From Maricaulis maris (GTDB lineage Bacteria; Pseudomonadota; Alphaproteobacteria; Caulobacterales; Maricaulaceae): a stretch of DNA of 64,000 bases. Positions within the stretch are counted from its first letter, which is position 1. Each line of letters opens with the position of its first letter. The position numbers and the translations under genes were made by a program. The stretch is taken from NCBI RefSeq assembly GCF_036322705.1, contig NZ_AP027270.1, forward strand, positions 2,543,501 to 2,607,500. The letters run 5' to 3'. Under the pieces are notes generated by a model. That model saw only the letters and a program-made list of their open reading frames with translations. It was not told the origin of the DNA and did no database searches. Shown here piece after piece: positions 1-64,000 of the stretch.

Positions 1-648
1 GTTCGAAAGACCACCCGAAACATGACAGCCGGGCAGGTTCTCGCGAATCCGGCGCGTCGCCTCGATGAAATCGACAGCATAGTTATTATGCTCCTCGATC
101 CCGGTCGCCACGGCGAAAATATTGGGGTCAAAGATGATGTCTTCCGGCGGAAAGCCGATCTCGTCGACCAGGATTTTGTAAGCGCGGTCGCAGATCTCGA
201 ACTTGCGCGCGGCGGTATCAGCCTGGCCGGTCTCATCGAACGCCATGACCACGACGGCCGCACCATAGGCCAGGCACTTGCCGGCCTGCTCGCGAAACTG
301 CTTCTCGCCTTCCTTGAGGCTGATCGAATTGACGATCGCCTTGCCCTGGGTGTTCTGCAGACCCGCTTCGATGACGTCCCATTTCGAGCTGTCGACCATA
401 ACCGGGACGCGGGCCACGTCCGGCTCGCCTGCGATCATGCGCAGGAAGCGGGTCATGGCCTCGACACTGTCGAGCAGGCCCTCATCCATGTTCACATCGA
501 TGATCTGGGCACCATTCTCGACCTGCTGACGGGCAACAGACACGGCTTCCGCATAATCACCCTCGGTAATCAGCTTCCGGAAGCGGGCCGAGCCGGTAAC
601 ATTCGTACGCTCGCCAACATTGACGAAACTGGGGACGGAAACGGTCAT
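1..648 (-). CDS. metH: Cobalamin-dependent methionine synthase, pterin/B12 half (partial, 3' end outside window)
   Basis: Second half of a split MetH: it transfers the methyl group of 5-methyltetrahydrofolate through cobalamin to homocysteine in the cytoplasm. The 216 visible codons are the folate-binding barrel: NVGERTN at residues 10-16, DVNMDEG at 51-57 and MVDSSKW at 84-90. The cap, B12-binding and reactivation domains would lie beyond position 1. The ATG at 646-648 is 12 bp after the stop of the homocysteine-binding half, so both are surely co-transcribed behind metF. The homocysteine barrel is a separate protein here, the two-gene arrangement seen in many alphaproteobacteria. Identity is secure; the C-terminal domain content is inferred. 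Confidence 0.93.
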
Positions 649-660
649 GTCAGAATGGCC

Positions 661-1719
661 TCAGGATGCCAGCTCAAAGGGTTCCAGGCCGGACAGGCGC
701 ATAGCACGCTTGTGTTTGGCCGGACGACGAGGGGCCGCTGAACCGGCAGCCGCGGCAATGGCCCGGATATGATCCGGCGTGGTGCCGCAGCAGCCACCCA
801 GAATGTTGACCAGGCCGGACTCCGCCCATTCGCCGAGATGGGAGGCGGTCTGGTCCGGCGTTTCGTCATACTCGCCCATATCGTTCGGCAGGCCGGCATT
901 GGGGTAGGCGATGATGCGGGTATCAGCGACACGGGACAGCTCGCTGATATAGGGCCGCATCTCATCGGCACCCAGCGCACAATTCAGCCCGACCGCCCAA
1001 GGCCGGGCATGCCGGACCGAGTACCAGAAGGCTTCGGCCGTCTGGCCCGACAGGGTTCGTCCTGATCGATCAGTGATTGTTCCGGAGATAATGATGGGAA
1101 CAGTGTTGCCGGTCTGGGCGCGCAGATCGAGCAGGGCCTTGATCGCCGCCTTCGCATTGAGGGTATCGAAGATGGTTTCGATCAGAAAGAAATCGACGAA
1201 AGCTTCCATCGCCTCCGCCTGTTCGAGATAGGCCGCGCGAACGGTCTCGAAATCGACATCGCGAAAGCCCGGATCGTTCACATCCGGCGAGATGGACAGT
1301 GTCTTATTGGTCGGACCGATCGCGCCGGCCACTGCCCGGATACTACCCGTCTCAGACGTGACCTGGTCCGCAGCCTCGCGGGCAAGTCGCGCACCTTCAC
1401 GGGCGATTTCCGGCGCCAATGCCTGCATCTCGTAATCGGCCTGTGCGATCGAGGTGGCCGAGAATGTGTTGGTTTCAACAATGTCCGCGCCAGCCTCGAA
1501 ATAGGCCCTGTGTATTGCTTTCACAGCGTCCGGCGCCGAAAGGTTGAGAATGTCATTATTGCCCTTGATCGACACGCCCCAGTCAGAAAACCGCATTGCC
1601 CGGTAGCCGTCTTCATCAAGCTTGAGATCCTGGATCTGCGTCCCCATGGCCCCATCAAGAATGAGTACCCGCTCCGCTCCTTTGGCCTCTATAGCCTTGA
1701 TACGGTTTTCTCGCGTCAT
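661..1719 (-). CDS. metH: Methionine synthase, homocysteine-binding half
   Basis: A 352-residue homocysteine S-methyltransferase barrel, the N-terminal module of MetH as a stand-alone protein. It shows DGAMGTQ at residues 22-28 and the zinc ligands expected for thiol activation: the Cys of GLNCALG near residue 245 and the Cys pair of GGCCGT near residue 310. It would bind Zn-homocysteine and accept the methyl group from the cobalamin half encoded just downstream. Its ATG overlaps the metF stop in an ATGA junction (1716-1719), indicating translational coupling. It could in principle be a betaine- or S-methylmethionine-dependent enzyme, but the neighbour at 1-648 makes split MetH far more likely. 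Confidence 0.93.
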
Positions 1720-2624
1720 GATGCCGCCGCCACCCGTGCTCGATCCCCGGATCTGACACCCAGCAGCTGACAGGTCGAGAGTGCCAGCTCGGCTCGATTG
1801 AGCGTATAAAAATGGAACCCGTCCACCCCGCCATTCCGCAGATTACTGCACAGCTTCGCCGCGACATGAGCTGTGACCAATTGGCGGGTGACAGGATCAT
1901 CGTCGAGTCCGTCATAGGCCTCGTGCAACCATTTCGGCAAGCTGGTGCCACAAAGCCCTGCGATCCGCTTCAGTCCGTTGAAATTAGGTTGCAACATAAC
2001 ACCCGGCACCAAAGGAATATTGACCCCAGCCTCCACCGCCCTATCCCGGAAGCGGAAATAGATATCCGCATCGAAAAAAAACTGGGTAATTGCCCGCGTG
2101 GCGCCAGCATCAATTTTGGCCTTGAGCAAATCAATATCAAAATCCGGAGTGGGACTCTCCGGGTGTGTCTCGGGGTAACATCCGACTGAAATCTCGAAAT
2201 CGCCAATATTCCGAATCCCGGCAGCCAGCTCAGCTGCGTTAGCATATCCGTTTTCCGGCGGCGAATACGCTCCGCCAATGGCATCGGGCGGATCTCCGCG
2301 CAACGCCACTATGTGACGCACGCCGGATGCCCAATAGTCACGGATCACCTCATCGACCTCCTCTCGCGTCGCATTGACACAGGTGAGATGGGCGGCAGGC
2401 CGGATAGTTGTTTCCTCGACGATCCGATGGACAGTCCGATGGGTCCGATCACGGGTCGACCCGCCAGCCCCGTAGGTCACAGACACGAAGCTAGGTGCGA
2501 GCGGCTCCAAACGAGAAATCGATTCCCAAAGCGTGGCTTCCATCGCGTCTGTTTTGGGAGGGAAAAATTCGAACGAGACCGCGAGGTCGCGGCTGGCGTT
2601 CGAAATCTCGGCATCGGGTCCCAT
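1716..2624 (-). CDS. metF: 5,10-methylenetetrahydrofolate reductase
   Basis: MetF reduces methylene-THF to methyl-THF with FAD and NAD(P)H, making the methyl donor for the downstream MetH halves. The 302-residue protein has FEFFPPK near residue 17, VTYGAGGSTRDRT near residue 50, ALRGDPP near residue 110 and ITQFFFD near residue 190, all typical of the TIM barrel. The open frame runs much further upstream, antisense to metK, but the start is fixed at the ATG at 2622-2624 by an AAGGAG (complement of 2632-2637) seven bases upstream. It is first in the leftward operon metF-metH1-metH2 and shares its promoter region with divergent metK. Confidence 0.95.
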   Translation of the reverse strand: MGPDAEISNASRDLAVSFEFFPPKTDAMEATLWESISRLEPLAPSFVSVTYGAGGSTRDRTHRTVHRIVEETTIRPAAHLTCVNATREEVDEVIRDYWASGVRHIVALRGDPPDAIGGAYSPPENGYANAAELAAGIRNIGDFEISVGCYPETHPESPTPDFDIDLLKAKIDAGATRAITQFFFDADIYFRFRDRAVEAGVNIPLVPGVMLQPNFNGLKRIAGLCGTSLPKWLHEAYDGLDDDPVTRQLVTAHVAAKLCSNLRNGGVDGFHFYTLNRAELALSTCQLLGVRSGDRARVAAAS

Positions 2625-2674
2625 GATGTCACTCCTTGAAGCCCGTAAAGTTAAGGCAGGCCCTACATGTTCAC

Positions 2675-2690
2675 ATAAAGATATCTTTAT
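2675..2690. promoter_or_regulatory. Perfect 16-bp palindromic operator (metF side)
   Basis: ATAAAGATATCTTTAT is a perfect 16-bp palindrome 51 bp upstream of the metF start. The same half-sites (ATAAAG...CTTTAT) recur at 2799-2818 before metK. Paired palindromes between metF/metH and metK/ahcY fit an ArsR-family SAM-cycle regulator of the SahR type, which senses S-adenosylhomocysteine. That assignment is inferred from gene content and motif shape; no such regulator gene is in the window. Confidence 0.75.
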
Positions 2691-2798
2691 ATAAGATTGA
2701 TGGCTAGCCCCGCCGTAAGGTTGTTTCAGCACCAGAATTTTAAGCACCCCCGGCAGCTCGCACTTGCATCGCGGCCCCAGTTCTGGTCTATGCCCCGC

Positions 2799-2818
2799 AT
2801 ATAAAGCGATCTTTATAT
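2799..2818. promoter_or_regulatory. Palindromic operator (metK side)
   Basis: ATATAAAG-CGAT-CTTTATAT, with perfect 8-bp arms around a 4-bp centre, sharing its ATAAAG/CTTTAT core with the site at 2675-2690. It ends 13 bp before the GTG start of metK and overlaps the first bases of the metK ribosome binding site, so a bound protein would block transcription, either by occluding a start point at that spot or as a road-block to elongation. Confidence 0.75.
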
Positions 2819-2831
2819 GAGGATATATGCC

Positions 2832-3998
2832 GTGAGCCGATCGTCCTACATTTTTACATCTGAGAGCGTTTCCGAGGGCCACCCTGACAAGGTGTGTGAC
2901 CGTATCTCTGACACTATTGTCGATCTGTTCCTCGGCAAAGACCCAGAAGCTCGCGTTGCGTGCGAGACCCTGACCACCACCAATCAGATCGTCCTGGCCG
3001 GTGAAATCCGTTGCGCCGCAGCGGTTGACGACGCCGAAATCGAGGCTGCAACCCGTGAAGCAGTGCGCGACATCGGCTACGAGCAGGCCGGATTCCATTG
3101 GAAAAATTCTACCTTCCAAAACTTCCTGCATGAGCAGTCCGCCCACATTGCCCAAGGCGTCGACGCCAGCGGCGACAAGGATGAGGGCGCCGGCGACCAG
3201 GGCATCATGTTCGGATACGCCTCGGACGAGACACCCCAACTGATGCCGGCGCCGATCACCTACTCGCACCAGATCCTCAAGCGCATGGCCGAGCTTCGCA
3301 AATCAGGCGCGCGCCCCGAGTTTGAGCCGGACGCCAAGTCCCAGGTCACCATGCGCTATGAGAATGGCGTTCCGGCCGGTGTGACCTCTGTTGTGGTTTC
3401 GACCCAGCACAAGGAAGGCCTGACCCAGGCTGACATCCGCGAGCTGGTCCGCCCGATCGTCGCGGAGGTCCTGCCGGAAGGCTGGTTCCCGCCCGAGGAC
3501 GAATTCTACGTCAATCCGACCGGCACGTTTGTGATTGGTGGACCGGACGGCGATGCCGGTCTGACCGGTCGCAAGATCATTGTCGACACCTATGGCGGCG
3601 CGGCACCGCATGGCGGCGGCGCCTTCTCAGGCAAGGACCCGACCAAGGTTGATCGCTCGGCCGCCTATGCCTGCCGCTGGCTGGCGAAGAATGTCGTCGC
3701 CGCGGAGCTAGCCAAGCGCTGCACCATCCAGGTGTCGTACGCAATTGGCGTCTCCAAGCCGCTCTCGCTCTATGTGGACCTGCACGGCACCGGACGCGTC
3801 GACGAAGCCAAGCTCGAAGATGCTCTGATGCAAATGGCAGACCTGTCACCGCGCGGCATTCGAACGAAGCTTCAGCTGAACCGCCCGATCTATGCGCGCA
3901 CAGCGGCCTATGGCCACTTTGGCCGTACACCAACCGACGATGGCGGCTTTTCATGGGAGCGCACCGATCTCGCCGATCAGCTGCGCGGCCTACTCTAA
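2832..3998 (+). CDS. metK: S-adenosylmethionine synthetase
   Basis: MetK makes SAM from methionine and ATP. The 388-residue protein has the family signatures [12 protein letters not shown] near residue 15, [12 protein letters not shown] near residue 115 and the phosphate-binding [19 protein letters not shown] near residue 260. An in-frame ATG exists at 2817, but the GTG at 2832 is preferred: it gives the standard N-terminus [12 protein letters not shown] and has GAGGA at 2819-2823 eight bases upstream, whereas the ATG would lie inside the operator. It is followed by ahcY after a 75-bp gap containing a hairpin. Confidence 0.95.
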
Positions 3999-4011
3999 AC
4001 ACCTCAATCAC

Positions 4012-4036
4012 TTTGGGCCGGCGATGTCGGCCCAAA
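4012..4036 (+). terminator. Hairpin between metK and ahcY
   Basis: TTTGGGCCG (4012-4020) pairs perfectly with CGGCCCAAA (4028-4036) around a 7-base loop, 13 bp after the metK stop. No T-run follows, so it may be a partial terminator, an mRNA stabiliser or an attenuator setting the metK:ahcY ratio rather than a full stop. No known SAM/SAH riboswitch fold was recognised here. Confidence 0.55.
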
Positions 4037-4073
4037 CCCCAACACACCAATACTGCCCAAAAAGAAGGACCTG

Positions 4074-5489
4074 ATGGTCATGACGCAATTTGCTGCGGAC
4101 AAACCCTATGTCGTGAAAGACATGTCGCTGGCCAAATGGGGCCGGATCGAATTCGACATGGCCGAGATTGAGATGCCGGGCCTGATGGCCTTGCGCGAAG
4201 AATACAAGGACGCGCAGCCGCTCAAGGGCGCGCGCATTGCCGGCTCGCTGCACATGACCGTGCAGACGGCGATCCTGATCGAGACGCTGACCGCTCTGGG
4301 TGCTGAAGTGCGGTGGGCCTCGTGCAACATCTTCTCGACCCAGGACCACGCCGCCGCCGCGATTGCCGAGACCGGCGTGCCGGTCTTCGCGACCAAGGGT
4401 GAGACGCTTGAGGAATACTGGGACTATGCCGACGCCATCTTCCATTGGCCGAACGGCGAAACCGCCAACATGATCCTCGATGATGGTGGCGACGCGACCA
4501 TGTATCTGATCCTCGGCGAAAAGGCGGAGGCCGATCCGTCCATCCTCAATCACCCGAAGTCGGAAGAGGAAACCTTCCTCTTCGCCCAGATCAGGAAGCG
4601 CATTGCTGCCTCCCCGGGCTGGTTCGCCAAGGCAAAGGCCGCGATCAAGGGTGTATCGGAAGAAACCACCACCGGCGTGATGCGTCTCTACCAGATGCAC
4701 AAGCGCGGCGAGCTGCCCTTCCCGGCGATCAATGTGAATGACAGCGTCACCAAGTCGAAATTCGACAATCGCTATGGCTGCCGCGAAAGCCTCGTCGACG
4801 CGATCCGTCGCGGCACCGATGTGATGATGGCCGGCAAGAAGGCCGTCGTCTGCGGTTATGGCGATGTGGGCAAGGGCTCCGCCGAATCGCTCGCGGGCGC
4901 CGGCGCCCGCGTCTATGTCACCGAGATCGACCCGATCTGCGCCCTGCAGGCCTGCATGGATGGCTTCGAGGTCGTCCGCCTGAATGACGTGGTCGGCGAC
5001 ATGGACATCTTCGTCACCGCGACCGGCAACAAGGACATCATCACCGTCGACCACATGCGCGTGATGAAGGACATGGCGATCGTCTGCAATATCGGCCACT
5101 TCGACAACGAGATTCAGGTCGAGAGCCTGAAGAATTTCAAGTGGACCAATGTGAAGCCGCAGGTCGACCTGGTCGAATTCCCGGAAGGCAACCGCATCGT
5201 TCTGCTGTCGGAAGGCCGCCTGGTGAACCTCGGCAATGCCACCGGCCACCCGAGCTTCGTGATGTCTGCCAGCTTCACCAACCAGACGCTGGCCCAGATC
5301 GAACTCTGGACCAAGGGCGAGAACTATTCGAACGAGGTCTACATCCTGCCCAAGCACCTCGACGAAAAGGTCGCCGCACTGCACCTCGACAAGCTCGATG
5401 CCAAGCTGACCGTGCTTTCGGAAGACCAGGCCGATTATATCGGCATCCCGCAAGCCGGCCCGTTCAAGGCCGAGCATTACCGCTACTAG
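4074..5489 (+). CDS. ahcY: S-adenosylhomocysteine hydrolase
   Basis: Hydrolyses SAH to adenosine and homocysteine with bound NAD, closing the SAM cycle. The 471-residue protein has [10 protein letters not shown] near residue 60, [16 protein letters not shown] near residue 82, the NAD-binding [12 protein letters not shown] near residue 260, and the C-terminal tail [10 protein letters not shown] that contributes to the neighbouring subunit's cofactor site. It carries the extra segment around residues 105-145 typical of the long bacterial form. AAGAAGG at 4062-4068 serves either ATG 4074 or ATG 4080; the true start may be the second. It ends before a strong terminator. Confidence 0.95.
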
Positions 5490-5534
5490 GCCAGCGACCA
5501 GGCCAGCGCCGAGGCCTGTCCGGCATGCACAGCA

Positions 5535-5566
5535 AACGCCCCGGTTCCACGAGCCGGGGCGTTTTT
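5535..5566 (+). terminator. Rho-independent terminator of metK-ahcY
   Basis: AACGCCCCGG (5535-5544) and CCGGGGCGTT (5554-5563) form a perfect 10-bp GC-rich stem followed by a run of T (5562-5566), 46 bp after the ahcY stop. Confidence 0.9.
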
Positions 5567-5573
5567 GGTCCGG

Positions 5574-5984
5574 CTATTCGGTAATCGGCAGGCAGTTGCA
5601 GGCGGCTGCGGACGTCCAGTCCAGCCGGATCCAGCAAAGCGCCGTCTCGCGATCATGAAATTGCCCGACCTTCCGGCCGAGCGAGTGGGCGACGGTGGCC
5701 ACGATCATCGACACGGTCTCCTGGTCCTCGGCGCGACCAACGAAGCCGAGCTTGGTGCCGGGAAGAAGGTCATCGACAAGGCCCTGGACGTTATCGATGA
5801 TTTCAACCGGCGGCGCCTCGATCGAGGCGTCTGTAATGTCGATAATGGCGCCGCGCACGGAATTGGCATTCGCCACCGCCTTCAACTCGAGACGGGATGC
5901 CCTGATTTCATCACCGCTGACGACGCCGATATGGATCAGGCAGGCTGCATGATTGGCGGGAACATGTGTGACGGTGAAAGTCAT
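5574..5984 (-). CDS. SpoIIAA/STAS-like small protein
   Basis: A 136-residue soluble protein with no signal peptide. The pattern of alternating strands and helices, a central RGAIIDITD strand-loop near residue 45, and the C-terminal DRETALCWI resemble the SpoIIAA-like/STAS family of small cytosolic proteins; this is recognition by pattern only. There are two Cys residues near the C-terminus (AAACNC). It lies 23 bp upstream of nothing obvious on its strand and is convergent with ahcY across the terminator at 5535-5566. No function can be assigned. Confidence 0.7.
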   Translation of the reverse strand: MTFTVTHVPANHAACLIHIGVVSGDEIRASRLELKAVANANSVRGAIIDITDASIEAPPVEIIDNVQGLVDDLLPGTKLGFVGRAEDQETVSMIVATVAHSLGRKVGQFHDRETALCWIRLDWTSAAACNCLPITE

Positions 5985-6007
5985 TGCGTGCCGGCTTGCT
6001 CCCCTGA

Positions 6008-6589
6008 TCAGGCTCGTTCATCCCGAAAATCGTACACTTCAGCATCCGTGACCAGCCCATCCAATGGCTCATCATGAGCTTGGGCGGGAAGCTCGGCAAC
6101 CATTTGACAATCGAAAGCCAGACCGATCGCGAGGATGGGGCCGGTCGCACGCAGAGCGGCCAGCGTGTAGTCATAATACCCTTTGCCGAAGCCAAGCCGG
6201 TTACCGGCCCGGTCGCAAGCAAGCAGCGGAACCAGGACCAGACCCGGGTGACACTCCGGCTGGCTTGAAAGCGGCTCGAAGACGCCCATGCCGCGCCGCT
6301 CCAGCGCGTCACCCTTCCGGTAGGCGCGGAATGTCAGCGGACGCCCCGGCCCCTCGACCACGGGAAGACACAGCCGGGCTCCACCGGTGACAAGACGCTC
6401 CATGAGCGGGCGGGGGTCGATTTCGCCGGCAAGCGGCCAGTAGCCGGCCACGACGCCACCGGGTGACGGCAGCCAATGGTCCGGAAATCGGGAGGCGAGC
6501 GCCCGCCCCGCATCCGGCGATACCAAGCCGGCTTCACGACGCCGCTCCAGCATGCGGGACCGCAGCGCGGGCTTGTCCGTGGAAATCAT
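6008..6589 (-). CDS. fau: 5-formyltetrahydrofolate cyclo-ligase
   Basis: Converts 5-formyl-THF to 5,10-methenyl-THF with ATP. The 193-residue protein has the family hallmark GFGKGYYD near residue 133 and the conserved PLLACDRAGNRLG just before it, plus a basic N-terminus (LRSRMLERRR) that lines the ATP site. It lies immediately downstream of a 6S RNA-like segment and zapA on the same strand, reproducing the zapA-ssrS-fau order known from many proteobacteria. The folate role also fits the metF/metH genes nearby. Confidence 0.93.
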   Translation of the reverse strand: MISTDKPALRSRMLERRREAGLVSPDAGRALASRFPDHWLPSPGGVVAGYWPLAGEIDPRPLMERLVTGGARLCLPVVEGPGRPLTFRAYRKGDALERRGMGVFEPLSSQPECHPGLVLVPLLACDRAGNRLGFGKGYYDYTLAALRATGPILAIGLAFDCQMVAELPAQAHDEPLDGLVTDAEVYDFRDERA

Positions 6590-6614
6590 GTGGCGGCTCC
6601 ACTCGCGCCGTTAG

Positions 6615-6775
6615 AGCGTGTATATCCCCACAAACCCGACTGTTCAGGTGGGCACCACTTGAACGGGACCAGGGTCCCAGACAGAGGCAGTTCCCTCGTG
6701 GAGGTGTACGGTCCGCAGGATAAACGCTCCAGTCGAACGCAGCAGATAACCGCCACCCCCTATGTGGGGCCGAAT
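6615..6775 (-). ncRNA. ssrS: 6S RNA (candidate)
   Basis: The 195-bp gap between zapA and fau holds a segment that folds as a long interrupted rod on the minus strand, as 6S RNA does. CCCCACA (complement of 6763-6769) pairs with TGTGGGG (complement of 6626-6632) as the closing stem. Inside it, CGACTG pairs with CAGTCG and GGACC with GGTCC, with an apical GAGGG/CCTC hairpin and a side hairpin GTTCAAGTGG/CCACCTGAAC on the 3' arm of the central bubble. 6S RNA mimics an open promoter and binds sigma-70 RNA polymerase. Ends are approximate; support is position plus hand-found pairings. Confidence 0.78.
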
Positions 6776-6785
6776 GGGCCGAAGC

Positions 6786-7211
6786 TCAAGCGTCGGCTTC
6801 GGCAAGTGCGTCATTCTGCGCAGACAGGATTTCATCGTCATCCGCATCGAGCTCACCGGTTTCCATCGCCCCGGCGAAACGCTCCATCCGGGCAGCCAGC
6901 CGGTTGAGCTGGTCGGTCAGACGCGTGCGGGCTTCGGCATGCAGGCTGGCGGCGCCGTGATTTTCGTGCCGCAGGCGTTGCAACTGGCCCTCGAGGCTCT
7001 CGATGCGACCGTCGGACTCCCGCAAATCGTCGACAAGAATGAGCGACGCCATCAGCAATAGCCGCAAATCACCGATCTGGCCGACCTGGCCCGAAATTTC
7101 CGAGACGCGCTTGTCGAGGCTTGCCGCGAGCTCGCGAAGATAAGCTTCCTGACCCTCTTCGCAACCGATGGTGAAGTCCCGACCATTGAGAGTGACGGTC
7201 ACGCGCGACAT
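6786..7211 (-). CDS. zapA: Cell division protein ZapA
   Basis: ZapA crosslinks FtsZ filaments at the division ring. The 141-residue protein starts SRVTVTLNGRDFTIGC, the ZapA N-terminal domain, followed by a long helical coiled-coil region (about residues 45-110) and an acidic tail. The open frame extends to 7241, but the ATG at 7209-7211 gives the family start. It begins 4 bp after the stop of the preceding DUF4164-like gene, a typical alphaproteobacterial pairing. Confidence 0.88.
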   Translation of the reverse strand: MSRVTVTLNGRDFTIGCEEGQEAYLRELAASLDKRVSEISGQVGQIGDLRLLLMASLILVDDLRESDGRIESLEGQLQRLRHENHGAASLHAEARTRLTDQLNRLAARMERFAGAMETGELDADDDEILSAQNDALAEADA

Positions 7212-7215
7212 CGGC

Positions 7216-7509
7216 TCAGTCCTCCCCACGGAGAAGATCACGGAGTTCGGTTATCGCGCCATCCAGCGCGTCTGACGCAAACTGTGCCGCCTCCTGCAAA
7301 GCGGCCTCGCGACCGCGCGCCTCGTCCAGCGCTTCGGCGAGGTGGGCGCGATCAACATCGGCGTCCCGTGCTTCGATCGCGGCAAGCTCGGCCCGCTTTA
7401 CCCGCGACCGCATGGACCGCGCTGCACCCTCCACGCGCGTCATGGCGCCGTCCAGCCGTGCGATCACAGCCTCCAGGGCATCTTCAGGCATATCCGGACG
7501 CACGTTCAT
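7216..7509 (-). CDS. DUF4164-like coiled-coil protein upstream of zapA
   Basis: About 97 residues, almost entirely helical and charged (residues 10-90 read as one coiled coil). It resembles the small DUF4164 proteins commonly found directly before zapA in alphaproteobacteria, and a division role is inferred only from that. The frame is open to 7653; the ATG at 7507-7509 is chosen because the family is short and the upstream extension looks non-coding. The start is uncertain: ATG 7491 is an alternative. Confidence 0.65.
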   Translation of the reverse strand: MNVRPDMPEDALEAVIARLDGAMTRVEGAARSMRSRVKRAELAAIEARDADVDRAHLAEALDEARGREAALQEAAQFASDALDGAITELRDLLRGED

Positions 7510-7724
7510 GCGCTGAGAATCAACTGTGTCGCGGCAAAGTTCAAGTTCTTGATCAACTTCATCCCCTGCGGCATTGAGTTCATATCCCTTCATGGCGGTG
7601 AAAAGGGGCCAAATCGAGGTGCCGCGGCCGGTCGGCCTGCCGCCGGGCATCATTTGACGCTTGTGTCCTGACAGTCCACAAGGTCAAAGCTTTACAGCGC
7701 TCGAACCAAAGGCGATTTCGACAG

Positions 7725-8312
7725 ATGCTTTCCCTTCCCGACTGGGCATTCTACCCGATCGCGACCGCAGCGGCTGCCGCCATGATTGCCGCGGCCATGA
7801 GCTTTGGGGACACCGATCACCGCACACCGGAGGAGATTCGCGCTGAGGGCCTGATCTATGAGGGCGAACGCCTGGCGGGGATGACACTGGGAAATGGTCT
7901 CACTATCGAATTCCTCACTGAGGACGGCTCGCAGTTTGCCCGCATTGCCGCAGCCCGCGGTCCCTTGGACGGCCTCCAGTCGGCGGGTGCGTTTTTCACG
8001 CTGTCACCAGACGAGATCGAAGCGTTTCAGGGGCACCGCCTGCGAGTGACTTACACACTCCGGGCAACCCCGGACCAGGGGGCTGAACAGACCCTCCTCA
8101 ATGTCTTCATACCCGGTCGGAGCCAGGCCGATTGGGAGAGCCAAGAAACCAGCGAAAACTATGAGAGCCTGACGATCGAACTCTTGCCCGCGCGCTGCGA
8201 ACTTGCCTTCGCCTATGTCAGCCTCTGGCCGGACTGGCGCGCACAGCGCAACCGGATCGACCTGCAGCGTGTCGAAATCACCGCGTTGGAACCCCTGCCC
8301 TGCGAAAGTTAG
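7725..8312 (+). CDS. Hypothetical membrane-anchored protein
   Basis: A 195-residue protein with one N-terminal membrane segment (about residues 8-27, alanine-rich) followed by a periplasmic-type domain of about 165 residues rich in beta-strand patterns. Two Cys residues near the C-terminus (ARCELAF and LPCES) could form a disulfide. It is probably an inner-membrane anchored periplasmic protein. It runs convergent with the glycosyltransferase gene and overlaps its stop by 4 bp. I do not recognise a family. Confidence 0.7.
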   Translation: MLSLPDWAFYPIATAAAAAMIAAAMSFGDTDHRTPEEIRAEGLIYEGERLAGMTLGNGLTIEFLTEDGSQFARIAAARGPLDGLQSAGAFFTLSPDEIEAFQGHRLRVTYTLRATPDQGAEQTLLNVFIPGRSQADWESQETSENYESLTIELLPARCELAFAYVSLWPDWRAQRNRIDLQRVEITALEPLPCES

Positions 8313-9310
8313 GGCTTCTGTCGACTCAGCAGGCGTACTTTCGCCCGCCGTGTCAGCAGGTCGATCGGGTTCCAGTTCATCATGCGGGCAATCGCTGACG
8401 GCGGAACCCGTCTCGCCTTCTGAACCTCAGCCCGTGTCAGGAATATATCCCTCCGGCCGGCCAGACCGTCTCCCAGGGCTCGCGCGAAAACACGCCCTTG
8501 ACCGAAGCGAAGTGACGATAACCAGAGCAGCCCGGTCACCAGAACATGGCCAGGAAGCAGCAACCAGAAAAGCCAGCCCGGGGTGTTCTTGAGGAAGACC
8601 CACAGCCGGTTGCGGACACCGTGATAGGTTGCGAATTCCGAACGTCGGCCGGAAGATCCATAGCCAACATGATCGACCGCCGCGCTGGCGAGCTGGATGA
8701 CCTGATAGCCCTGCAACCGGGCACGGTAGCCAAGGTCGACATCCTCATTGTAACAGAAAAAGCGCTCATCAAACCCGCCCAGGGCTTCATAGACGTCGCG
8801 CTTTATGAAGAGCGCCGCGCCGCAGGCTGCGAACACTTCGCCCTCGGGGAGCGACCGGGCAGGTCGCCCATAGCCGGAGCGATAGGCCAAGCCGAGCGCA
8901 TGGTAACAATCGCCTGTGCCATCCAGTGTATCGAGCTGATTGGCTACAAACTGGGTCGAGCCGAACATCGACGCCGCCGGATAAATCGTGCGGGCGCGGT
9001 CCAACTGCTCGATCCAGTCCGGGTGCGGATAGGCGTCAGGGTTCAGCAGCGCGAACCAGGCCCCCTTCGCGAGCGTCGCCAGATAATTGTTTCCACCGGC
9101 GAAACCAAGATTCTCGTCACTCTCCACCAGACGGACGCCCTCTGGCATATCGGCGGCCCGCACCCGCTGACCGTCGGGAGATCCGTTTTCCAGGACAATG
9201 ATCTCACGTGGTGCGAGGCTTTGCGCCGTCAGCGCTGCGAGACAGCCTGCAAGAGTGTCGACGCTCTTGTATGAGACAATGAGAACGGAGATGTCAGCGG
9301 TTTGAGGCAC
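8309..9310 (-). CDS. Family 2 glycosyltransferase (rhamnosyltransferase-like)
   Basis: A 333-residue GT-A fold enzyme. Residues 7-20 (ISVLIVSYKSVDTL) begin the nucleotide-sugar domain, ENLGFAGGNN near residue 67 and LLNPDA near residue 88 (DxD equivalent) line the donor site, and FFCYNEDVDLGYR near residue 183 carries the ED catalytic-base region. A hydrophobic segment around residues 245-265 suggests membrane association. This layout matches the WbbL-like rhamnosyl/galactofuranosyl transferases of surface polysaccharides. It stands alone, not in an operon; donor and acceptor cannot be read from sequence. Confidence 0.88.
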   Translation of the reverse strand: MPQTADISVLIVSYKSVDTLAGCLAALTAQSLAPREIIVLENGSPDGQRVRAADMPEGVRLVESDENLGFAGGNNYLATLAKGAWFALLNPDAYPHPDWIEQLDRARTIYPAASMFGSTQFVANQLDTLDGTGDCYHALGLAYRSGYGRPARSLPEGEVFAACGAALFIKRDVYEALGGFDERFFCYNEDVDLGYRARLQGYQVIQLASAAVDHVGYGSSGRRSEFATYHGVRNRLWVFLKNTPGWLFWLLLPGHVLVTGLLWLSSLRFGQGRVFARALGDGLAGRRDIFLTRAEVQKARRVPPSAIARMMNWNPIDLLTRRAKVRLLSRQKP

Positions 9311-9532
9311 GCGATTTCCCGGCTTCGATTGAGACGTGCTGCGTTGCAGCGCCTTTCATTTCCAGCAATAGCGGGTAGCATGCTTCCCGTCCGCCGCGAA
9401 CTGCTCGCGCACGTCCCATCATCATGACGACACCCCGTGCGGATGTCCGAAGCAGGCTTTCACGGGCAGATATGGCGCTGAGCGCGTTCTCCGGGCATGA
9501 CAGCGAATGAGTGAGGGCGTGGGGCAAAACGC

Positions 9533-10249
9533 ATGAGCACAATCCTGATTGATGCGGGACTGGTCCTGGGGCTGGGCGCGATCCTGTTGTCCGGTCGCCT
9601 GTCGACCGCCCGCGCCTTTGCGCTGTTTGCGGCCGCGACCATACTCACCGGGCGTATCGCCTTCGACGATGCCCTGGACCGCCTCACCACTCCGGCCATC
9701 CTGGCCGTGACCAGCCTCGTGATCATTGCATCGGCGCTGGCCAAACTGCCGGGTCTGAGCCGGACGGTGTTCGGCCGACCGGGGCGGGCGCCCCGCGTGA
9801 CGCTGGCGCGCTTCCTCGGCTCGGCCGCGCTGGCCTCCTCGGTCACGCCCAACACTGCTGTTGTCGCAGCTCTCCTTGGGTCCGCTGCGCGCCGACCAGA
9901 CATCTCGCCTCACCTCCTCCTGCTGCCACTGTCCTACATGGCCCTCGCCGGTGGCATGCTGACACCCTTTGGCACTTCGGCCAGCCTCATGGTGACGGGC
10001 GAGGCGGCACAATTCGGGGTCGATCTCTCGGTCTTTGACTTCGCCCTGCCCGGTGCCGCGGTCGCGATTGCCGTGTTCATAGTCCTCGTCGTGACGGCGC
10101 CTGTCATCCTGAAGGACCGCAAGACGCAAGAGACCGACACCAGCGGCATCTTCCATGTTGAAGCCCGGATCGATGACGACTCCCCGCTGAACGGCCGCAG
10201 CGTCGCCGCTGCCCATTATCACCCTTTTGTATCTGTGACCTGGATCTGA
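9533..10249 (+). pseudogene. Truncated SLC13/CitT-type permease
   Basis: The 238 codons encode the N-terminal half of an SLC13-family (ArsB/NhaD-superfamily) permease: about five membrane spans from residue 7 onward, the conserved SVTPNTAVVAALL motif near residue 103 and TPFGTSASLMVTGEA near residue 143. Residues 200-220 look like the start of a soluble TrkA-C (RCK) domain (ARIDDDSPLNGRSV), where the frame abruptly ends. Family members run to about 580 residues, so more than half is missing, and cysQ starts only 3 bp later. An internal deletion fits best. Position beside cysQ, cysNC and cysD suggests it was a sulfate permease; it is probably non-functional. Confidence 0.72.
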
Positions 10250-10252
10250 CCC

Positions 10253-11059
10253 ATGCCGAATCTCGACGACAAGAATGCAATAGCCTTCGAATTTGCCCGC
10301 ATATGCTCACTCGCTGCGGTCAAGATCATGGAAATCTATGAGAGTGATTTCGAAGCACGGGGTAAGGACGACAAGTCCCCGGTAACGGACGCGGACGAAC
10401 TGGCCGAGAAAATCATCCTTGCAGAACTCGAGGCCGCCCTGCCCGGCATTCCTGTCCTCGCAGAAGAGAGTTTTGCTGCCGGTTTCCGCCCCAAAACCGA
10501 TGGCGCCTTCATCCTCGTTGACCCTGTCGACGGCACCAAGGAATTCATCAACAAGAATGGCGAGTTCACAGTCAATATCGCGCTAATCGAAAATCGGGCG
10601 CCGACGGCGGGTTGCGTTTTCGCCCCGGCTCGCGAGCGAATCTTTGTCGGTGGAACGCACGCCTGGGCCGGCGCGCTGAAAGCCGGCGCACCGGTATCGG
10701 CCGACTCGCTTGATATGATCACGACACGCGACCGGCCTGCCGGGGGCATGACAGCCGTGATGAGCCGCTCGCACGCGGACGAAAAGACACGAGCCTTTGC
10801 CAACGCCCAAGGCGTGACGGAAACGGTTTCTGCGGGCTCGTCACTGAAATTCTGCCTGATCGCCGAAGGAACTGCGGACGTCTATCCACGCTTCGGGCCG
10901 ACCAAGGAGTGGGACACCGGCGCGGGTCACGCGGTTCTCAACGCCGCCGGCGGCGCGGTTCTGACACCGGACGGAGCGCCCTTCATCTACGCCAAGGAAG
11001 CCGTCGAATACCTCAATGGGGCATTCGTCGCCTGGGGCCGTATAGCTGGGGCCGTATAG
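10253..11059 (+). CDS. cysQ: 3'(2'),5'-bisphosphate nucleotidase CysQ
   Basis: Member of the inositol monophosphatase fold that dephosphorylates PAP, the by-product of PAPS-using sulfotransferases. The 268-residue protein has SPVTDADE near residue 42, AEES near residue 68, the metal-binding DPVDGTKEF near residue 86 and WDTGAGHA near residue 222. It begins 3 bp after the permease remnant and is convergent with cysNC. The last 25 bp contain a short direct repeat (GGGGCCGTATAG twice), a small slippage duplication at the C-terminus. CysQ is fitting in a genome with several sulfotransferases nearby. Confidence 0.9.
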   Translation: MPNLDDKNAIAFEFARICSLAAVKIMEIYESDFEARGKDDKSPVTDADELAEKIILAELEAALPGIPVLAEESFAAGFRPKTDGAFILVDPVDGTKEFINKNGEFTVNIALIENRAPTAGCVFAPARERIFVGGTHAWAGALKAGAPVSADSLDMITTRDRPAGGMTAVMSRSHADEKTRAFANAQGVTETVSAGSSLKFCLIAEGTADVYPRFGPTKEWDTGAGHAVLNAAGGAVLTPDGAPFIYAKEAVEYLNGAFVAWGRIAGAV

Positions 11060-11078
11060 ACTAACCCCATCTCGTGAC

Positions 11079-11101
11079 GGCGGCGCCCGGCCGGCGCCGC
11101 C
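11079..11101. terminator. Bidirectional hairpin between cysQ and cysNC
   Basis: GGCGGCGCC (11079-11087) and GGCGCCGCC (11093-11101) form a perfect 9-bp stem with a 5-base loop, in the 53-bp gap between two convergent genes. There is no T-run on either side, so efficiency is uncertain. Confidence 0.55.
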
Positions 11102-11112
11102 CTCGCCGAAAC

Positions 11113-13008
11113 CTAACCCAGACGTCCCATGCGTTTGAGCTCGGCGATCACCTTGTCGGCAGCATCCTCGGCGCTCAGATCGGCTGTCTTGATATGCAGC
11201 TCCGGCATCTCGGGCACTTCATAGGGGCTGTCGAAACCCGTGAAGTTCTTGATCTCACCCGCCTGGGCTTTCTTGTAGAGGCCCTTGGGATCCCGCTCGA
11301 TACAGACCTCAAGCGGCGCGTCGATGAAGACCTCAATGAACTCGCCATCCTCGACCAGCTCGCGCACCATTCGGCGTTCCGAACGGAAGGGCGAAATGAA
11401 GGAACACGTCACAATCAGGCCTGAATCGACAAACAGCTTCCCGACTTCACCGATGCGACGGACATTCTCAACTCGGTCCTCGTCAGTGAAGCCGAGATCC
11501 CGGTTCAAGCCGTGACGGATATTGTCACCATCCAGGGAATAGGTGTGGTGGCCTGCTTGCGACAGCTTGCGCTCAACCAGGTTGGCGACTGTCGATTTGC
11601 CAGCACCGGAAAGGCCGGTGAACCACAGGATGGCCGGCTTCTGCCCCTTGATCTGGGCCCGCGCTTCTTTCGTCACATCCATGGCGTGATGGTGGATGTT
11701 GGACGCCCGGCGCAGGCCGAACTCGATCATGCCGGCACCGACCGTCTGGTTGGTGAAGCGGTCGATCAGGATGAAGGCGCCCATGTCCCGGATCTGGTGA
11801 TAGGGATCGAAGGTGATCGGGCGGGCGGTCGACATGTTGCAAAAGCCGATCCCGTTCATCTCGAGCTTGCGGCTCGGCTTCTTCTCATAGGTATTGACAT
11901 CGACCCGGTGCTTGAGTGCCGACACGGTTGCCGGTGTCGTCGCAGTCCCGATCTTGAGCAGGTAGGAGCGGCCGGGCAGCAGGTCTTCCTCGGACATCCA
12001 GAGCAGCTTGGCAGCAAACTGATCAGTGACTTCAGGCCGCGCTTCGGCCGCCGCGATGATGTCGCCGCGCGAAATATCGATCTCATGATTGAGCACCAGC
12101 GTCACCGCGTCGCCGGCGACCGCCTCGGCCAAGTCACCGTCAGCGGTCACGATCCGCTCAACATTGGCAGCCTGTCCCGACTGCGCCACGACGATGGCAT
12201 CGCCCGGCTTTACGGCGCCGGCAACGATGGTTCCGGAGTAACCACGGAAATTCAGATTGGGGCGATTGACCCACTGAACCGGCATGCGGAACGGCTCGTT
12301 CTGGATCTCGCTGTTGATGTCGAGGCTTTCGAGATGTTCGATCAGAGTCGGCCCGGTATACCATTTCGTGTCATCACTACGCTTGGTGACATTGCCACCA
12401 TAGCGCGCAGACATCGGTATCGGGGTGATCGTCTCGAAACCCAGATCGTCAGCGCTCTTGAGATAACTCGCCACGATCTCGTGGAAGCGTCCGCGCGAAT
12501 GGTCGACCAGGTCCATCTTGTTCACAGCCAGCACGATGTGGCGGATTCCCATCATGCGCGCGATATAGGTGTGACGCAGGGTCTGAACTAGGACACCCTT
12601 GCGGGCGTCAATCATCATGACGGCGACGTCAGCCGTTGAGGCGCCGGTCGCCATGTTGCGGGTGTATTGCTCATGGCCGGGCGTGTCGGCGACGACGAAT
12701 TTGCGCTTCTCCGTCGCGAAGAACCGATAGGCGACATCAATCGTAATGCCCTGCTCGCGCTCAGCCTCGAGACCATCCAGAAGAAGCGCAAAATCGATCT
12801 CATCGCCCGCCGTGCCGTGCTTGCGGCTATCGCGCTCGAGCACATTGATCTGATCCTCGAACAACAGCTTGCTGTCATAGAGAAGGCGTCCGATGAGGGT
12901 CGACTTGCCGTCATCGACGGAACCGCAGGTCAGGAAGCGCAAAACACCCTGTCCGCCGGACTGGGTCAGCCGATCCATGACATTCGCGCGCGCATCTTGA
13001 GTATCCAT
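11113..13008 (-). CDS. cysNC: Bifunctional sulfate adenylyltransferase large subunit / APS kinase
   Basis: A CysN-CysC fusion of 631 residues. The N-terminal GTPase (residues 20-430) has GSVDDGKST (G1), DTPGHEQYT (G3) and NKMD (G4) and drives APS formation with CysD. The C-terminal APS kinase (about residues 440-631) has its own P-loop GLSGAGKS and phosphorylates APS to PAPS. The product is the sulfuryl donor for sulfotransferases; three such genes lie at 33-41 kb. Its ATG overlaps the cysD stop by one base (TGATG at 13006-13010). No cysH is visible, so in this window the pathway points to sulfation rather than reduction. Confidence 0.95.
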
Positions 13009-13976
13009 CAGAAGTAACCCTCGCGCTTCTTCTTCTCCATCGACCCGGCCTCGTCATGGTCGATCAAGCGACCCGACCGCTCGGAAGTCCGTGCTGTCAG
13101 CATTTCCAGGACAATCTCTTCGAGCGTCTGGGCACTCGACTCGATCGCCCCGGTCAGCGGATAGCAGCCCAGGGTCCGGAAGCGCACGAGCTTGAGGTCC
13201 GGCGTCTCGCCTTCCTTGAGCGGCAGGCGCTCGTCATCGACCATGATGAGCTGGCCATCGCGCTCGACTACCGGCCGGTGGGCCGCGTAGTACAGCGGCA
13301 CGATCGGGATATCCTCCTCGAGGATGTACTGCCAGATATCCAGCTCGGTCCAGTTGGACAGCGGAAAGACCCGGATCGACTCGCCTTGCTTGATCTTGGT
13401 GTTGTAGGTGTGCCAGAGCTCGGGCCGCTGGTTCTTCGGGTCCCAGCCGTGATTGGTGTCACGGAAGGAGAAGATGCGCTCCTTGGCGCGTGACTTCTCC
13501 TCGTCGCGACGCGCGCCACCAAAGGCCGCATCATACTTGTGACGGGTCATCGCGCTGCGCAGGGCCTCGGTCTTCATGACCTGGGTGTGAAGCTGGGAGC
13601 CATGATCGAACGGATTGATGCCCCACGCCCGACCCTCCTCGTTGATCTCGACGCGGACCTCCAGGCCAAGCTCCTTCGCGATCGCGTCGCGGAAGGTGAT
13701 CATGTCCTTGAACTTGAACGTGGAGTCGACGTGCTGCAGCGGGAAAGGCGGACGCGACGGGTAGAAGGCCTTCAGCGCCAGGTGAAGCATGACCGCGCTG
13801 TCCTTGCCGATCGAGTAGAGCATGACCGGGTTGGAAAACTCGGCGACCACTTCCCGCATGATATGCATGCTCTCGGACTCGAGCGCCTTGAGATGGGCAG
13901 AGAGCGGGCGTTGGCGCGTCTTGGCCGAATTGAAACGCTCAGCATAAGCGCGCACCGTTTTCCCGATGTCAGCCAT
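13008..13976 (-). CDS. cysD: Sulfate adenylyltransferase small subunit
   Basis: ATP sulfurylase catalytic subunit, forming APS from sulfate and ATP with CysN. The 322-residue PP-loop protein has [13 protein letters not shown] near residue 56, [11 protein letters not shown] near residue 82, [16 protein letters not shown] near residue 154 and the C-terminal STSERSGR-like segment read as ARTSERSGR. It is the first gene of the leftward cysD-cysNC operon, with a one-base overlap to cysNC. Confidence 0.95.
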
Positions 13977-14121
13977 TTTGCCCCCCGATCAAGGTAAGAT
14001 TTTAGTGCCACGCGTGCGGCACATCGCCCATTCAGGAGGCGATGTAGGACAAGCTGTCACAAATTACCACCCAGGAAGCCCGGGCGGTCGCCATCGCGGC
14101 ATCCGCACAGAAGCCAACAGC

Positions 14122-15249
14122 CTACGAACGAAATCCGGTCACGGCGGCGACAACACGTTCGATGTCGGCCTGCGGCATGTCCGGATGCATCGGCAATGAC
14201 ACGACACGGTTCGCCGCAGCTTCTGTCGCCGGCAGGCCGCCAGGCGCACGCGGATAGCCGGCATACGGCTCATGCATGTGAAGCGGGATGGGGTAGTAGA
14301 TCGCTGTCGGTACGCCTTGTTCGGCGAGGTGCGCGCGAAATGCGTCGCGATCCTCCACCTCGACCGTGTATTGCGCCCAGGTTGACTGCGCACCCGCGAT
14401 GATGTGCGGAAGCTTCACGGCATTGCCAAAACCAGCCGCATAGGCGTCCGCCACCCGCTGCCGCATCTCGATCTCCTCGCGAAACACTTCAAGCTTCGCG
14501 AGCAGGATCGCGGCCTGAATTGTATCCAGACGGGAGTTGAGCCCAATCCGGGCATACTCGTAGCGGGCCTTGCCTTCACCGTGGACGCGAACCGATTTCA
14601 TGGCGTCGTAGAGCGCATCATCCTTGCACAGGATCGCGCCGCCATCGCCATATGCGCCAAGCGGCTTGGCGGGGTAAAAGCTGACGGTCAGGACATCGGC
14701 CCAATGCAGAGACGCCTTGTCACCCAGCGTACAGCCAAAACCCTGAGCACAGTCAGAGACGAGCTTCAATCCGTGCTTGCGCGCGACCGGTTCGAGGCGC
14801 GGATAGTCTGCGGGCTGACCGAAAAGATCGACGGCGATGACCGCTTTCGGGTTCAGCGCGCCTTCGGCTTTGACGGCATCGATTGCGGCTTCCAGGCTTT
14901 CCGGCGACATGTTGTAGGTATCGGGGTCGATATCGACAAAGACGGGTGACGCGCCCGCCAGCACCACGACCTCCGCCGTCGAGGCGAATGTGAAACTCGG
15001 CACAAAAACCGCATCCCCCGGCCCGATCCCCCAGGCCATCAGAGGAATCAGGATCGCGTCCGTCCCGTTGGCGCAGGAGAGGGTTCGCCCGATGCCGGCA
15101 AACTCGGATAATTTTTCTTCCAGCTCGGCCACTTCCGGCCCGAGAATGTAACGTCCCTCGTCCAGAACCTTGGCGACAGCCGCGTCAGTCCGTTCCTTGA
15201 TTCGCGCCCGCTGGGCCAGAAGGTCGATGAAGGGGATCATGTCAGCCAT
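14122..15249 (-). CDS. DegT/DnrJ/EryC1 family sugar aminotransferase
   Basis: PLP-dependent transaminase of 375 residues that aminates a nucleotide keto-sugar. FIDLLAQRARI near residue 6 is the usual N-terminus, SCANGTDAI near residue 58 binds the cofactor phosphate, SDCAQGFG near residue 165 carries the ring-stacking Asp, and FYPAKPLGAYGDGG near residue 190 holds the Schiff-base Lys. The close pattern match is to WbpE/WlbC-type enzymes acting on UDP-3-keto sugars, but the substrate is inferred. Its immediate neighbour downstream of a 106-bp gap is a GlmS, suggesting a shared amino-sugar supply role. Confidence 0.88.
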   Translation of the reverse strand: MADMIPFIDLLAQRARIKERTDAAVAKVLDEGRYILGPEVAELEEKLSEFAGIGRTLSCANGTDAILIPLMAWGIGPGDAVFVPSFTFASTAEVVVLAGASPVFVDIDPDTYNMSPESLEAAIDAVKAEGALNPKAVIAVDLFGQPADYPRLEPVARKHGLKLVSDCAQGFGCTLGDKASLHWADVLTVSFYPAKPLGAYGDGGAILCKDDALYDAMKSVRVHGEGKARYEYARIGLNSRLDTIQAAILLAKLEVFREEIEMRQRVADAYAAGFGNAVKLPHIIAGAQSTWAQYTVEVEDRDAFRAHLAEQGVPTAIYYPIPLHMHEPYAGYPRAPGGLPATEAAANRVVSLPMHPDMPQADIERVVAAVTGFRS

Positions 15250-15355
15250 GGCGAGAATGCATCCTTGCTGCGTCGGGGCCCATACCCCGGATCATCATGC
15301 GCATTCTTCGCCTATAAAGGGCAGTACCGACCCGCCAAAGTCACGAAACATTTCG

Positions 15356-17176
15356 TTATTCGACCGTCACGGACTTGGCGAGATTGCGCGGTTGGTCCAC
15401 ATCGGTGCCCTTGTGAACAGCCACATAGTAGGCGAGCAGCTGCACGGCTGTCGCCGCGACGATCGGGGCAGCCATGCCCTGCACATCCGGCAGTTTCAGA
15501 ATGGCGCTGACCTCCCCCTCGAGTTCAGCCGCACCCGCATTGTCTGTGATGGCGATGACTCGCGCGCCACGGGCACGCACTTCCTGGATCGATGAGCGCG
15601 TCTTGGCGAACAGGGCGTCATGAGGCGCGATAACGACAACCGCAACATCCTCCTCGATCAACGCGATCGGGCCATGCTTGAGCTCACCAGCGGCGTAGCC
15701 TTCGGCGTGGATATAGCTGATTTCCTTAAGTTTCAGCGCGCCTTCAAGGGCCAACGGGAAGAACGCGTTGCGTCCGAGGTAGAGGACGATGGATGCGTTG
15801 GCGAGCTCGGTGGCGAGCGCGTCAACTTCCTGGTCGATCTTGAGCGCTGCGCCCATGAGGCTGGGGATCGCCAGCAAGTTGGCGACATGGCCTGACTGGG
15901 CCTCACTATCCAGACAGCCACGCTGGTGTCCCGCCAACACGGCTAGTGCCGCCAAGGCTGCCAACTGACACGTGAAGGCCTTCGTGGACGCCACACCGAT
16001 TTCTGGCCCGGCGAGCGTCGGCGCGACGATATCCGCTTCCCGCGCCATGGCTGAATGCGGCGAGTTCACCAATGCGATCGTCGTAACGCCGGCCGCCTTG
16101 CAGAGCCGCAGCGCCTCCAAGGTGTCAGCGGTTTCGCCAGACTGCGAAATGAACAATGCAGCATCGCCTTTGAGAAAAGCCGGGTTGCGATAGCGAAATT
16201 CTGAAGCAATATCGACTTTGACCGGGAGCCCCGATAGGGCTTCGAACCAGTATTCCGCGATCTGTCCGGCGTAGGAGGCCGTGCCACAACCGACGATCAA
16301 CAAGCGTGTGATCGCGCGAAAATCGACACCGTCACGAGCTCGAATGCAGCCTGAAGCCGCGTCCAGATAGGCCGCCAATGTCCGACCGACCACTTCCGGT
16401 TGCTCGTAAATTTCCTTCTGCATGAAATGACGATGGTTGCCTTTTTCCGCTTGAGCCATCGAGGCTGGCGCGGGCACGGCGTGACGGACGACTGGCAAAC
16501 CGTCCAAGCCGTAGACCTCAATTCCGGATGGTCGCACAAGAACGCTATCACCCTCTTCCAGATAGATAACTGACGTGGCCTCTCCGGTAATCGCCATTAT
16601 GTCCGATGCCAGGAAGCCAGCGCCCTTGCCACTTGCCGCGACAAGCGGTGCCCCACGGCGCGCACCAAGAACAAGGTCCGGCTCGCCTTCGATAATGGCC
16701 GCCAGGGCGAATGCGCCTTCCAAGCGGGACAAAACATTCAACAAGGCTACTTTTGGATCCGACACAAGATCCAGTTCTCGATCAAGGAGGTGTGCAACGA
16801 CTTCTGTATCGGTCTCACTGGAGAATGACCGGCCTTCAGCAAGCAATTCCTTCCTGAGCGGGCTGAAATTCTCTATTATGCCATTATGAACAAGGCAGAC
16901 GCGGCCGGCTCGGTGCGGATGGGCATTCGCCTCAGTGGGAGCGCCATGAGTCGCCCAGCGCGTATGCGCGATTCCCGAGGTCCCACAAAACGGTGTGGAT
17001 ATCGCGGCTTCAAGAGCTGCCACCTTGCCCGCTGCTCGAGCACGTCGAATCGCGCCATCGGGCTCGTGAACAGCGATCCCCGCCGAATCATAACCTCGAT
17101 ACTCCAATTGCTTTAATCCCCTCAGGAGGATAAGCGCCGCATCGATAGAGCCTGATACGCAAACAATTCCACACAT
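15356..17176 (-). CDS. glmS: Glutamine-fructose-6-phosphate aminotransferase, copy 1
   Basis: Forms glucosamine-6-phosphate from fructose-6-phosphate and glutamine. The 606-residue protein starts MCGIVCV, exposing the catalytic Cys as residue 1 after Met removal. LEYRGYDSAG near residue 25 and HTRWATHGAPTEANAHPH near residue 72 complete the glutaminase domain. Two SIS domains follow, with ISQSGETADTLEAL near residue 345, and the C-terminus DQPRNLAKSVTVE forms the ammonia-channel seal. A second full-length GlmS is at 58358-60181. This copy sits beside an IS-loaded glycan island and may be the dedicated or acquired one. Confidence 0.93.
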   Translation of the reverse strand: MCGIVCVSGSIDAALILLRGLKQLEYRGYDSAGIAVHEPDGAIRRARAAGKVAALEAAISTPFCGTSGIAHTRWATHGAPTEANAHPHRAGRVCLVHNGIIENFSPLRKELLAEGRSFSSETDTEVVAHLLDRELDLVSDPKVALLNVLSRLEGAFALAAIIEGEPDLVLGARRGAPLVAASGKGAGFLASDIMAITGEATSVIYLEEGDSVLVRPSGIEVYGLDGLPVVRHAVPAPASMAQAEKGNHRHFMQKEIYEQPEVVGRTLAAYLDAASGCIRARDGVDFRAITRLLIVGCGTASYAGQIAEYWFEALSGLPVKVDIASEFRYRNPAFLKGDAALFISQSGETADTLEALRLCKAAGVTTIALVNSPHSAMAREADIVAPTLAGPEIGVASTKAFTCQLAALAALAVLAGHQRGCLDSEAQSGHVANLLAIPSLMGAALKIDQEVDALATELANASIVLYLGRNAFFPLALEGALKLKEISYIHAEGYAAGELKHGPIALIEEDVAVVVIAPHDALFAKTRSSIQEVRARGARVIAITDNAGAAELEGEVSAILKLPDVQGMAAPIVAATAVQLLAYYVAVHKGTDVDQPRNLAKSVTVE

Positions 17177-17723
17177 AAATTCGCCATTCCTGAATATGCT
17201 GAAGGGGAACTTCGACCGATAACTTGAGTGACACTTAAACTTCGACTCCCCAACGCTTTCAAGGGACAGTTACTGTTTCTTGGCTGCTCCTTGCTTGGGA
17301 CTCTGAAGCGCACCGAGTTGTCTAGGCTCAAAACCCAATCAGTCTATTGATAGGGTGCTGCAAATCATGATTCCAATGGCTTGAGGCTTTTGGAGGATGT
17401 TGGATGGCGCGCCTGTTTTGGCTGAGCGATGCGCAATGGGCGCTGATTGAACCGCATGTCCCGAGCAACCAGCCTGGCGCGCGGCGTGTCGATGACCGGC
17501 GTGTGATCTCGGGCATCCTCCATGTCCTGAAACCGGGCTGCCGATGGTGTGATTGCCCGGCGGAATACGGTCCCTCGACGACGATCTACAACCGGTTCAA
17601 TCGCTGGTCCCGCCGGCGCCTCTGGACCGATCTCGTGGAGGCTCTGGCGGTGTCCGGGGCGGTCACGAAATCGACCTCCATCGACAGCACTTACGTCAAG
17701 GCGCACCGCTCGGCCCACGGCGG

Positions 17724-17733
17724 AAAAGGGGGG
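17724..17733 (+). other. Likely programmed -1 frameshift site of the IS5 transposase
   Basis: AAAAGGGGGG lies where the first transposase frame (phase of 17404) must move back one base to the second (phase of 17553). Slippery A/G runs at this point are established in the IS427 group of IS5; function here is inferred. Confidence 0.65.
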
Positions 17734-18171
17734 CGAAAACTCAGGCGATCGGCCCTTCGCGCGGCGGACAGACGACCAAGGTCCACGCCCTCACAGACAC
17801 GCTCGGGCGGCCCTACGCCTTCGAACTGACGCCCGGCAATGTGGCGGACGTGAAAGCGGCGGGTCTCTTGCTGCACCGCGCCGCAGGCGCACGCTATCTC
17901 ATCGCCGACAAGGGCTATGACGCCAACGCGATCCGCAAGAGCCTGCGCCAGGCGGGAAAGGTCCCCGTCATCCCGGGCCGCTCCAATCGCAAGCGCAAGA
18001 TCGTCTATGACAAGGCCAGATACCGTGACCGCCACCTCGTCGAAAACGCCTTCTGCCGCATCAAGGACTTCAGGCGTGTCGCCACCCGATATGACAAACT
18101 CGCCAGAAACTTCCTCTTTGAACCGCCCCGGGTTTCCTGGAGGCTCCAACCTGTGAGAAGGAGGAGCCATC

Positions 18172-19400
<1,229 letters not shown>

Positions 19401-19625
19401 CACTCAAACCAAACAGCCTCCGGGAAATCCGGGGCGGTTCACTTTGCCGTCGCACTCGCTATCCTCGTCGCCTTCTGGCTATGAATGAGTCTGGACCCTC
19501 GGGCCGTAAAGTGTTTTTCGCAGACTTTTTTACGCACGCAGTTTCGCGATTAGGATAACCTGAAGTTCAAGAAGGGAAGTGGACCTTTCTATGTTTCGTG
19601 CAGGCGCACACAAGAAGACTCAGCA

Positions 19626-20378
19626 ATGACCTCAACAATATCCTTTGCAGCAGCTGTCCCAATCGGATCCTGGCATGCCTTCATCCCGAAGGCTTTTGAA
19701 AGCCTCGCCACCCAAGAGGTGTCCCTTGCGGTTGCGCTGCTGGATGCGTCCGGCGACGCGCGGGTTGCCCTTGCCGCCGATGAAAGCCGACTTCCTTTCG
19801 CCTATCGCCGTCATGGACCCGACAAGGGCCAGTCCGATGCGATAGACGAAGGTTGGCGCGAAACCCACGGCTCGGTTGTTTTTTGGCTAAATGGTGATGA
19901 CCGCCTGACGCCTGACGCACTCAAGCGGGTTAACGACCTGTTCGAATTCAATCCCGGCGTAGATGTTGTCTACGGTCGGTCGAATTTTATCGACGGGCGG
20001 GGGCGATGCATTGGCCACCATGATCAGATTGGGGTCATGTCAGACCTGCTCTACCGATCGAACATCATCTCACAACCGTCCTGCTTTGTGCGGCGGTCAG
20101 CGCTGAATTCCATTCAAGGCATCGACAAATCCTTACATTACGTGATGGATTGGGATTTGTGGATCCGGCTTTATAGAAATGGAGCACGATTTCTCCACAC
20201 AAATGATACCTACTCGGAGGTCTATGTCGGCAGAGACACGAAAACGGGCGCAGTGTCGCCTGACAGGTTGGCGGAAGTATTCAACTTGGTCCGTCGACAC
20301 GCCGGCTACTGGTCCGCGCTCAAATCGACCATCTCGCTCGCATCGCACACCCTTCAAACTAGGCGAAAACACGCATGA
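19626..20378 (+). CDS. Family 2 glycosyltransferase
   Basis: A 250-residue GT-A enzyme resembling glycosyltransferases acting on surface glycans. The N-terminal strand is divergent (FAAAVPIGSWHAFIP replacing the usual SIVTPSYN), but DKGQSDAIDEGW near residue 65, FWLNGDDRLTPDAL near residue 84 (the DxD-type metal site) and YVMDWDLWIRLYRNG near residue 180 (ED/W acceptor region) are clear. It overlaps the next glycosyltransferase by 4 bp (ATGA at 20375-20378), so the two are co-translated. It lies just downstream of the IS5/IS3 pair. Confidence 0.82.
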   Translation: MTSTISFAAAVPIGSWHAFIPKAFESLATQEVSLAVALLDASGDARVALAADESRLPFAYRRHGPDKGQSDAIDEGWRETHGSVVFWLNGDDRLTPDALKRVNDLFEFNPGVDVVYGRSNFIDGRGRCIGHHDQIGVMSDLLYRSNIISQPSCFVRRSALNSIQGIDKSLHYVMDWDLWIRLYRNGARFLHTNDTYSEVYVGRDTKTGAVSPDRLAEVFNLVRRHAGYWSALKSTISLASHTLQTRRKHA

Positions 20379-21586
20379 TGAACGCGGCGCTCCCCAATAT
20401 TCATCTGGTCACCCCGAACTATAACGGGGCCGACTACCTAGAAGACACGCTCCTGTCGGTTCTCGATCAGAACTACCCAAACATCCACTATGCGATCGTA
20501 GACGGGGGTAGCACCGATGGTTCGATAGATATTTTGGCGCGATATCGCGACCAGCTCTCAGAAATCGTAATCGAACCAGATGGTGGTCATGCCGATGCAT
20601 TGAACAAGGGCTTCTCGACCCCGCGCGGCGACATTATGGGCTGGATCAATTCCGACGACATTCTTTTGCCCGGTTGCCTGTCAATTGTCGGCCGGATTTT
20701 TGCCACCTACCCGGAAGTCTCATGGATCACAGGACTGCCGACAACTTGCGATCTAACCAGCAAGCTGACCTATGTCGGCCCCACCAAGCACTGGTCAAGA
20801 CTTCGCTTTCTTGCGGGCGACCACCTTTGGATCCAACAGGAATCAACCTTCTGGCGACGCAGCCTGTGGGATGAGGCGGGCGGCCTATTGGACACACGCT
20901 TCAAGGTCGCCAACGACTTTGAATTATGGTCACGCTTTTTCCGTCACGCCGACCTTCATACAGTGGAGTCCATGCTTGGCTGTTTTCGCGTCCGCGAAGG
21001 ACAGCGCTCTGACGTCGACCGAGCTCGCTATATGCGGGAGGTTGATACTGTGCTGAAACGGGAACTCGACCAGCTTGCGCCGGATTTCCGCGAAACATTC
21101 GGCAGTCTTGTACCGAGATCCCCACGCCTGTTGGAACCGGAAACACGCCTCGAATTTGAATCCGAGCTGTCCCAAGCGGACCCGCCGATCATCACCCGAC
21201 GCGGACTGCGGCGGCATGAACCGCTTCACCATCGAGATGTAGCCGAAATGGTCGCCGCCCCACGCCATCCGGTCAATCCGATTTCGAGCGTCTGGCGCGG
21301 CGTCGCGCGTCGAAACTGGCGTTTTCTGGTCGCCGGTGCAGCTCTATGTGTGACCAGCCTCCTCGCCGCCGCGACATTTGCGAATTGGGCCATCTGGATC
21401 GCCCTGGCGGCTGGGCTTGGCGCGTCGATTGGCCTGACCCTCGCCATTGCCATCAAGGTGCGGAGAATACTCCAATCGCTGATCAGATCCATCAACGACG
21501 AGCGACTGATGATCGCCAACTCCACACTCAGCAGGCATATGGCTGAGCTTGAACTCGATGAATTATACGAGCGGACTTCCGATTGA
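20375..21586 (+). CDS. Family 2 glycosyltransferase with C-terminal membrane hairpin
   Basis: A 403-residue enzyme: IHLVTPNYNGADYLEDTL near residue 10, IVDGGSTDGS near residue 40, GHADALNKGF near residue 72, GWINSDDILLPG near residue 88 (metal site) and VANDFELWSRFFRHAD near residue 180. It is the canonical GT2 partner of the preceding gene and shares its motif order. Residues 310-370 form two hydrophobic helices followed by a basic-acidic tail, which would anchor it at the inner membrane. Sugar specificity is unknown. Confidence 0.87.
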   Translation: MMNAALPNIHLVTPNYNGADYLEDTLLSVLDQNYPNIHYAIVDGGSTDGSIDILARYRDQLSEIVIEPDGGHADALNKGFSTPRGDIMGWINSDDILLPGCLSIVGRIFATYPEVSWITGLPTTCDLTSKLTYVGPTKHWSRLRFLAGDHLWIQQESTFWRRSLWDEAGGLLDTRFKVANDFELWSRFFRHADLHTVESMLGCFRVREGQRSDVDRARYMREVDTVLKRELDQLAPDFRETFGSLVPRSPRLLEPETRLEFESELSQADPPIITRRGLRRHEPLHHRDVAEMVAAPRHPVNPISSVWRGVARRNWRFLVAGAALCVTSLLAAATFANWAIWIALAAGLGASIGLTLAIAIKVRRILQSLIRSINDERLMIANSTLSRHMAELELDELYERTSD

Positions 21587-21587
21587 T

Positions 21588-21770
21588 TGACCCAGCCCCG
21601 AGAGCTGCTGCCGCGATGGAGGCATGACTATAACCACCACCGGCCTCACTCATCCCTGGGCGGGCTGGCGCCCGCAGCGTGCCGGTCGCTCGAGCTAAGC
21701 AGGGGCTCCGCTCCCGGCACCCTCGCCAGATCGCAAACCGTGGACTATCAAAGCATCAGACTCTCAAAAT
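21588..21770 (+). pseudogene. Remnant of an IS3-family OrfB (C-terminal 60 codons)
   Basis: The frame reads PRELLPRWRHDYNHHRPHSS LGGLAPA, the end of the rve-type transposase of IS3 relatives, with no upstream catalytic core. It abuts the stop of the glycosyltransferase at 21586, so only the 3' end of an old element remains. It marks a former insertion or deletion boundary between the glycosyltransferases and the acyltransferase. Confidence 0.75.
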
Positions 21771-21938
21771 AAACGAGGGAGCCGAAGGGCTCAGGTCAGG
21801 GGCGATATAAATTCGGTTACACCTTCAATCGTCGCTCGTCACGGGCAACGACGGTGTCCAAGATGGAAATGAAATCGAGCGCGCAGTTTCGCTATAAGAA
21901 TGTCGAATTCGTTAGACAAATAAATACAAGGCCCATCA

Positions 21939-24302
21939 ATGATGCGAACCACCTCTAATTACATTCCCGCATTGGATGGATTACGCGCAGTTTCGATTAT
22001 TTTGGTATTGGTTTTTCACCTCAACAAAAACTACTTGCCTGGTGGTTTTATAGGGGTAGATATATTCTTTGTAATATCCGGATACATTATTTCTCGTCAC
22101 ATAATAAATGAGCGCACCACTAAATTTTTCAATTTCAGTAAATTCTACTGGAGACGTGTAACGCGTCTGGTGCCTGCAGCGACCGTCACGGCGCTTATTA
22201 CCTACATCGCCTCTTTGCATGTTTTCGGTTCAGATCGCACCGCTGAACTCACTGGGTCATTCGCGACCTCGACGCTGTGGACCTCAAACATCTACTATTA
22301 CTTCAATATTGGATATTTTGACACAATTTCATCAAGCAATCCGTTTTTGCACTACTGGTCGCTATCAGTTGAAGAACAATTTTACCTTGCTTGGCCAGCA
22401 CTTATCGTCTTTGCCGTAGGAGTCAAATTTTACCGGTATGCATTACTGTTCATTGCATCCCTAGCTTTTGCGGCGATCCTGTTTTCGTTTGATCCGCAAG
22501 CCATGTTCTACCTGATGCCCGCTAGGGTCTTTCAGTTCGCCGCCGGCGCATCGATCGCGTGCGCACACTTTTACCGTCAGGCTTGGTTCGAATCGGGAAA
22601 CGGGGCCGCCAGTGCTGCCGGATTCGTCTCCCTTGTCATCATGGTCGGCAGTGCCGTTTTCGCCTCCGGTGAAGACTATAACTTCATTATCGCCGCGCTC
22701 GCCCCGACGGTCGGCGCATCGATTTTTATTCTCTATGTCAACACCGTACCGCTTAGCCTCACCATCGGTTCAAGCTGGTTCACCTGGATCGGCAAACGCG
22801 CCTACAGCATCTACCTGGTTCATTGGCCGATCATGGTGTTCGCCTCATTCTACCTTGGCCCCAACAAACCGATTGTCATCGATGCGCTGATTCTCCTCGC
22901 CTGCTTCGCCGCCGCTGACCTGTTGTACCATCAGGTCGAAACGCCCTTGCGCCAGTACGGGCGCAAGTTTGGCGACCGGACCGGAAAGGCGATTGGGCTG
23001 AGCTTGGCATCGCTCGCTACAATTACCGCCGTCGCCCTGGCCTATTCGGCCTTTTTCCTGCAACGGAATGCGGCGGATGGCGGTCCCGTTGCCGCCACGC
23101 CTTCCGTCAGCGAGCAACAAATCGCGGATACAGGCGCGACACCAGCGGAAAGCAGCAATGAGATCGAGTTCGGTGCAAACCACTTCACCCAATTGGCTGG
23201 AGAGATCAGTGCGCGCCGCTACAGGCAGGGGCGCATCTCGCGGGGTTGCCATCTTCCCTATGGCGAACCGTTCGATCAGTTTATGGTCGACGCTTGCCTG
23301 CCCACACTACCAGCGGGGCAGAAGGTGATATTGATTGGGGACAGCTATGGCGCAGAAACCATACCATTAATCGAGACTTGGATAGCGCCGGACCAATTGA
23401 TCAGCGCCGTCAGTGGAGGTTGCCTGCCTATCTACCCGGAGCCGGGTGTCGCGAGCCGCCCGCAAAGCTGCCAGGAATTGAATCGCTACCGATATGATGT
23501 CTTGGCAAGCCGTGAGGACGTTACCGCAGTCGTGCTCGTCAGCAACTGGCGACATTGGCGTGCGATCAATATCGAAAGTACGATTGAATACATCACGTCG
23601 CTTGGAAAGCAGGTCTTCGTGATCGGCGCGCGCCCTCAATACTCCGAAAGCATCCCAGGGTTGCTTGACTCGCCCATAGGATCACAAGTCTACCAGGATC
23701 TTAGCCGCTATCACATGTACGATCCCCATGAGAAAAATGCCCTCCTTGAGGACATTGTCGGCCGGTTCGACGGGGCCTTTTTCATGGATGTCCTGCCGGC
23801 ATTTTGCACGGACACCTGCCCGGCTCTCTTCGGCGATCAACAGCTCATCTACATGGACGCCGCGCATACAGGACCGGATTTCGCGCAGCAGATCGCGCAG
23901 CAAATCGAACTGAATCAGCCAGACGTGATCGCCGCGCTGCGCGGGTCGGTCGGCCAACCGGACACCCCCGCACTGCCAGCGAGAACCGGAACGGTCAGCC
24001 CCATCCTGGCTCTTCGCTTGGAGTGCGCAGCGATCAATGAGGACCTGCCCGCCGCGACGCGGACATTCCAGGCCCCGCTAACCAACGGCGCATTCAGCTT
24101 CCAGATTGGCACCCCATCCGACGATCGATATGAGCGCTGGAGGGGCGTTATCGATGCCGATGGCCGATTAACCATCGAGGGCGAGTACATCGAAGGTGCT
24201 GGTGGGATCAAACCGGTTCGGCTTGAAGGTAGGTATCGCCCAGGACAATTGTCAGCGAGTGGCAACCGCGGCATTCGTCTATGTGATCTTTTCATCGATT
24301 GA
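21939..24302 (+). CDS. OafA/YrhL-type acyltransferase with SGNH domain and extra C-terminal domain
   Basis: A 787-residue integral membrane O-acyltransferase. Residues 8-350 hold about ten membrane spans with IPALDGLRAVSI, FFVISGYIIS and HYWSLSVEEQFYLAWP, the acyltransferase-3 signatures. Residues about 440-660 form a periplasmic SGNH hydrolase-like domain with GDSYGAET (nucleophile Ser) and YMDAAHTG (His). A further 100 residues (about 690-787) form a beta-rich domain not usual in the family. It likely acetylates a surface glycan. The first 600 bp are clearly AT-richer than the surroundings, suggesting separate transfer. It ends 24 bp before a 35-bp-arm palindrome. Confidence 0.9.
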   Translation: MMRTTSNYIPALDGLRAVSIILVLVFHLNKNYLPGGFIGVDIFFVISGYIISRHIINERTTKFFNFSKFYWRRVTRLVPAATVTALITYIASLHVFGSDRTAELTGSFATSTLWTSNIYYYFNIGYFDTISSSNPFLHYWSLSVEEQFYLAWPALIVFAVGVKFYRYALLFIASLAFAAILFSFDPQAMFYLMPARVFQFAAGASIACAHFYRQAWFESGNGAASAAGFVSLVIMVGSAVFASGEDYNFIIAALAPTVGASIFILYVNTVPLSLTIGSSWFTWIGKRAYSIYLVHWPIMVFASFYLGPNKPIVIDALILLACFAAADLLYHQVETPLRQYGRKFGDRTGKAIGLSLASLATITAVALAYSAFFLQRNAADGGPVAATPSVSEQQIADTGATPAESSNEIEFGANHFTQLAGEISARRYRQGRISRGCHLPYGEPFDQFMVDACLPTLPAGQKVILIGDSYGAETIPLIETWIAPDQLISAVSGGCLPIYPEPGVASRPQSCQELNRYRYDVLASREDVTAVVLVSNWRHWRAINIESTIEYITSLGKQVFVIGARPQYSESIPGLLDSPIGSQVYQDLSRYHMYDPHEKNALLEDIVGRFDGAFFMDVLPAFCTDTCPALFGDQQLIYMDAAHTGPDFAQQIAQQIELNQPDVIAALRGSVGQPDTPALPARTGTVSPILALRLECAAINEDLPAATRTFQAPLTNGAFSFQIGTPSDDRYERWRGVIDADGRLTIEGEYIEGAGGIKPVRLEGRYRPGQLSASGNRGIRLCDLFID

Positions 24303-24326
24303 ACAGACCGGTGAGTCGCACTCGCT

Positions 24327-24414
24327 AGAGCAGATTCTGATCATTCGGGCTCATACCCTGCGGCGATGAAGTAGTTGCGGCAGGGTATGAGCCCGAATGA
24401 TCAGAATCTGCTCT
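24327..24414. repeat. Perfect 35-bp inverted repeat (hairpin)
   Basis: Arms 24327-24361 and 24380-24414 are perfect reverse complements over 35 bp (starting AGAGCAGATTCTGATC) around an 18-base loop. It lies between the convergent acyltransferase and FkbM methyltransferase genes, and the right arm includes the last codons and stop of the latter. It may be a bidirectional terminator, a MITE-like element, or two abutting ends of a lost insertion sequence; no T-run follows either arm. Confidence 0.85.
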
Positions 24415-24510
24415 GAACGAACTTCGGATTTTCCGCAACCACGGCGCCGTCCCCGAGCTGTATCTTGCCATAGGGTGTTTCGCACAAACGCCCACGCTCA
24501 TAGTCCATTC
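24401..24510 (-). pseudogene. FkbM-type methyltransferase, 3' fragment
   Basis: Reading leftward from the 8-bp duplication at 24503-24510, the frame gives YERGRLCETPYGKIQLGDG then AVVAENPKFVQSRF and a TGA at 24401-24403. This continues exactly the frame of the 5' fragment at 30283-31035, which breaks off at RIRMD. The two fragments are the halves of one gene of about 284 codons, separated by the 5772-bp IS66-ended insertion. Confidence 0.85.
24503..24510. repeat. 8-bp target-site duplication, left copy
   Basis: GTCCATTC directly adjoins the IS66-type left end at 24511 and is identical to 30283-30290 beyond the right end. Eight-bp duplications are the rule for IS66 elements. Confidence 0.92.
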
Positions 24511-24583
24511 GTAACCGTCCGGCCAACCCGCCCTACCGATGACGCTGGGCCTGTCTTACGCTCAGTTTCGCTGAGCGTAAGAC
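24511..24583. mobile_element. IS66 left-end relic
   Basis: These 73 bp match the left end of the complete IS66 at 27747-27819: 27 identical terminal bp, a 13-bp divergent block, then an identical 33-bp stretch containing a 13-bp-stem hairpin (24553-24583). No transposase coding sequence remains. The divergent block shows it came from a related but different copy. Confidence 0.88.
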
Positions 24584-24593
24584 GTAAGACCGC

Positions 24594-25283
24594 ATGTCCT
24601 TTCCAACCAGCTGCAGCCTTATCGAACGCGTCCGCAACTCGCTGATCAATGCGCAAGGCGTGCTTCAGGATATCGCGCGTCAGCGGCTGGAACGCGAACG
24701 CCAGTTGAGTGAAGTACGCCACCAGGTAACCCAGTTGCCTACCCGGCGCGATCTCGAACTGTCCCGGGCGCGAGACAGCGTAACGGCACTGGAGCAGGCC
24801 CGGCGCGATCTCGAACGCGCAGCCGGGTACACGATTTCCGCCCCGATCGCCGGCCGCGTGACGTCCGTCCAGGCCTCGATCGGGCTGGCAGTCCGACCCG
24901 AGCTGCCATTGGCCGCCTTGGTGCCGGAGGGTGAGGTCCTGCGGGCCCACCTCCTGGTGCCGACCAGCGCGGCGGGATTCGTCGAACCCGGCCAGGCCGT
25001 CCGGTTGCGGATCGATGCGTTCAACTACCAGCGTTTTGGAACGGTGGAGGGCCACGTGGCCGACCTTTCAACCTCGGCCCTGTCTCCGAGCGAGCTCGCC
25101 GCGCCGATCTCCGTCCAGGCACCGGTTTATCGGCTCAGCGTGGATCTCGCCCGGCAGAGTGTCTCGGCCTATGGCTCCTCCCAGCCGCTCCAGCCCGGCA
25201 TGACGCTAAGCGCCGATGTGATCGTGGACGAACGTCCGCTGTGGCGATGGGTAATGGACCCGGTGCTAGCGGTGCGAAACTAG
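24594..25283 (+). pseudogene. HlyD-family membrane fusion protein, 3' part only
   Basis: A 229-codon open frame encoding the second half of a periplasmic adaptor for ABC-type peptide/protein export. Residues 10-80 are the returning coiled-coil arm; YTISAPIAGRVTSVQ near residue 81 is the biotinyl-lipoyl half-motif; residues 110-220 are the beta-barrel domain ending in the near-membrane WVMDP. Family members are about 400 residues with an N-terminal membrane helix, which is missing: the frame begins 10 bp after the IS66 relic. It therefore looks cut off by the IS66 end. The type resembles adaptors of bacteriocin-like exporters (RaxA/CvaA class), matching the double-glycine peptide at 26441-26731. 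Confidence 0.8.
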
Positions 25284-25484
25284 CGAAGCTTCGGATGTCG
25301 AGCAGATTGCAATTCCGGCGGCGCCGCCTCAGTGCTCTTCGAAACGAGCTGACAACGTGCGCGAGGAGAAAGCCCGCCTGTCCCTGATCGGTCACAATGA
25401 TTTTGAAGAGCGTTTCCGGTACACTGCAACATACATAGTATCCTCTTCGTCAAAGATCGTGACCAAGGGATTTTTCTTGTGCCA

Positions 25485-26363
25485 CTAATCAGCCTCTTCA
25501 ACACATAGACCTATCGTCGAGCGAGCGATTTTCTCTCCTTCTAGGATGACTTGGCTGTCAGGCAACGGATGTCGGAGATTCATACCGCCTACGAACGACC
25601 ACTGCGCTACCATGCGATCCGGCAATGTTTCATCGTAGAGCTGGACGGTTGCTTGTTCATGATCGTCGCCACGCCATCGTTGGAGCGTTTCGGCTAAAGG
25701 CAACCAGTACTGGTGAGTACTCTCGAACGCTGTACGTCCGTTCGCGACCAATGATATGACACCATCGTTGATCGCTCCGGCACAAATTGGCTCCACTAGA
25801 GCGGTGCTTTCTAAATGAAATCTCCACGGGATTGTCGCCGCCAATTGAAAACTTCTCTCGAACTCTGCTCCGACATCTGCGACAGCCCGATGCTCTGCCT
25901 GCGCCCACTCAGCGGTGCGCCGAATGAGCTCCAGCCGATATCCTAATGTGGAGTGAGCAACGAAGATCGCTCGCTCGCGGAGCACCGCTTTGTTCGCTCC
26001 TACGTAAAGCTCGACGCACGCCGAGATGCATATGCCGTCGAACGCCACCGCAATGGCTTTACTATTGATCTGCTCAACTATCGTATTGATCAGAATGCCA
26101 TCACCGCCCGTACTTCTGACAGTGAGGAACTCAAGCTCACCTGGTTCAAGCGAAACTAGGAAGTCGCTTGCAGTGCGCCCAAGGACACCACAGAGCATGC
26201 CCTCCTGGCCGGATTGCCAGATCTGGGGTGGGCTTGCTCGAGGGTCACATTCTGCATCGTGTTGCGATGGCAGTAGAGCAGTGAATTCCTCTGCAGCGGG
26301 AGTATCACATCCCCAACAAAACACTGCAGAAATAATGATCCAAAATCGGGCCATGGAAGGCAT
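25485..26363 (-). CDS. Predicted exported ClpP-like protein (COG3904-like)
   Basis: About 292 residues. The N-terminus MPSMARFWIIISAVFCWGC is a signal sequence, possibly a lipoprotein signal with the Cys at residue 19, though the box is imperfect. The core STGGDGILINTIVEQI (near residue 83), then FDGICISACVELYVGANKAV and FVAHSTLGYR, follows the pattern of ClpP/crotonase-fold predicted periplasmic proteases: a GG strand-loop, a Ser in the S-A-C turn, and a His about 30 residues later. Catalysis is unproven. The start is uncertain (ATG 26363 or 26354; a GTG at 26399 is also open). It lies downstream of the double-glycine peptide gene and probably in its transcript, so it could be a processing, immunity or companion factor. 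Confidence 0.68.
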   Translation of the reverse strand: MPSMARFWIIISAVFCWGCDTPAAEEFTALLPSQHDAECDPRASPPQIWQSGQEGMLCGVLGRTASDFLVSLEPGELEFLTVRSTGGDGILINTIVEQINSKAIAVAFDGICISACVELYVGANKAVLRERAIFVAHSTLGYRLELIRRTAEWAQAEHRAVADVGAEFERSFQLAATIPWRFHLESTALVEPICAGAINDGVISLVANGRTAFESTHQYWLPLAETLQRWRGDDHEQATVQLYDETLPDRMVAQWSFVGGMNLRHPLPDSQVILEGEKIARSTIGLCVEEAD

Positions 26364-26380
26364 TATCACATCAATTTGGA

Positions 26381-26411
26381 AGCGGGCGCCGCGTGTCACG
26401 CGGCGCCCGCT
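26381..26411 (-). terminator. Strong hairpin between the peptide gene and the ClpP-like gene
   Basis: AGCGGGCGCCGCG (26381-26393) and CGCGGCGCCCGCT (26399-26411) form a perfect 13-bp stem with a 5-base loop, 30 bp after the peptide stop. There is no T-run, so partial termination or 3'-end protection giving more peptide mRNA than downstream mRNA is plausible. Confidence 0.6.
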
Positions 26412-26440
26412 CAGATTTCAGCAGAAACACCAGTCGAGGA

Positions 26441-26731
26441 CTAGTTTCCTTCGGTCTCGTTATCACGTGCGTGCATACAAATGCCTGCGGTTATCGCGGG
26501 ATCGCCGCCCAGCGCGGTGAGAATAGCGCAGGCTGTAATAGCAGTTAACCCGCCTTCATCATTGTCCCCTTGACCCCCACCAATTTCCGGCTCGATAAGA
26601 TCCCGATTGTCCTCAATCGGAGGAAACGGCCCCGGATTGTCTGGGTCGGGTCCATCGGGATTGTCGGGCGGATTACCATCGTAATATCCACCAGCCACGT
26701 AGTCCATTTCCGCTACGGTCAGTACACGCAT
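26441..26731 (-). CDS. Double-glycine-leader secreted peptide (bacteriocin/microcin-like), unrecognised family
   Basis: A 96-residue precursor. The first 15 residues, MRVLTVAEMDYVAGG, match the double-glycine leader consensus at every key place: Leu -12, Glu -8, hydrophobic -7, Val -4, Gly -2 and -1. Such leaders are cut by C39-peptidase ABC exporters. The 81-residue mature part has an acidic Asp/Asn/Pro/Gly-rich half (YYDGNPPDNPDGPDPDNPG) and a hydrophobic Gly/Ala half with two Cys (TACAIL and GICMH), suggesting a membrane-active or disulfide-linked peptide. AAGGAGG stands 7 bases before the ATG. No exporter ATPase is present, but a HlyD-type adaptor fragment lies 1.2 kb away. Target and activity are unknown. 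Confidence 0.75.
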   Translation of the reverse strand: MRVLTVAEMDYVAGGYYDGNPPDNPDGPDPDNPGPFPPIEDNRDLIEPEIGGGQGDNDEGGLTAITACAILTALGGDPAITAGICMHARDNETEGN

Positions 26732-26959
26732 AGGGTCCTCCTTTTAAGCATGCCATCTCAGACTGCCGCTTAGGTTGTTTCGTGTCCAGAAAAAATCGAG
26801 AGAATATTGCTTCCGCCGATTCAAGGAGAGCGCTTCCGTGGCGAAATGGTTTCATTCACAACTACTGGTCATTGGGCAAGCGTTGCAGCAGCTTGCCGTC
26901 AGTTACAATCGACTAGGGCCGTGGCCAGACGCTAATGAGCCGGGACGAGCTGGCCCTCC

Positions 26960-27746
26960 AAAACCGTCCGGTGAACCCGCCCTGCCGGTGAAGAGCGGCC
27001 TCGCCTACGCTCAGGCTCGCTGAGCGTAGGTCCAGGGCAGGAGGTCGTCGAGAAGGGTGATTTTGGTGTCGGCGATGCGGGCGAGCACGTCGGTGAGCCA
27101 GGCCTGGGGATCGACGCCGTTGAGTTTGGCGGTCTCGATCAGGGTGTAGAGGCAAGCTGCTGCGTGGCCGCCCTTCATCGAGCCGGCGAACAGAAAGTTC
27201 TTGCGGCCCAGGGCGACCGGGCGCATGGCGCGCTCGGCAGCGTTGTTGTCCAGTTCCGTGACGCCATGCGCCAGCCACGGCTCAAGCCGCTTCATGCGCG
27301 TGAGGGCATAGCGGATCGCCGCGGCGAGAGGCGTCTTACCGGATATCCGGGTCAGTTGGGTCGCGAGCCAGGTGTCGAACGCCTCGAAGATCGGCCGCGA
27401 CCGGGCCTGTCTCACCGCGGCGCGCTCGTCCAGCGGCTTGCCGCGGATGGCCTTCTCGATGGCGTAGAGCCGGGCGATGCGCTGGATGGCCTCTTCGGCG
27501 ATCGCCGAGCCGGAGGCCTTGTGCACGTCGACGAACTTGCGCCGGATATGCGCCATGCAGGCGACTTCGGTAATCTCGCCGGTGTCGTAGAGCGCGTTGA
27601 ATCCGGCATAGCCGTCGGCATGCATGAAGCCTCTATATCCCGCCAGGTGCTCGACCGGGTGCTCGCCCTTCCTGTCCGGGGTGAAGCGATAATAGGCCGC
27701 CGGCGGCGCCTCACCGGCCCAGGCCCGCTCGTCGCGCACATAGGTC
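26960..27746 (-). mobile_element. Truncated IS66-family element (copy 1)
   Basis: The left end is degenerate: AAAACCGTCCGGTGAACCC from 26960, with the terminal GT replaced. It runs through the 3' part of a tnpC until cut by the left end of IS66 copy 2 at 27747. The missing half is not on the far side of copy 2, so a deletion or recombination followed the insertion. Confidence 0.82.
27011..27746 (-). pseudogene. IS66 TnpC transposase, C-terminal fragment
   Basis: Codes for the last 245 or so residues of TnpC: YVRDERAWAGEAPP, HADGYAGFNALY, CMAHIRRKFVDV, NNAAERAMRPVALGRKNFLF and the AWLTDVLARIADTK tail. It is about 80% identical by eye to the matching part of the complete TnpC at 27798-29369. 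The N-terminal half is absent, so it is not a functional transposase. Confidence 0.87.
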
Positions 27747-27797
27747 GTAACCGTCCGGCCAACCCGCCCTACCAGGGGCGACGCACCTGTCTTACGC

Positions 27798-29369
27798 TCA
27801 GTTTCGCTGAGCGTAAGACCAGGGCATGAGGTCTTCAAGGCGAGTGATCTTGGTGTCGGCGATGTTGGCGAGGACATCGGTGAGCCAGGATTGCGGATCG
27901 ACATCGTTGAGCTTGGCTGTCTCGATGAGGGTATAGGCGATCGCCGCGGACTTACCGCCGCTGGGCGAGCCGACGAAGAGGTAGTTCTTTCGCCCGACCG
28001 CCAGGGGTCGGATGGCGCGCTCCGCGGTATTATTATCGAGCTCGGTGACGCCGTGGTGGAGCCAGGGTTCCAGCTTTTTCATCCGCGTGAGACCATAGCG
28101 GATCGCTGCGGCAAGAGGCGTCTTGCCGGATATCCGGGTGAGCTGGGTCTGCAGCCAGGCGTCGAGGTCCTCGAACACGGGTCTTGATCGGGCCTGGCGT
28201 ACCGCGGCGCGTTCGTCCGGCGGTTTGCCGCGGATCGCCTTTTCGATCGCATAAAGCCGGGCAATGCGTTCAACCGCCTCCTGGGCGATGGCCGAGCCGG
28301 ACACCGTTTGCACATCCACGAACTTACGCCGGATATGGGCCATGCAGGCCACCTCGGTGATCTGGCCGGTGTCGTAGAGCCGGTTGAACCCGGCATAGCC
28401 ATCGGCATGCATGAACCCGCGATAGCCGGCCAGATGATCGGCAGGATGTTCGCCCTTGCGATCTGTTGAGAAGCGATAATGGGCCGCGGGCGGGGCACTG
28501 CCCGACCAGCCGTGCTCATCACGGACATACGCCCACATGCGGGCGGTGGCGGTGCGCCCCTTGCCCGGAGCGAGCATCTTCATGGGGGTATCATCGGCGA
28601 AGATGGCCTGGCCCTGGCGGACATGGCGCCCGATGGCTTCGGCCAGCGGTTCCAGCAGCCGCGCGGACTGTCCCACCCATCCGGCCAGGGTGGAGCGTTC
28701 CAGCTCGATGCCTTCGCGGGCATAGATCTGGCTCTGGCGGTAAAGCGGCAGGTGATCGCCATACTTGGAGATGAGGACATGCGCCAGGAGCCCCGGTCCG
28801 GGACGGCCCTTCTCGATGGGGCGTGAAGGCAGTGGGGCCTGGTGCATGCGCTCGCAGCACGTGCACGCCATGCGCGGGCGTTTGATGCGGTTCACAACAA
28901 AGCGCCCCGGTACGTATTCCAGTTCTTCGGTTATATCCTCGCCCAGCGGCTTGAGCCCGCCGCCGCAGGATAGACAGGCCTCGCCGGGCGAGAGGATCTC
29001 GTCATGACGCGGCAGGTGATCGGGCAAGGACTTGCGGCTGGGCTTGGCCGGTTCGTGCGCCTGCGCTGACCCGGTCTCGACTTCGGTCCCAACCGCTGGT
29101 GCCTCAGCGGCCTCGGCGATCTCCTCGTCCTCCAGCCGCATCTCAAGCTGATCGAGGCGTTCCGAGCGGGAACCGAACTGGTGGCGGCGCAGTCCGGCCA
29201 GTTGATGCTTGAGCTTCTCGATGAGAAGATCGCGATTATAGAGCTCGCGCTCGAGCATACCGACCGCGCCCTTGAGGGCGTCGATGTCATCGGGAAGCTG
29301 GCTTGGCGCGGTGATCATGGGCTCAACATCTATCTGAGCCGCAGCGTGATGTGAATCGAAAATCGGCAA
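27798..29369 (-). CDS. tnpC: IS66-family transposase TnpC
   Basis: A 523-residue DDE transposase. N-terminal coiled coil (about residues 25-75, ALKGAVGMLERELYNRDLLI), the LRRHQFGSRSERLDQLE box, a zinc-finger-like CLSCGGGLKPLG plus CTCCERM region near 135-190, and the catalytic core with FADDTPMKML, HADGYAGFNRLY, CMAHIRRKF and NNTAERAIRPLAVGRKNYLF. Full length and apparently intact. The stop codon lies inside the subterminal hairpin at 27789-27819. ATG 29318 is an alternative start. Confidence 0.93.
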   Translation of the reverse strand: MPIFDSHHAAAQIDVEPMITAPSQLPDDIDALKGAVGMLERELYNRDLLIEKLKHQLAGLRRHQFGSRSERLDQLEMRLEDEEIAEAAEAPAVGTEVETGSAQAHEPAKPSRKSLPDHLPRHDEILSPGEACLSCGGGLKPLGEDITEELEYVPGRFVVNRIKRPRMACTCCERMHQAPLPSRPIEKGRPGPGLLAHVLISKYGDHLPLYRQSQIYAREGIELERSTLAGWVGQSARLLEPLAEAIGRHVRQGQAIFADDTPMKMLAPGKGRTATARMWAYVRDEHGWSGSAPPAAHYRFSTDRKGEHPADHLAGYRGFMHADGYAGFNRLYDTGQITEVACMAHIRRKFVDVQTVSGSAIAQEAVERIARLYAIEKAIRGKPPDERAAVRQARSRPVFEDLDAWLQTQLTRISGKTPLAAAIRYGLTRMKKLEPWLHHGVTELDNNTAERAIRPLAVGRKNYLFVGSPSGGKSAAIAYTLIETAKLNDVDPQSWLTDVLANIADTKITRLEDLMPWSYAQRN

Positions 29370-29416
29370 TTTAGTACAATAAATACAATGATATGCGTCT
29401 ATACTTTATAGACACT

Positions 29417-29764
29417 TCAACCCGCCACCAAGGGCCTCCAGGTGTGCTGCGGCATGCGCCAGTCGATGCCCTCCAGCAACATCGCTAGCTGCGCCCGGCC
29501 GAGCGCCACCTTGCCGTCGGCCGCAGACGGCCAGACAAACCGCCCCCGCTCCAGCCGCTTGGAGAAGAGGCACGCCCCCTGGCCATCCCACCAGATGATC
29601 TTCACCAGATCACCGCGCCGGCCCCGGAAGATGAAGATCTGACCGGAATGAGGATCTTCGCTGAGCTTACTCTCGGCCAGTGCGGCCAGCCCGTTAAACC
29701 CCTTGCGCATATCCGTCACCCCGCCAGCCAGCCAGACCCGCGTCTCGGCAGGAACCGGGATCAT
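29417..29764 (-). CDS. tnpB: IS66 accessory protein TnpB
   Basis: A 115-residue IS66 Orf2 protein: [20 protein letters not shown] at the N-terminus, [32 protein letters not shown] near residue 42 and [13 protein letters not shown] near residue 68, all family hallmarks. Needed with TnpA and TnpC for transposition in studied members. It overlaps tnpA by 4 bp. Confidence 0.94.
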
Positions 29765-30168
29765 GCTGCTGCTCCGATCGCCCGGATCACCCGCGTCAGC
29801 GCGGCTTCTTCGACATGGCTCTCAACGCGTAGCCGCGTACCGCACACCAGCGCGATCTCGATCGGGCTGGGCGATGCAGGTGGATCAGTGGCCGGCAAAG
29901 TCGCATCAGTGCGAGACCCCATGGCGATGGGCGCAAAGGCTTCGGTCCCGATCTCAACCGGCAGGAAGACCGGCTCGGCTTCAGGCAAGGCGCCCTCGGC
30001 CAGGCTCGGGTTAAAGCGCGGATCGCGGCGCCAGGTACTGATCAGGTTGGCGTTCATGTCGTGACGCCGCGCCACACCAGCGATCGACATGCCGACTTCG
30101 AAACTCTCCGCCACGATCGCCCGCTTCTCTTCCAGGCTCCAATACCGGCGCCCCGTAACTCCCGCCAT
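29761..30168 (-). CDS. tnpA: IS66 accessory protein TnpA
   Basis: A 135-residue IS3/IS911-type helix-turn-helix protein: [18 protein letters not shown] then [20 protein letters not shown] form the HTH in residues 6-50, followed by a variable acidic/proline linker. It is the first gene of the IS66 operon, starting 114 bp inside the right end. Confidence 0.92.
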
Positions 30169-30282
30169 GTCCCTCTCCGATAATGCCCACGATGAACGCT
30201 AGTGGGCACTACCACCCGACCGCGAGCCCATAGACTCGCGATACCGGAAATCTAGACAAGGGCGGGTTCACCGAACGCTTAC

Positions 30283-30290
30283 GTCCATTC
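30283..30290. repeat. 8-bp target-site duplication, right copy
   Basis: GTCCATTC directly follows the IS66 right end at 30282 and equals 24503-24510. Confidence 0.92.
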
Positions 30291-31035
30291 GGATCCGCCA
30301 TCCAGCATTCCGAAACAGTGTGACCATCGAGTGATGTCCGTCTGATGACAAATGTGTGCCAATGAGAACCGTTTTCACGCGATCATTCAGAACGCCGATT
30401 ACCTGCGGGACCGTATCATATTCGGCGCCCTGAATGTCGACATGCATGAAATCAGCAGGGCCAGACATCCGGTTCAACAACTCTTCAATCGTGTAGGCGC
30501 GTACCGTGACATATTTTGGAGCCGTCGCCGTCCCACGGAGTGACGCGCCAAAGTCCTCGTCCGGATTCTCGATCACAGGAAATGATATCTCGCCCAGCTC
30601 TGCGCTGACCGCACCATGAATGAGATGAACCCCCGCGGTAAGCAGACCATTTTTGCGGAAATGGTCTTCCATCCATTGCCAATGAGTGAGATCGGCTTCG
30701 ACTGCTACCGCTTCAACATCGTGAATCTCGCGCCGTTGTCGCACAGCTGCGAGGGCGGTGGACGACCAAGTCCCCCAGCCCGCACCCAGCTCGACGAACC
30801 TATAAACGCCTTTCGCGCGCGCCACGCTCTCGAGCACCGCAACCCAGTCAAGATAGTGCTCATTCAATACCGGCAGCTTGGCGCTGAATCGTTTGCCCGC
30901 TTTCGGCGCGAACCGGGACCAGCCCTTCTTGAAGCGAACCTAGGTCCCGACCCCGAGGAAATCATAGATGCTCGCACCATCAGTTTCGACGTCGATGACA
31001 TCAAATTCTGAGAAAATCGGGTCGTGAGTCGACAT
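30283..31035 (-). pseudogene. FkbM-type methyltransferase, 5' fragment (also with an amber codon)
   Basis: Starts at ATG 31033-31035 (MSTHDPIFSEFDVIDVETDG), then VELGAGWGTWSS (SAM-binding loop), VAVEADLTHWQWM and FMHVDIQGAEYD, the FkbM-type core, ending at RIRMD where the IS66 end cuts in. The final codons lie at 24401-24510. Codon 32 is TAG (30940-30942), in frame between FLGVGT and VRFKKGW, so there are two independent lesions; the frame downstream of the TAG stays open from a TTG at 30867. A glycan or glycolipid O-methyltransferase role is likely for the intact ancestor. Confidence 0.82.
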
Positions 31036-31098
31036 ATTCAAATCCAATCCTGATCTTTATTCGTGTCTTCCCGCTACCATCGGTGCCTGCGAGCCAAT

Positions 31099-32958
31099 CT
31101 AGGCTGATTGCAGGGCCTTGAGCACGTCAGGGACGAAATTGGTTCGGCCATAGCGGGCAGCAAGTATTTTCAGCGCGGCCCTGCGCCGGCGCAGGGCTTC
31201 GGTATCGGCTGCGATTGCCTCGAGACGCCCCGGCAATTGGCTGATGCTCTGACGATCTTCACCGCATTGGATCACGGCCTGTTCCCAGATCGATTGGGAG
31301 CCGGGAGCCTTGTAGGTGTCGGCGAGCACAACCGGGATGGCACCGCTGCAAATGGTTTCCCAAAGACGGATCGAGTTCGGGCCGGTACCCGACGGGCAGA
31401 GGGCGAACTGCGTCTGAGCCATGACCTGTTTGAACTCTTCAGACGCGTTCTTATCAATCAGCCCCGCACTGCTCTGCGCGCGCGCCAGGACCTGATGGTC
31501 ATAGACGATCTTGTTGTAATGCCAGGTTTCACGATCCTGAACGAGACCCCGCGGGTGTTCGGCCAGCTCCTCGATCAGGAATGTCCGCGACTGGGTGAGA
31601 TAGATCGGGGTCGCCTTGGCGCCGACGAAGGAGAACAGATAGGGCCGCTCCTCAATCGGTATCTCCGGGCCTTCCGGGATCTGAACCGGGTAGAGCGGGA
31701 ATGGATGGATGGCCAACCCCCGATCGTCACCGAAACGGATCCGGCCGTGGGTAGCATGTGACCAGAATACATCGGTCACACCCGCCGCTTCGAACAACTC
31801 AGGGAAGTTCAGCATGTGGATATGCTGACAAACCGTAATGACCTGCTTGTAGCCCGAAACGGCCCGCGCAGCGCTTTCAAGACCGGATTGGAGGGCCGAG
31901 AGACGTTCCGTATCACCCTTGTTGTGATTGCTAACATCGATCAGGGTTGCCCATGGAAACCCGAGGTAAGCGGCATTCCCGCCACGCATCGCGAGCAACC
32001 TGATCTGGGAGAATGCGTGCTGTTCGGTGATGGCTGGATGCTGCCAGTGCGCATCGTATGCGACAATATTCCGGTCGACGTACAGATCTCCGTCCCGCGA
32101 TGGCACGGCAAGCGGTGCTGTCTCGACCCATATAGCAGACTGTGCCTTCGCGCGCAGCGGAGCATCGACCGCACCCGGTTCGATCGGCCGGACAGGGGGG
32201 AGCGAAGTTCCCCGCTCACTCGCCCAGCGCTCGAGAGACTTGTTGATCTTGGCATCTCGAAAATGTGTTGATCGTACGGGCCAGACTTCAATGTCCAGCG
32301 CAGCCGGGTCTGTCAGGCCTTCACTGGCATGAACCATAGCCGTGCCGCCGACAATGCGAAGGTCTCCCTTCTTGTCGTAGGTTCTCAACCCGGTTTCATG
32401 GACGTGAATGCTTCGAACCTCGCGGCAAGGATTGTAGATGGCGTGGCCATAGACGGCGAAGGTGTAAGCCACTTTGTTGTCGCACCGCGGTACGCCCAGC
32501 GGGAAGTTCAGGCACCGATCACGGTCCGGGTTGGACGCGTGCGCCGGCCAGTAGGCCCAGGTATCCTGCGACCAATGCGGATTGGGATGCAGGCTGGTTT
32601 CATTGCCCGACAATTCATGCCGGCTCAATGCGACAAACCCCGTCGGGTCGGCATCAAACACAGGCTCGAGAAGGCTCAGCGTTTCATCAAAATAGATATC
32701 GGCATTGGCAAGCACCGATATATCCTTGGGACAATACGCCTCGGAGAGTCGCGTCCAATCCTCATAGGTCGGCCTGCGGTCCATCCGCAACACGGTGACC
32801 CGCCCATCTGACTGATCGACAGCCGCATCATCATCAATCATCAGATAAATATGAGAAATCAGATCATTCGCCCGGTTCTTTTCCAGACAGAGGACCAGTT
32901 CCTTCTCGCGCGCCGGATCGGATGGCTTGAAATACGGCATGAACAAAGAAATCGGCAC
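31099..32958 (-). CDS. Exostosin-like (GT47-type) glycosyltransferase with extra N-terminal domain
   Basis: A 619-residue protein in two parts. Residues 1-260 form a GT-A-like domain (ISLFMPYFKPSDPARE, ISVLANADIYFDETL, then FPLGVPRCDNKVAY). Residues about 290-619 are exostosin-like: FSFVGAKATPIYLTQSR, QFALCPSGTGPNSIRLWET, CSGAIPVVLADTYKAPG, the nucleotide-sugar site of GT47 enzymes. No signal peptide, so cytoplasmic. Likely transfers two sugars or reads one and adds another in surface-glycan assembly, but this is inference. It follows the FkbM remnant and precedes sulfotransferase and coiled-coil genes on the same strand. Confidence 0.78.
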   Translation of the reverse strand: MPISLFMPYFKPSDPAREKELVLCLEKNRANDLISHIYLMIDDDAAVDQSDGRVTVLRMDRRPTYEDWTRLSEAYCPKDISVLANADIYFDETLSLLEPVFDADPTGFVALSRHELSGNETSLHPNPHWSQDTWAYWPAHASNPDRDRCLNFPLGVPRCDNKVAYTFAVYGHAIYNPCREVRSIHVHETGLRTYDKKGDLRIVGGTAMVHASEGLTDPAALDIEVWPVRSTHFRDAKINKSLERWASERGTSLPPVRPIEPGAVDAPLRAKAQSAIWVETAPLAVPSRDGDLYVDRNIVAYDAHWQHPAITEQHAFSQIRLLAMRGGNAAYLGFPWATLIDVSNHNKGDTERLSALQSGLESAARAVSGYKQVITVCQHIHMLNFPELFEAAGVTDVFWSHATHGRIRFGDDRGLAIHPFPLYPVQIPEGPEIPIEERPYLFSFVGAKATPIYLTQSRTFLIEELAEHPRGLVQDRETWHYNKIVYDHQVLARAQSSAGLIDKNASEEFKQVMAQTQFALCPSGTGPNSIRLWETICSGAIPVVLADTYKAPGSQSIWEQAVIQCGEDRQSISQLPGRLEAIAADTEALRRRRAALKILAARYGRTNFVPDVLKALQSA

Positions 32959-33024
32959 TACTTCCCCCTTCGGGCATGTTTATTGGCCATCATCACCGCG
33001 AGGAAAGCGAATCTGGCCTCGTCG

Positions 33025-33963
33025 TCAATAGGCATGTTCCGCCCTATCCAGCTCAGCGTCATAGCCCAATTGCAGGCAGAGATCCTGATAAGCGCCGCTC
33101 GCCTCGGCTTCCACGACAAGCTCATCGGAGTAGTCCCGCCGCGAACGCGGTGCGATCTTGTCGCCGCTCCTGCCACTATCGCCGGACAGTCGCATAACCG
33201 AAATCAGCGCTTTCCAGTCCGGATTGTAGGCAAGTTCGAGATGTCGGCAGATCTCACGCATCGTCTCATCCGGATCTGACACAAACCGCTCATAGCGGAC
33301 GATTGCAATATTCTGATACGCAGAGAGAAATGCCAAGTAGCGGCGCGCGTATTCCTCGAGCGAAAACGGTGAAAAATGCCGCCAATCATTGCGATCAAGC
33401 GCAAGATAGGAATCAATGGGATGCCGAACGGTCACGATCGATCGCAGTGGAAACCAGTCAGCCAGCATGGCCGCCAATGTCGGCCGCCCTTCCCAATCCG
33501 CGTCGGTACAGAATTGTGAATGGGCATGATCACGCAAAATCAAGCGCCGCCCGATTCGGTGCATCCGTCCGTGCAATGCCTTCATCGATGCACAAAACAT
33601 CTCCACCGCCGTGTCTTCATCAATCGGGCTGAGCGCGCCCCGCGCCAGCAGGATCGGGTCTGTCGGGGCAAACCGCGAGCGCTGCGTATTCAGCTGGATG
33701 GTGCTGAGCGGGTCCACTTCACTCAACAATAGGGCGTTTGGTTGCGATTGTAGCCCTCTGGCAATCAGTGTGCCGCCTGTGCAGGCAAAATGATGAACAG
33801 TACGAATCGGCGTCAGATCATACTTGGGGCGCGCTTTCAGGAATTCCGACACGCTCCGAAGCTCGGCCTCGCTCATCCGACCGAACGCAGCCATCGGCGA
33901 CCGTGCAAGGTCGCCAAAATCCACGGCGGACGGAGCACCGGAATGAGGCAATAATGCACTCAT
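33025..33963 (-). CDS. Sulfotransferase family protein (1)
   Basis: A 312-residue cytoplasmic PAPS-dependent sulfotransferase. The 5'-phosphosulfate loop reads HHFACTGGTLIARGL near residue 57, and the 3'-phosphate-binding segment is IVTVRHPIDSYLALDRNDW near residue 173, with YERFVSDPDETMREICRHL near residue 220. It overlaps the coiled-coil gene upstream by 4 bp, so it is co-translated with it. PAPS would come from cysD/cysNC at 11-14 kb. The acceptor is unknown, probably a glycan in this setting. Confidence 0.82.
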   Translation of the reverse strand: MSALLPHSGAPSAVDFGDLARSPMAAFGRMSEAELRSVSEFLKARPKYDLTPIRTVHHFACTGGTLIARGLQSQPNALLLSEVDPLSTIQLNTQRSRFAPTDPILLARGALSPIDEDTAVEMFCASMKALHGRMHRIGRRLILRDHAHSQFCTDADWEGRPTLAAMLADWFPLRSIVTVRHPIDSYLALDRNDWRHFSPFSLEEYARRYLAFLSAYQNIAIVRYERFVSDPDETMREICRHLELAYNPDWKALISVMRLSGDSGRSGDKIAPRSRRDYSDELVVEAEASGAYQDLCLQLGYDAELDRAEHAY

Positions 33964-35513
33964 GAAGGCTTCGCCCGGCTTTTTGCTCCTGCACGCTTCG
34001 GCGTGGACTTCGAAGCGGCCCTTGTCCGACCGGCTATGCGCTTGGGAGCTGGCAGCGGTTCTTTCTCCTCCGACTCGATTACCTTCTGCGCAAGACCATC
34101 CAGGAATTGCTCCAACTGGCGCTTCTCGTCAGCCAGCATCGCGTATCGGTCTTGCAGGTCAGCCAGATCGGCCTGAGCAATCCGCTGGATCCGCAACGAC
34201 AGTCGATTGTCGTCGCGTAGCGCATCAATTTCCGCACTCAACCGCTTTGTAGACTGGTCTTGATCATCATAGCGATGCCGGGCGGCATCCAGCTCTGCCT
34301 TCAGCCGATCACGCTCGCTCCGCATGGTTTCAAACGCTGCGAGGTTCGCCTGGGCGTCTTTCGCAGTTTGGTCACGTGCAGCCTTCAACTCATTCACTTG
34401 CTGTTTCAGGGTCTCAAGGTCGTTTTTGGCCGACTCAGCAGCCTTGGAATTCGCCTCCTGCTGAGCCACCATTTCTTCCTTGAGCGCATCGCGCTCATGC
34501 GTCATCGAATCCAGCGACGACTGGGCAGCCTGCGTGGCCTCGTCATGCTCCGTCCGCAGTCGATCCAATTCCTCATTCAGCGCATCGCGCTCATGCGTCA
34601 TCGAATCCAGCGACGACTGGGCAGCCTGCGTGGCCTCGTCATGCTCCGTCCGCAGTCGATCCAATTCCTCACTCAGCGCATCGCGCTCATGCGTCATCGA
34701 ATCCAGCGACGACTGGGCAGCCTGCGCCTCGGCACGTGCTTGATCCCGCGCCGCGGTCAAGGCGCCCACCTCCTCATTCAAGTGGTCGAGACTGGCCCGG
34801 TTTTCTTCGGACACCCGGGAATAGGAATGTCGCAATTCCGATACGATCGTCTCGAGCTCAAGCGCACGCCTTTCATTCCGCAGGTTGCACGTCTTCCAGT
34901 CCTTCTCGACGAGCGCGAAACGAACATCCGGATCAGCGGGATCGGATTCCCAGACAATTCGGCGCTGGCTCTCTGTGAGCCAGGCTTCAACCTGCTCCAG
35001 ATCAGCGCCACCTTCGTGAAGCTGTACCGCGGCGACTCGAATGACGACCGTGTCGAAGTCATCAAGCAAGCCCGCCTCATCGAGGTCCGACAATACGAGC
35101 AGAACTTCTGACGGTGCATCTACGACCAGCGCTGATCGCCCGCTCGACACCCCGGCCCCGCGGGCTGCCAAAAGGTTTCTGGGTTGAATCAGCTTTACCG
35201 GCACGCTTTCGAGACTTCGGAGTCCCGGAAACAAAGTCATGGCCCCGGTCGGCACGCGCAGACTATTCAGATCGCCAAAGCTCGTTCGACGAAAGGAACC
35301 GTCGCCGTTTCGCTCCGCTACCGCTGCCTCGACAAGCTTTCCAGATCCGCCGCCATCGAGCCATTTCCGCACAGCATTGGCGCGCTGAGGGTCAGGCTCC
35401 ACCAGAACAAGGTCGTCAACACGACCCTGCCAGAAGCGGCCCGCATCATCGCCGCACCCAATATGAACGACCAGACCGAAGTTTGCCGTTTCGACGCCGA
35501 ACAATCCTTGCAT
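33960..35513 (-). CDS. Coiled-coil protein with FkbM-like N-terminal domain and 32-residue repeats
   Basis: A 517-residue protein. Residues 1-200 resemble the SAM-binding half of FkbM-type methyltransferases (VVHIGCGDDAG, LVLVEPDPQRA) without clear catalytic motifs. Residues 210-480 form a long coiled coil that includes three tandem 32-residue repeats (AAQSSLDSMTHERDAL...), encoded by 96-bp DNA repeats. The tail is Lys/Arg/Ala-rich (KSTPKRAGAKSRAKPS). A scaffold or chain-length ruler tied to the glycosyltransferases is a fair guess; there is no membrane segment. It overlaps the next upstream gene by one base and the sulfotransferase downstream by four. Confidence 0.72.
   Translation of the reverse strand: MQGLFGVETANFGLVVHIGCGDDAGRFWQGRVDDLVLVEPDPQRANAVRKWLDGGGSGKLVEAAVAERNGDGSFRRTSFGDLNSLRVPTGAMTLFPGLRSLESVPVKLIQPRNLLAARGAGVSSGRSALVVDAPSEVLLVLSDLDEAGLLDDFDTVVIRVAAVQLHEGGADLEQVEAWLTESQRRIVWESDPADPDVRFALVEKDWKTCNLRNERRALELETIVSELRHSYSRVSEENRASLDHLNEEVGALTAARDQARAEAQAAQSSLDSMTHERDALSEELDRLRTEHDEATQAAQSSLDSMTHERDALNEELDRLRTEHDEATQAAQSSLDSMTHERDALKEEMVAQQEANSKAAESAKNDLETLKQQVNELKAARDQTAKDAQANLAAFETMRSERDRLKAELDAARHRYDDQDQSTKRLSAEIDALRDDNRLSLRIQRIAQADLADLQDRYAMLADEKRQLEQFLDGLAQKVIESEEKEPLPAPKRIAGRTRAASKSTPKRAGAKSRAKPS
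34483..34732. repeat. 96-bp tandem repeat, about 2.6 copies
   Basis: The block starting AGCGCATCGCGCTCATGCGT recurs at 34483, 34579 and 34675 with a 96-bp period and almost no differences. It is in frame and encodes the 32-residue coiled-coil unit; near-identity at DNA level shows recent duplication. Confidence 0.9.
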
Positions 35514-36550
35514 TACTCAACGCCCTCGTCCGCCACGGAACCGCCGCGAAACATGCGCAAGGGCGCCGTCACCTTCCATGAGGTCGAGTTTCGTGTCTGT
35601 TTCAACGCGTCGCGCAATTGTTCCGCGTCCCGCCTAGACCATTCCAGATGGAATGCCTGTTCGGCGCTCTCCGCACGCAGTCGATCCCGCTCCCTGATTG
35701 CCGCATCCCGTTCTTGCTCAATCCGCCTCTGCTCGAGCCCCCCCCCCTGACGCGACGCCAACCGGTGGTACCATTCGAGCTCTGACTGGCATTCGAGGAG
35801 CGCATCCTGCAGGTCGGCGACCAATGCTCGCTGGGCATCCAGTGCCGTCACGGGCCCTTCGCCGACACCCGCGGGCGTCTGGTTGGCCGAGCCGACACGC
35901 TCGATCAGCTCGGTGAGGCCGCTCAATGAGACCGCAACCTCCTGCTCCAGCACTTCGGCGTCACGCTCGACGCATCCCATGCTTGCTCGCAATTCCTGGT
36001 CGAGACGGGTCAGGAGCGGGCTGGCATCTACGGCCGCCCTGCCAACCAGTTGGTGGAGAAGCGAAACCGGTAAAAGCTCGGGCATGTCGTCCAGTCGAAC
36101 ACGAAAAACGGGTTGCGCGCTGTCATCGAAATAGGCCTGGACAGCGCGCGATACGATGTCTCCGGAAAGCCAGCCTATCTCGCTGGGCAGGATGAGGATC
36201 TGACGCCGCGCGTGCCGAAACAGATTCAGCATCTCCTTCACCCGGGTAGAAACCCAGTCGTGCGCCTCATCGACTCCCAAGCCGTCTGCCAAGCACGCCG
36301 CGTAAAGTCGAGCGACAGGTGCGGCCAAAATGACAAGGCGCGACCCCGAGCTCTCTCGAATGCAATTGTAAAGTGCGTTGTGATTGAAGGTCACCGCTTC
36401 GCCGAGATGGGCGAGGTGCGCGCCATCCCCGTTAACAAGTTCCGAATGCGCGACCGAATAATACAAGTTGACGCCCTTTCTCAACGTGTTGAAATAATCC
36501 GATACTCCAATCGGATGCGGGCAACAAGGCCGCGAACCCCAGTCCACCAC
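35513..36550 (-). CDS. Uncharacterised protein with C-terminal coiled coil
   Basis: A 345-residue protein, first of a tight three-gene run (35513-36550, 33960-35513, 33025-33963). Residues 1-175 form a globular domain I do not recognise (VSDYFNTLRKGVNLYYS, LVILAAPVARLYAACLADG, QILILPSEIGWLSGDIVSR). Residues 180-320 are coiled coil, and the end NSTSWKVTAPLRMF is the tail often seen at the end of glycosyltransferase-associated proteins. The general shape resembles sulfotransferase-like folds, but no PAPS loop is visible. The start is GTG at 36550 or the GTG next to it. Confidence 0.6.
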   Translation of the reverse strand: MVDWGSRPCCPHPIGVSDYFNTLRKGVNLYYSVAHSELVNGDGAHLAHLGEAVTFNHNALYNCIRESSGSRLVILAAPVARLYAACLADGLGVDEAHDWVSTRVKEMLNLFRHARRQILILPSEIGWLSGDIVSRAVQAYFDDSAQPVFRVRLDDMPELLPVSLLHQLVGRAAVDASPLLTRLDQELRASMGCVERDAEVLEQEVAVSLSGLTELIERVGSANQTPAGVGEGPVTALDAQRALVADLQDALLECQSELEWYHRLASRQGGGLEQRRIEQERDAAIRERDRLRAESAEQAFHLEWSRRDAEQLRDALKQTRNSTSWKVTAPLRMFRGGSVADEGVE

Positions 36551-36666
36551 CGCTCGACGGTGTGCCGATGGCCTGCGTTAGCAGGCGCGGCGCTTGTTTT
36601 CAAATGGGTGACAGTTTAACAGGGATGTCCACGATCCAACCACCATGAACAAGTTCCGGGAACTTC

Positions 36667-37740
36667 ATGATAAAGCGTGCACTTATTACCGGCGTGACCG
36701 GGCAGGACGGCGCCTATCTGGCCGAGCTCTTGCTTAGCAAAGGCTATGAAGTTCACGGACTGAAGCGCAGGGCCTCGTCCTTCAACTCCCAGCGCGTTGA
36801 TCATCTCTATGTTGATCCGCATGAGGGTGAGACCCGTTTCTTCATGCACTACGGTGACATGACCGACTCGACCAACCTGATCCGCTTGGTGCAGCAAATT
36901 CAGCCAGACGAAATCTACAATCTGGCGGCCCAGAGCCACGTGAAGGTGAGCTTCGAAGCTCCTGAATATACAGCCAATGCCGACGCCATAGGCGCGCTTC
37001 GCCTGCTGGAAGCGATTCGCATCCTCGATCTGCAAGACAAGGCCCGCTTCTATCAAGCCTCAACCTCGGAACTCTACGGGCTGGTGCAAGAGGTTCCTCA
37101 ATCCGAAACCACTCCTTTCTACCCCCGCAGCCCCTATGCCGCCGCGAAGCTCTATGCTTACTGGATCACGGTGAATTATCGCGAAGCCTATGGGATGCAC
37201 GCGTCAAACGGAATTCTCTTCAATCATGAAGGCCCGACCCGCGGTGAAACCTTTGTCACGCGCAAGATCACGCGTGCGGTTGCAGCCATGCACCAGAAGC
37301 GCCAGGCCAAGCTTTATCTCGGTAATCTTGATGCCCAACGCGATTGGGGACATGCAAGAGACTATGTGGAGGGAATGTGGCGGATCGTGCAGCACGCCTC
37401 AGCCGACGATTTTGTACTGGCAACCGGAGAAACGCACACGGTTCGCGAATTCGTGGAGCTGGCATTCAAGGAAATCGATATCACCTTGGAATGGGTAGGG
37501 GCCGGCGAGTCCGAGACCGGTCGCTGCGCCGCAACCGGCCGTGAGCTGGTGGCCGTCGATCCGCGGTATTACCGGCCGACCGAAGTCGATCTCCTGATCG
37601 GTGACCCAACCAAAGCGAAGGAGAAACTGGGCTGGAAGCATACAACCCCCTTCCCCGAGCTGGTCAGCGAAATGGTCCGGAGCGATCTGAAGGTGATCGC
37701 CACTGAGGCAGCCTACCGCTCCAATCACGGCGATGTCTGA
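36667..37740 (+). CDS. gmd: GDP-mannose 4,6-dehydratase
   Basis: Converts GDP-mannose to GDP-4-keto-6-deoxymannose, first step to GDP-fucose, GDP-rhamnose or GDP-perosamine. The 357-residue short-chain dehydrogenase has the NADP loop [14 protein letters not shown] near residue 9, [13 protein letters not shown] near residue 83, the catalytic STSELYG and YAAAK (Tyr/Lys) near residues 133-160, and [20 protein letters not shown] near residue 188. Followed by fcl with an 8-bp overlap, so GDP-L-fucose is the expected product. Confidence 0.95.
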
Positions 37741-38695
37741 TCCGATGTATTCGCTCACAGGCAAACGCGTTTGGGTTGCCGGCCATCGGGGGATGGTGGG
37801 TTCCGCGCTTGTCAGACGCCTGAAGCAGGAAGAGCCGACTGAAATCCTGACGGCGACTCGCGCCCAGCTCGATCTCACCGATCAGGCGGCGACCGCAGCC
37901 TGGGTCAAAAACACGCGCCCGGACGCGGTGTTCATTCCCGCAGCCAAGGTGGGCGGGATTTATGCGAATGACAGTTATCCGGCTGAGTTTCTCTATCAGA
38001 ATTTGATGATCGCTTCCAACATCATCCACGCCTGCTATCAGGCGGGTACTGAGAAGCTGCTTTTCTTGGGATCATCCTGCATCTACCCGAAATTCGCCGA
38101 ACAACCGATACAGGAAGAGGCCCTGCTCACCGGCGCGCTTGAGCCCACCAATGAGTGGTATGCGATCGCCAAGATCGCCGGCGTCAAGCTCTGCCAATCC
38201 TATCGCAAGCAGTACGGCGTGGATTTCATCTCCGCCATGCCGACTAATCTCTACGGCCCGGGCGACAATTACCACCCGATGAATTCCCACGTCATCCCGG
38301 CGCTTATTCGCAAGGCCCATGACGCGAAGGTCGACAAGGCGGAATCAATGGAAATCTGGGGCAGCGGGACGCCGCGTCGGGAATTTCTCCACGTCGATGA
38401 TTGCGCGGATGCGCTTGTGCACCTGATGAAGGTCTACTCGGACGCTGGACATATAAATGTCGGTTCGGGTGTAGACCTTCCGATCGGGGAATTGGCCCAC
38501 CTGGTCATGGATGTTGTCGGCTTCAAGGGCGAGCTGACGAAGGACACGAGCAAGCCTGACGGTACGCCGCGCAAGCTGATGAGCGCCGACAAAATTCGGG
38601 CCCTCGGCTGGCAACCCTCGATCAGCCTGCGCGATGGCCTGGCTGACGCTTATCACTGGTTCCTCGCCAACGAAGAGAACATCCCCTCACGTTGA
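37733..38695 (+). CDS. fcl: GDP-L-fucose synthase
   Basis: Epimerase/reductase finishing GDP-fucose synthesis. The 320-residue protein has the NADPH loop [16 protein letters not shown] near residue 15, LGSSCIYPK near residue 107, the catalytic [13 protein letters not shown] near residue 141 and [14 protein letters not shown] near residue 169. It is translationally coupled with gmd (start inside its last 8 bp). ATG 37745 (residue 5) is a possible alternative start. Confidence 0.95.
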
Positions 38696-38710
38696 GTGCT
38701 GAGCCGGTGT

Positions 38711-39691
38711 CTATCGATCGGTATCCGGCAAGCAGGCCTCGATCTGCGCCCACCAGTAATCAAGTCCGAGCCTGTTGATAACTTCCTGACGCCGCGCATT
38801 GACACGACCGCTTCGGAAATGGACTTCGAACCACTCATCGAGCTTTCCGGCGCTTAGCGCATCCGCCTGCCAAGCATCGACCTGGACGAGCGGAAAGTCA
38901 GCATATGCGGCCGCGACCGGTGTCTTTCGTATGATCGGAACAGCGCCATTCAGTAGTGTCTGCCAAGCCTTGGGCGACGGATCGAGGCCACCGCCTTCCA
39001 CGCAAAGGACAAAGGCGTGGGCCCGGATCAGCGCCTCGAATTCGTCTTCAGCGACCGGATCCTCGAGGACCGTCACGAAGCTGCGCCAGTGGGCCTTCGC
39101 CAGCGCGGTTACCTTTTTCCGAATTTCCCACTGAGAACCATCTCGGACTCGATGAGCGCACAGGATGCGCCGATGACGTTGGCCTGCTTCGCCCCATTCA
39201 GGCACTGCGAGGACAGTGTCGGCTCCGGCCTCGGGAAAGACCATGCCGAGCGGAAGGGGACGGAGTTTCGGGTGGGCCGCCTCGTCGAGATTCTCACAAA
39301 ACCATTGAACCAGGAGAGGATTATTGAGCGCCTCCAACAGCCGATCACGCAAGGCTGCCGGCATGGCGGGCCAGCGCTGGTCGGTCTGGTTCGGCAGGGT
39401 CACATCCTCCGACCCGCTCACCAGCACGAAGGGTGCTGTCAGCCTTGGCAGCACATGGTCGAGAAAATGCTCGAGCGCGACCTCATGTGACCGGAGCGAG
39501 ACGAATACCGTTCGGACATTGGCGATATCGATGCGGAGTCGGTCCGCGACCCGGGGTTCGTCCCGATCACTCAGCACAACCCAGTCGCAACGCGCGGCAA
39601 TCCCGGTCAGCGCATAGGCATCAGCGCCCTTGAACTTGGGGAAAAGCCGGGTGGATAGCGGGCAGAACCGGGTTTCAGAGCGCGCGATCAA
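38711..39691 (-). CDS. Exostosin-like glycosyltransferase, single domain
   Basis: About 326 residues with HRRILCAHRVRDGSQWEIR, HAFVLCVEGGGLDPSPKAWQ then TLLNGAVPIIRKTPVAAAY, the exostosin/GT47-like nucleotide-sugar motif also seen in the larger protein at 31099-32958. No signal peptide. The open frame continues over the neighbouring sulfotransferase, so the start is placed at TTG 39689-39691, overlapping that gene's end by 17 bp; this start is uncertain. It follows the sulfotransferase on the same strand and is convergent with fcl. Confidence 0.7.
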   Translation of the reverse strand: MIARSETRFCPLSTRLFPKFKGADAYALTGIAARCDWVVLSDRDEPRVADRLRIDIANVRTVFVSLRSHEVALEHFLDHVLPRLTAPFVLVSGSEDVTLPNQTDQRWPAMPAALRDRLLEALNNPLLVQWFCENLDEAAHPKLRPLPLGMVFPEAGADTVLAVPEWGEAGQRHRRILCAHRVRDGSQWEIRKKVTALAKAHWRSFVTVLEDPVAEDEFEALIRAHAFVLCVEGGGLDPSPKAWQTLLNGAVPIIRKTPVAAAYADFPLVQVDAWQADALSAGKLDEWFEVHFRSGRVNARRQEVINRLGLDYWWAQIEACLPDTDR

Positions 39692-40367
39692 GCAAGCCTC
39701 TCCAAACGCTCTGGACCGGGTCGGGCAGCCTGTCATCTTCGGTTTCACGGACGGTTTGCAGAGAGGCGTCGAAGAATTCCAGCGGTTGCTCCGTGACCAG
39801 TCCCAGCGCCTGAAGCAGGCTTTGCAGCTTGGCTTGCATGGCGACCGTCTCCGGCAGGCACTGAACGATCGGGAAATCCAGCCGCGTCTGCCAGTCCAGC
39901 AAGCGTGAATTATACGCATGCCAGATCGCCAACCCCTTCTCGATCGGAAATCCGTTGCGGCTCTCCAGCGAGCGTGCAACCGCCATGGGGTGGCGGAATA
40001 TCCCGAGCGGTCGGGCGTTGGGGAGGACTTTGAGCCACCCCTCGAGTGTCAGAAGGGTGCGCGGGTCCTTGAAGCCCCAGCAGGCCTCACCGTCACGTGA
40101 CTCGATGAACAGATCCCTGACCGCCGCATGCATCGGAAACCACTCCACCTGCTCCGGCGGCTCGTTCCAGCTCCCGCCATTGGCCTTGAGCAGGTCCTCT
40201 TGCATGTAAAGCACGGCGGGGGGTTCCTGCAGCCCTTTTGGATTGCGGGTAATACTCTTGTCCAGGACGCGACCCAGATACACACCGGCTTCCATCAGCG
40301 TTCCGGCAAGCGCACTGGTGCCACTTCGATGCATGCCCAAAACGATATAGCAGGTGTTGTCACTCAT
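39675..40367 (-). CDS. Sulfotransferase family protein (2)
   Basis: A 230-residue compact PAPS-dependent sulfotransferase: YIVLGMHRSGTSALAGTL near residue 7 is the 5'-phosphosulfate loop, CWGFKDPRTL near residue 95 and IFRHPMAVARSLESRNGFP near residue 122 the 3'-phosphate site. It is at the short end of the family. Probably acts on a glycan with the downstream exostosin-like enzyme. Confidence 0.85.
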   Translation of the reverse strand: MSDNTCYIVLGMHRSGTSALAGTLMEAGVYLGRVLDKSITRNPKGLQEPPAVLYMQEDLLKANGGSWNEPPEQVEWFPMHAAVRDLFIESRDGEACWGFKDPRTLLTLEGWLKVLPNARPLGIFRHPMAVARSLESRNGFPIEKGLAIWHAYNSRLLDWQTRLDFPIVQCLPETVAMQAKLQSLLQALGLVTEQPLEFFDASLQTVRETEDDRLPDPVQSVWRGLLDRAL

Positions 40368-40483
40368 TGCCGTCTCCCCCCGGACTTTGCACCCTGTCAG
40401 TCGCGGCGCAGGTTAGCGGATGAGGCAAGCGAGGACGAGGCGCCGCAGCAGGCATCCGGTGCGGTTGAAGGAAGACGGAGTCG

Positions 40484-41272
40484 ATGACCGAAACAATGCA
40501 GCTCGAACCGCATGCCATGGTGATCGGCGCGCTCGGAGGTTCGGGGACACGCGCGGTTGCGGAAGCCTTTGAACGCCTGGGATATGTGCACGGCCCGGCG
40601 CTCAATCGCTCCCGCGACTGCCTGGACTTCACCTATCTCTTCGTCCGGACCGACTGGATGGCATCCCCCCTCCCCTCGATCGGTCATCGTCTGGGCGTGT
40701 TGCGCGCCGTGACGGAATCCGGGCACCACCCGGAAGCCGCGCCACTCGATCAACTGACCGACGTGGTGACGGAGAGGAATGCAGCGGCTGAGGGGCGTGC
40801 TTTCCTCGTTAAGGAACCCAATACCCACATGTTCGCTGATGACATCCTGACCGCATGGCCGGATGCCGCCTTTCTCTTCGTGCACCGACATCCCCTCGAC
40901 ATGGCGTTTTCCAGCAACACCAACCAGCTCAAGCGTTGGGGGGAGGCGCTGGGCATATCGGCCGAGCGGAGCGGATCATTGCCCGCCGCGCAGCTGGATG
41001 TCTGGATCCATGCCCGGCAGGCACAAACGGTGCGGGAGCGCCGCCATGGCGGACGCACGGCGAGCCTCAACTACGAGCGCTTCGTCGAAGCGCCGGTCGA
41101 GACGCTGCACAGTGCCTGCCGGGCGTTGGGAATTAAGATCACCGATACTCGACTCGAACTGGCCTGTCGCAATGTATCGTCGCCGGACAGTCGTGGCCGG
41201 TGGCGCGAACAGGATTTATCCTGCTTTCGCGACGATCAACTCGCCTACTGCAAGGATGAAGGCTGGTTGTGA
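40484..41272 (+). CDS. Sulfotransferase family protein (3)
   Basis: A 262-residue PAPS-type sulfotransferase: MVIGALGGSGTRAVAEAF near residue 12, LVKEPNTHMF near residue 107, FVHRHPLDMAFSSNTNQLKR near residue 130 and LNYERFVEAP near residue 195. It stands alone, divergent from the other sulfotransferase across a 116-bp gap, and ends 7 bp before the convergent gspF. Confidence 0.82.
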   Translation: MTETMQLEPHAMVIGALGGSGTRAVAEAFERLGYVHGPALNRSRDCLDFTYLFVRTDWMASPLPSIGHRLGVLRAVTESGHHPEAAPLDQLTDVVTERNAAAEGRAFLVKEPNTHMFADDILTAWPDAAFLFVHRHPLDMAFSSNTNQLKRWGEALGISAERSGSLPAAQLDVWIHARQAQTVRERRHGGRTASLNYERFVEAPVETLHSACRALGIKITDTRLELACRNVSSPDSRGRWREQDLSCFRDDQLAYCKDEGWL

Positions 41273-41279
41273 GTCGGTG

Positions 41280-42482
41280 TCAGATGATGTCGATACTGTA
41301 AAGGCTCGACATCGCCAGGACGAGGCTGATCACAATCAGGCCAATGACCGAGGCGATAAAGGCGATGGCAAGAGGTTCGGCGAGTGAGGTGAGACGCTTC
41401 GCCAGATTCCGGGATTCTTGCTCGCCCGCCTCCGCCACGAAGAGCAGCATCTCGGCGAGCGCCCCGGACAGGCGCCCGGTCCGCACCAGATTGAGCGTCA
41501 TGGCGTCGGTATTGGTGTGGGCGCGCAGAGCGGTTTCCAGCATTTCACCAGAGCGGACGGCCCGGCGGGCCTGTTCCAGACCCTCACGACGACGCGGTGA
41601 CAGGACGCCGCGTTCCGCGAGGGCGAGGGCATCGATCAGGGCGGCGCCGGCTGCCAAGGCCGTTCCGGTGACCCGCGCCCAGCGAGCCGTGTCGCTGGCT
41701 TCAAGGAAGCGGCCAAGCACGGGAAGACGAAAGGCGACCGCGGTTGCTGCCCGGCGTGTGGCCGGCGCGCGCCATATCTGCACAGCGCCCAGCGCCAGCA
41801 GGGCCGCCCCGCCCAGGACTAGCGGGACATTGGCATTGAAGAATTCGCCAATGCCGAGAACGATGCGGGAAATGGCCGGGATTTCGCTCTCCGCGTTTTC
41901 CAGCAGGGCGGAAAAACGCGGCACGACGAACATAAAGATGAAGATCACCGCGCCCGTACCGGCAACGGCGAGGAAGCCGGGATAGGCGAGCGCATTGCGC
42001 ACTTCCTCGGCGGATGTGAGATCACGTTCCATCTGGCTGGCGACCTCGTTAAGGCGAGTGTCCAGCGAGCCTGTAGCCTCGCCGAGCTCGACAAGGCGCG
42101 GCGCATAATCGGGCAGGGTCGGCATATGGCGGGCGAGTGCATTGGATAGGCGCCCACCACCGCGCAGGTCTGTGCGGATAGCGCGCATCTGCTCTGAGAG
42201 TTCGCGGCACGGCTCTTCCTCCAGCAGGGCATCGAAGGTCGCCAGCAGGGGCGAGCCGGCCCGCAGGAGGGTGGCCAGCTGGCGGATGAATCGGTGGCGG
42301 TCCTTCGGGCGGGCGCTCTTGCGATCATATCGCCGTCCCTCCCCGTCGACCAAGCCAATCTCATAGGCGAGAATGCCCTGGGCCCGTAGCTGGCTGACTG
42401 CGTCGTCTGCGTCGCCGGCGCTGATCCGACCTTCCACTGAGGCGCCGTCGCGTTTCAAGCCCTTGTAAAGGAAGCTGGCCAT
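41280..42482 (-). CDS. gspF: Type II secretion inner-membrane protein GspF
   Basis: The 400-residue platform protein of the type II secretion motor. Two homologous helical domains (about residues 70-190 and 270-390) each followed by membrane spans, the last at residues 370-400. The N-terminus FLYKGLKRDGASVEGRI and RHRFIRQLATLLRAGSPL (near residue 63) are typical. It begins 15 bp after the gspE stop. Confidence 0.93.
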   Translation of the reverse strand: MASFLYKGLKRDGASVEGRISAGDADDAVSQLRAQGILAYEIGLVDGEGRRYDRKSARPKDRHRFIRQLATLLRAGSPLLATFDALLEEEPCRELSEQMRAIRTDLRGGGRLSNALARHMPTLPDYAPRLVELGEATGSLDTRLNEVASQMERDLTSAEEVRNALAYPGFLAVAGTGAVIFIFMFVVPRFSALLENAESEIPAISRIVLGIGEFFNANVPLVLGGAALLALGAVQIWRAPATRRAATAVAFRLPVLGRFLEASDTARWARVTGTALAAGAALIDALALAERGVLSPRRREGLEQARRAVRSGEMLETALRAHTNTDAMTLNLVRTGRLSGALAEMLLFVAEAGEQESRNLAKRLTSLAEPLAIAFIASVIGLIVISLVLAMSSLYSIDII

Positions 42483-42497
42483 GTTGCGCGCCGCCCC

Positions 42498-44291
42498 TTA
42501 TGCCCGAACCGTGTCGGGGCGGGTCTCGCGAGCGCCGCCGCCGAGCACCCGCATGGCCTCGGAGACCGAAGTTATGCCGGCACGCGCTTTCAGCAGACCA
42601 TCTTCAAGCATAGACAGGAAGCCCGCGCCACGCGCGGCGGCAAGTATTTCGGCCTGGCCAGCGCCGTGGGCGATGGCTTCCTTGACGGCGCCGTCAATCG
42701 CGGTGGCTTCATAGACCGCGATGCGGCCGGAATAGCCCTGGCCGCGACACGAATCGCAACCGACAGGAACGCGCCAGTGGGCCGTGTCTTCAAAGGCGTC
42801 GGCAGGCCATTGCACGCCGCGCTCGCGAGCCGCATCGAGGAGGCCCTCAGCGGCGGCGACCTCATCGCTGGTAGCTGCGACGGAACAATCCGGACAGAGT
42901 CGGCGCAACAGGCGCTGGGCAATGAGACCGCGCAGCGAGGCTGAGACGAGAAAGGGTTCGACGCCCAGATCGGTCAGACGTTCGATGGCGCCCAGTGCGG
43001 TATTGGTGTGCAGGGTCGAGAAGACGAGGTGGCCGGTCAGGGCCGCCTGGATGGCGATGCGCGCGGTTTCGCCATCGCGGATCTCGCCGATCATGATCAC
43101 GTCGGGGTCCTGGCGCAGGATGGCACGCAAGCCGCGGGCGAAGTCATAGCCGATGTCGGCGCGCGCCTGCACTTGGGTGACCCCGTCCATATCGTATTCC
43201 ACCGGGTCCTCGATGGTGATGATCTTGCGCTGGCCGTCATTGACCAGTTCCAGGGCGCGATAGAGCGTGGTCGACTTGCCCGACCCGGTGGGGCCGGTGA
43301 CCAGGATGACGCCGTTGGGCTCGCGGATCACCCGGTCGAAGACGCGGCGCTGCCGGCCCACGAGGCCCAGCCCGTCCAGCGAGGGGAGTTCCTGGCGTTT
43401 GCGCAGCAAGCGCAGGACAAGGCTCTCCCCCCAGGCGCCGGGCAGGGAGGAAACGCGGAGATCGATGTCCTGACCGGCAAATCGCACGGTCTGGCGACCA
43501 TCCTGGGGCAGGCGGCGCTCGGCGATGTCCATGGCCGAGACGAGTTTGATGCGGGAGGCGACGGCATCGAAACGCGCTTTCGGCTGCGTCTGCATCAGGT
43601 TCAGAACTCCATCGACGCGAAAGCGGACCTGGAATTCATGCTCGAAGGGTTCGATATGAATGTCGCTGGCACCATCGCGCAGGGCGTCCTCGAAGACGGC
43701 ATTGACGAAATCGATGACCGGCGCCTCCTCGGCCATTTCGCGCAGGCGCTCGACATCGGTCAGCGCGCTCTGGCGGGTCCGCGCCCCGGCCGACTGCAGG
43801 CGGGCGAGCGCGCTTTCCAGCAGGCGGTTGGCGCCGAGCAGAAATTGCGTCTCGCCGGGCCAGGCCGCGCCGAGTCGTTCGTTGAGACCGGGATCGAGCG
43901 GATTGCGGGCGAAAGCGACCAGCCGGACGGCGTCGACAGAGGGTCGGGCGGCAACCTCGCTGTCGAGGGCGGCGAAGGTGTCGTCCCCGATCATGCTCCA
44001 CCACAGTACCGCGCCCTTCTCGGCCAGCCAGCGGATCGGCAGGTCCAGGGCGGCGGGCGCGAAGGCGTAGACGGCCTCGTCGCGCGGCAGGGCGGCCGGC
44101 GCAAGCAGGGGCAGGCCGAGCTGGACAGACAGGACCGCGAGCAGGCGCTCCTCAGCCACCGCACCGAGACGCAGGAGGGCCTGGCCGAACAGGACCGGCG
44201 TCTCGCGCTGATAGGCCAGCGCCTGCTCGATATCGGACGGTGCGATGGCGCCCGCCTCAACAAGCAATTCCCCGATCCGGCGTCGATCCAT
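42498..44291 (-). CDS. gspE: Type II secretion ATPase GspE
   Basis: The 597-residue hexameric ATPase that powers pseudopilus assembly. N-terminal MshEN-type domain (GELLVEAGAIAPSDIEQAL), then VTGPTGSGKSTTLY (Walker A, near residue 330), IGEIRDGETARIA (Walker B/Asp box), LVFSTLHTNTALG (His box) and a tetracysteine zinc motif (LCPDC with CDSCRGQGYSG). All catalytic elements are present. Upstream is a REP-like palindrome at 44422-44448. Confidence 0.95.
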   Translation of the reverse strand: MDRRRIGELLVEAGAIAPSDIEQALAYQRETPVLFGQALLRLGAVAEERLLAVLSVQLGLPLLAPAALPRDEAVYAFAPAALDLPIRWLAEKGAVLWWSMIGDDTFAALDSEVAARPSVDAVRLVAFARNPLDPGLNERLGAAWPGETQFLLGANRLLESALARLQSAGARTRQSALTDVERLREMAEEAPVIDFVNAVFEDALRDGASDIHIEPFEHEFQVRFRVDGVLNLMQTQPKARFDAVASRIKLVSAMDIAERRLPQDGRQTVRFAGQDIDLRVSSLPGAWGESLVLRLLRKRQELPSLDGLGLVGRQRRVFDRVIREPNGVILVTGPTGSGKSTTLYRALELVNDGQRKIITIEDPVEYDMDGVTQVQARADIGYDFARGLRAILRQDPDVIMIGEIRDGETARIAIQAALTGHLVFSTLHTNTALGAIERLTDLGVEPFLVSASLRGLIAQRLLRRLCPDCSVAATSDEVAAAEGLLDAARERGVQWPADAFEDTAHWRVPVGCDSCRGQGYSGRIAVYEATAIDGAVKEAIAHGAGQAEILAAARGAGFLSMLEDGLLKARAGITSVSEAMRVLGGGARETRPDTVRA

Positions 44292-44421
44292 GATCCCAAC
44301 CCTGCATGGCGGCCGGAAAACGCCCGGCCGGGCTCCTGCCCGAAGTTAGACCGCGCCGCCGCCCGCGTGGCAAGCCCCGCCACTGACGCGCGGCCCGCAG
44401 GTAAACGAGATAATCGGTGAC

Positions 44422-44448
44422 GATAGATGGTGACACGCACCATTTATC
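44422..44448. repeat. REP-like palindrome upstream of gspE and the RAYT gene
   Basis: GATA-g-ATGGTG-acacg-CACCAT-t-TATC forms a 27-bp imperfect palindrome. Its GTGCGTGTCACCATT core recurs at 45266-45391 on the other side of the RAYT gene. Confidence 0.75.
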
Positions 44449-44514
44449 TTCCTCCCTTTTTTTCAAATACACGCTGATGTTGCACGGAACGATCTTTACC
44501 ACTAACTTCAGGGC

Positions 44515-45180
44515 ATGACTCGCCGCGCCCGTATCGTCCTGCCCGGTTTTCCGCATCATGTGACCCAGCGGGGAAACCGGCGTCAGCGGACCTTCTTTGG
44601 GGATGCGGACTATGCGCTGTACCGCGATCTGATGGCCTCGGCCTGCGCGGTGCACGGGGTGCGTTGCTGGGCCTGGTGCCTGATGCCCAATTATGTGCAT
44701 CTCGTGCTGGAGCCGTCGCGGCCGGAGGCGCTCGCCAGGGCCGTCGGCCGCGCGCACTGGCGCTATACCCGGCACATCAATGCGCGCCAGGGCTGGACCG
44801 GGTTTTTATGGCAGGGCCGTTTTGCCTCCTGCGCGATGGACGAGGCGCATGCCCTGGCGGCGGTGCGCTATGTGGAGAACAATCCGGTCGCCGCGCGCCT
44901 GTGCGCACGGGCGCAGGATTGGGCGTGGTCGAGCGCGCGCTTTCATGTCGATCAGGGACGGCCCGACGGACTGACGCAGGCGGCGCCCTGGCTTGCGCGC
45001 ATCCCCGACTGGCCGCGCTATCTCGCCGAGGGAACAAGCCCGCGCGAGGAGATCCTGCTGGGCGATTTCACGCAGACCGGCTATCCGCTCGGCGAAAAGT
45101 CCTGGATCGCGAATCTGGAGACCAAGTCCGCCACCCGCCTCCGTCCCGGAACGCCGGGACGTCCGCGCCGCGAGGGATAA
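44515..45180 (+). CDS. REP-associated tyrosine transposase (RAYT)
   Basis: A 221-residue Y1/HUH-type transposase: HHVTQRGNRRQRTFF near residue 16, CLMPNYVHLVLEPSRPE near residue 58 (the HUH region, here Tyr-x-His instead of His-x-His), FLWQGRFASCAMDE near residue 99 and VRYVENNPVAARLC near residue 115 (the catalytic Tyr). RAYTs are domesticated relatives of IS200 transposases that bind REP sequences; the palindromes flanking this gene share one core. The substituted first His may weaken metal binding. Confidence 0.88.
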   Translation: MTRRARIVLPGFPHHVTQRGNRRQRTFFGDADYALYRDLMASACAVHGVRCWAWCLMPNYVHLVLEPSRPEALARAVGRAHWRYTRHINARQGWTGFLWQGRFASCAMDEAHALAAVRYVENNPVAARLCARAQDWAWSSARFHVDQGRPDGLTQAAPWLARIPDWPRYLAEGTSPREEILLGDFTQTGYPLGEKSWIANLETKSATRLRPGTPGRPRREG

Positions 45181-45209
45181 ATCGTGACGGGGAACGGTGA
45201 TATGACGAT

Positions 45210-45391
45210 AAACAGTGACACGTACCCTAGATAAACAGTGACACGTAGCCGTTTCGCGGAAATTTGTGCGTGTCACCATTTAGAGGGTGCGTGTCACCTG
45301 ACGGGACGGGAAACGGCGAAACGTACCCGTTTCGCGGAAATGCGTGCGTGTCACCATTTAGAAAGAAATGCGTGCGTGTCACCATTTAGAA
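45210..45391. repeat. Cluster of REP-like GTGACAC/GTGTCAC repeats
   Basis: AAACAGTGACACGTA occurs at about 45210 and 45234. GTGCGTGTCACCATTTAGA occurs at 45266, 45345 and 45373, with a shorter GGTGCGTGTCACC at 45286. A longer unit, CCGTTTCGCGGAAAT plus the core, is repeated at about 45249-45284 and 45328-45363. The core equals one arm of the palindrome at 44422-44448. Confidence 0.85.
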
Positions 45392-45396
45392 GAAGA

Positions 45397-45426
45397 CAAA
45401 AAAGAAGGGCGGCCGAAGCCGCCCTT
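45397..45426 (-). terminator. Rho-independent terminator of the secreted-protein gene
   Basis: On the minus strand AAGGGCGGC-TTCG-GCCGCCCTT (complement of 45405-45426), a 9-bp stem with a stable UUCG loop, runs into CTTTTTTG. It lies 25 bp after the stop of the gene at 45452-46915. Confidence 0.95.
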
Positions 45427-45451
45427 CCCATTTCGTAGAGCAGAGCCCGAC

Positions 45452-46915
45452 TTAGTTGTCGAAGCCGGTGCCCGTCACGATACCGTTCTTAAGCAACAGG
45501 CGAGCGATTTCGCCAACACCCGCAGCAGCAGAGTCGTTGGTCACAACGTCGAAGCTGATATCGCCGTTCACGGCTTCCGTCGTGATGCCGAGAGCATTTG
45601 CAACGGCCGTCGAGTTAAAGCTGGCCGTCCAAGTGCTAGCTGCAACACCATCCGCAGCGATGGTCACGTCTGCGGCGTCCAGGCAAGCAGTGGCCGCGCC
45701 CGGAAGAGCATCGCTCGAGTTGGACACGGTAACGCGGATGCACTCGTCAGAGTCCTGCGCCAGATCTGTACGCAGACCCGTGATGCGGAAGTTCGACTGA
45801 GTACCACCCGACGAGCGCAGGTTGGTCCACGGGAACGAGTTCGCAGCGCCGTTCGGGCCAAGCGGAACGCGAACCCCTACGTTGTCGTCCAGTTCCAGTT
45901 CACCGACATTCGCAGCAGCAACGTCAGCCACGTCGTAGCTCGCCGCATCGGTGAACGCGACTTCAACTGTCGGCGTCTGAACCGTAATCGTGGTGAGCGG
46001 ATCGCCATCGTCGGCGATGTCGATCAGGTCTGAACCAGCGACCATCGCGTCGACGTTTGCGGTCGAGAGCGCGCAGGTGAACTCGTTATCAGCCGGAGCG
46101 ACGCCTTGGGCGCAGGCCACGTCACCGCCGCCAGCTTTGTACGTTACCGAGCCAATGCCATCGGCGCCAGACGGGAACGTCACCGTGATCACACCACCGG
46201 TCGACGCGGTTGCAAAACCAGCGACCGGAGTAGCAAGATCCTCACGCACACCCACCGGCAGAGCAGCCAAGCTGATCGAACCGATCTCACCCGTTCCCAG
46301 CAGGTCGTCGCCGATCGCGTCGAACAAGCCCGAACTAGCAGCACCAGCCGCGATGGTGAAGTTGTAGGCCTGCGTGAAGCTCAGCAGACTTTCGATTTCC
46401 GCCGCACCAGTATAGCCACCCGCATCAGCGATCGGCGTGAAAGTCACGGTGACGGAAACGTCCTGACCAAGCGTCGTCACGGACAGCGGCAGGGTGAGGA
46501 AGCCGTCATCGGCGCTACCGAGTACACCCAGAGCGGCATCGCAAAGGTTGATCTGGTTTTGGTTGACAAAACGCACCGAAGTGCCACCCGCACCACCGCC
46601 GAGAGAAGGCGCCCCAAAACTGCAATCCGTGTCGGTCGCAGCGTTCCACGCATTTGCCGGAACGATGCCCGAGAACGTTGCGTTGGTCAGCGCCACATCG
46701 ACCTGGACCTGACCGCCGGCACCCATGGCAGCAAAAACGCCATCGAGAGTCATATCAAGAACCACGTCGCCCGAGAGGGCACCCGTACGTTCGCTCATGA
46801 CGGTCTGGCCGATAAAATCGCCAGCGACGGCATCAACGGACACAGTCTGAGCGCTTGCAGCCCCGGCAATAAGAGCCACTGCGGCAGCGCCGCTAAGAAG
46901 TTGAACCAGTTTCAT
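45452..46915 (-). CDS. Large secreted or surface protein inside the T2SS cluster
   Basis: A 487-residue protein with a clear Sec signal (residues 1-22, AVALIAGAASA before QTVS). The mature part is Gly/Ala/Thr/Val/Asp-rich, acidic, low in Lys and nearly all beta-strand patterned, like S-layer or adhesin-type proteins. Three or four Cys pairs could form disulfides (TDCSF/NLCDA, VACAQ/FTCAL, ECIRV/TACLD). GAGGGG stands before the ATG and a strong terminator follows, so it is probably a highly expressed single-gene unit. Its place between gspE/gspF and gspG/gspH makes it a good candidate substrate of this secretion system, by inference. Confidence 0.72.
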   Translation of the reverse strand: MKLVQLLSGAAAVALIAGAASAQTVSVDAVAGDFIGQTVMSERTGALSGDVVLDMTLDGVFAAMGAGGQVQVDVALTNATFSGIVPANAWNAATDTDCSFGAPSLGGGAGGTSVRFVNQNQINLCDAALGVLGSADDGFLTLPLSVTTLGQDVSVTVTFTPIADAGGYTGAAEIESLLSFTQAYNFTIAAGAASSGLFDAIGDDLLGTGEIGSISLAALPVGVREDLATPVAGFATASTGGVITVTFPSGADGIGSVTYKAGGGDVACAQGVAPADNEFTCALSTANVDAMVAGSDLIDIADDGDPLTTITVQTPTVEVAFTDAASYDVADVAAANVGELELDDNVGVRVPLGPNGAANSFPWTNLRSSGGTQSNFRITGLRTDLAQDSDECIRVTVSNSSDALPGAATACLDAADVTIAADGVAASTWTASFNSTAVANALGITTEAVNGDISFDVVTNDSAAAGVGEIARLLLKNGIVTGTGFDN

Positions 46916-47361
46916 AGGGAAATCCCCTCTTTCCTACACAATTTAGTCATGGCCATGACAGCAGCCACGACGGTTATCAAACGATCCAGGTCTAGGCTTA
47001 GTAGACAGGGCGCTTGCCGTAGCGTCACACCCAGACCTCCCCTATGGACCTTTCGCGCCCGAGAACCCCCGTGACGCTCGGGGAGAAGAAAGCCCATCAC
47101 CACCGGGGTGTCAACTGTAAATCGGGCGAGAAAAAGGCATTCAATGGCGGGTGCTGCGCATTCAACACAGTCTTGTTATATATTCGACAAACAACTGGTT
47201 TTGCACGCGGTTCATAGGCCGTTGGGGGGCCGAACCCGCGGTTAACCGGCCTTAATCAACTGTCCATATGTGGCCCAAAAGCCATGATCGCGCGCAGCGG
47301 CGACCCGTGAAGTGTCCAAGCCGAGGTGTGCAGCCTGTGATCGCCATCACACTTGCCCGTT
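46916..47361. other. 446-bp intergenic region upstream of the secreted-protein gene
   Basis: No convincing coding sequence. It holds the ribosome site of the secreted-protein gene, a TTGACA (complement of 47108-47113) that could be a -35 element but with a poor -10, an AT-rich stretch around 47170-47195, a CGGTTAACCG palindrome near 47239, and a perfect CRP-type site at 47336-47351. A long, highly regulated promoter region is plausible. Confidence 0.6.
47336..47351. promoter_or_regulatory. CRP/FNR-type palindrome
   Basis: TGTGA-TCGCCA-TCACA matches the CRP half-sites and 6-bp spacing exactly. It lies 11 bp beyond the gspH stop and about 420 bp upstream of the secreted-protein start. Relevance is inferred from the motif only. 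Confidence 0.5.
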
Positions 47362-47844
47362 TCAAACCCGGAAATTCGCGCGGCAGGCCGGAGCCTGCAG
47401 GATGCGCTCCCAGATGCGGTCACGGGGCGAGGCGATGCGGATGCGGGCTGCAGCGCAGGCACCGGAGGGATGGACGCGCCAGGGTTCGAGCCATTCTGCG
47501 GTCCAGCCGTCCGGCATGTCCGCGCCCGCGGCCGTGATCAGACCGGCTGGATAATCGGCGGCTTGGCCGGCGAGGCGCGCGGTCGTGCGCTCTTCGAGGA
47601 TCCAGGCATTGAGAGCGGCGAAGGCCTGGCGCACCTGGTGTCGCTCATACATGGCGGACATGGAGGGGATGGACATGGCGACGGCGAGGGCCAGGATCGC
47701 CATGGCTATGAGGACTTCAAGAAGACTGTAACCGGATTGCCCTGCGCAAGGCCGGCGCCGCTGGCGCGAAGGATTGCAGCCGACCTTGCGCGGGCCTTGA
47801 TGACGTGGACACGGATAAGCGGGGATCGCGCGATCAGGTCTCAC
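47362..47844 (-). CDS. gspH: Type II secretion minor pseudopilin GspH
   Basis: A 160-residue pseudopilin. The prepilin cleavage site is QSG-YSLLEVLIAM, followed by a hydrophobic helix (about residues 38-60) and a short beta domain with two Cys (GACAAA, PACRA). The leader is long (38 residues) when read from GTG 47842-47844, 9 bp after gspG; GGCAGGCGG lies just upstream. A shorter leader from an internal non-ATG codon is possible. Could be called GspI by some schemes, but a separate GspI is at 55319. Confidence 0.78.
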   Translation of the reverse strand: MRPDRAIPAYPCPRHQGPRKVGCNPSRQRRRPCAGQSGYSLLEVLIAMAILALAVAMSIPSMSAMYERHQVRQAFAALNAWILEERTTARLAGQAADYPAGLITAAGADMPDGWTAEWLEPWRVHPSGACAAARIRIASPRDRIWERILQAPACRANFRV

Positions 47845-47853
47845 CCGCCTGCC

Positions 47854-48423
47854 CTAGCCGACATCGCCGCCGGACGGGGTGGCACGGCGCGGGTCGATAT
47901 CGGCATTGAGCCCCTCACCGCCCGTCGCGGCGTCGGCTCCGAGACTGATGACGCGGCCGCGGCGGGAGAGGTCCTCCGTGGCCTCGTATTGATAGGGCGT
48001 GCCCCAGGGGTCCTGCGGCAGGCCGCCATCCATATAGGGACCGTTCCAGCTGGCGCCGACATCGGCGCTGGGCGCAACCAGCAGCAGCAGGCCCTCGTCC
48101 TGGCTGGGATAGCGGCCGAGGTCGAGCCGCATGGTATCGAGCGCGGTCTCGACCATGCGGATCTGGGTGAGGGCCGCGGCCTGTTTGGAACTGTCGAGCT
48201 GGCCGAACAGGCGCGGCGCCACCAGGGCGGCCAGGGTGGCGATGATGGCCACGGCGATCAGGACTTCCATCAGGGAATAGCCGGCCTGCATATGCAGGCG
48301 CTGTTTCGCTGGCCCGTTCGCTGGCCCGTTCACTGGCCCGCTCTCTGGCCCGCTCTCTGGCCCGGAAAAGAGGTTCGATATCCGGTTTGAGACCCGTTTT
48401 GCAATCCGCATTGATACCCGCAT
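47854..48423 (-). CDS. gspG: Type II secretion major pseudopilin GspG
   Basis: The main pseudopilus subunit: AGYSLMEVLIAVAIIATLAAL at and after the cleavage site, RYPSQDEGL and YMDGGLPQDPWGTPYQY, the GspG calcium-loop region. The mature part is about 140 residues. ATG 48421-48423 with an AGGA six bases upstream gives a 48-residue leader that includes Gly-Pro repeats (SGPESGPES...) encoded by 12-bp DNA repeats; this is much longer than normal, and ATG 48291 would leave too few basic residues. The start remains uncertain. Confidence 0.82.
   Translation of the reverse strand: MRVSMRIAKRVSNRISNLFSGPESGPESGPVNGPANGPAKQRLHMQAGYSLMEVLIAVAIIATLAALVAPRLFGQLDSSKQAAALTQIRMVETALDTMRLDLGRYPSQDEGLLLLVAPSADVGASWNGPYMDGGLPQDPWGTPYQYEATEDLSRRGRVISLGADAATGGEGLNADIDPRRATPSGGDVG
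48309..48365. repeat. 12-bp tandem repeats in the GspG leader
   Basis: CTGGCCCGTTCG-type units start at 48309, 48321, 48333, 48345 and 48357 (last partial). In frame they encode alternating Gly-Pro-x-Ser/Asn/Ala on the minus strand. Confidence 0.88.
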
Positions 48424-48440
48424 GGCCAATCCTGTCACAC

Positions 48441-48520
48441 TGTCACACATCAATTTTGTCACACATCAATTTTGTCACACATCAATTTTGTCACACATCA
48501 ATTTTGTCACACATCAATTT
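48441..48520. repeat. Five perfect 16-bp direct repeats upstream of gspG
   Basis: TGTCACACATCAATTT repeats five times with no mismatch and no spacer, preceded by a half unit at 48433-48440. It lies between divergent gspG and gspJ. It may be a regulatory binding array or a slippage-prone tract; no replication initiator gene is nearby. Confidence 0.93.
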
Positions 48521-48709
48521 TGATACCCGATCCGGCTTTTCCAAACCTGATCCGGAGCTTGCAAGATCAGGTCATACGTCCCGATCACCGATCAGGTCCA
48601 GACCCGATCCCTAACATGGACAAGCGAGCCCGGTAAAACCCGCCATGCTTGCTGGACCGACCAAATCGGCGTGGTTATACCATGCAGCCTGGCTTCATCC
48701 TAGGACGTA

Positions 48710-49387
48710 ATGACCCGCGGATTCACCCTTCTGGAAACCCTGATCGCTCTGGTGATCGCCTCGATCACGTCGCTGGTTCTGTTGCAGTCGATCATGGCCG
48801 TGGCGCGCGGCACGGCGGGGATTGACATCGCGCTCGCCGGGGCGCTGGAGACCGAGTTCTCGCGGGAAGCGGTCAGCGACGCCCTGGCAGCCTCCGTCGC
48901 TGATTATCTGGACTCACCGGGTGCCTATACAGGCAGCACGACGCGCATTTCCGGCACGACACGGCGCCCGGTACTGACGCCGCATGGCTTGCCGACGCGG
49001 TTCGTCCTGACCCTGCAGCCGGAGGCGGGTGGCACCGCGCTGGTTTATCAGGAAGTCGGGCAACCGGCCGGTGACGGCAATGAACGCACCGGGCCACGCG
49101 AAGACAGCACGCTCACAAACGGGATCGTGGCGATGCGATTCGACGCGCAAGACCTCGAATTTCGCTTCGCCTATCAGTCCCTCTCGCGGCTCTATGATCG
49201 CGAACCGGCCGAAGCCCTCGACGCTTGGCCACCGGAGGCCGGTTTTGATCCCTGGTATGATTATTATCGCCCCCCACCGACACTTGTCATGATCGTCGAT
49301 GCCGAAGATCAGGTCTTGTGGGCGATCACATCGACAGGCTGGAATGCACCGCCGATACGGGGCCGCGACCTGGAGGAGATCTTGTGA
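48710..49387 (+). CDS. gspJ: Type II secretion minor pseudopilin GspJ
   Basis: A 225-residue pseudopilin with a minimal leader: MTRG-FTLLETLIALVIASIT, cleavage after Gly4. The extended soluble domain ends in LVMIVDAEDQVLWAITSTG. First gene of the rightward block; gspK follows with a GTGA overlap (49384-49387). Confidence 0.88.
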   Translation: MTRGFTLLETLIALVIASITSLVLLQSIMAVARGTAGIDIALAGALETEFSREAVSDALAASVADYLDSPGAYTGSTTRISGTTRRPVLTPHGLPTRFVLTLQPEAGGTALVYQEVGQPAGDGNERTGPREDSTLTNGIVAMRFDAQDLEFRFAYQSLSRLYDREPAEALDAWPPEAGFDPWYDYYRPPPTLVMIVDAEDQVLWAITSTGWNAPPIRGRDLEEIL

Positions 49388-50436
49388 GCGAGGTCCGCAG
49401 GCGGATATCGCGCCGGGCGCGTCGCGGCTATGTCTTCCCGCTGGCGCTGTGGACGATTGCCGTTATCGCGCTCCTGCTCGGTGCCGCCTATACGGTGATG
49501 AGTGCCGCCAATTCGGTCTTCGCCCGGATCAGCGCGCGCGAGGAATCCCTGGCCGATTTCGAGGCCGCGGAGACAGATATCCTGCGCCTTCTGCTGACCG
49601 AACCCATGGGGCTGTCCTCCGTGCGCGTTGGCGGGACGCGCGATCCGGATCCGATCAGTGGCGGCTTCGGGATTGGCGGCGAGCCCCTCTCGGCGACCGG
49701 CACGCCCTATCTTCATGCCGGTGCCCATGGTCCGGTCGTGGTGCGTCTGGTCGGTACGAACGGGCTGGTCAATCTTGGCGATGATCCCGGCCCGGCGTCG
49801 CAGGCGCTATTGCTGGCGCTCGGCCTGGAGCGGGCTGATGCACAAAGACTGGCGGCACGCCTGGTCGACTTTATCGACGAGGATGACCGGCGCTTGCTGG
49901 GCGGCGCCGAGGCCGCCGATTATCCGGCTGGCCGGACGCCCCGCAATGCCCCGCTGTCCGCCGCCTCGGACGCGTGCGGCGCGCTGGGCTGGCGTGAAGA
50001 GGTGGATTGGTGCGCCGATCCGCGCCTGATGGATCTGTTTGCCTTCGCCGGCGGCCAGTCGGCCATGGGCGCGCGCCTGGTGCCGGAATACCTGTTGCGC
50101 CAGCTGGTCGGCGGTGATGTGCGCCAGCTCGACCGCGCCATGGAGGCGCTGGAGGATCGCGACCGGCTGGTGCGGTATGAGGATTTCGGAATTGACGGGC
50201 TGGAAGGTCTCGATCCCTTCAATGACAATTCCGCCCTGCCCGGGCCCAGCTTTCTGATCATCACCCATCGTCCCGACGCCGAATACATACAGTTGACGCG
50301 GATCGACCTGACGCTCGCAAACCTGTACAAACCCTATGAGATTGCGTTTTCGTATGTTGTGGGCGGATCGATTGTCGAGGGGGCGTTCCATGTCGAAGAG
50401 GCCGACGCGCTTGATGAACTTCCTCAAGCCGGTTGA
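49384..50436 (+). CDS. gspK: Type II secretion tip pseudopilin GspK
   Basis: About 350 residues: basic leader then RGYVFPLALWTIAVIALLLG, a GspK-type cleavage site, and a large alpha domain with helix-hairpin-helix-like LVDFIDEDDRRLLGGAEA near residue 165 and two Cys (DACGALG, DWCADP). GspK caps the pseudopilus with GspI and GspJ. GTG 49384 gives the coupled start; the longer open frame upstream overlaps gspJ. Confidence 0.88.
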   Translation: MSEVRRRISRRARRGYVFPLALWTIAVIALLLGAAYTVMSAANSVFARISAREESLADFEAAETDILRLLLTEPMGLSSVRVGGTRDPDPISGGFGIGGEPLSATGTPYLHAGAHGPVVVRLVGTNGLVNLGDDPGPASQALLLALGLERADAQRLAARLVDFIDEDDRRLLGGAEAADYPAGRTPRNAPLSAASDACGALGWREEVDWCADPRLMDLFAFAGGQSAMGARLVPEYLLRQLVGGDVRQLDRAMEALEDRDRLVRYEDFGIDGLEGLDPFNDNSALPGPSFLIITHRPDAEYIQLTRIDLTLANLYKPYEIAFSYVVGGSIVEGAFHVEEADALDELPQAG

Positions 50437-51499
50437 CCGCCGCGTGTCCGCCGCCGGCCTGGCGCCGCGCCCGGCTGGTGCGCTGGCGCGCGCGATTCTG
50501 GCCGGCGAACGCCATGTCGTCAGCCGCGCCCTGCTTCATTTTGAACGCATTGAAAGACCGGCCGGACGGGTCGATGACCGGGTGCGCCGCGCCGTCGAAC
50601 TGGCGGCCCGCAATCGGGCGCCCTTCGCCGATCCCGGCCTCTTCATCGTCTGGGGTCGTCGCCATGCCGCGGCCTGGTCCTGGGACCGCGCCCTGCTGAC
50701 CCGCCTGGGTGTGCCGGAGACCGCCTGGATCGTGCCGGAGCCCGCCATCACCGCGCAAGGTGACGGACAGGTCGATGGCCAGGCTGACAGTCACTGGGGT
50801 GACGGGTTCCGCCTGCGCGAATTGCAGGACGGATATGAAGGCCAGCTGAAACGCGAAGGCGAATTATTCGCCAGCCGCTTCTGGTCGCGCCAGCCGAGCC
50901 AGGCCGAGATTGATATCTTCGTGCGCAGTTGCGCCGCGCCGGCCTCCGATGCTGACAGTGCGCCGATCTCCGCCGCCGACAGGATGCAGGACCAGGCCCG
51001 CAGCTGGGCCACTCGCCTGACACCGTTGCACGCCGCCCTCGCCGCGCTGCTCCTGGTCGGCGCCCCCCTGCTGCACGCCGCCGGCACACAGGCCCGGCTG
51101 TCCTATGATCTGCATACGGCCCGGTCCGCCCTGGGCAGCGTCGTCGCCGAGAGCTCGGCCCAGTTCGATGCGCTGCAGGCCTACCAGGCCAGCACGGCCC
51201 GGCTGGACGAATACCGGTCCGCGCTCGATCTCGTTCACCCGCTCATCCCGGTGACCGATCTCGCCGAAGCCGCCCAGGCCGTCGACGGCCGACTGGAAAG
51301 CTTTGCCATCACGCCGGGCCGGGTCGACGCGGTCGTCGCCGCCGGATCCGATGTCGACCCGGCCGAGATTGTCCGCCGTCTGGAAAGCGCGCCCTCGCTC
51401 GCCAATGTCGGGATCCAGCGGGCCCGCACGCAAGGCCAATGGGAGGTTCAGGCCGACCTTGTCGCGCCGTCCGAGACCCAGGCGGAGACCCCGGCATGA
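50390..51499 (+). CDS. gspL: Type II secretion protein GspL
   Basis: Bitopic inner-membrane protein linking GspE to the pseudopilus. Residues 1-200 are the cytoplasmic actin-like domain, shorter than usual; one membrane span near residues 215-235 (LHAALAALLLVGAPLLHAAG); a periplasmic ferredoxin-like domain follows (ITDLAEAAQAVDGRLESFAI-like region). ATG 50390 with GAGGGGG six bases upstream overlaps gspK by 47 bp; ATG 50414 is an alternative. Confidence 0.8.
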   Translation: MSKRPTRLMNFLKPVDRRVSAAGLAPRPAGALARAILAGERHVVSRALLHFERIERPAGRVDDRVRRAVELAARNRAPFADPGLFIVWGRRHAAAWSWDRALLTRLGVPETAWIVPEPAITAQGDGQVDGQADSHWGDGFRLRELQDGYEGQLKREGELFASRFWSRQPSQAEIDIFVRSCAAPASDADSAPISAADRMQDQARSWATRLTPLHAALAALLLVGAPLLHAAGTQARLSYDLHTARSALGSVVAESSAQFDALQAYQASTARLDEYRSALDLVHPLIPVTDLAEAAQAVDGRLESFAITPGRVDAVVAAGSDVDPAEIVRRLESAPSLANVGIQRARTQGQWEVQADLVAPSETQAETPA

Positions 51500-52062
51500 G
51501 CCTTTTGTCGACAACCTTGCAACGCGCGTCCGACAGCCTGACCGTCCGGGCCAGGCTCGGCCTGATCGTGCTTGTGGCCCTGGCGGGCATTGTGGCCGCG
51601 ATGGATCTGAGTGCCCGCAACACGCGCCTGGTCCAGCAATTGGCCACGGTCCGCACCGAACTTGCCGGGCGGGAAGCCGCCCTGGAACAGCGCGACTGGA
51701 ACACCGTCCTGGAAGCAGCGCGAGCCGAGGTGGACGCCGCGGAATCGCGCTTTTGGCGCGGCGCGACGACCGGCCTGGCCAGCGCCCAGATCCTGGGTGC
51801 GGTGGAGAATGCCGCGCGGGTCTCCCGGCTTGCCACGCCCCGGGTGTCCGTACTGCGCAGCGAACCCCTGTCCGGCGGGGCGGTCCTGTTCGAGGTTGAG
51901 ATGACCGCCCGCAGCAATGGCGGCGGCTTCGCCACATTCCTGGAAGCTGTCACCCAGGCCGAAGGCGATCTGCGACCGGCGGAGGTGGTGTGGGGTGGTC
52001 GCAACCGGCCGGTCACCATCCGCCTGATCGCACCCGCTATCATCGAAGGAGGGGCGTCATGA
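51496..52062 (+). CDS. gspM: Type II secretion protein GspM-like
   Basis: A 188-residue inner-membrane protein with one N-terminal span (about residues 22-38, LIVLVALAGIVAAMD), a short coiled coil and a ferredoxin-like periplasmic domain. The order after gspL, with an ATGA overlap, supports GspM. Sequence alone is weakly diagnostic. Confidence 0.75.
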   Translation: MSLLSTTLQRASDSLTVRARLGLIVLVALAGIVAAMDLSARNTRLVQQLATVRTELAGREAALEQRDWNTVLEAARAEVDAAESRFWRGATTGLASAQILGAVENAARVSRLATPRVSVLRSEPLSGGAVLFEVEMTARSNGGGFATFLEAVTQAEGDLRPAEVVWGGRNRPVTIRLIAPAIIEGGAS

Positions 52063-52568
52063 TGTCCCTCATGCAGCTGAGATTTGGCGCCGCGGGGCTG
52101 GCCTGCGCGCTGGCTGCTGCCGCCGGCCTCCTGCTGCCACCGTCCCCGACAGCCGCGCGCCTGACCGGTCAGTCCCGCGCCCTCAACCCGCTTGACGGTC
52201 CGGACGGCGCCGATGTCGAGACACTGGTTCAGCGCCTGGGTCAGACCAATTTGTTTCCTGCCGCCCAAACCCTCGCCGCGCTCAATGGGGACGCGATTGA
52301 CCCCGATGCCCCGGACCCTGCGGCCTCGGACGGTCTGGCCGCGGCCATTGCCGCGCGCCTGCCCGACATCCGCGCCCTCGTGCGGCGCGAATCCGAGTGG
52401 CGGATCCATGCGTCAGGTGAGGCGAACCTGGTCGACATCTTCGTGCCCGGCGAGGAACTATTTGACGGCTGGATGATTGCCGAGATAAGCCCGAGAACGC
52501 TCTTGCTGGAGCGGCACGGGGAAATCCGGACAATCGATGTATTTGTACCTAACAATGTAGGGCAGTGA
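52059..52568 (+). CDS. GspC/GspN-like periplasmic linker of the T2SS
   Basis: A 169-residue protein with an N-terminal membrane helix (about residues 8-28) and a compact beta domain, GWMIAEISPRTLLLERHGEI near residue 135, resembling the homology region of GspC that contacts the secretin. There is no PDZ domain. The name is uncertain: short GspC or GspN. It overlaps gspM by 4 bp and gspD by one base. Confidence 0.65.
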   Translation: MMSLMQLRFGAAGLACALAAAAGLLLPPSPTAARLTGQSRALNPLDGPDGADVETLVQRLGQTNLFPAAQTLAALNGDAIDPDAPDPAASDGLAAAIAARLPDIRALVRRESEWRIHASGEANLVDIFVPGEELFDGWMIAEISPRTLLLERHGEIRTIDVFVPNNVGQ

Positions 52569-54694
52569 TGACTCATTTCAGGACAATCACCCTCAGCTCG
52601 ATGGGTTTTCTCCTCCTTTCAGGGTGTTCGACTGCCGCATTCTCCCCGGACTCCCACCTGAATCCGGTCTTTGGGGATCGCCGCGCCGAACTTGAAAGGC
52701 AAGTCGCCGCAAGCGCAGCGGATACAGAAGCCAGCGCCGGGGCCGACACGCCTGACATGTCTGAACTGGTCACCACACGGCGGATCGTGCCGGGTAGTTC
52801 CAGCGGCATCGCCGGTGCCGGCGCGCTCAGCGCAACATTGTCTCCCGCCGGTCCCGCGATCAATGCCACCCTGCCTGCGCAACCGCTTCCAGCCTTTATC
52901 GACACGGCGCTGGGCGAAATCCTCGGCGTGCCCTACGCGCTCGGTCCCGGTGTTGCCGACCGCGACGACATCGTCGCCTTGCGCAGCGTCCGGGATATGG
53001 AGCCAGACACCTTCCTTGGCCTGTTCGGCGCCGCACTCGCCGAGTACGGCCTTGCCATCGAGGTCCAGGACGGGATGGCGCTTGTCGTCGAACGCAGCGA
53101 CCTGCGCAGCAATATGCCGCAAATCATCCGCGCCCGCGCCCGCGCCGGCGTGTCAGCGCCATTGCGCCCCGTGATCCAGTTTGTGGAGTTCGATTATTCG
53201 GACGCCGCGGAAATGGACGCCATCCTGCGTCAGGCCTTTCCCGATCAACAGGAATTGTCGATCCAGGTCCGACGAGACATCAATTCCATGTCCCTCACGG
53301 GCTTGTCGGACCGCGTGGATGCCGCCATGCAGCTGATCGGCCAACTCGACCAGGCGCGCTTTGCCGGCGCCGCCGCCGTGACGCTCTCACCGCGCAATTG
53401 GGACGCTTCCGAGCTGGCACAAGCGCTCGTCGATATCCTCTCCCTGGAGGGCTATCAGGTCGGGCTCGGCACGCGCCAGGTTCGGCCCCTGTCCATGCTT
53501 GCCCTGGACCAGACCAACCAGATCCTGGTCTTCGCCCATAATGACGACACGCTGGCGCATCTGATCGCGACGGCGCGTCGGTTGGAAGACGCGGCCGAGC
53601 GTGAAGACGGGGCCCGTTCCTACGTCTACCAGGTGCAAAACACTGACGCCGAAGAGCTCGCCGGCGTTCTGCGCACCGTACTGGGCGAGGCTTCACGCCA
53701 GACAAGCGGCCCCGAGACGGAGGCGGGCGGGGACCGGAATGCGTCCGGCGGATCGCTCAACTCCCGCCTGGCAGTCGACACTTTCGGCAACCGGCTCATT
53801 TTCACCGGTTCGCGGAATGAGTACGACGATCTCACCCGTCTGCTGCAACAACTGGACACACCTGTCGCGGAAGTCCTTGTCGAGGTAACCATCGCCGAAG
53901 TGGTGTTCAGTGACAGCACGCGTTTCGGCCTGGAATTCTTTCTAAATACACTGGGCGGGGATGTGCAGATCGGTACCCAGGACGCGCTTGGCCTGTCGAG
54001 CGGCGGGCTCTCCGCTGTTGTCCGGTCCGGGCAAGTCGACATCGAAGCGGCGGCCAATGCGAGCAATTCTGCGGTCAACATCCTGTCCACGCCTCGTGTC
54101 GTCGCGCGCTCGGGCGAGTCCGCAGAAGTGCAAGTGGGTACCGATGTACCCATCATCACGTCCCAACGAGCGGCCAACACCCAGGATTCCGGCTCCACCG
54201 ATATCCTGCAGTCGATCCAGTACCGATCAACCGGCGTGCTCCTGACTGTCGAACCGCGGGTGTTCAGCAGTAACCGGATCGACCTCGCCATCACGCAGGA
54301 AGTCAGTTCGGCCGATGAGAACCCCAATCAGGCCATCGGCAGTCCCATCATTTCCAATCGCAGGATGACCTCGTCGATTACCCTGCAGGATGGCCAAACG
54401 GCTGTGCTGGGTGGATTGATCAGCGAAACGGTCAATCGCGGCTCCACTGGCGTGCCACTGCTCCAGGACATCCCCCTGCTCGGCAATCTCTTCAAAACCG
54501 AAACCTTCAGCAATGACCAACGTGTGCTGCTGGTTCTCGTGACACCCTTTATCCTGAACGACCGAACAGATCGGCAAAGGATCGTCGATGCCTTCCGCGG
54601 CGAAATCAATGACGCTTTCGTATCCAGGATCGGTGCGGGCCAAACATTCTTGCAGCATGAACGTCCGATGCAGGTGAGCACGCCCGACGAGTGA
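52568..54694 (+). CDS. gspD: Type II secretion outer-membrane secretin GspD
   Basis: A 708-residue secretin. Lipoprotein signal with LLSG-C at about residue 19; four N-domains (residues 80-400); and the secretin core with VTIAEVVFSDSTRFGLEFF, GTDVPIITSQ and VPLLQDIPLLGNLFK near residue 625, the signature that forms the gate. ATG 52568 is used (TGATG junction); a GTG at 52565 is also open. Forms the outer-membrane channel for folded substrates. Confidence 0.95.
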   Translation: MTHFRTITLSSMGFLLLSGCSTAAFSPDSHLNPVFGDRRAELERQVAASAADTEASAGADTPDMSELVTTRRIVPGSSSGIAGAGALSATLSPAGPAINATLPAQPLPAFIDTALGEILGVPYALGPGVADRDDIVALRSVRDMEPDTFLGLFGAALAEYGLAIEVQDGMALVVERSDLRSNMPQIIRARARAGVSAPLRPVIQFVEFDYSDAAEMDAILRQAFPDQQELSIQVRRDINSMSLTGLSDRVDAAMQLIGQLDQARFAGAAAVTLSPRNWDASELAQALVDILSLEGYQVGLGTRQVRPLSMLALDQTNQILVFAHNDDTLAHLIATARRLEDAAEREDGARSYVYQVQNTDAEELAGVLRTVLGEASRQTSGPETEAGGDRNASGGSLNSRLAVDTFGNRLIFTGSRNEYDDLTRLLQQLDTPVAEVLVEVTIAEVVFSDSTRFGLEFFLNTLGGDVQIGTQDALGLSSGGLSAVVRSGQVDIEAAANASNSAVNILSTPRVVARSGESAEVQVGTDVPIITSQRAANTQDSGSTDILQSIQYRSTGVLLTVEPRVFSSNRIDLAITQEVSSADENPNQAIGSPIISNRRMTSSITLQDGQTAVLGGLISETVNRGSTGVPLLQDIPLLGNLFKTETFSNDQRVLLVLVTPFILNDRTDRQRIVDAFRGEINDAFVSRIGAGQTFLQHERPMQVSTPDE

Positions 54695-55311
54695 TGTCGG
54701 ATGCGGCAAGCCTCGCTTACTGTCTCATGGCCGGATTGAGCGCCGGCCTGGCGACTTTGGCATTTGGACCCGCCGCCTTGATCTGGCGTCGCCGCCGGCG
54801 GCGATTCGCGCTTAGAGCGCCGCTGCTGGCTGCGATATTGCTGGCTGGTAGCTATGCTGGCCTCTCAGGCAGCCTTTCAGACAGCCTTCTCTTCGCGCTG
54901 GCCTGCGGCGCCGGCGCGGCGGCGGCATCACTCGACCTTACCGTCCGGCGTGTGCATGATGTGAACTCCCTCATCATCGCCGCAACCGGATTGGCGGCAG
55001 CCTCGCTCGATGGAAGCTGGTTGAGTGCCATCCCTGCAGCGATTGGTTCAGCCGCGATCCTTGGTTTGGCCGGTGCATTGACATCAGCCGCCAAGGCCGG
55101 AGCAACGCTCGGCCTTGGGGATATACTCTTTGCGGCCGCCTGTGGCCTCTGGATCGAACCCGGCCACCTGCCTTCCGCCCTTCTGGCCGCGGTCGCCGCA
55201 ACGCTCGTGCTGGCACGCCCATGGCGATCATCGTCCCCGACGCGGATCGCGTTTGTACCAGGTCTGGGGCTAGGCTACGGTGCGGCAGCTTTGTTTGCAG
55301 GACTGGCTTGA
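54694..55311 (+). CDS. gspO: A24-type prepilin peptidase, minimal
   Basis: A 205-residue membrane aspartyl protease with six or so spans. The two catalytic Asp are in LDLTVRRVHD (near residue 80) and LGLGDILF (GxGD, near residue 145). It lacks the N-terminal cytoplasmic methylase domain and zinc Cys of full PilD/GspO, as in small CpaA/TadV types. It cuts pseudopilins and sits amid them. ATG 54694 makes a TGATG junction with gspD. Confidence 0.85.
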   Translation: MSDAASLAYCLMAGLSAGLATLAFGPAALIWRRRRRRFALRAPLLAAILLAGSYAGLSGSLSDSLLFALACGAGAAAASLDLTVRRVHDVNSLIIAATGLAAASLDGSWLSAIPAAIGSAAILGLAGALTSAAKAGATLGLGDILFAAACGLWIEPGHLPSALLAAVAATLVLARPWRSSSPTRIAFVPGLGLGYGAAALFAGLA

Positions 55312-55318
55312 GCTCGCC

Positions 55319-55744
55319 GTGACGTCGAAAACCAAAAATCTGCGACGCGGGTTCAGCGTGATCGAAGCCTTGGCGGCGGTCGCATTGCTGGCACTCGCCC
55401 TCGCACCACTCTACTCAATGCTTCAGCAGATCACATCGGCCACGCTGCGTATTGAGCGGTTTGTGGAGGCTCGGGAGGTCAATGGCACCGTCTCAAGCCT
55501 GGTTCAGTCAGGAATGGGCGTGCCCGAAGAAATCCAAGGATGGTACGTAACGGTAACAATGAATGAGCCCGGCAGCGAAGAAGCGGTCGATGGCTATCTT
55601 GGTGGTCAGTACTTCACGCTTCTGACGGAAAATTACACCGTCACGCTTAGAAAAAATGAATATACATTCGAGCGGCGGCACTCGCGGATTGCATTGAATC
55701 CGATATACGATTCAGAAGAAGAAGCCATATTCAGCAACATGTGA
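55319..55744 (+). CDS. gspI: Type II secretion minor pseudopilin GspI
   Basis: A 141-residue pseudopilin: MTSKTKNLRRG-FSVIEALAAVALLALA, cleavage after Gly11, then a small beta domain. GTG 55319 is chosen over the longer GTG 55280 because it gives a normal basic leader and starts 8 bp after the peptidase stop. It is the last gene of the rightward block and convergent with the FkbM gene by a 3-bp gap. The last 150 bp are AT-richer than the rest. Confidence 0.85.
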   Translation: MTSKTKNLRRGFSVIEALAAVALLALALAPLYSMLQQITSATLRIERFVEAREVNGTVSSLVQSGMGVPEEIQGWYVTVTMNEPGSEEAVDGYLGGQYFTLLTENYTVTLRKNEYTFERRHSRIALNPIYDSEEEAIFSNM

Positions 55745-55747
55745 CTA

Positions 55748-56515
55748 TTATTTGAATATCTTGTACTTATCTTTATCGAAGTCGTTATCTGTAATTGTGT
55801 CGAACAACTCTGAGTGCGATTTATTATTAAGAAATATTACATCAACCTGCCACAATGCTTCGTCAAAATAGCACGGCTCGACAATATCAAATATACTGAA
55901 ACCCTCCGCGGTTAAACGCGCAACCACCTCAGCCAGATTGGCTTGGGTCACCTCAACAACGATAACCGCGCAACTCGACAGGAAACTACGCGCCCCGTCG
56001 AGCACGCTGACCTCGTTGCCGTCGGTATCGATTTTCAGCAGACAATTCCGTACCGGCCCGAATTTGGCAGCCACTGAATCGAGTGCGACGACTTCGATGG
56101 CACGCGCCTCGCGCCCACCCTCAGCCAGATCGACATGGGCACTGGAATTCAACGAGCCCGCTTCTCCCAGGATGCGCATCGTCGCGACACTATCCCCGCT
56201 CCCAACGGCCTTCTGGAAAAGGGTGAAGTCCAGCCCGGCATAGACGCGCTCGATAGCATCCCTGCACTCGTCGACTGGTTCAAAGAGGTAATGATGCACA
56301 CGCGGGAAATGATCGATCAGCTCCGAGGTCCCGTGGAGGACTCCAACGTCAACGACAGCATCGACCCGCACGCCCCTGCGCTTCAGCACCCTGAATGCCT
56401 CAAGCTTCTTGGGCGATCGGGTCTGTGTGGAAAGCCCCAGCCGCCGACCGAGCTGACGGACGAAATCGACCAGTTTCTCTCGGGCATTGGGAATATTGGC
56501 AGTCACTTGCGACAA
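55748..56515 (-). CDS. FkbM-family methyltransferase
   Basis: A 255-residue SAM-dependent methyltransferase: VDAVVDVGVLHGTSEL near residue 52, YLFEPVDECRDAIERV near residue 76, CLLKIDTDGNEVSVLDGA near residue 158, the FkbM order. Likely methylates a sugar of the exported glycan; the ABC exporter genes follow upstream on the same strand. The 3' half is AT-rich. It has no damage, unlike the FkbM gene split by the IS66 unit. Confidence 0.85.
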   Translation of the reverse strand: MSQVTANIPNAREKLVDFVRQLGRRLGLSTQTRSPKKLEAFRVLKRRGVRVDAVVDVGVLHGTSELIDHFPRVHHYLFEPVDECRDAIERVYAGLDFTLFQKAVGSGDSVATMRILGEAGSLNSSAHVDLAEGGREARAIEVVALDSVAAKFGPVRNCLLKIDTDGNEVSVLDGARSFLSSCAVIVVEVTQANLAEVVARLTAEGFSIFDIVEPCYFDEALWQVDVIFLNNKSHSELFDTITDNDFDKDKYKIFK

Positions 56516-56577
56516 GCTCCGGCGGGATTCAATTCTGCGATAAAGACAATACCGCCACAGCCCTGATTGTCCTGCAC

Positions 56578-57369
56578 TTATTCCTGTGCAGCCGTCTGGC
56601 TCTTGCCGCTCGCTTCATAGGCGGCCAGAACATCATCTATCGGCGCGTCCATTCTGACACGCCCGTCATGCAGCCAAAGGCCGCGCGTGCAATTCGCCTG
56701 CAACAGGCTCGCACTATGGGACGCGAGGACCAAAATTCCAGCACGACCGACAAAGGTGGACATACGTTCACTGGCCGCTTTGCGAAACTTGGCATCGCCC
56801 GCCGACAGCCACTCGTCCAGAATGAGGACGTCCGGTTCAAATGCGGTCGCAATCGCAAAATTCAACCGCATCCGCATACCGGCCGAGTATGTGTCCACCG
56901 GCAGATCGATAAACTCGCCCAGACCTGCAAAGGCAGCAATCTCTGCCCGTCGCGCTTCGACCTCTGACCGTTTTCGCCCTGATGCCAATCCCCGCAAGGT
57001 GATGTTCTGATTGCCCGTCGCCTCGCTGCGCATGCCCAGATTAATGTTCACGAGACTCGTTGTTCGCCCCTCGACCGTGACGAAACCTTCTTCCGGCGGA
57101 TAAATGCCCGCAAGCACTTGCAGGAGTGTCGTCTTGCCGGACCCATTGGCACCGACAAGGCCTATCCGTTCGCCCTGCTCGACTTCAAAGGACACGCCAT
57201 CCAGAGCGCGGACACCCTTTATGTAGCCGCGCTTGTCCCGCACCAGTCGCTGGGTTCCACCAAAATCCTCCCCGGCATCCAGCGGAGCAGTCTGGGTATC
57301 AAGCGAACTGCGCGCGCGATTGAACAGCGGGTAGGTGACCGCGAGGTCTTGGACGAGAATGTGAGACAT
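56578..57369 (-). CDS. Polysaccharide ABC exporter ATPase (Wzt/KpsT-type)
   Basis: A 263-residue ATPase: LVGANGSGKTTLLQVLAG (Walker A, near residue 73), YSAGMRMRLNFAIA (signature), VLILDEWLSAGD (Walker B) and LASHSASL (H-loop). The KpsT/short Wzt pattern without a C-terminal sugar-binding domain. Paired with the ABC-2 permease 9 bp upstream; together they would flip an undecaprenyl- or lipid-linked glycan to the periplasm. Confidence 0.92.
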   Translation of the reverse strand: MSHILVQDLAVTYPLFNRARSSLDTQTAPLDAGEDFGGTQRLVRDKRGYIKGVRALDGVSFEVEQGERIGLVGANGSGKTTLLQVLAGIYPPEEGFVTVEGRTTSLVNINLGMRSEATGNQNITLRGLASGRKRSEVEARRAEIAAFAGLGEFIDLPVDTYSAGMRMRLNFAIATAFEPDVLILDEWLSAGDAKFRKAASERMSTFVGRAGILVLASHSASLLQANCTRGLWLHDGRVRMDAPIDDVLAAYEASGKSQTAAQE

Positions 57370-57378
57370 CAGCGGAAC

Positions 57379-58206
57379 TTACAACCAATAGGGCAAACGG
57401 CGGCGGAAAACGGCGGCACACAGTGCTGCCGCCAGCCAGATCGCAAACGTGACGCCAATCACAACAGCCCAGCTGGTCATTCTTGGCATCTCCCCCAAAA
57501 GCGGTGCGCGAAAGATCTCAACATAGTGTGTGAGCGGGTTCAGGTCAGCCGCAAACGCCCGGGCACCATCAAGACCTTCGCGCACCCAGAGGATCGGCGT
57601 GACAAAGATCAACAGGCGCGTAATGGACGTCACCAGATGGCCTACATCCTCATAACGCGCAGAGATAAGTCCTAACAGGTACTGAACCGCGACAGCATTC
57701 ACGACATAGAGCACAAGAGTCGGAACAACGAGCAGCGTCAGCAGACCAGGCACCCAGCCGGACCAGATCATGAGCGGAATGACCACCACCATCTGTAGCG
57801 CAAAAATCAAGAGTGACCTGAACAGGCTCCGGTAGACGTGTACGGAATATGGCAGGGACAAAGCCTTGATCCACACATGGGACGAGGTGAAGACCTGACA
57901 GCCGTCAATGAAGTTTCCAGAGATGAAAATGAAGGCCGCATAACCGAGCGCCACATAAACAATGAAGCTTTCAAGTTCCCGACCCGACAGGGCCGAGAAG
58001 AAGAATGATACCCCACCGACGAACATCAGGAATGACAGGATAATCCAGGAAACGCCGAGCATGCTGCGGCGATAGCGCTGCTGAATCTCATCCCAAGCGA
58101 AAGTCCGCCATAATTCGACCATTGCCAGGCCGGCCCACAGATCCTTCACGAAGCCGAGGACACCACTGGCAGCGTGAAGGTCATACCGTCTCGACTGAAT
58201 GTTCAT
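57379..58206 (-). CDS. Polysaccharide ABC exporter permease (Wzm/KpsM-type)
   Basis: A 275-residue ABC-2 permease with six spans; the amphipathic start LAMVELWRTFAWDEIQQRYR then RSMLGVSWIILSFLMF is the family pattern, ending FRRRLPYWL. Forms the channel for the ATPase encoded just downstream. Confidence 0.9.
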   Translation of the reverse strand: MNIQSRRYDLHAASGVLGFVKDLWAGLAMVELWRTFAWDEIQQRYRRSMLGVSWIILSFLMFVGGVSFFFSALSGRELESFIVYVALGYAAFIFISGNFIDGCQVFTSSHVWIKALSLPYSVHVYRSLFRSLLIFALQMVVVIPLMIWSGWVPGLLTLLVVPTLVLYVVNAVAVQYLLGLISARYEDVGHLVTSITRLLIFVTPILWVREGLDGARAFAADLNPLTHYVEIFRAPLLGEMPRMTSWAVVIGVTFAIWLAAALCAAVFRRRLPYWL

Positions 58207-58357
58207 GGGTTTTCGCTGCAGAGGTGTGGCTGTGGGGAGATCATCGCTGGCCTAAATGACACGCTCCGGGATGTCCATCGTGTTCGAAGGGACACCGAGT
58301 CAATTACACACCGAACCTCCTCCTGTTCGCAGGCGCGCCGGCACATCGCCTTGCCAC

Positions 58358-60181
58358 TCACTCGACCGTTACCGATTTGGCGAGGTTTCTCGGTTGGTCC
58401 ACGTCTGTGCCTTTGAGCGCTGCGATGTGATAAGCGAGCAGCTGGAGCGGGATGGCAGTAAGGATCGGCCGAACAAATTCCGGACTGTCCGGCATGACGA
58501 CAAGTTCTGCTGCGGCACCGTTCGCCTCCTCTGCACCGCGCGCATCAGTGATCAGGATCACCTCACCCCCGCGAGCAGCCACCTCCTGGATATTGGAAAG
58601 GATTTTGGGGAATAGCGCATCATGCGGCGCGGTGACAACAACTGTCATGCCTTCCTCCACCAGCGCAATCGGCCCGTGCTTGAGCTCCCCTGCGGCATAG
58701 CCCTCCGCGTGTATGTAGCTGATTTCCTTTAGCTTCAACGCGCCTTCGAGAGCCAGGGGGTGATTCACGCCGCGGCCTAAATACAGGACTTCTCGCGCCG
58801 AGGTCAGACGGTGGGCGATCTGCTCGATCTTCGGCTCTATCGCCAGTACCGCATTGATCTGACGCGGCACCTCGAGCAAGGTCCGCACGAAAGCCTGCTC
58901 TGATGCCTCGTCAATGACGCCACGCGCCCGCCCCGCTCCGATCGACATGCAGGCCAGAGCCGCCAGCTGCGCCGTAAAGGCTTTTGTAGACGCAACACCG
59001 ATTTCCGGACCCGCATCCGTCAAGGCGACAACATCCGCCTCGCGGACCATCGACGATTCCGCGACATTGACCACTGCCAGAGTCGGTGCGCCAACACTCT
59101 TGCAATACCGCAAGGCCGCGAGCGTGTCGGCGGTTTCACCGGATTGCGAAACGAAGAGCGCAGCATCATTCTTCGAAATAACGGGCTCTCGGTATCGAAA
59201 CTCTGAAGCGACGTCGATCTCGACCGCGAGGCGAGCATGGCGCTCGAACCAGAACTTCGCGATCGCGGACGCATAGAAAGCGGTTCCGCACGCGGTCGCG
59301 ACCAGCCGACCCGTCCGGGCCCAATCCAGCAAGTCTCCCGTCCGGACCCGACCGGTACCGATGTCCAGATGACGCGATATCGTGCGCGCAACCGCATCCG
59401 GCTGCTCATGGATCTCCTTTTCCATGAAGTGACGATACGCACCCTTGTCCGCAAAGCCTGCGACGGTATGGGAAATTTGCACCGGACGAACGATTTCGTT
59501 GCCTTGAGCCGTGAAGACTCTGGCGCCTTGAGCGGTCACAATCGCCCGATCACCCTCTTCCAGATAAATCACTCGATTGGTCCATCCGGCCAGCGCCTGG
59601 GAATCCGAACCGATAAACCCCTCACCATCGCCGAGACCGACGACCAATGGACTGCCGGCCCGCGCCACCCAGATGGCTCCCGGTTCGTCTGCATAGATCG
59701 CCGCGACGGAAAAGGCGCCACGCAGTTGGTTGACCGTTTCTTTGAACGCTCCGCCCATCGTCAACCCGGCATTGAGGCGTGAGGTGATGAGATGTGCAAT
59801 CACTTCCGAATCTGTTTGGCTCTCAAACGTGAACCCCTCGGCTATAAGAGATTCGCGGAGCGACATGTAATTCTCAATGATACCGTTATGGATTATCGCC
59901 ACACGGCCGGATGCGTGCGGATGGGCATTCGCCTCGGTTGGCGCGCCATGGGTAGCCCAACGGGTGTGGGCAATACCTACTGGGCCTTCGAGCGGTGCGC
60001 CCGATATACAGGCTTCCAGCGCCGCGATCTTGCCGGGCGTCCGTCGCCGCTCCAGCGCGCCTAGCTCAGAAACAACAGCCACACCAGCTGAGTCATAGCC
60101 TCGATACTCCAGTCGCCGAAGACCATCGACAAGTCGCTTCACAACCTGACCGGATCCGACGATTCCAACGATCCCGCACAT
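58358..60181 (-). CDS. glmS: Glutamine-fructose-6-phosphate aminotransferase, copy 2
   Basis: A 607-residue GlmS, with MCGIVGIVG giving the catalytic Cys; the frame extends 10 codons further, but the ATG at 60179-60181 is required for Cys at position 1. LEYRGYDSAG, HTRWATHGAPTEANAHPH, VSQSGETADTLAAL and the terminal DQPRNLAKSVTVE match the copy at 15356-17176, with clear divergence elsewhere. Its neighbours (mutase, ugd, glmM) suggest this is the general cell-wall copy. Confidence 0.94.
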   Translation of the reverse strand: MCGIVGIVGSGQVVKRLVDGLRRLEYRGYDSAGVAVVSELGALERRRTPGKIAALEACISGAPLEGPVGIAHTRWATHGAPTEANAHPHASGRVAIIHNGIIENYMSLRESLIAEGFTFESQTDSEVIAHLITSRLNAGLTMGGAFKETVNQLRGAFSVAAIYADEPGAIWVARAGSPLVVGLGDGEGFIGSDSQALAGWTNRVIYLEEGDRAIVTAQGARVFTAQGNEIVRPVQISHTVAGFADKGAYRHFMEKEIHEQPDAVARTISRHLDIGTGRVRTGDLLDWARTGRLVATACGTAFYASAIAKFWFERHARLAVEIDVASEFRYREPVISKNDAALFVSQSGETADTLAALRYCKSVGAPTLAVVNVAESSMVREADVVALTDAGPEIGVASTKAFTAQLAALACMSIGAGRARGVIDEASEQAFVRTLLEVPRQINAVLAIEPKIEQIAHRLTSAREVLYLGRGVNHPLALEGALKLKEISYIHAEGYAAGELKHGPIALVEEGMTVVVTAPHDALFPKILSNIQEVAARGGEVILITDARGAEEANGAAAELVVMPDSPEFVRPILTAIPLQLLAYHIAALKGTDVDQPRNLAKSVTVE

Positions 60182-60330
60182 TCCTGGCTCCTGATAGGCA
60201 GCAGGCCGCACCCTGCCGCATGTCGATCGATTTTAGCTGAATCGGCAGCACGGACCGCGAACTTGTCGAGTGCGCACACAGACAACAATTGCTGTAGCAG
60301 GTTACAGACCCAACGAGCCTCGCGCGACAC

Positions 60331-61851
60331 CTAAATCTGTTGGTCGAAAGCGCCGACTTCCGGGTGTTTCGCCAGCTCTGCCTGAATCTCTGAAAAGATG
60401 GCTTTTACATCGCCCGCACAAGATGGGCTTTCCACAACCACGACAAGGTTCGGCGTGTTTGAGGATGCCCGCACCAAGCCCCAGGCGCCCCCGTCCAGCG
60501 TAAAGCGAACGCCATTCACCGTATTGATGTCCACAACGCGCCGTCCGGAGAGCATATCCCCGGCCTCAACCTTGGCCTTGAACGCCGCGACCACGTTCTC
60601 CACCACCTCGTACTTCACTTCATCCGCGCAGGCCGGCGACATGGTCGGCGAGCCGTAGCTGAGCGGGAGGGCGCGGCGCAGATCCGCCATCGACTTGTCC
60701 GGATTGCGATCCAGCATCTGCAGGACGGCGCGGGCCGCGACCAGGCCGTCATCATAGCCCCGGCCGATCGGCGGCTGCAGGAAGAAGTGGCCGGATTTTT
60801 CGAAGCCGGCCAGGGCGCCCAATTCCTTGGACCGGCTTTTGATGTAGGAGTGCCCGGTCTTGTAATAGTCGGTCTTGCAGCCATGCTCGGTCAGGATCGG
60901 GTCGATCGTGAACAGGCCGGTTGATTTCACATCCACCACGAAGGTAGAGCCGGGGTGCAGTGGCGCGAGATCGCGGGCCAGCATCAGGCCTATCTTGTCG
61001 GCGAAGATCTCTTCGCCCTCATTGTCGATCACACCACAGCGGTCGCCGTCGCCATCGAAACCAAGCCCGACATCGGCGCCATGCTCGAGCACCGCATCGC
61101 GCATGGCGTGCAGCATCTTCATGTCTTCCGGGTTGGGATTGTAGCGCGGGAAGCTGTGGTCGAGCTCGCAATCCATCTCGATCACCTCGACACCCATCGC
61201 CCGCAGCGCTTGCGGGGCGAAGGCCCCGGCTGTGCCATTGCCGCAGGCGGCGACAACCTTGAGAGGCCGCTTGATGGTGACGCCGTCCGCGACATCGGCG
61301 AGATAGCGCTCGGCCACGCCAACCTGGCGGACATAGCCACCGCCGCTGCGGGTCCGGGCGTCGCCGCCCAGCACGATGGCCTTGAGCCGGCTCATTTCAT
61401 CGGGGCCGAAGGTGAGCGGACGATCGGCCCCCATCTTCACGCCGGTCCAGCCATTCGAGTTATGGCTGGCCGTCACCATGGCGACACAGGGGATATCGAG
61501 ATCAAATTGCGCGAAATAGGCCACCGGCGACAGGGCGAGACCGATATCGTGGACTTCAACGCCGGCCGCCATGAGGCCGACTTCAAGGGCCTGTTTGACG
61601 CTGAGCGAGTAACTGCGGAAGTCGTGACCGACGACGATTTTCGGATCGACCCCCAGCTCGTGGATCAGGGTGCCCAGACCCATGCCGAGCATCTGGACTC
61701 CGTAAAGGTTCAGATCAGGCGCCTGATCCGAACCGGGATGCCCGAACCACCAGCGCGCATCATACTCGCGAAAGCCCGTCGGCTTGATCAGCGCTTCGTT
61801 TTCAAAGGCCCGGGAATTGGCCTGCAGGCTGGCATGGGGCTTGGTTGTCAT
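60331..61851 (-). CDS. Phosphomannomutase/phosphoglucomutase
   Basis: A 506-residue alpha-D-phosphohexomutase of the AlgC/ManB type. The phosphoserine loop is VTASHNSNGWTG near residue 131, the metal loop GFDGDGDRCGV near residue 265, the sugar-specificity loop GFEKSGHFF near residue 345 and the phosphate-binding RASSNTPNLVV near residue 460. It makes mannose-1-phosphate (for GDP-mannose and so Gmd/Fcl) or glucose-1-phosphate (for Ugd). Slightly longer than AlgC. Confidence 0.92.
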   Translation of the reverse strand: MTTKPHASLQANSRAFENEALIKPTGFREYDARWWFGHPGSDQAPDLNLYGVQMLGMGLGTLIHELGVDPKIVVGHDFRSYSLSVKQALEVGLMAAGVEVHDIGLALSPVAYFAQFDLDIPCVAMVTASHNSNGWTGVKMGADRPLTFGPDEMSRLKAIVLGGDARTRSGGGYVRQVGVAERYLADVADGVTIKRPLKVVAACGNGTAGAFAPQALRAMGVEVIEMDCELDHSFPRYNPNPEDMKMLHAMRDAVLEHGADVGLGFDGDGDRCGVIDNEGEEIFADKIGLMLARDLAPLHPGSTFVVDVKSTGLFTIDPILTEHGCKTDYYKTGHSYIKSRSKELGALAGFEKSGHFFLQPPIGRGYDDGLVAARAVLQMLDRNPDKSMADLRRALPLSYGSPTMSPACADEVKYEVVENVVAAFKAKVEAGDMLSGRRVVDINTVNGVRFTLDGGAWGLVRASSNTPNLVVVVESPSCAGDVKAIFSEIQAELAKHPEVGAFDQQI

Positions 61852-61861
61852 GGGAACACCG

Positions 61862-61937
61862 TTTCTCGTGCAACAGCTTCTTGTGTATCAGGTTTTGTGC
61901 AACAGGTTCGTGTGTGACAGGTTCGCGGGTAACAGGC
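61862..61937. repeat. Five degenerate 14-16-bp repeats
   Basis: Units of the type TTCTTGTGTATCAGG, TTTTGTGCAACAGG, TTCGTGTGTGACAGG and TTCGCGGGTAACAGG follow one another in the gap between the mutase and ugd genes. An eroded tandem array; function unknown. Confidence 0.7.
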
Positions 61938-61980
61938 CGGGTGATACGCACGCCCCCGCGCCGGACCCGCCCGCTCGTCG

Positions 61981-63291
61981 TCAGCCATCGGGTCGTCCGA
62001 CACTGGTATAGGCAAAGCCGGCATTGGTGGCTTCTTCCAGCGTGTAGATATTGCGCAGATCGACGAGAACCGGCGCTTTCATGGTCGACTTCAGCCGCTT
62101 CATGTCAAGCGCCCGGAACTCGTTCCACTCGGTGATGATCACCAGAACATCGGCCCCTTCCGCACAAAAGTACGGGCCGGAAACGAATTCGACATTCGGG
62201 AGGAGTTTCTCGGCTTCGACGGCGCCGGCGGGATCAAAGGCCCGCACGATGGCGCCGGCCTTTTGCAGGGCCGGGATGATCTCGAGGCTCGGGGCATCGC
62301 GCATATCGTCGGTATTCGGCTTGAAGGTCACACCCAGCACAGCCACCGTCTTGCCCTTCACATCACCGCCACACGCCGCAATCACCTTGCTGGCCATGGC
62401 CCGCTTGCGGGCATCATTGACCTCGACCACCGTCTCGATCAGGCGCAAGGGCGCATCGTATTCCTGGGCCGTGCGGGTCAGGGCGAGCGTATCCTTGGGG
62501 AAACAGGAGCCACCATAGCCCGGTCCGGCATGCAGGAATTTGCCGCCGATCCGGTTGTCGAGGCCGACACCCTTGGCGACTTCCTGGACATTGGCGCCGA
62601 CCTTTTCGCACAAATCCGCGATCTCGTTGATGAAGGTGATCTTCATCGCGAGGAAGGCGTTGGCCGCATACTTGATCAGTTCGGAGGTCCGACGTGACGT
62701 GAACACGATGGGCGTTTCGTTGAGGAAAAGCGGACGGTAAAGCTCGTTCATCGCCGTCCGGGCGCGATCATCATCGGTCCCGACGACGACGCGGTCCGGC
62801 CGCTTGAAGTCGTCGATAGCGGCGCCTTCGCGAAGGAATTCCGGGTTGGAGACAACGGCGAAGTCCGCGTCCGGACGGGTCTCGCGAATGATGCGCTCGA
62901 CTTCGTCACCGGTTCCGACCGGGACGGTCGACTTGGTCACGACCACCGTGTAGCCGTCCATGACCTCAGCGATTTCCTTGGCGGCTGCATAGACGTAGCT
63001 GAGATCGGCAAAACCGTCGCCGCGTCGCGATGGTGTTCCGACCGCGATGAAGACCGCATCGGCGCCCTTGACCGCGTCTTCAAGGTCCTGGGTAAAGGAC
63101 AGGCGACCCTCGCGGACATTGCGCATCACCAGCATGTCGAGACCGGGTTCATAAATCGGTATGCCGCCGGAATTCAGGGTCTCGACCTTGTCGGCGTCCT
63201 TGTCGACACAGACAACCTCGTGCCCGAAATCAGCGAAACAAGCCCCTGACACCAGCCCGACATAGCCGATTCCGATCATCGCGACACGCAT
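61981..63291 (-). CDS. ugd: UDP-glucose 6-dehydrogenase
   Basis: Oxidises UDP-glucose to UDP-glucuronate with two NAD. The 436-residue protein has the NAD loop MIGIGYVGLVSGACFAD (residues 5-21), VTKSTVPVGTGD near residue 117, NPEFLREGAAI near residue 147, the catalytic Cys in GPGYGGSCFPKDT near residue 255, and GVTFKPNTDDMRDAPS near residue 318. Supplies uronic acid to the surface glycan. Confidence 0.95.
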   Translation of the reverse strand: MRVAMIGIGYVGLVSGACFADFGHEVVCVDKDADKVETLNSGGIPIYEPGLDMLVMRNVREGRLSFTQDLEDAVKGADAVFIAVGTPSRRGDGFADLSYVYAAAKEIAEVMDGYTVVVTKSTVPVGTGDEVERIIRETRPDADFAVVSNPEFLREGAAIDDFKRPDRVVVGTDDDRARTAMNELYRPLFLNETPIVFTSRRTSELIKYAANAFLAMKITFINEIADLCEKVGANVQEVAKGVGLDNRIGGKFLHAGPGYGGSCFPKDTLALTRTAQEYDAPLRLIETVVEVNDARKRAMASKVIAACGGDVKGKTVAVLGVTFKPNTDDMRDAPSLEIIPALQKAGAIVRAFDPAGAVEAEKLLPNVEFVSGPYFCAEGADVLVIITEWNEFRALDMKRLKSTMKAPVLVDLRNIYTLEEATNAGFAYTSVGRPDG

Positions 63292-63484
63292 GGCAAAATA
63301 CTCCCGAATTCACTCGCATCGGTATCGCCGACGGTGCCGCTTGGTGCAAGGAGAGATTGCCGCGCCTCCGCGTCTTGTCGGGTTTTTCGCCGTCCTGCGC
63401 GCGCCCCGTTCTCGTTTTAACCGGTGGATCGATCGCAGGCTGCCCGCTCTACGCACCTGCAGAACCGCCGCCATGCCCTCGACA

Positions 63485-64000
63485 TCAGGACGCAGCGGCC
63501 GTTTCGATCGCGCTGCGCACATCATTGACAACAGACCGGATCAGGCGTTGCTCCCCTTCCGCCATGACCCGAATAACGGGTTCGGTTCCGGATGCCCGCA
63601 CCAGCAATCGCCCCGAGCTCCCGAGGCGGGTTTCCGCTTCGGCTATTGCGCTTCGAACCTGGTCCGTGTCCAGCGGTGCCTTGCCCTTGGCGACGCGAAC
63701 ATTCTCCAGCAATTGAGGGGCCGGCTTGAAGACATTGAGCAACTCGCTGGCCCGCTTGCCGCTCTCGCCCAAAACGCGCAGCACTTGAAGCGCGGCGATC
63801 AAGCCATCGCCTGTCGGCGCAAAGTCCGGCATCACAATATGACCGGACGCCTCTCCGCCGAGATTGATTCCGGTCTCGCGCATGCGCTCGGACACGTATC
63901 GATCACCAACCTGCGTTCGCTCCAGCGCAATACCCCGCCCGGCCAGATGGCGTTCCAATCCCAGATTCGACATGACGGTCGCCACAATGGCGGGGTGGCG
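63485..64000 (-). CDS. glmM: Phosphoglucosamine mutase (partial, 5' end outside window)
   Basis: The C-terminal 171 residues of Glm[15 protein letters not shown] (sugar-specificity loop) and the terminal phosphate loop [18 protein letters not shown]. Converts glucosamine-6-phosphate to the 1-phosphate, directly after GlmS. The frame is open to position 64000, so the start lies beyond the window. Confidence 0.93.

Follow-up and report, generated by a model that had tools for sequence, protein, structure and literature searches.

A 96-amino-acid reading frame in Maricaulis maris opens with a short leader that ends in two glycines, and it stands beside a fragment of an export adaptor and a gene for a ClpP-like protein. 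What is this peptide, how would it leave the cell, and why does a protease-like gene accompany it? The locus was analyzed within a stretch of 64,000 nucleotides (the window). Apart from Cdz, double-glycine peptides of Alphaproteobacteria have received little attention, and a preliminary description had suggested that the locus might be an undescribed bacteriocin or signaling system. Most likely, the data below reflect an exported, microcin-like peptide that is partnered by an envelope protease; the activity of both is putative.

Results

The precursor is a genuine double-glycine peptide

The 15-residue leader, MRVLTVAEMDYVAGG, had been said to fit the double-glycine consensus, and all six listed positions of this minus-strand reading frame (26731–26441) agree with it: Leu at −12, Glu at −8, Met at −7, Val at −4, and Gly at −2 and −1. 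The strong ribosome-binding sequence reported ahead of the start is also present, 5 bases before the ATG (Table 1). The account of the 81-residue mature part, acidic and rich in Asp, Asn, Pro and Gly and then hydrophobic with two cysteines, likewise held; its net charge is −15, and these four amino acids make up 52% of it. Single-sequence AlphaFold modeling placed helices at residues 64–73 and 78–93, with low confidence (pLDDT 57). Pfam, NCBIfam, PHROGs and PADLOC were all empty for the peptide, in line with the earlier statement that it has no recognizable family, and searches of plasmid and viral contigs returned no relative of either the peptide or its ClpP-like partner. Weak peptide matches in other genera were dropped because they look like low-complexity D/P/G stretches, with the exception of those in G047 and in the G002 remnant described below.

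Leaders were sought with a start-codon-anchored pattern, and the reversed pattern served as the control. The complete 3,142,398-bp genome of the window contains two sites, against none for the control. A slightly stricter pattern found 17 sites in 15 of 398 genomes of the order, with no control site in any genome listed, and across 289 genomes of the class it was the window's own genome and one other that matched. The leader pattern therefore occurs more often than expected by chance. Coding evidence came from a second Maricaulis genome (G002), in which the peptide is truncated to a remnant, its last 23 codons. Differences between the window and G002 over these C-terminal codons number 3, 4 and 16 at codon positions 1, 2 and 3, respectively, which indicates that the window peptide is a selected protein, conserved at the protein level.

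The second leader-pattern site of the window genome belongs to another double-glycine system (L023, G000:C1:1044000-1063900, positions 5862–11894), with an acidic 129-aa peptide that adjoins HlyD and the only C39 exporter of the genome. It also encodes a 727-aa exported protein with, by eye, a prolyl-oligopeptidase-like fold and a degenerate nucleophile motif (no Pfam match), and its peptide is followed by a long perfect stem-loop (z −7.7).

Table 1. Features of the peptide locus (window coordinates) and loci at which a double-glycine peptide is paired with a ClpP-like gene
Feature	Position	Strand	Details
IS66-type end remnant	24511–24583		Borders the break in hlyD
HlyD/CvaA-type adaptor remnant	24622–25283	+	Residues 194–412 of the intact 412-aa protein
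Block common to the window and G006	24622–27746		3,125 bp, 99.97% identity
ClpP-like exported protein	25485–26363	−	ATG at 26363, alternative GTG at 26399; SxGGD, CxSxC and His motifs
GC-rich stem-loop 3' of the peptide stop, ahead of the ClpP-like gene	26379–26412	−	No U tract; z −5.0
Double-glycine peptide gene, 96 aa	26441–26731	−	Single copy in genome; identical in G006
Mature part, 81 aa	26444–26686	−	Acidic D/N/P/G-rich, then hydrophobic with Cys68 and Cys85
15-residue leader	26687–26731	−	Predicted C39 cleavage after Gly15; from sequence and pattern statistics
Shine-Dalgarno AAGGAGG	26737–26743	−	From sequence; 5 bases 5' of ATG
Truncated IS66 transposase (tnpC)	27011–27746	−	Forms the right-hand edge of the block
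Second, more complete IS66 element	27749–30282	−	Beside the block
Pair locus, G000/G006			Window, L024
Pair locus, G010			L039
Pair locus, G047			L026
Pair locus, G055			L042
Pair locus, G180			L084
Pair loci, G245 (two)			L092; once behind two 60-aa peptides, four Cys each
Pair loci, G217 (two)			L093, L099; each with two ClpP-like genes in tandem
Pair locus, G176			L127; three peptides around the ClpP-like gene
Pair locus, G099			L128
Pair locus, G029			L130; two peptides
Pair locus, G373			L146; peptide and partner genes overlap by 4 bp, downstream of an HlyD remnant

The exporter is intact in a relative and destroyed in the window

The HlyD-type adaptor fragment noted earlier beside the peptide is real (PF13437, E 4e-11). 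No ABC transporter gene is present at the window locus, and the only C39 domain in the genome is that of the L023 system, 1.5 Mb away. A Maricaulis metagenome-assembled genome (G006, NZ_CAJQOO010000158.1) carries a peptide and a ClpP-like partner identical to those of the window. After them come a complete HlyD adaptor of 412 aa and, oriented divergently from it, a C39-peptidase ABC transporter of 728 aa, whose sequence on visual inspection contains the probable Cys, His and Asp of the C39 site. The proposed export context is supported, as a C39 ABC transporter and HlyD lie beside the identical peptide in G006, with the correction that the exporter is destroyed in the window genome.

The block common to the two genomes is far more similar than a syntenic 2.9-kb chromosomal stretch with a glmS-like gene, which is 72% identical, so either the block moved recently or the G006 contig (C158) is mis-binned; on either account, there is an intact arrangement. 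The HlyD sequence of the window picks up only at residue 194, shortly after an IS66 end, so that residues 1–193, with the membrane anchor, are missing. With its exporter destroyed, the window copy is either a mobile relic or dependent on the other C39 exporter 1.5 Mb away. From these sequences we infer that it moved recently and is the relic, now without an exporter, of a type I (C39-peptidase) system for peptide export.

Whether the locus still works in the window genome is a separate question from what the system does, and the odds appear even that it is non-functional debris, its genes being passengers on an IS66-bounded, exporter-less fragment that will decay. The loss of the HlyD anchor and the assignment of the sole C39 domain to another system fit decay, and the block is so close to its source that the move is too recent for selection to be visible. 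Against this, the reading frames, ribosome site and hairpin are all intact, and the second C39 exporter, with an ABC transporter 39% identical, could serve in trans. An IS mosaic surrounds the locus (window 17404–19400, 21587–21772 and 27011–30282), consisting by eye of IS5-, IS3- and IS66-like elements and remnants, and stands between glycosyltransferase and acyltransferase genes.

The partner has a ClpP-like fold and a conserved catalytic site

The gene directly 3' of the peptide gene encodes a product of about 290 aa (304 aa if read from the GTG) with a probable signal sequence that ends at a cysteine and resembles a lipobox. The protein has no match in Pfam, NCBIfam, PHROGs or PADLOC. Its AlphaFold model, made with 13 aligned relatives, has a pLDDT of 86.4, and in the VIA structure comparison the matches listed are ClpP proteins (best Z 9.9, with an rmsd of 4.8 over 154 residues), which bears out the ClpP-like exported neighbor claimed in the preliminary description. 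The first rows from Foldseek are enoyl-CoA hydratases, members of the same superfamily, with poor TM-scores, whereas VIA ranked ClpP first.

Profile alignment placed the serine of the CxSAC motif and a conserved histidine on the catalytic Ser and His of ClpP, and SxGG on the SPGG of ClpP. G59, S84, G86, G87, C112, S114, C116 and H137 (numbered from the ATG at 26363) are invariant in 12 of 12 aligned sequences, all of them linked to a whole double-glycine peptide except that of the G002 remnant locus, and the catalytic Ser, His and GG oxyanion residues are also invariant in the 13-sequence alignment. The other partners are only 14–25% identical to that of the window, except the one in G002 (54%), and the differences between the G002 and window genes are mostly at third codon positions. 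As modeled, the partner is a protein of the ClpP/crotonase fold that keeps the catalytic Ser, His and oxyanion residues; its peptidase activity is a prediction.

The protein resembles ClpP and the COG3904-type periplasmic ClpP-like proteins in its ClpP-crotonase fold, its GG oxyanion motif, and a Ser and His in register, but it is exported, carries the CxSxC cysteines and a C-terminal extension, and has no evident ATPase partner. The two cysteines (window 26016–26030) lie two residues either side of the presumed catalytic serine, and every aligned member has them; it would be unusual for a disulfide to span the nucleophile. Origin from a phage head protease was considered and rejected; among the members scanned, only that of G047 touches phage protease families, and no phage genes were seen nearby.

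The pair recurs, with and without an adjoining exporter

A ClpP-like gene directly after a double-glycine peptide, on the same strand, was found at 13 loci in 12 genomes from two families of the order (Table 1), and G002 has a remnant of the pair only. These loci were found partly by the leader pattern and partly by the ClpP-like profile. Among the best 14 profile matches that were neither part of the profile nor chosen by a peptide, 4 lie directly behind a double-glycine peptide, a kind of gene of which each genome has a few at most; no such peptide was found near the other 10. Generic ClpP-like matches from the class-wide search had no double-glycine peptide among their neighbors in the loci scanned.

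C39 or HlyD adjoins the pair at L024, L026, L042, L092 (HlyD) and L146 (HlyD remnant). The full set of peptide, ClpP-like protein, HlyD and C39 transporter occurs in another family as well (G047 and G055). For the remaining pair loci among the genomes scanned, a C39 exporter lies elsewhere or none was found; no C39 domain was found in G010 or G180, both drafts that are 94% complete. C39 exporters and COG3904-like genes had been expected to recur, and both did, the former in G006 and the latter at the 13 pair loci. The refuting outcomes, homologs that lack the GG motif or that are never near export genes, were not seen. The pair recurs although the window peptide and its partner match no named family, and it is apparently undescribed: no account of such a pair was found in the open-access literature searched.

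Some paired peptides are tiny and rich in cysteine (L092, 2185–2564; L084, 1769–1882), with four cysteines in 41–45 residues and three in 22 residues, respectively, and look like disulfide-bonded secreted peptides. In G217, two different ClpP-like genes stand in tandem behind a single double-glycine peptide at both loci (L093, 10358–11925; L099, 3856–5894). Multi-helix membrane proteins that look CPBP-like by eye lie directly behind other double-glycine peptides (L085, 10757–11449; L091, 10212–10739); Pfam left this CPBP/CAAX-like identity unconfirmed, and it was given no weight.

Peptide and partner diverge together around a conserved exporter

Between G006 (L024) and G047/G055, the exporter ABC proteins are 48% identical and the HlyD proteins 35%, against 19–21% for the ClpP-like proteins; the mature peptides of L024 and L026 have no evident similarity and are not alignable beyond the leader. 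These comparisons suggest that the peptide and its ClpP-like partner change in concert around an exporter that is kept.

The stem-loop that follows the peptide gene is also a wider feature. In this position, a first set of 19 peptides has a mean folding z of −2.9 (p about 1e-6) and a second set of 16 a mean of −2.7, compared with −0.6 for 188 other genes from these loci. Several loci whose peptide and partner genes touch or overlap have a weak stem-loop or none (the second pair of L092, and L146). Its probable role is to stabilize the peptide portion of the message or to curb read-through, which would yield much peptide and little partner.

Discussion

Immunity by the ClpP-like partner is the preferred explanation

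We hypothesize that the window carries the relic of a C39 export system for a microcin-like peptide, with a ClpP-fold envelope partner that confers immunity by destroying or neutralizing returning peptide (probability roughly 0.4). In this scheme, a C39 exporter would cut after Gly15, the 81-residue acidic peptide would leave via HlyD and a TolC-like channel, and it would act on neighboring cells as a microcin-like bacteriocin. The ClpP-fold protein would remain in the envelope, either lipid-anchored or free in the periplasm, and would use Ser126 and His149 (numbering of the 304-aa reading frame) to destroy or neutralize the peptide on its return to the producer. A more specific version, that of a class of exported double-glycine peptides from Caulobacterales-type bacteria in which an envelope-anchored ClpP-fold serine protease directly behind the peptide gives immunity by proteolysis and toxin and protease co-diversify around a conserved C39 exporter, is advanced a little more tentatively.

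Immunity by proteolysis is our first choice, and maturation its main rival. Three points favor immunity: the partner occupies the usual place of an immunity gene, changes along with the peptide, and persists on its own in G002. That genome has an intact ClpP-like gene but only a truncated peptide and no longer any C39 exporter, as for an orphan immunity gene, an argument that rests on one genome. Several observations count against this reading. The mature peptide is strongly acidic; other members of the broad ClpP-like group stand where no double-glycine peptide was found nearby; the drafts G010 and G180 yielded no C39 domain; and, to our knowledge, microcin immunity proteins have not been described as ClpP-like. 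Confirmed ones have 51–216 aa and tend to be inner-membrane proteins (PMC9746304).

Maturation is as compatible with the retained catalytic site as immunity is. The ClpP-like protein could be a second processing protease that, after C39 removes the leader, trims a long acidic precursor in the envelope to an active fragment. The conservation of the Ser/His/oxyanion site in partners as dissimilar as those described above agrees with this, long D/N/P/G-rich stretches resemble spacers, and a single ClpP-like gene that adjoins two or three different peptides (L092, L127 and L130) would suit a processing enzyme. Some partnered peptides, however, are very short from the outset (that of L084 has 22 residues beyond its leader), two loci have two ClpP-like genes behind one peptide, and G002 keeps the enzyme with neither an intact peptide nor an exporter. 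We regard this explanation as less likely than immunity.

Cell-cell signaling, in which the peptide is a pheromone that the ClpP-like envelope protein senses, degrades or relays, is improbable. Double-glycine peptides with C39 exporters do also act as signals in Gram-positive bacteria (PMC6363468, PMC10986499), the peptides are diverse, and that of the window lacks the zipper of Cdz-type toxins; but the neighborhoods read showed no recurrent gene for a histidine kinase, receptor or regulator. Least probable is a role in cell structure or at the surface, for example as an adhesive or amyloid-like component of the envelope that C39 exports, with a ClpP-like quality-control protease, since the window peptide has no glycine zipper and the peptides of different loci have no evident sequence in common apart from the leader, which would be unusual for a structural subunit, even though several partnered peptides are long (111–140 aa) and acidic or Gly/Pro-rich and C39 proteins have also been linked to amyloid export (PMC5557850).

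With immunity as the preferred reading, the pair is a testable candidate case of an exported ClpP-fold protease that protects against a bacteriocin, a mechanism of which the papers searched gave no description, and it offers a first possible role for some orphan COG3904-type envelope proteins. The recurring pair is also a genomic handle for finding such peptides without sequence similarity.

Relation to known export systems

Class II microcins of the microcin V type are encoded with a set of a precursor, an immunity protein, a C39 ABC transporter, a membrane fusion protein and TolC. The present system resembles them in its 15-residue double-glycine leader, in the C39 ABC and HlyD genes that adjoin the pair in G006 and G047, and in a variable core and partner with a conserved exporter (PMC9746304). 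It differs in that the partner is an exported ClpP-fold protein of roughly 250–300 aa rather than an immunity protein of the size and typical inner-membrane location given above (PMC9746304), and in that the window HlyD is truncated and the ABC transporter absent. The small, about 3.4-kb, horizontally acquired nap island of Neisseria gonorrhoeae also encodes double-glycine peptides, but these are cationic, are accompanied by a C39 peptidase and a FapF-like channel, and promote autolysis; it has no ClpP-like partner (PMC11798529).

The window system shares with Cdz of Caulobacter crescentus, from the same order, small proteins with a leader ending in G[G/A/S], a type I exporter, and transposases that often flank the locus (PMC5380434). 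At 96 aa with a GG ending, the window peptide falls within the Cdz leader definition (ending in G[GAS], 60–151 residues; PMC5380434). The glycine-zipper motif GxxxGxxx[GAS] was looked for in the mature part and is absent, and no three-helix membrane immunity gene like CdzI was seen in the 3.1-kb block, which has the ClpP-like partner instead. Because zipper and CdzI are both absent, identification as a Cdz contact-dependent bacteriocin was rejected.

Protease-linked self-protection has a precedent in the CAAX/Abi-type proteases found at bacteriocin loci. The likeness is that of a protease-like gene in a bacteriocin cluster; those enzymes are intramembrane metalloproteases, whereas the window partner is predicted to be an exported serine hydrolase.

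Other loci of the same order carry small, Cdz-like, Gly/Ala-rich double-glycine peptides beside C39 exporters (L106, 5657–5884; L107, 6577–8076; L110, 8726–8995). None of the three has an adjoining ClpP-like gene, and L107 contains a clear glycine zipper.
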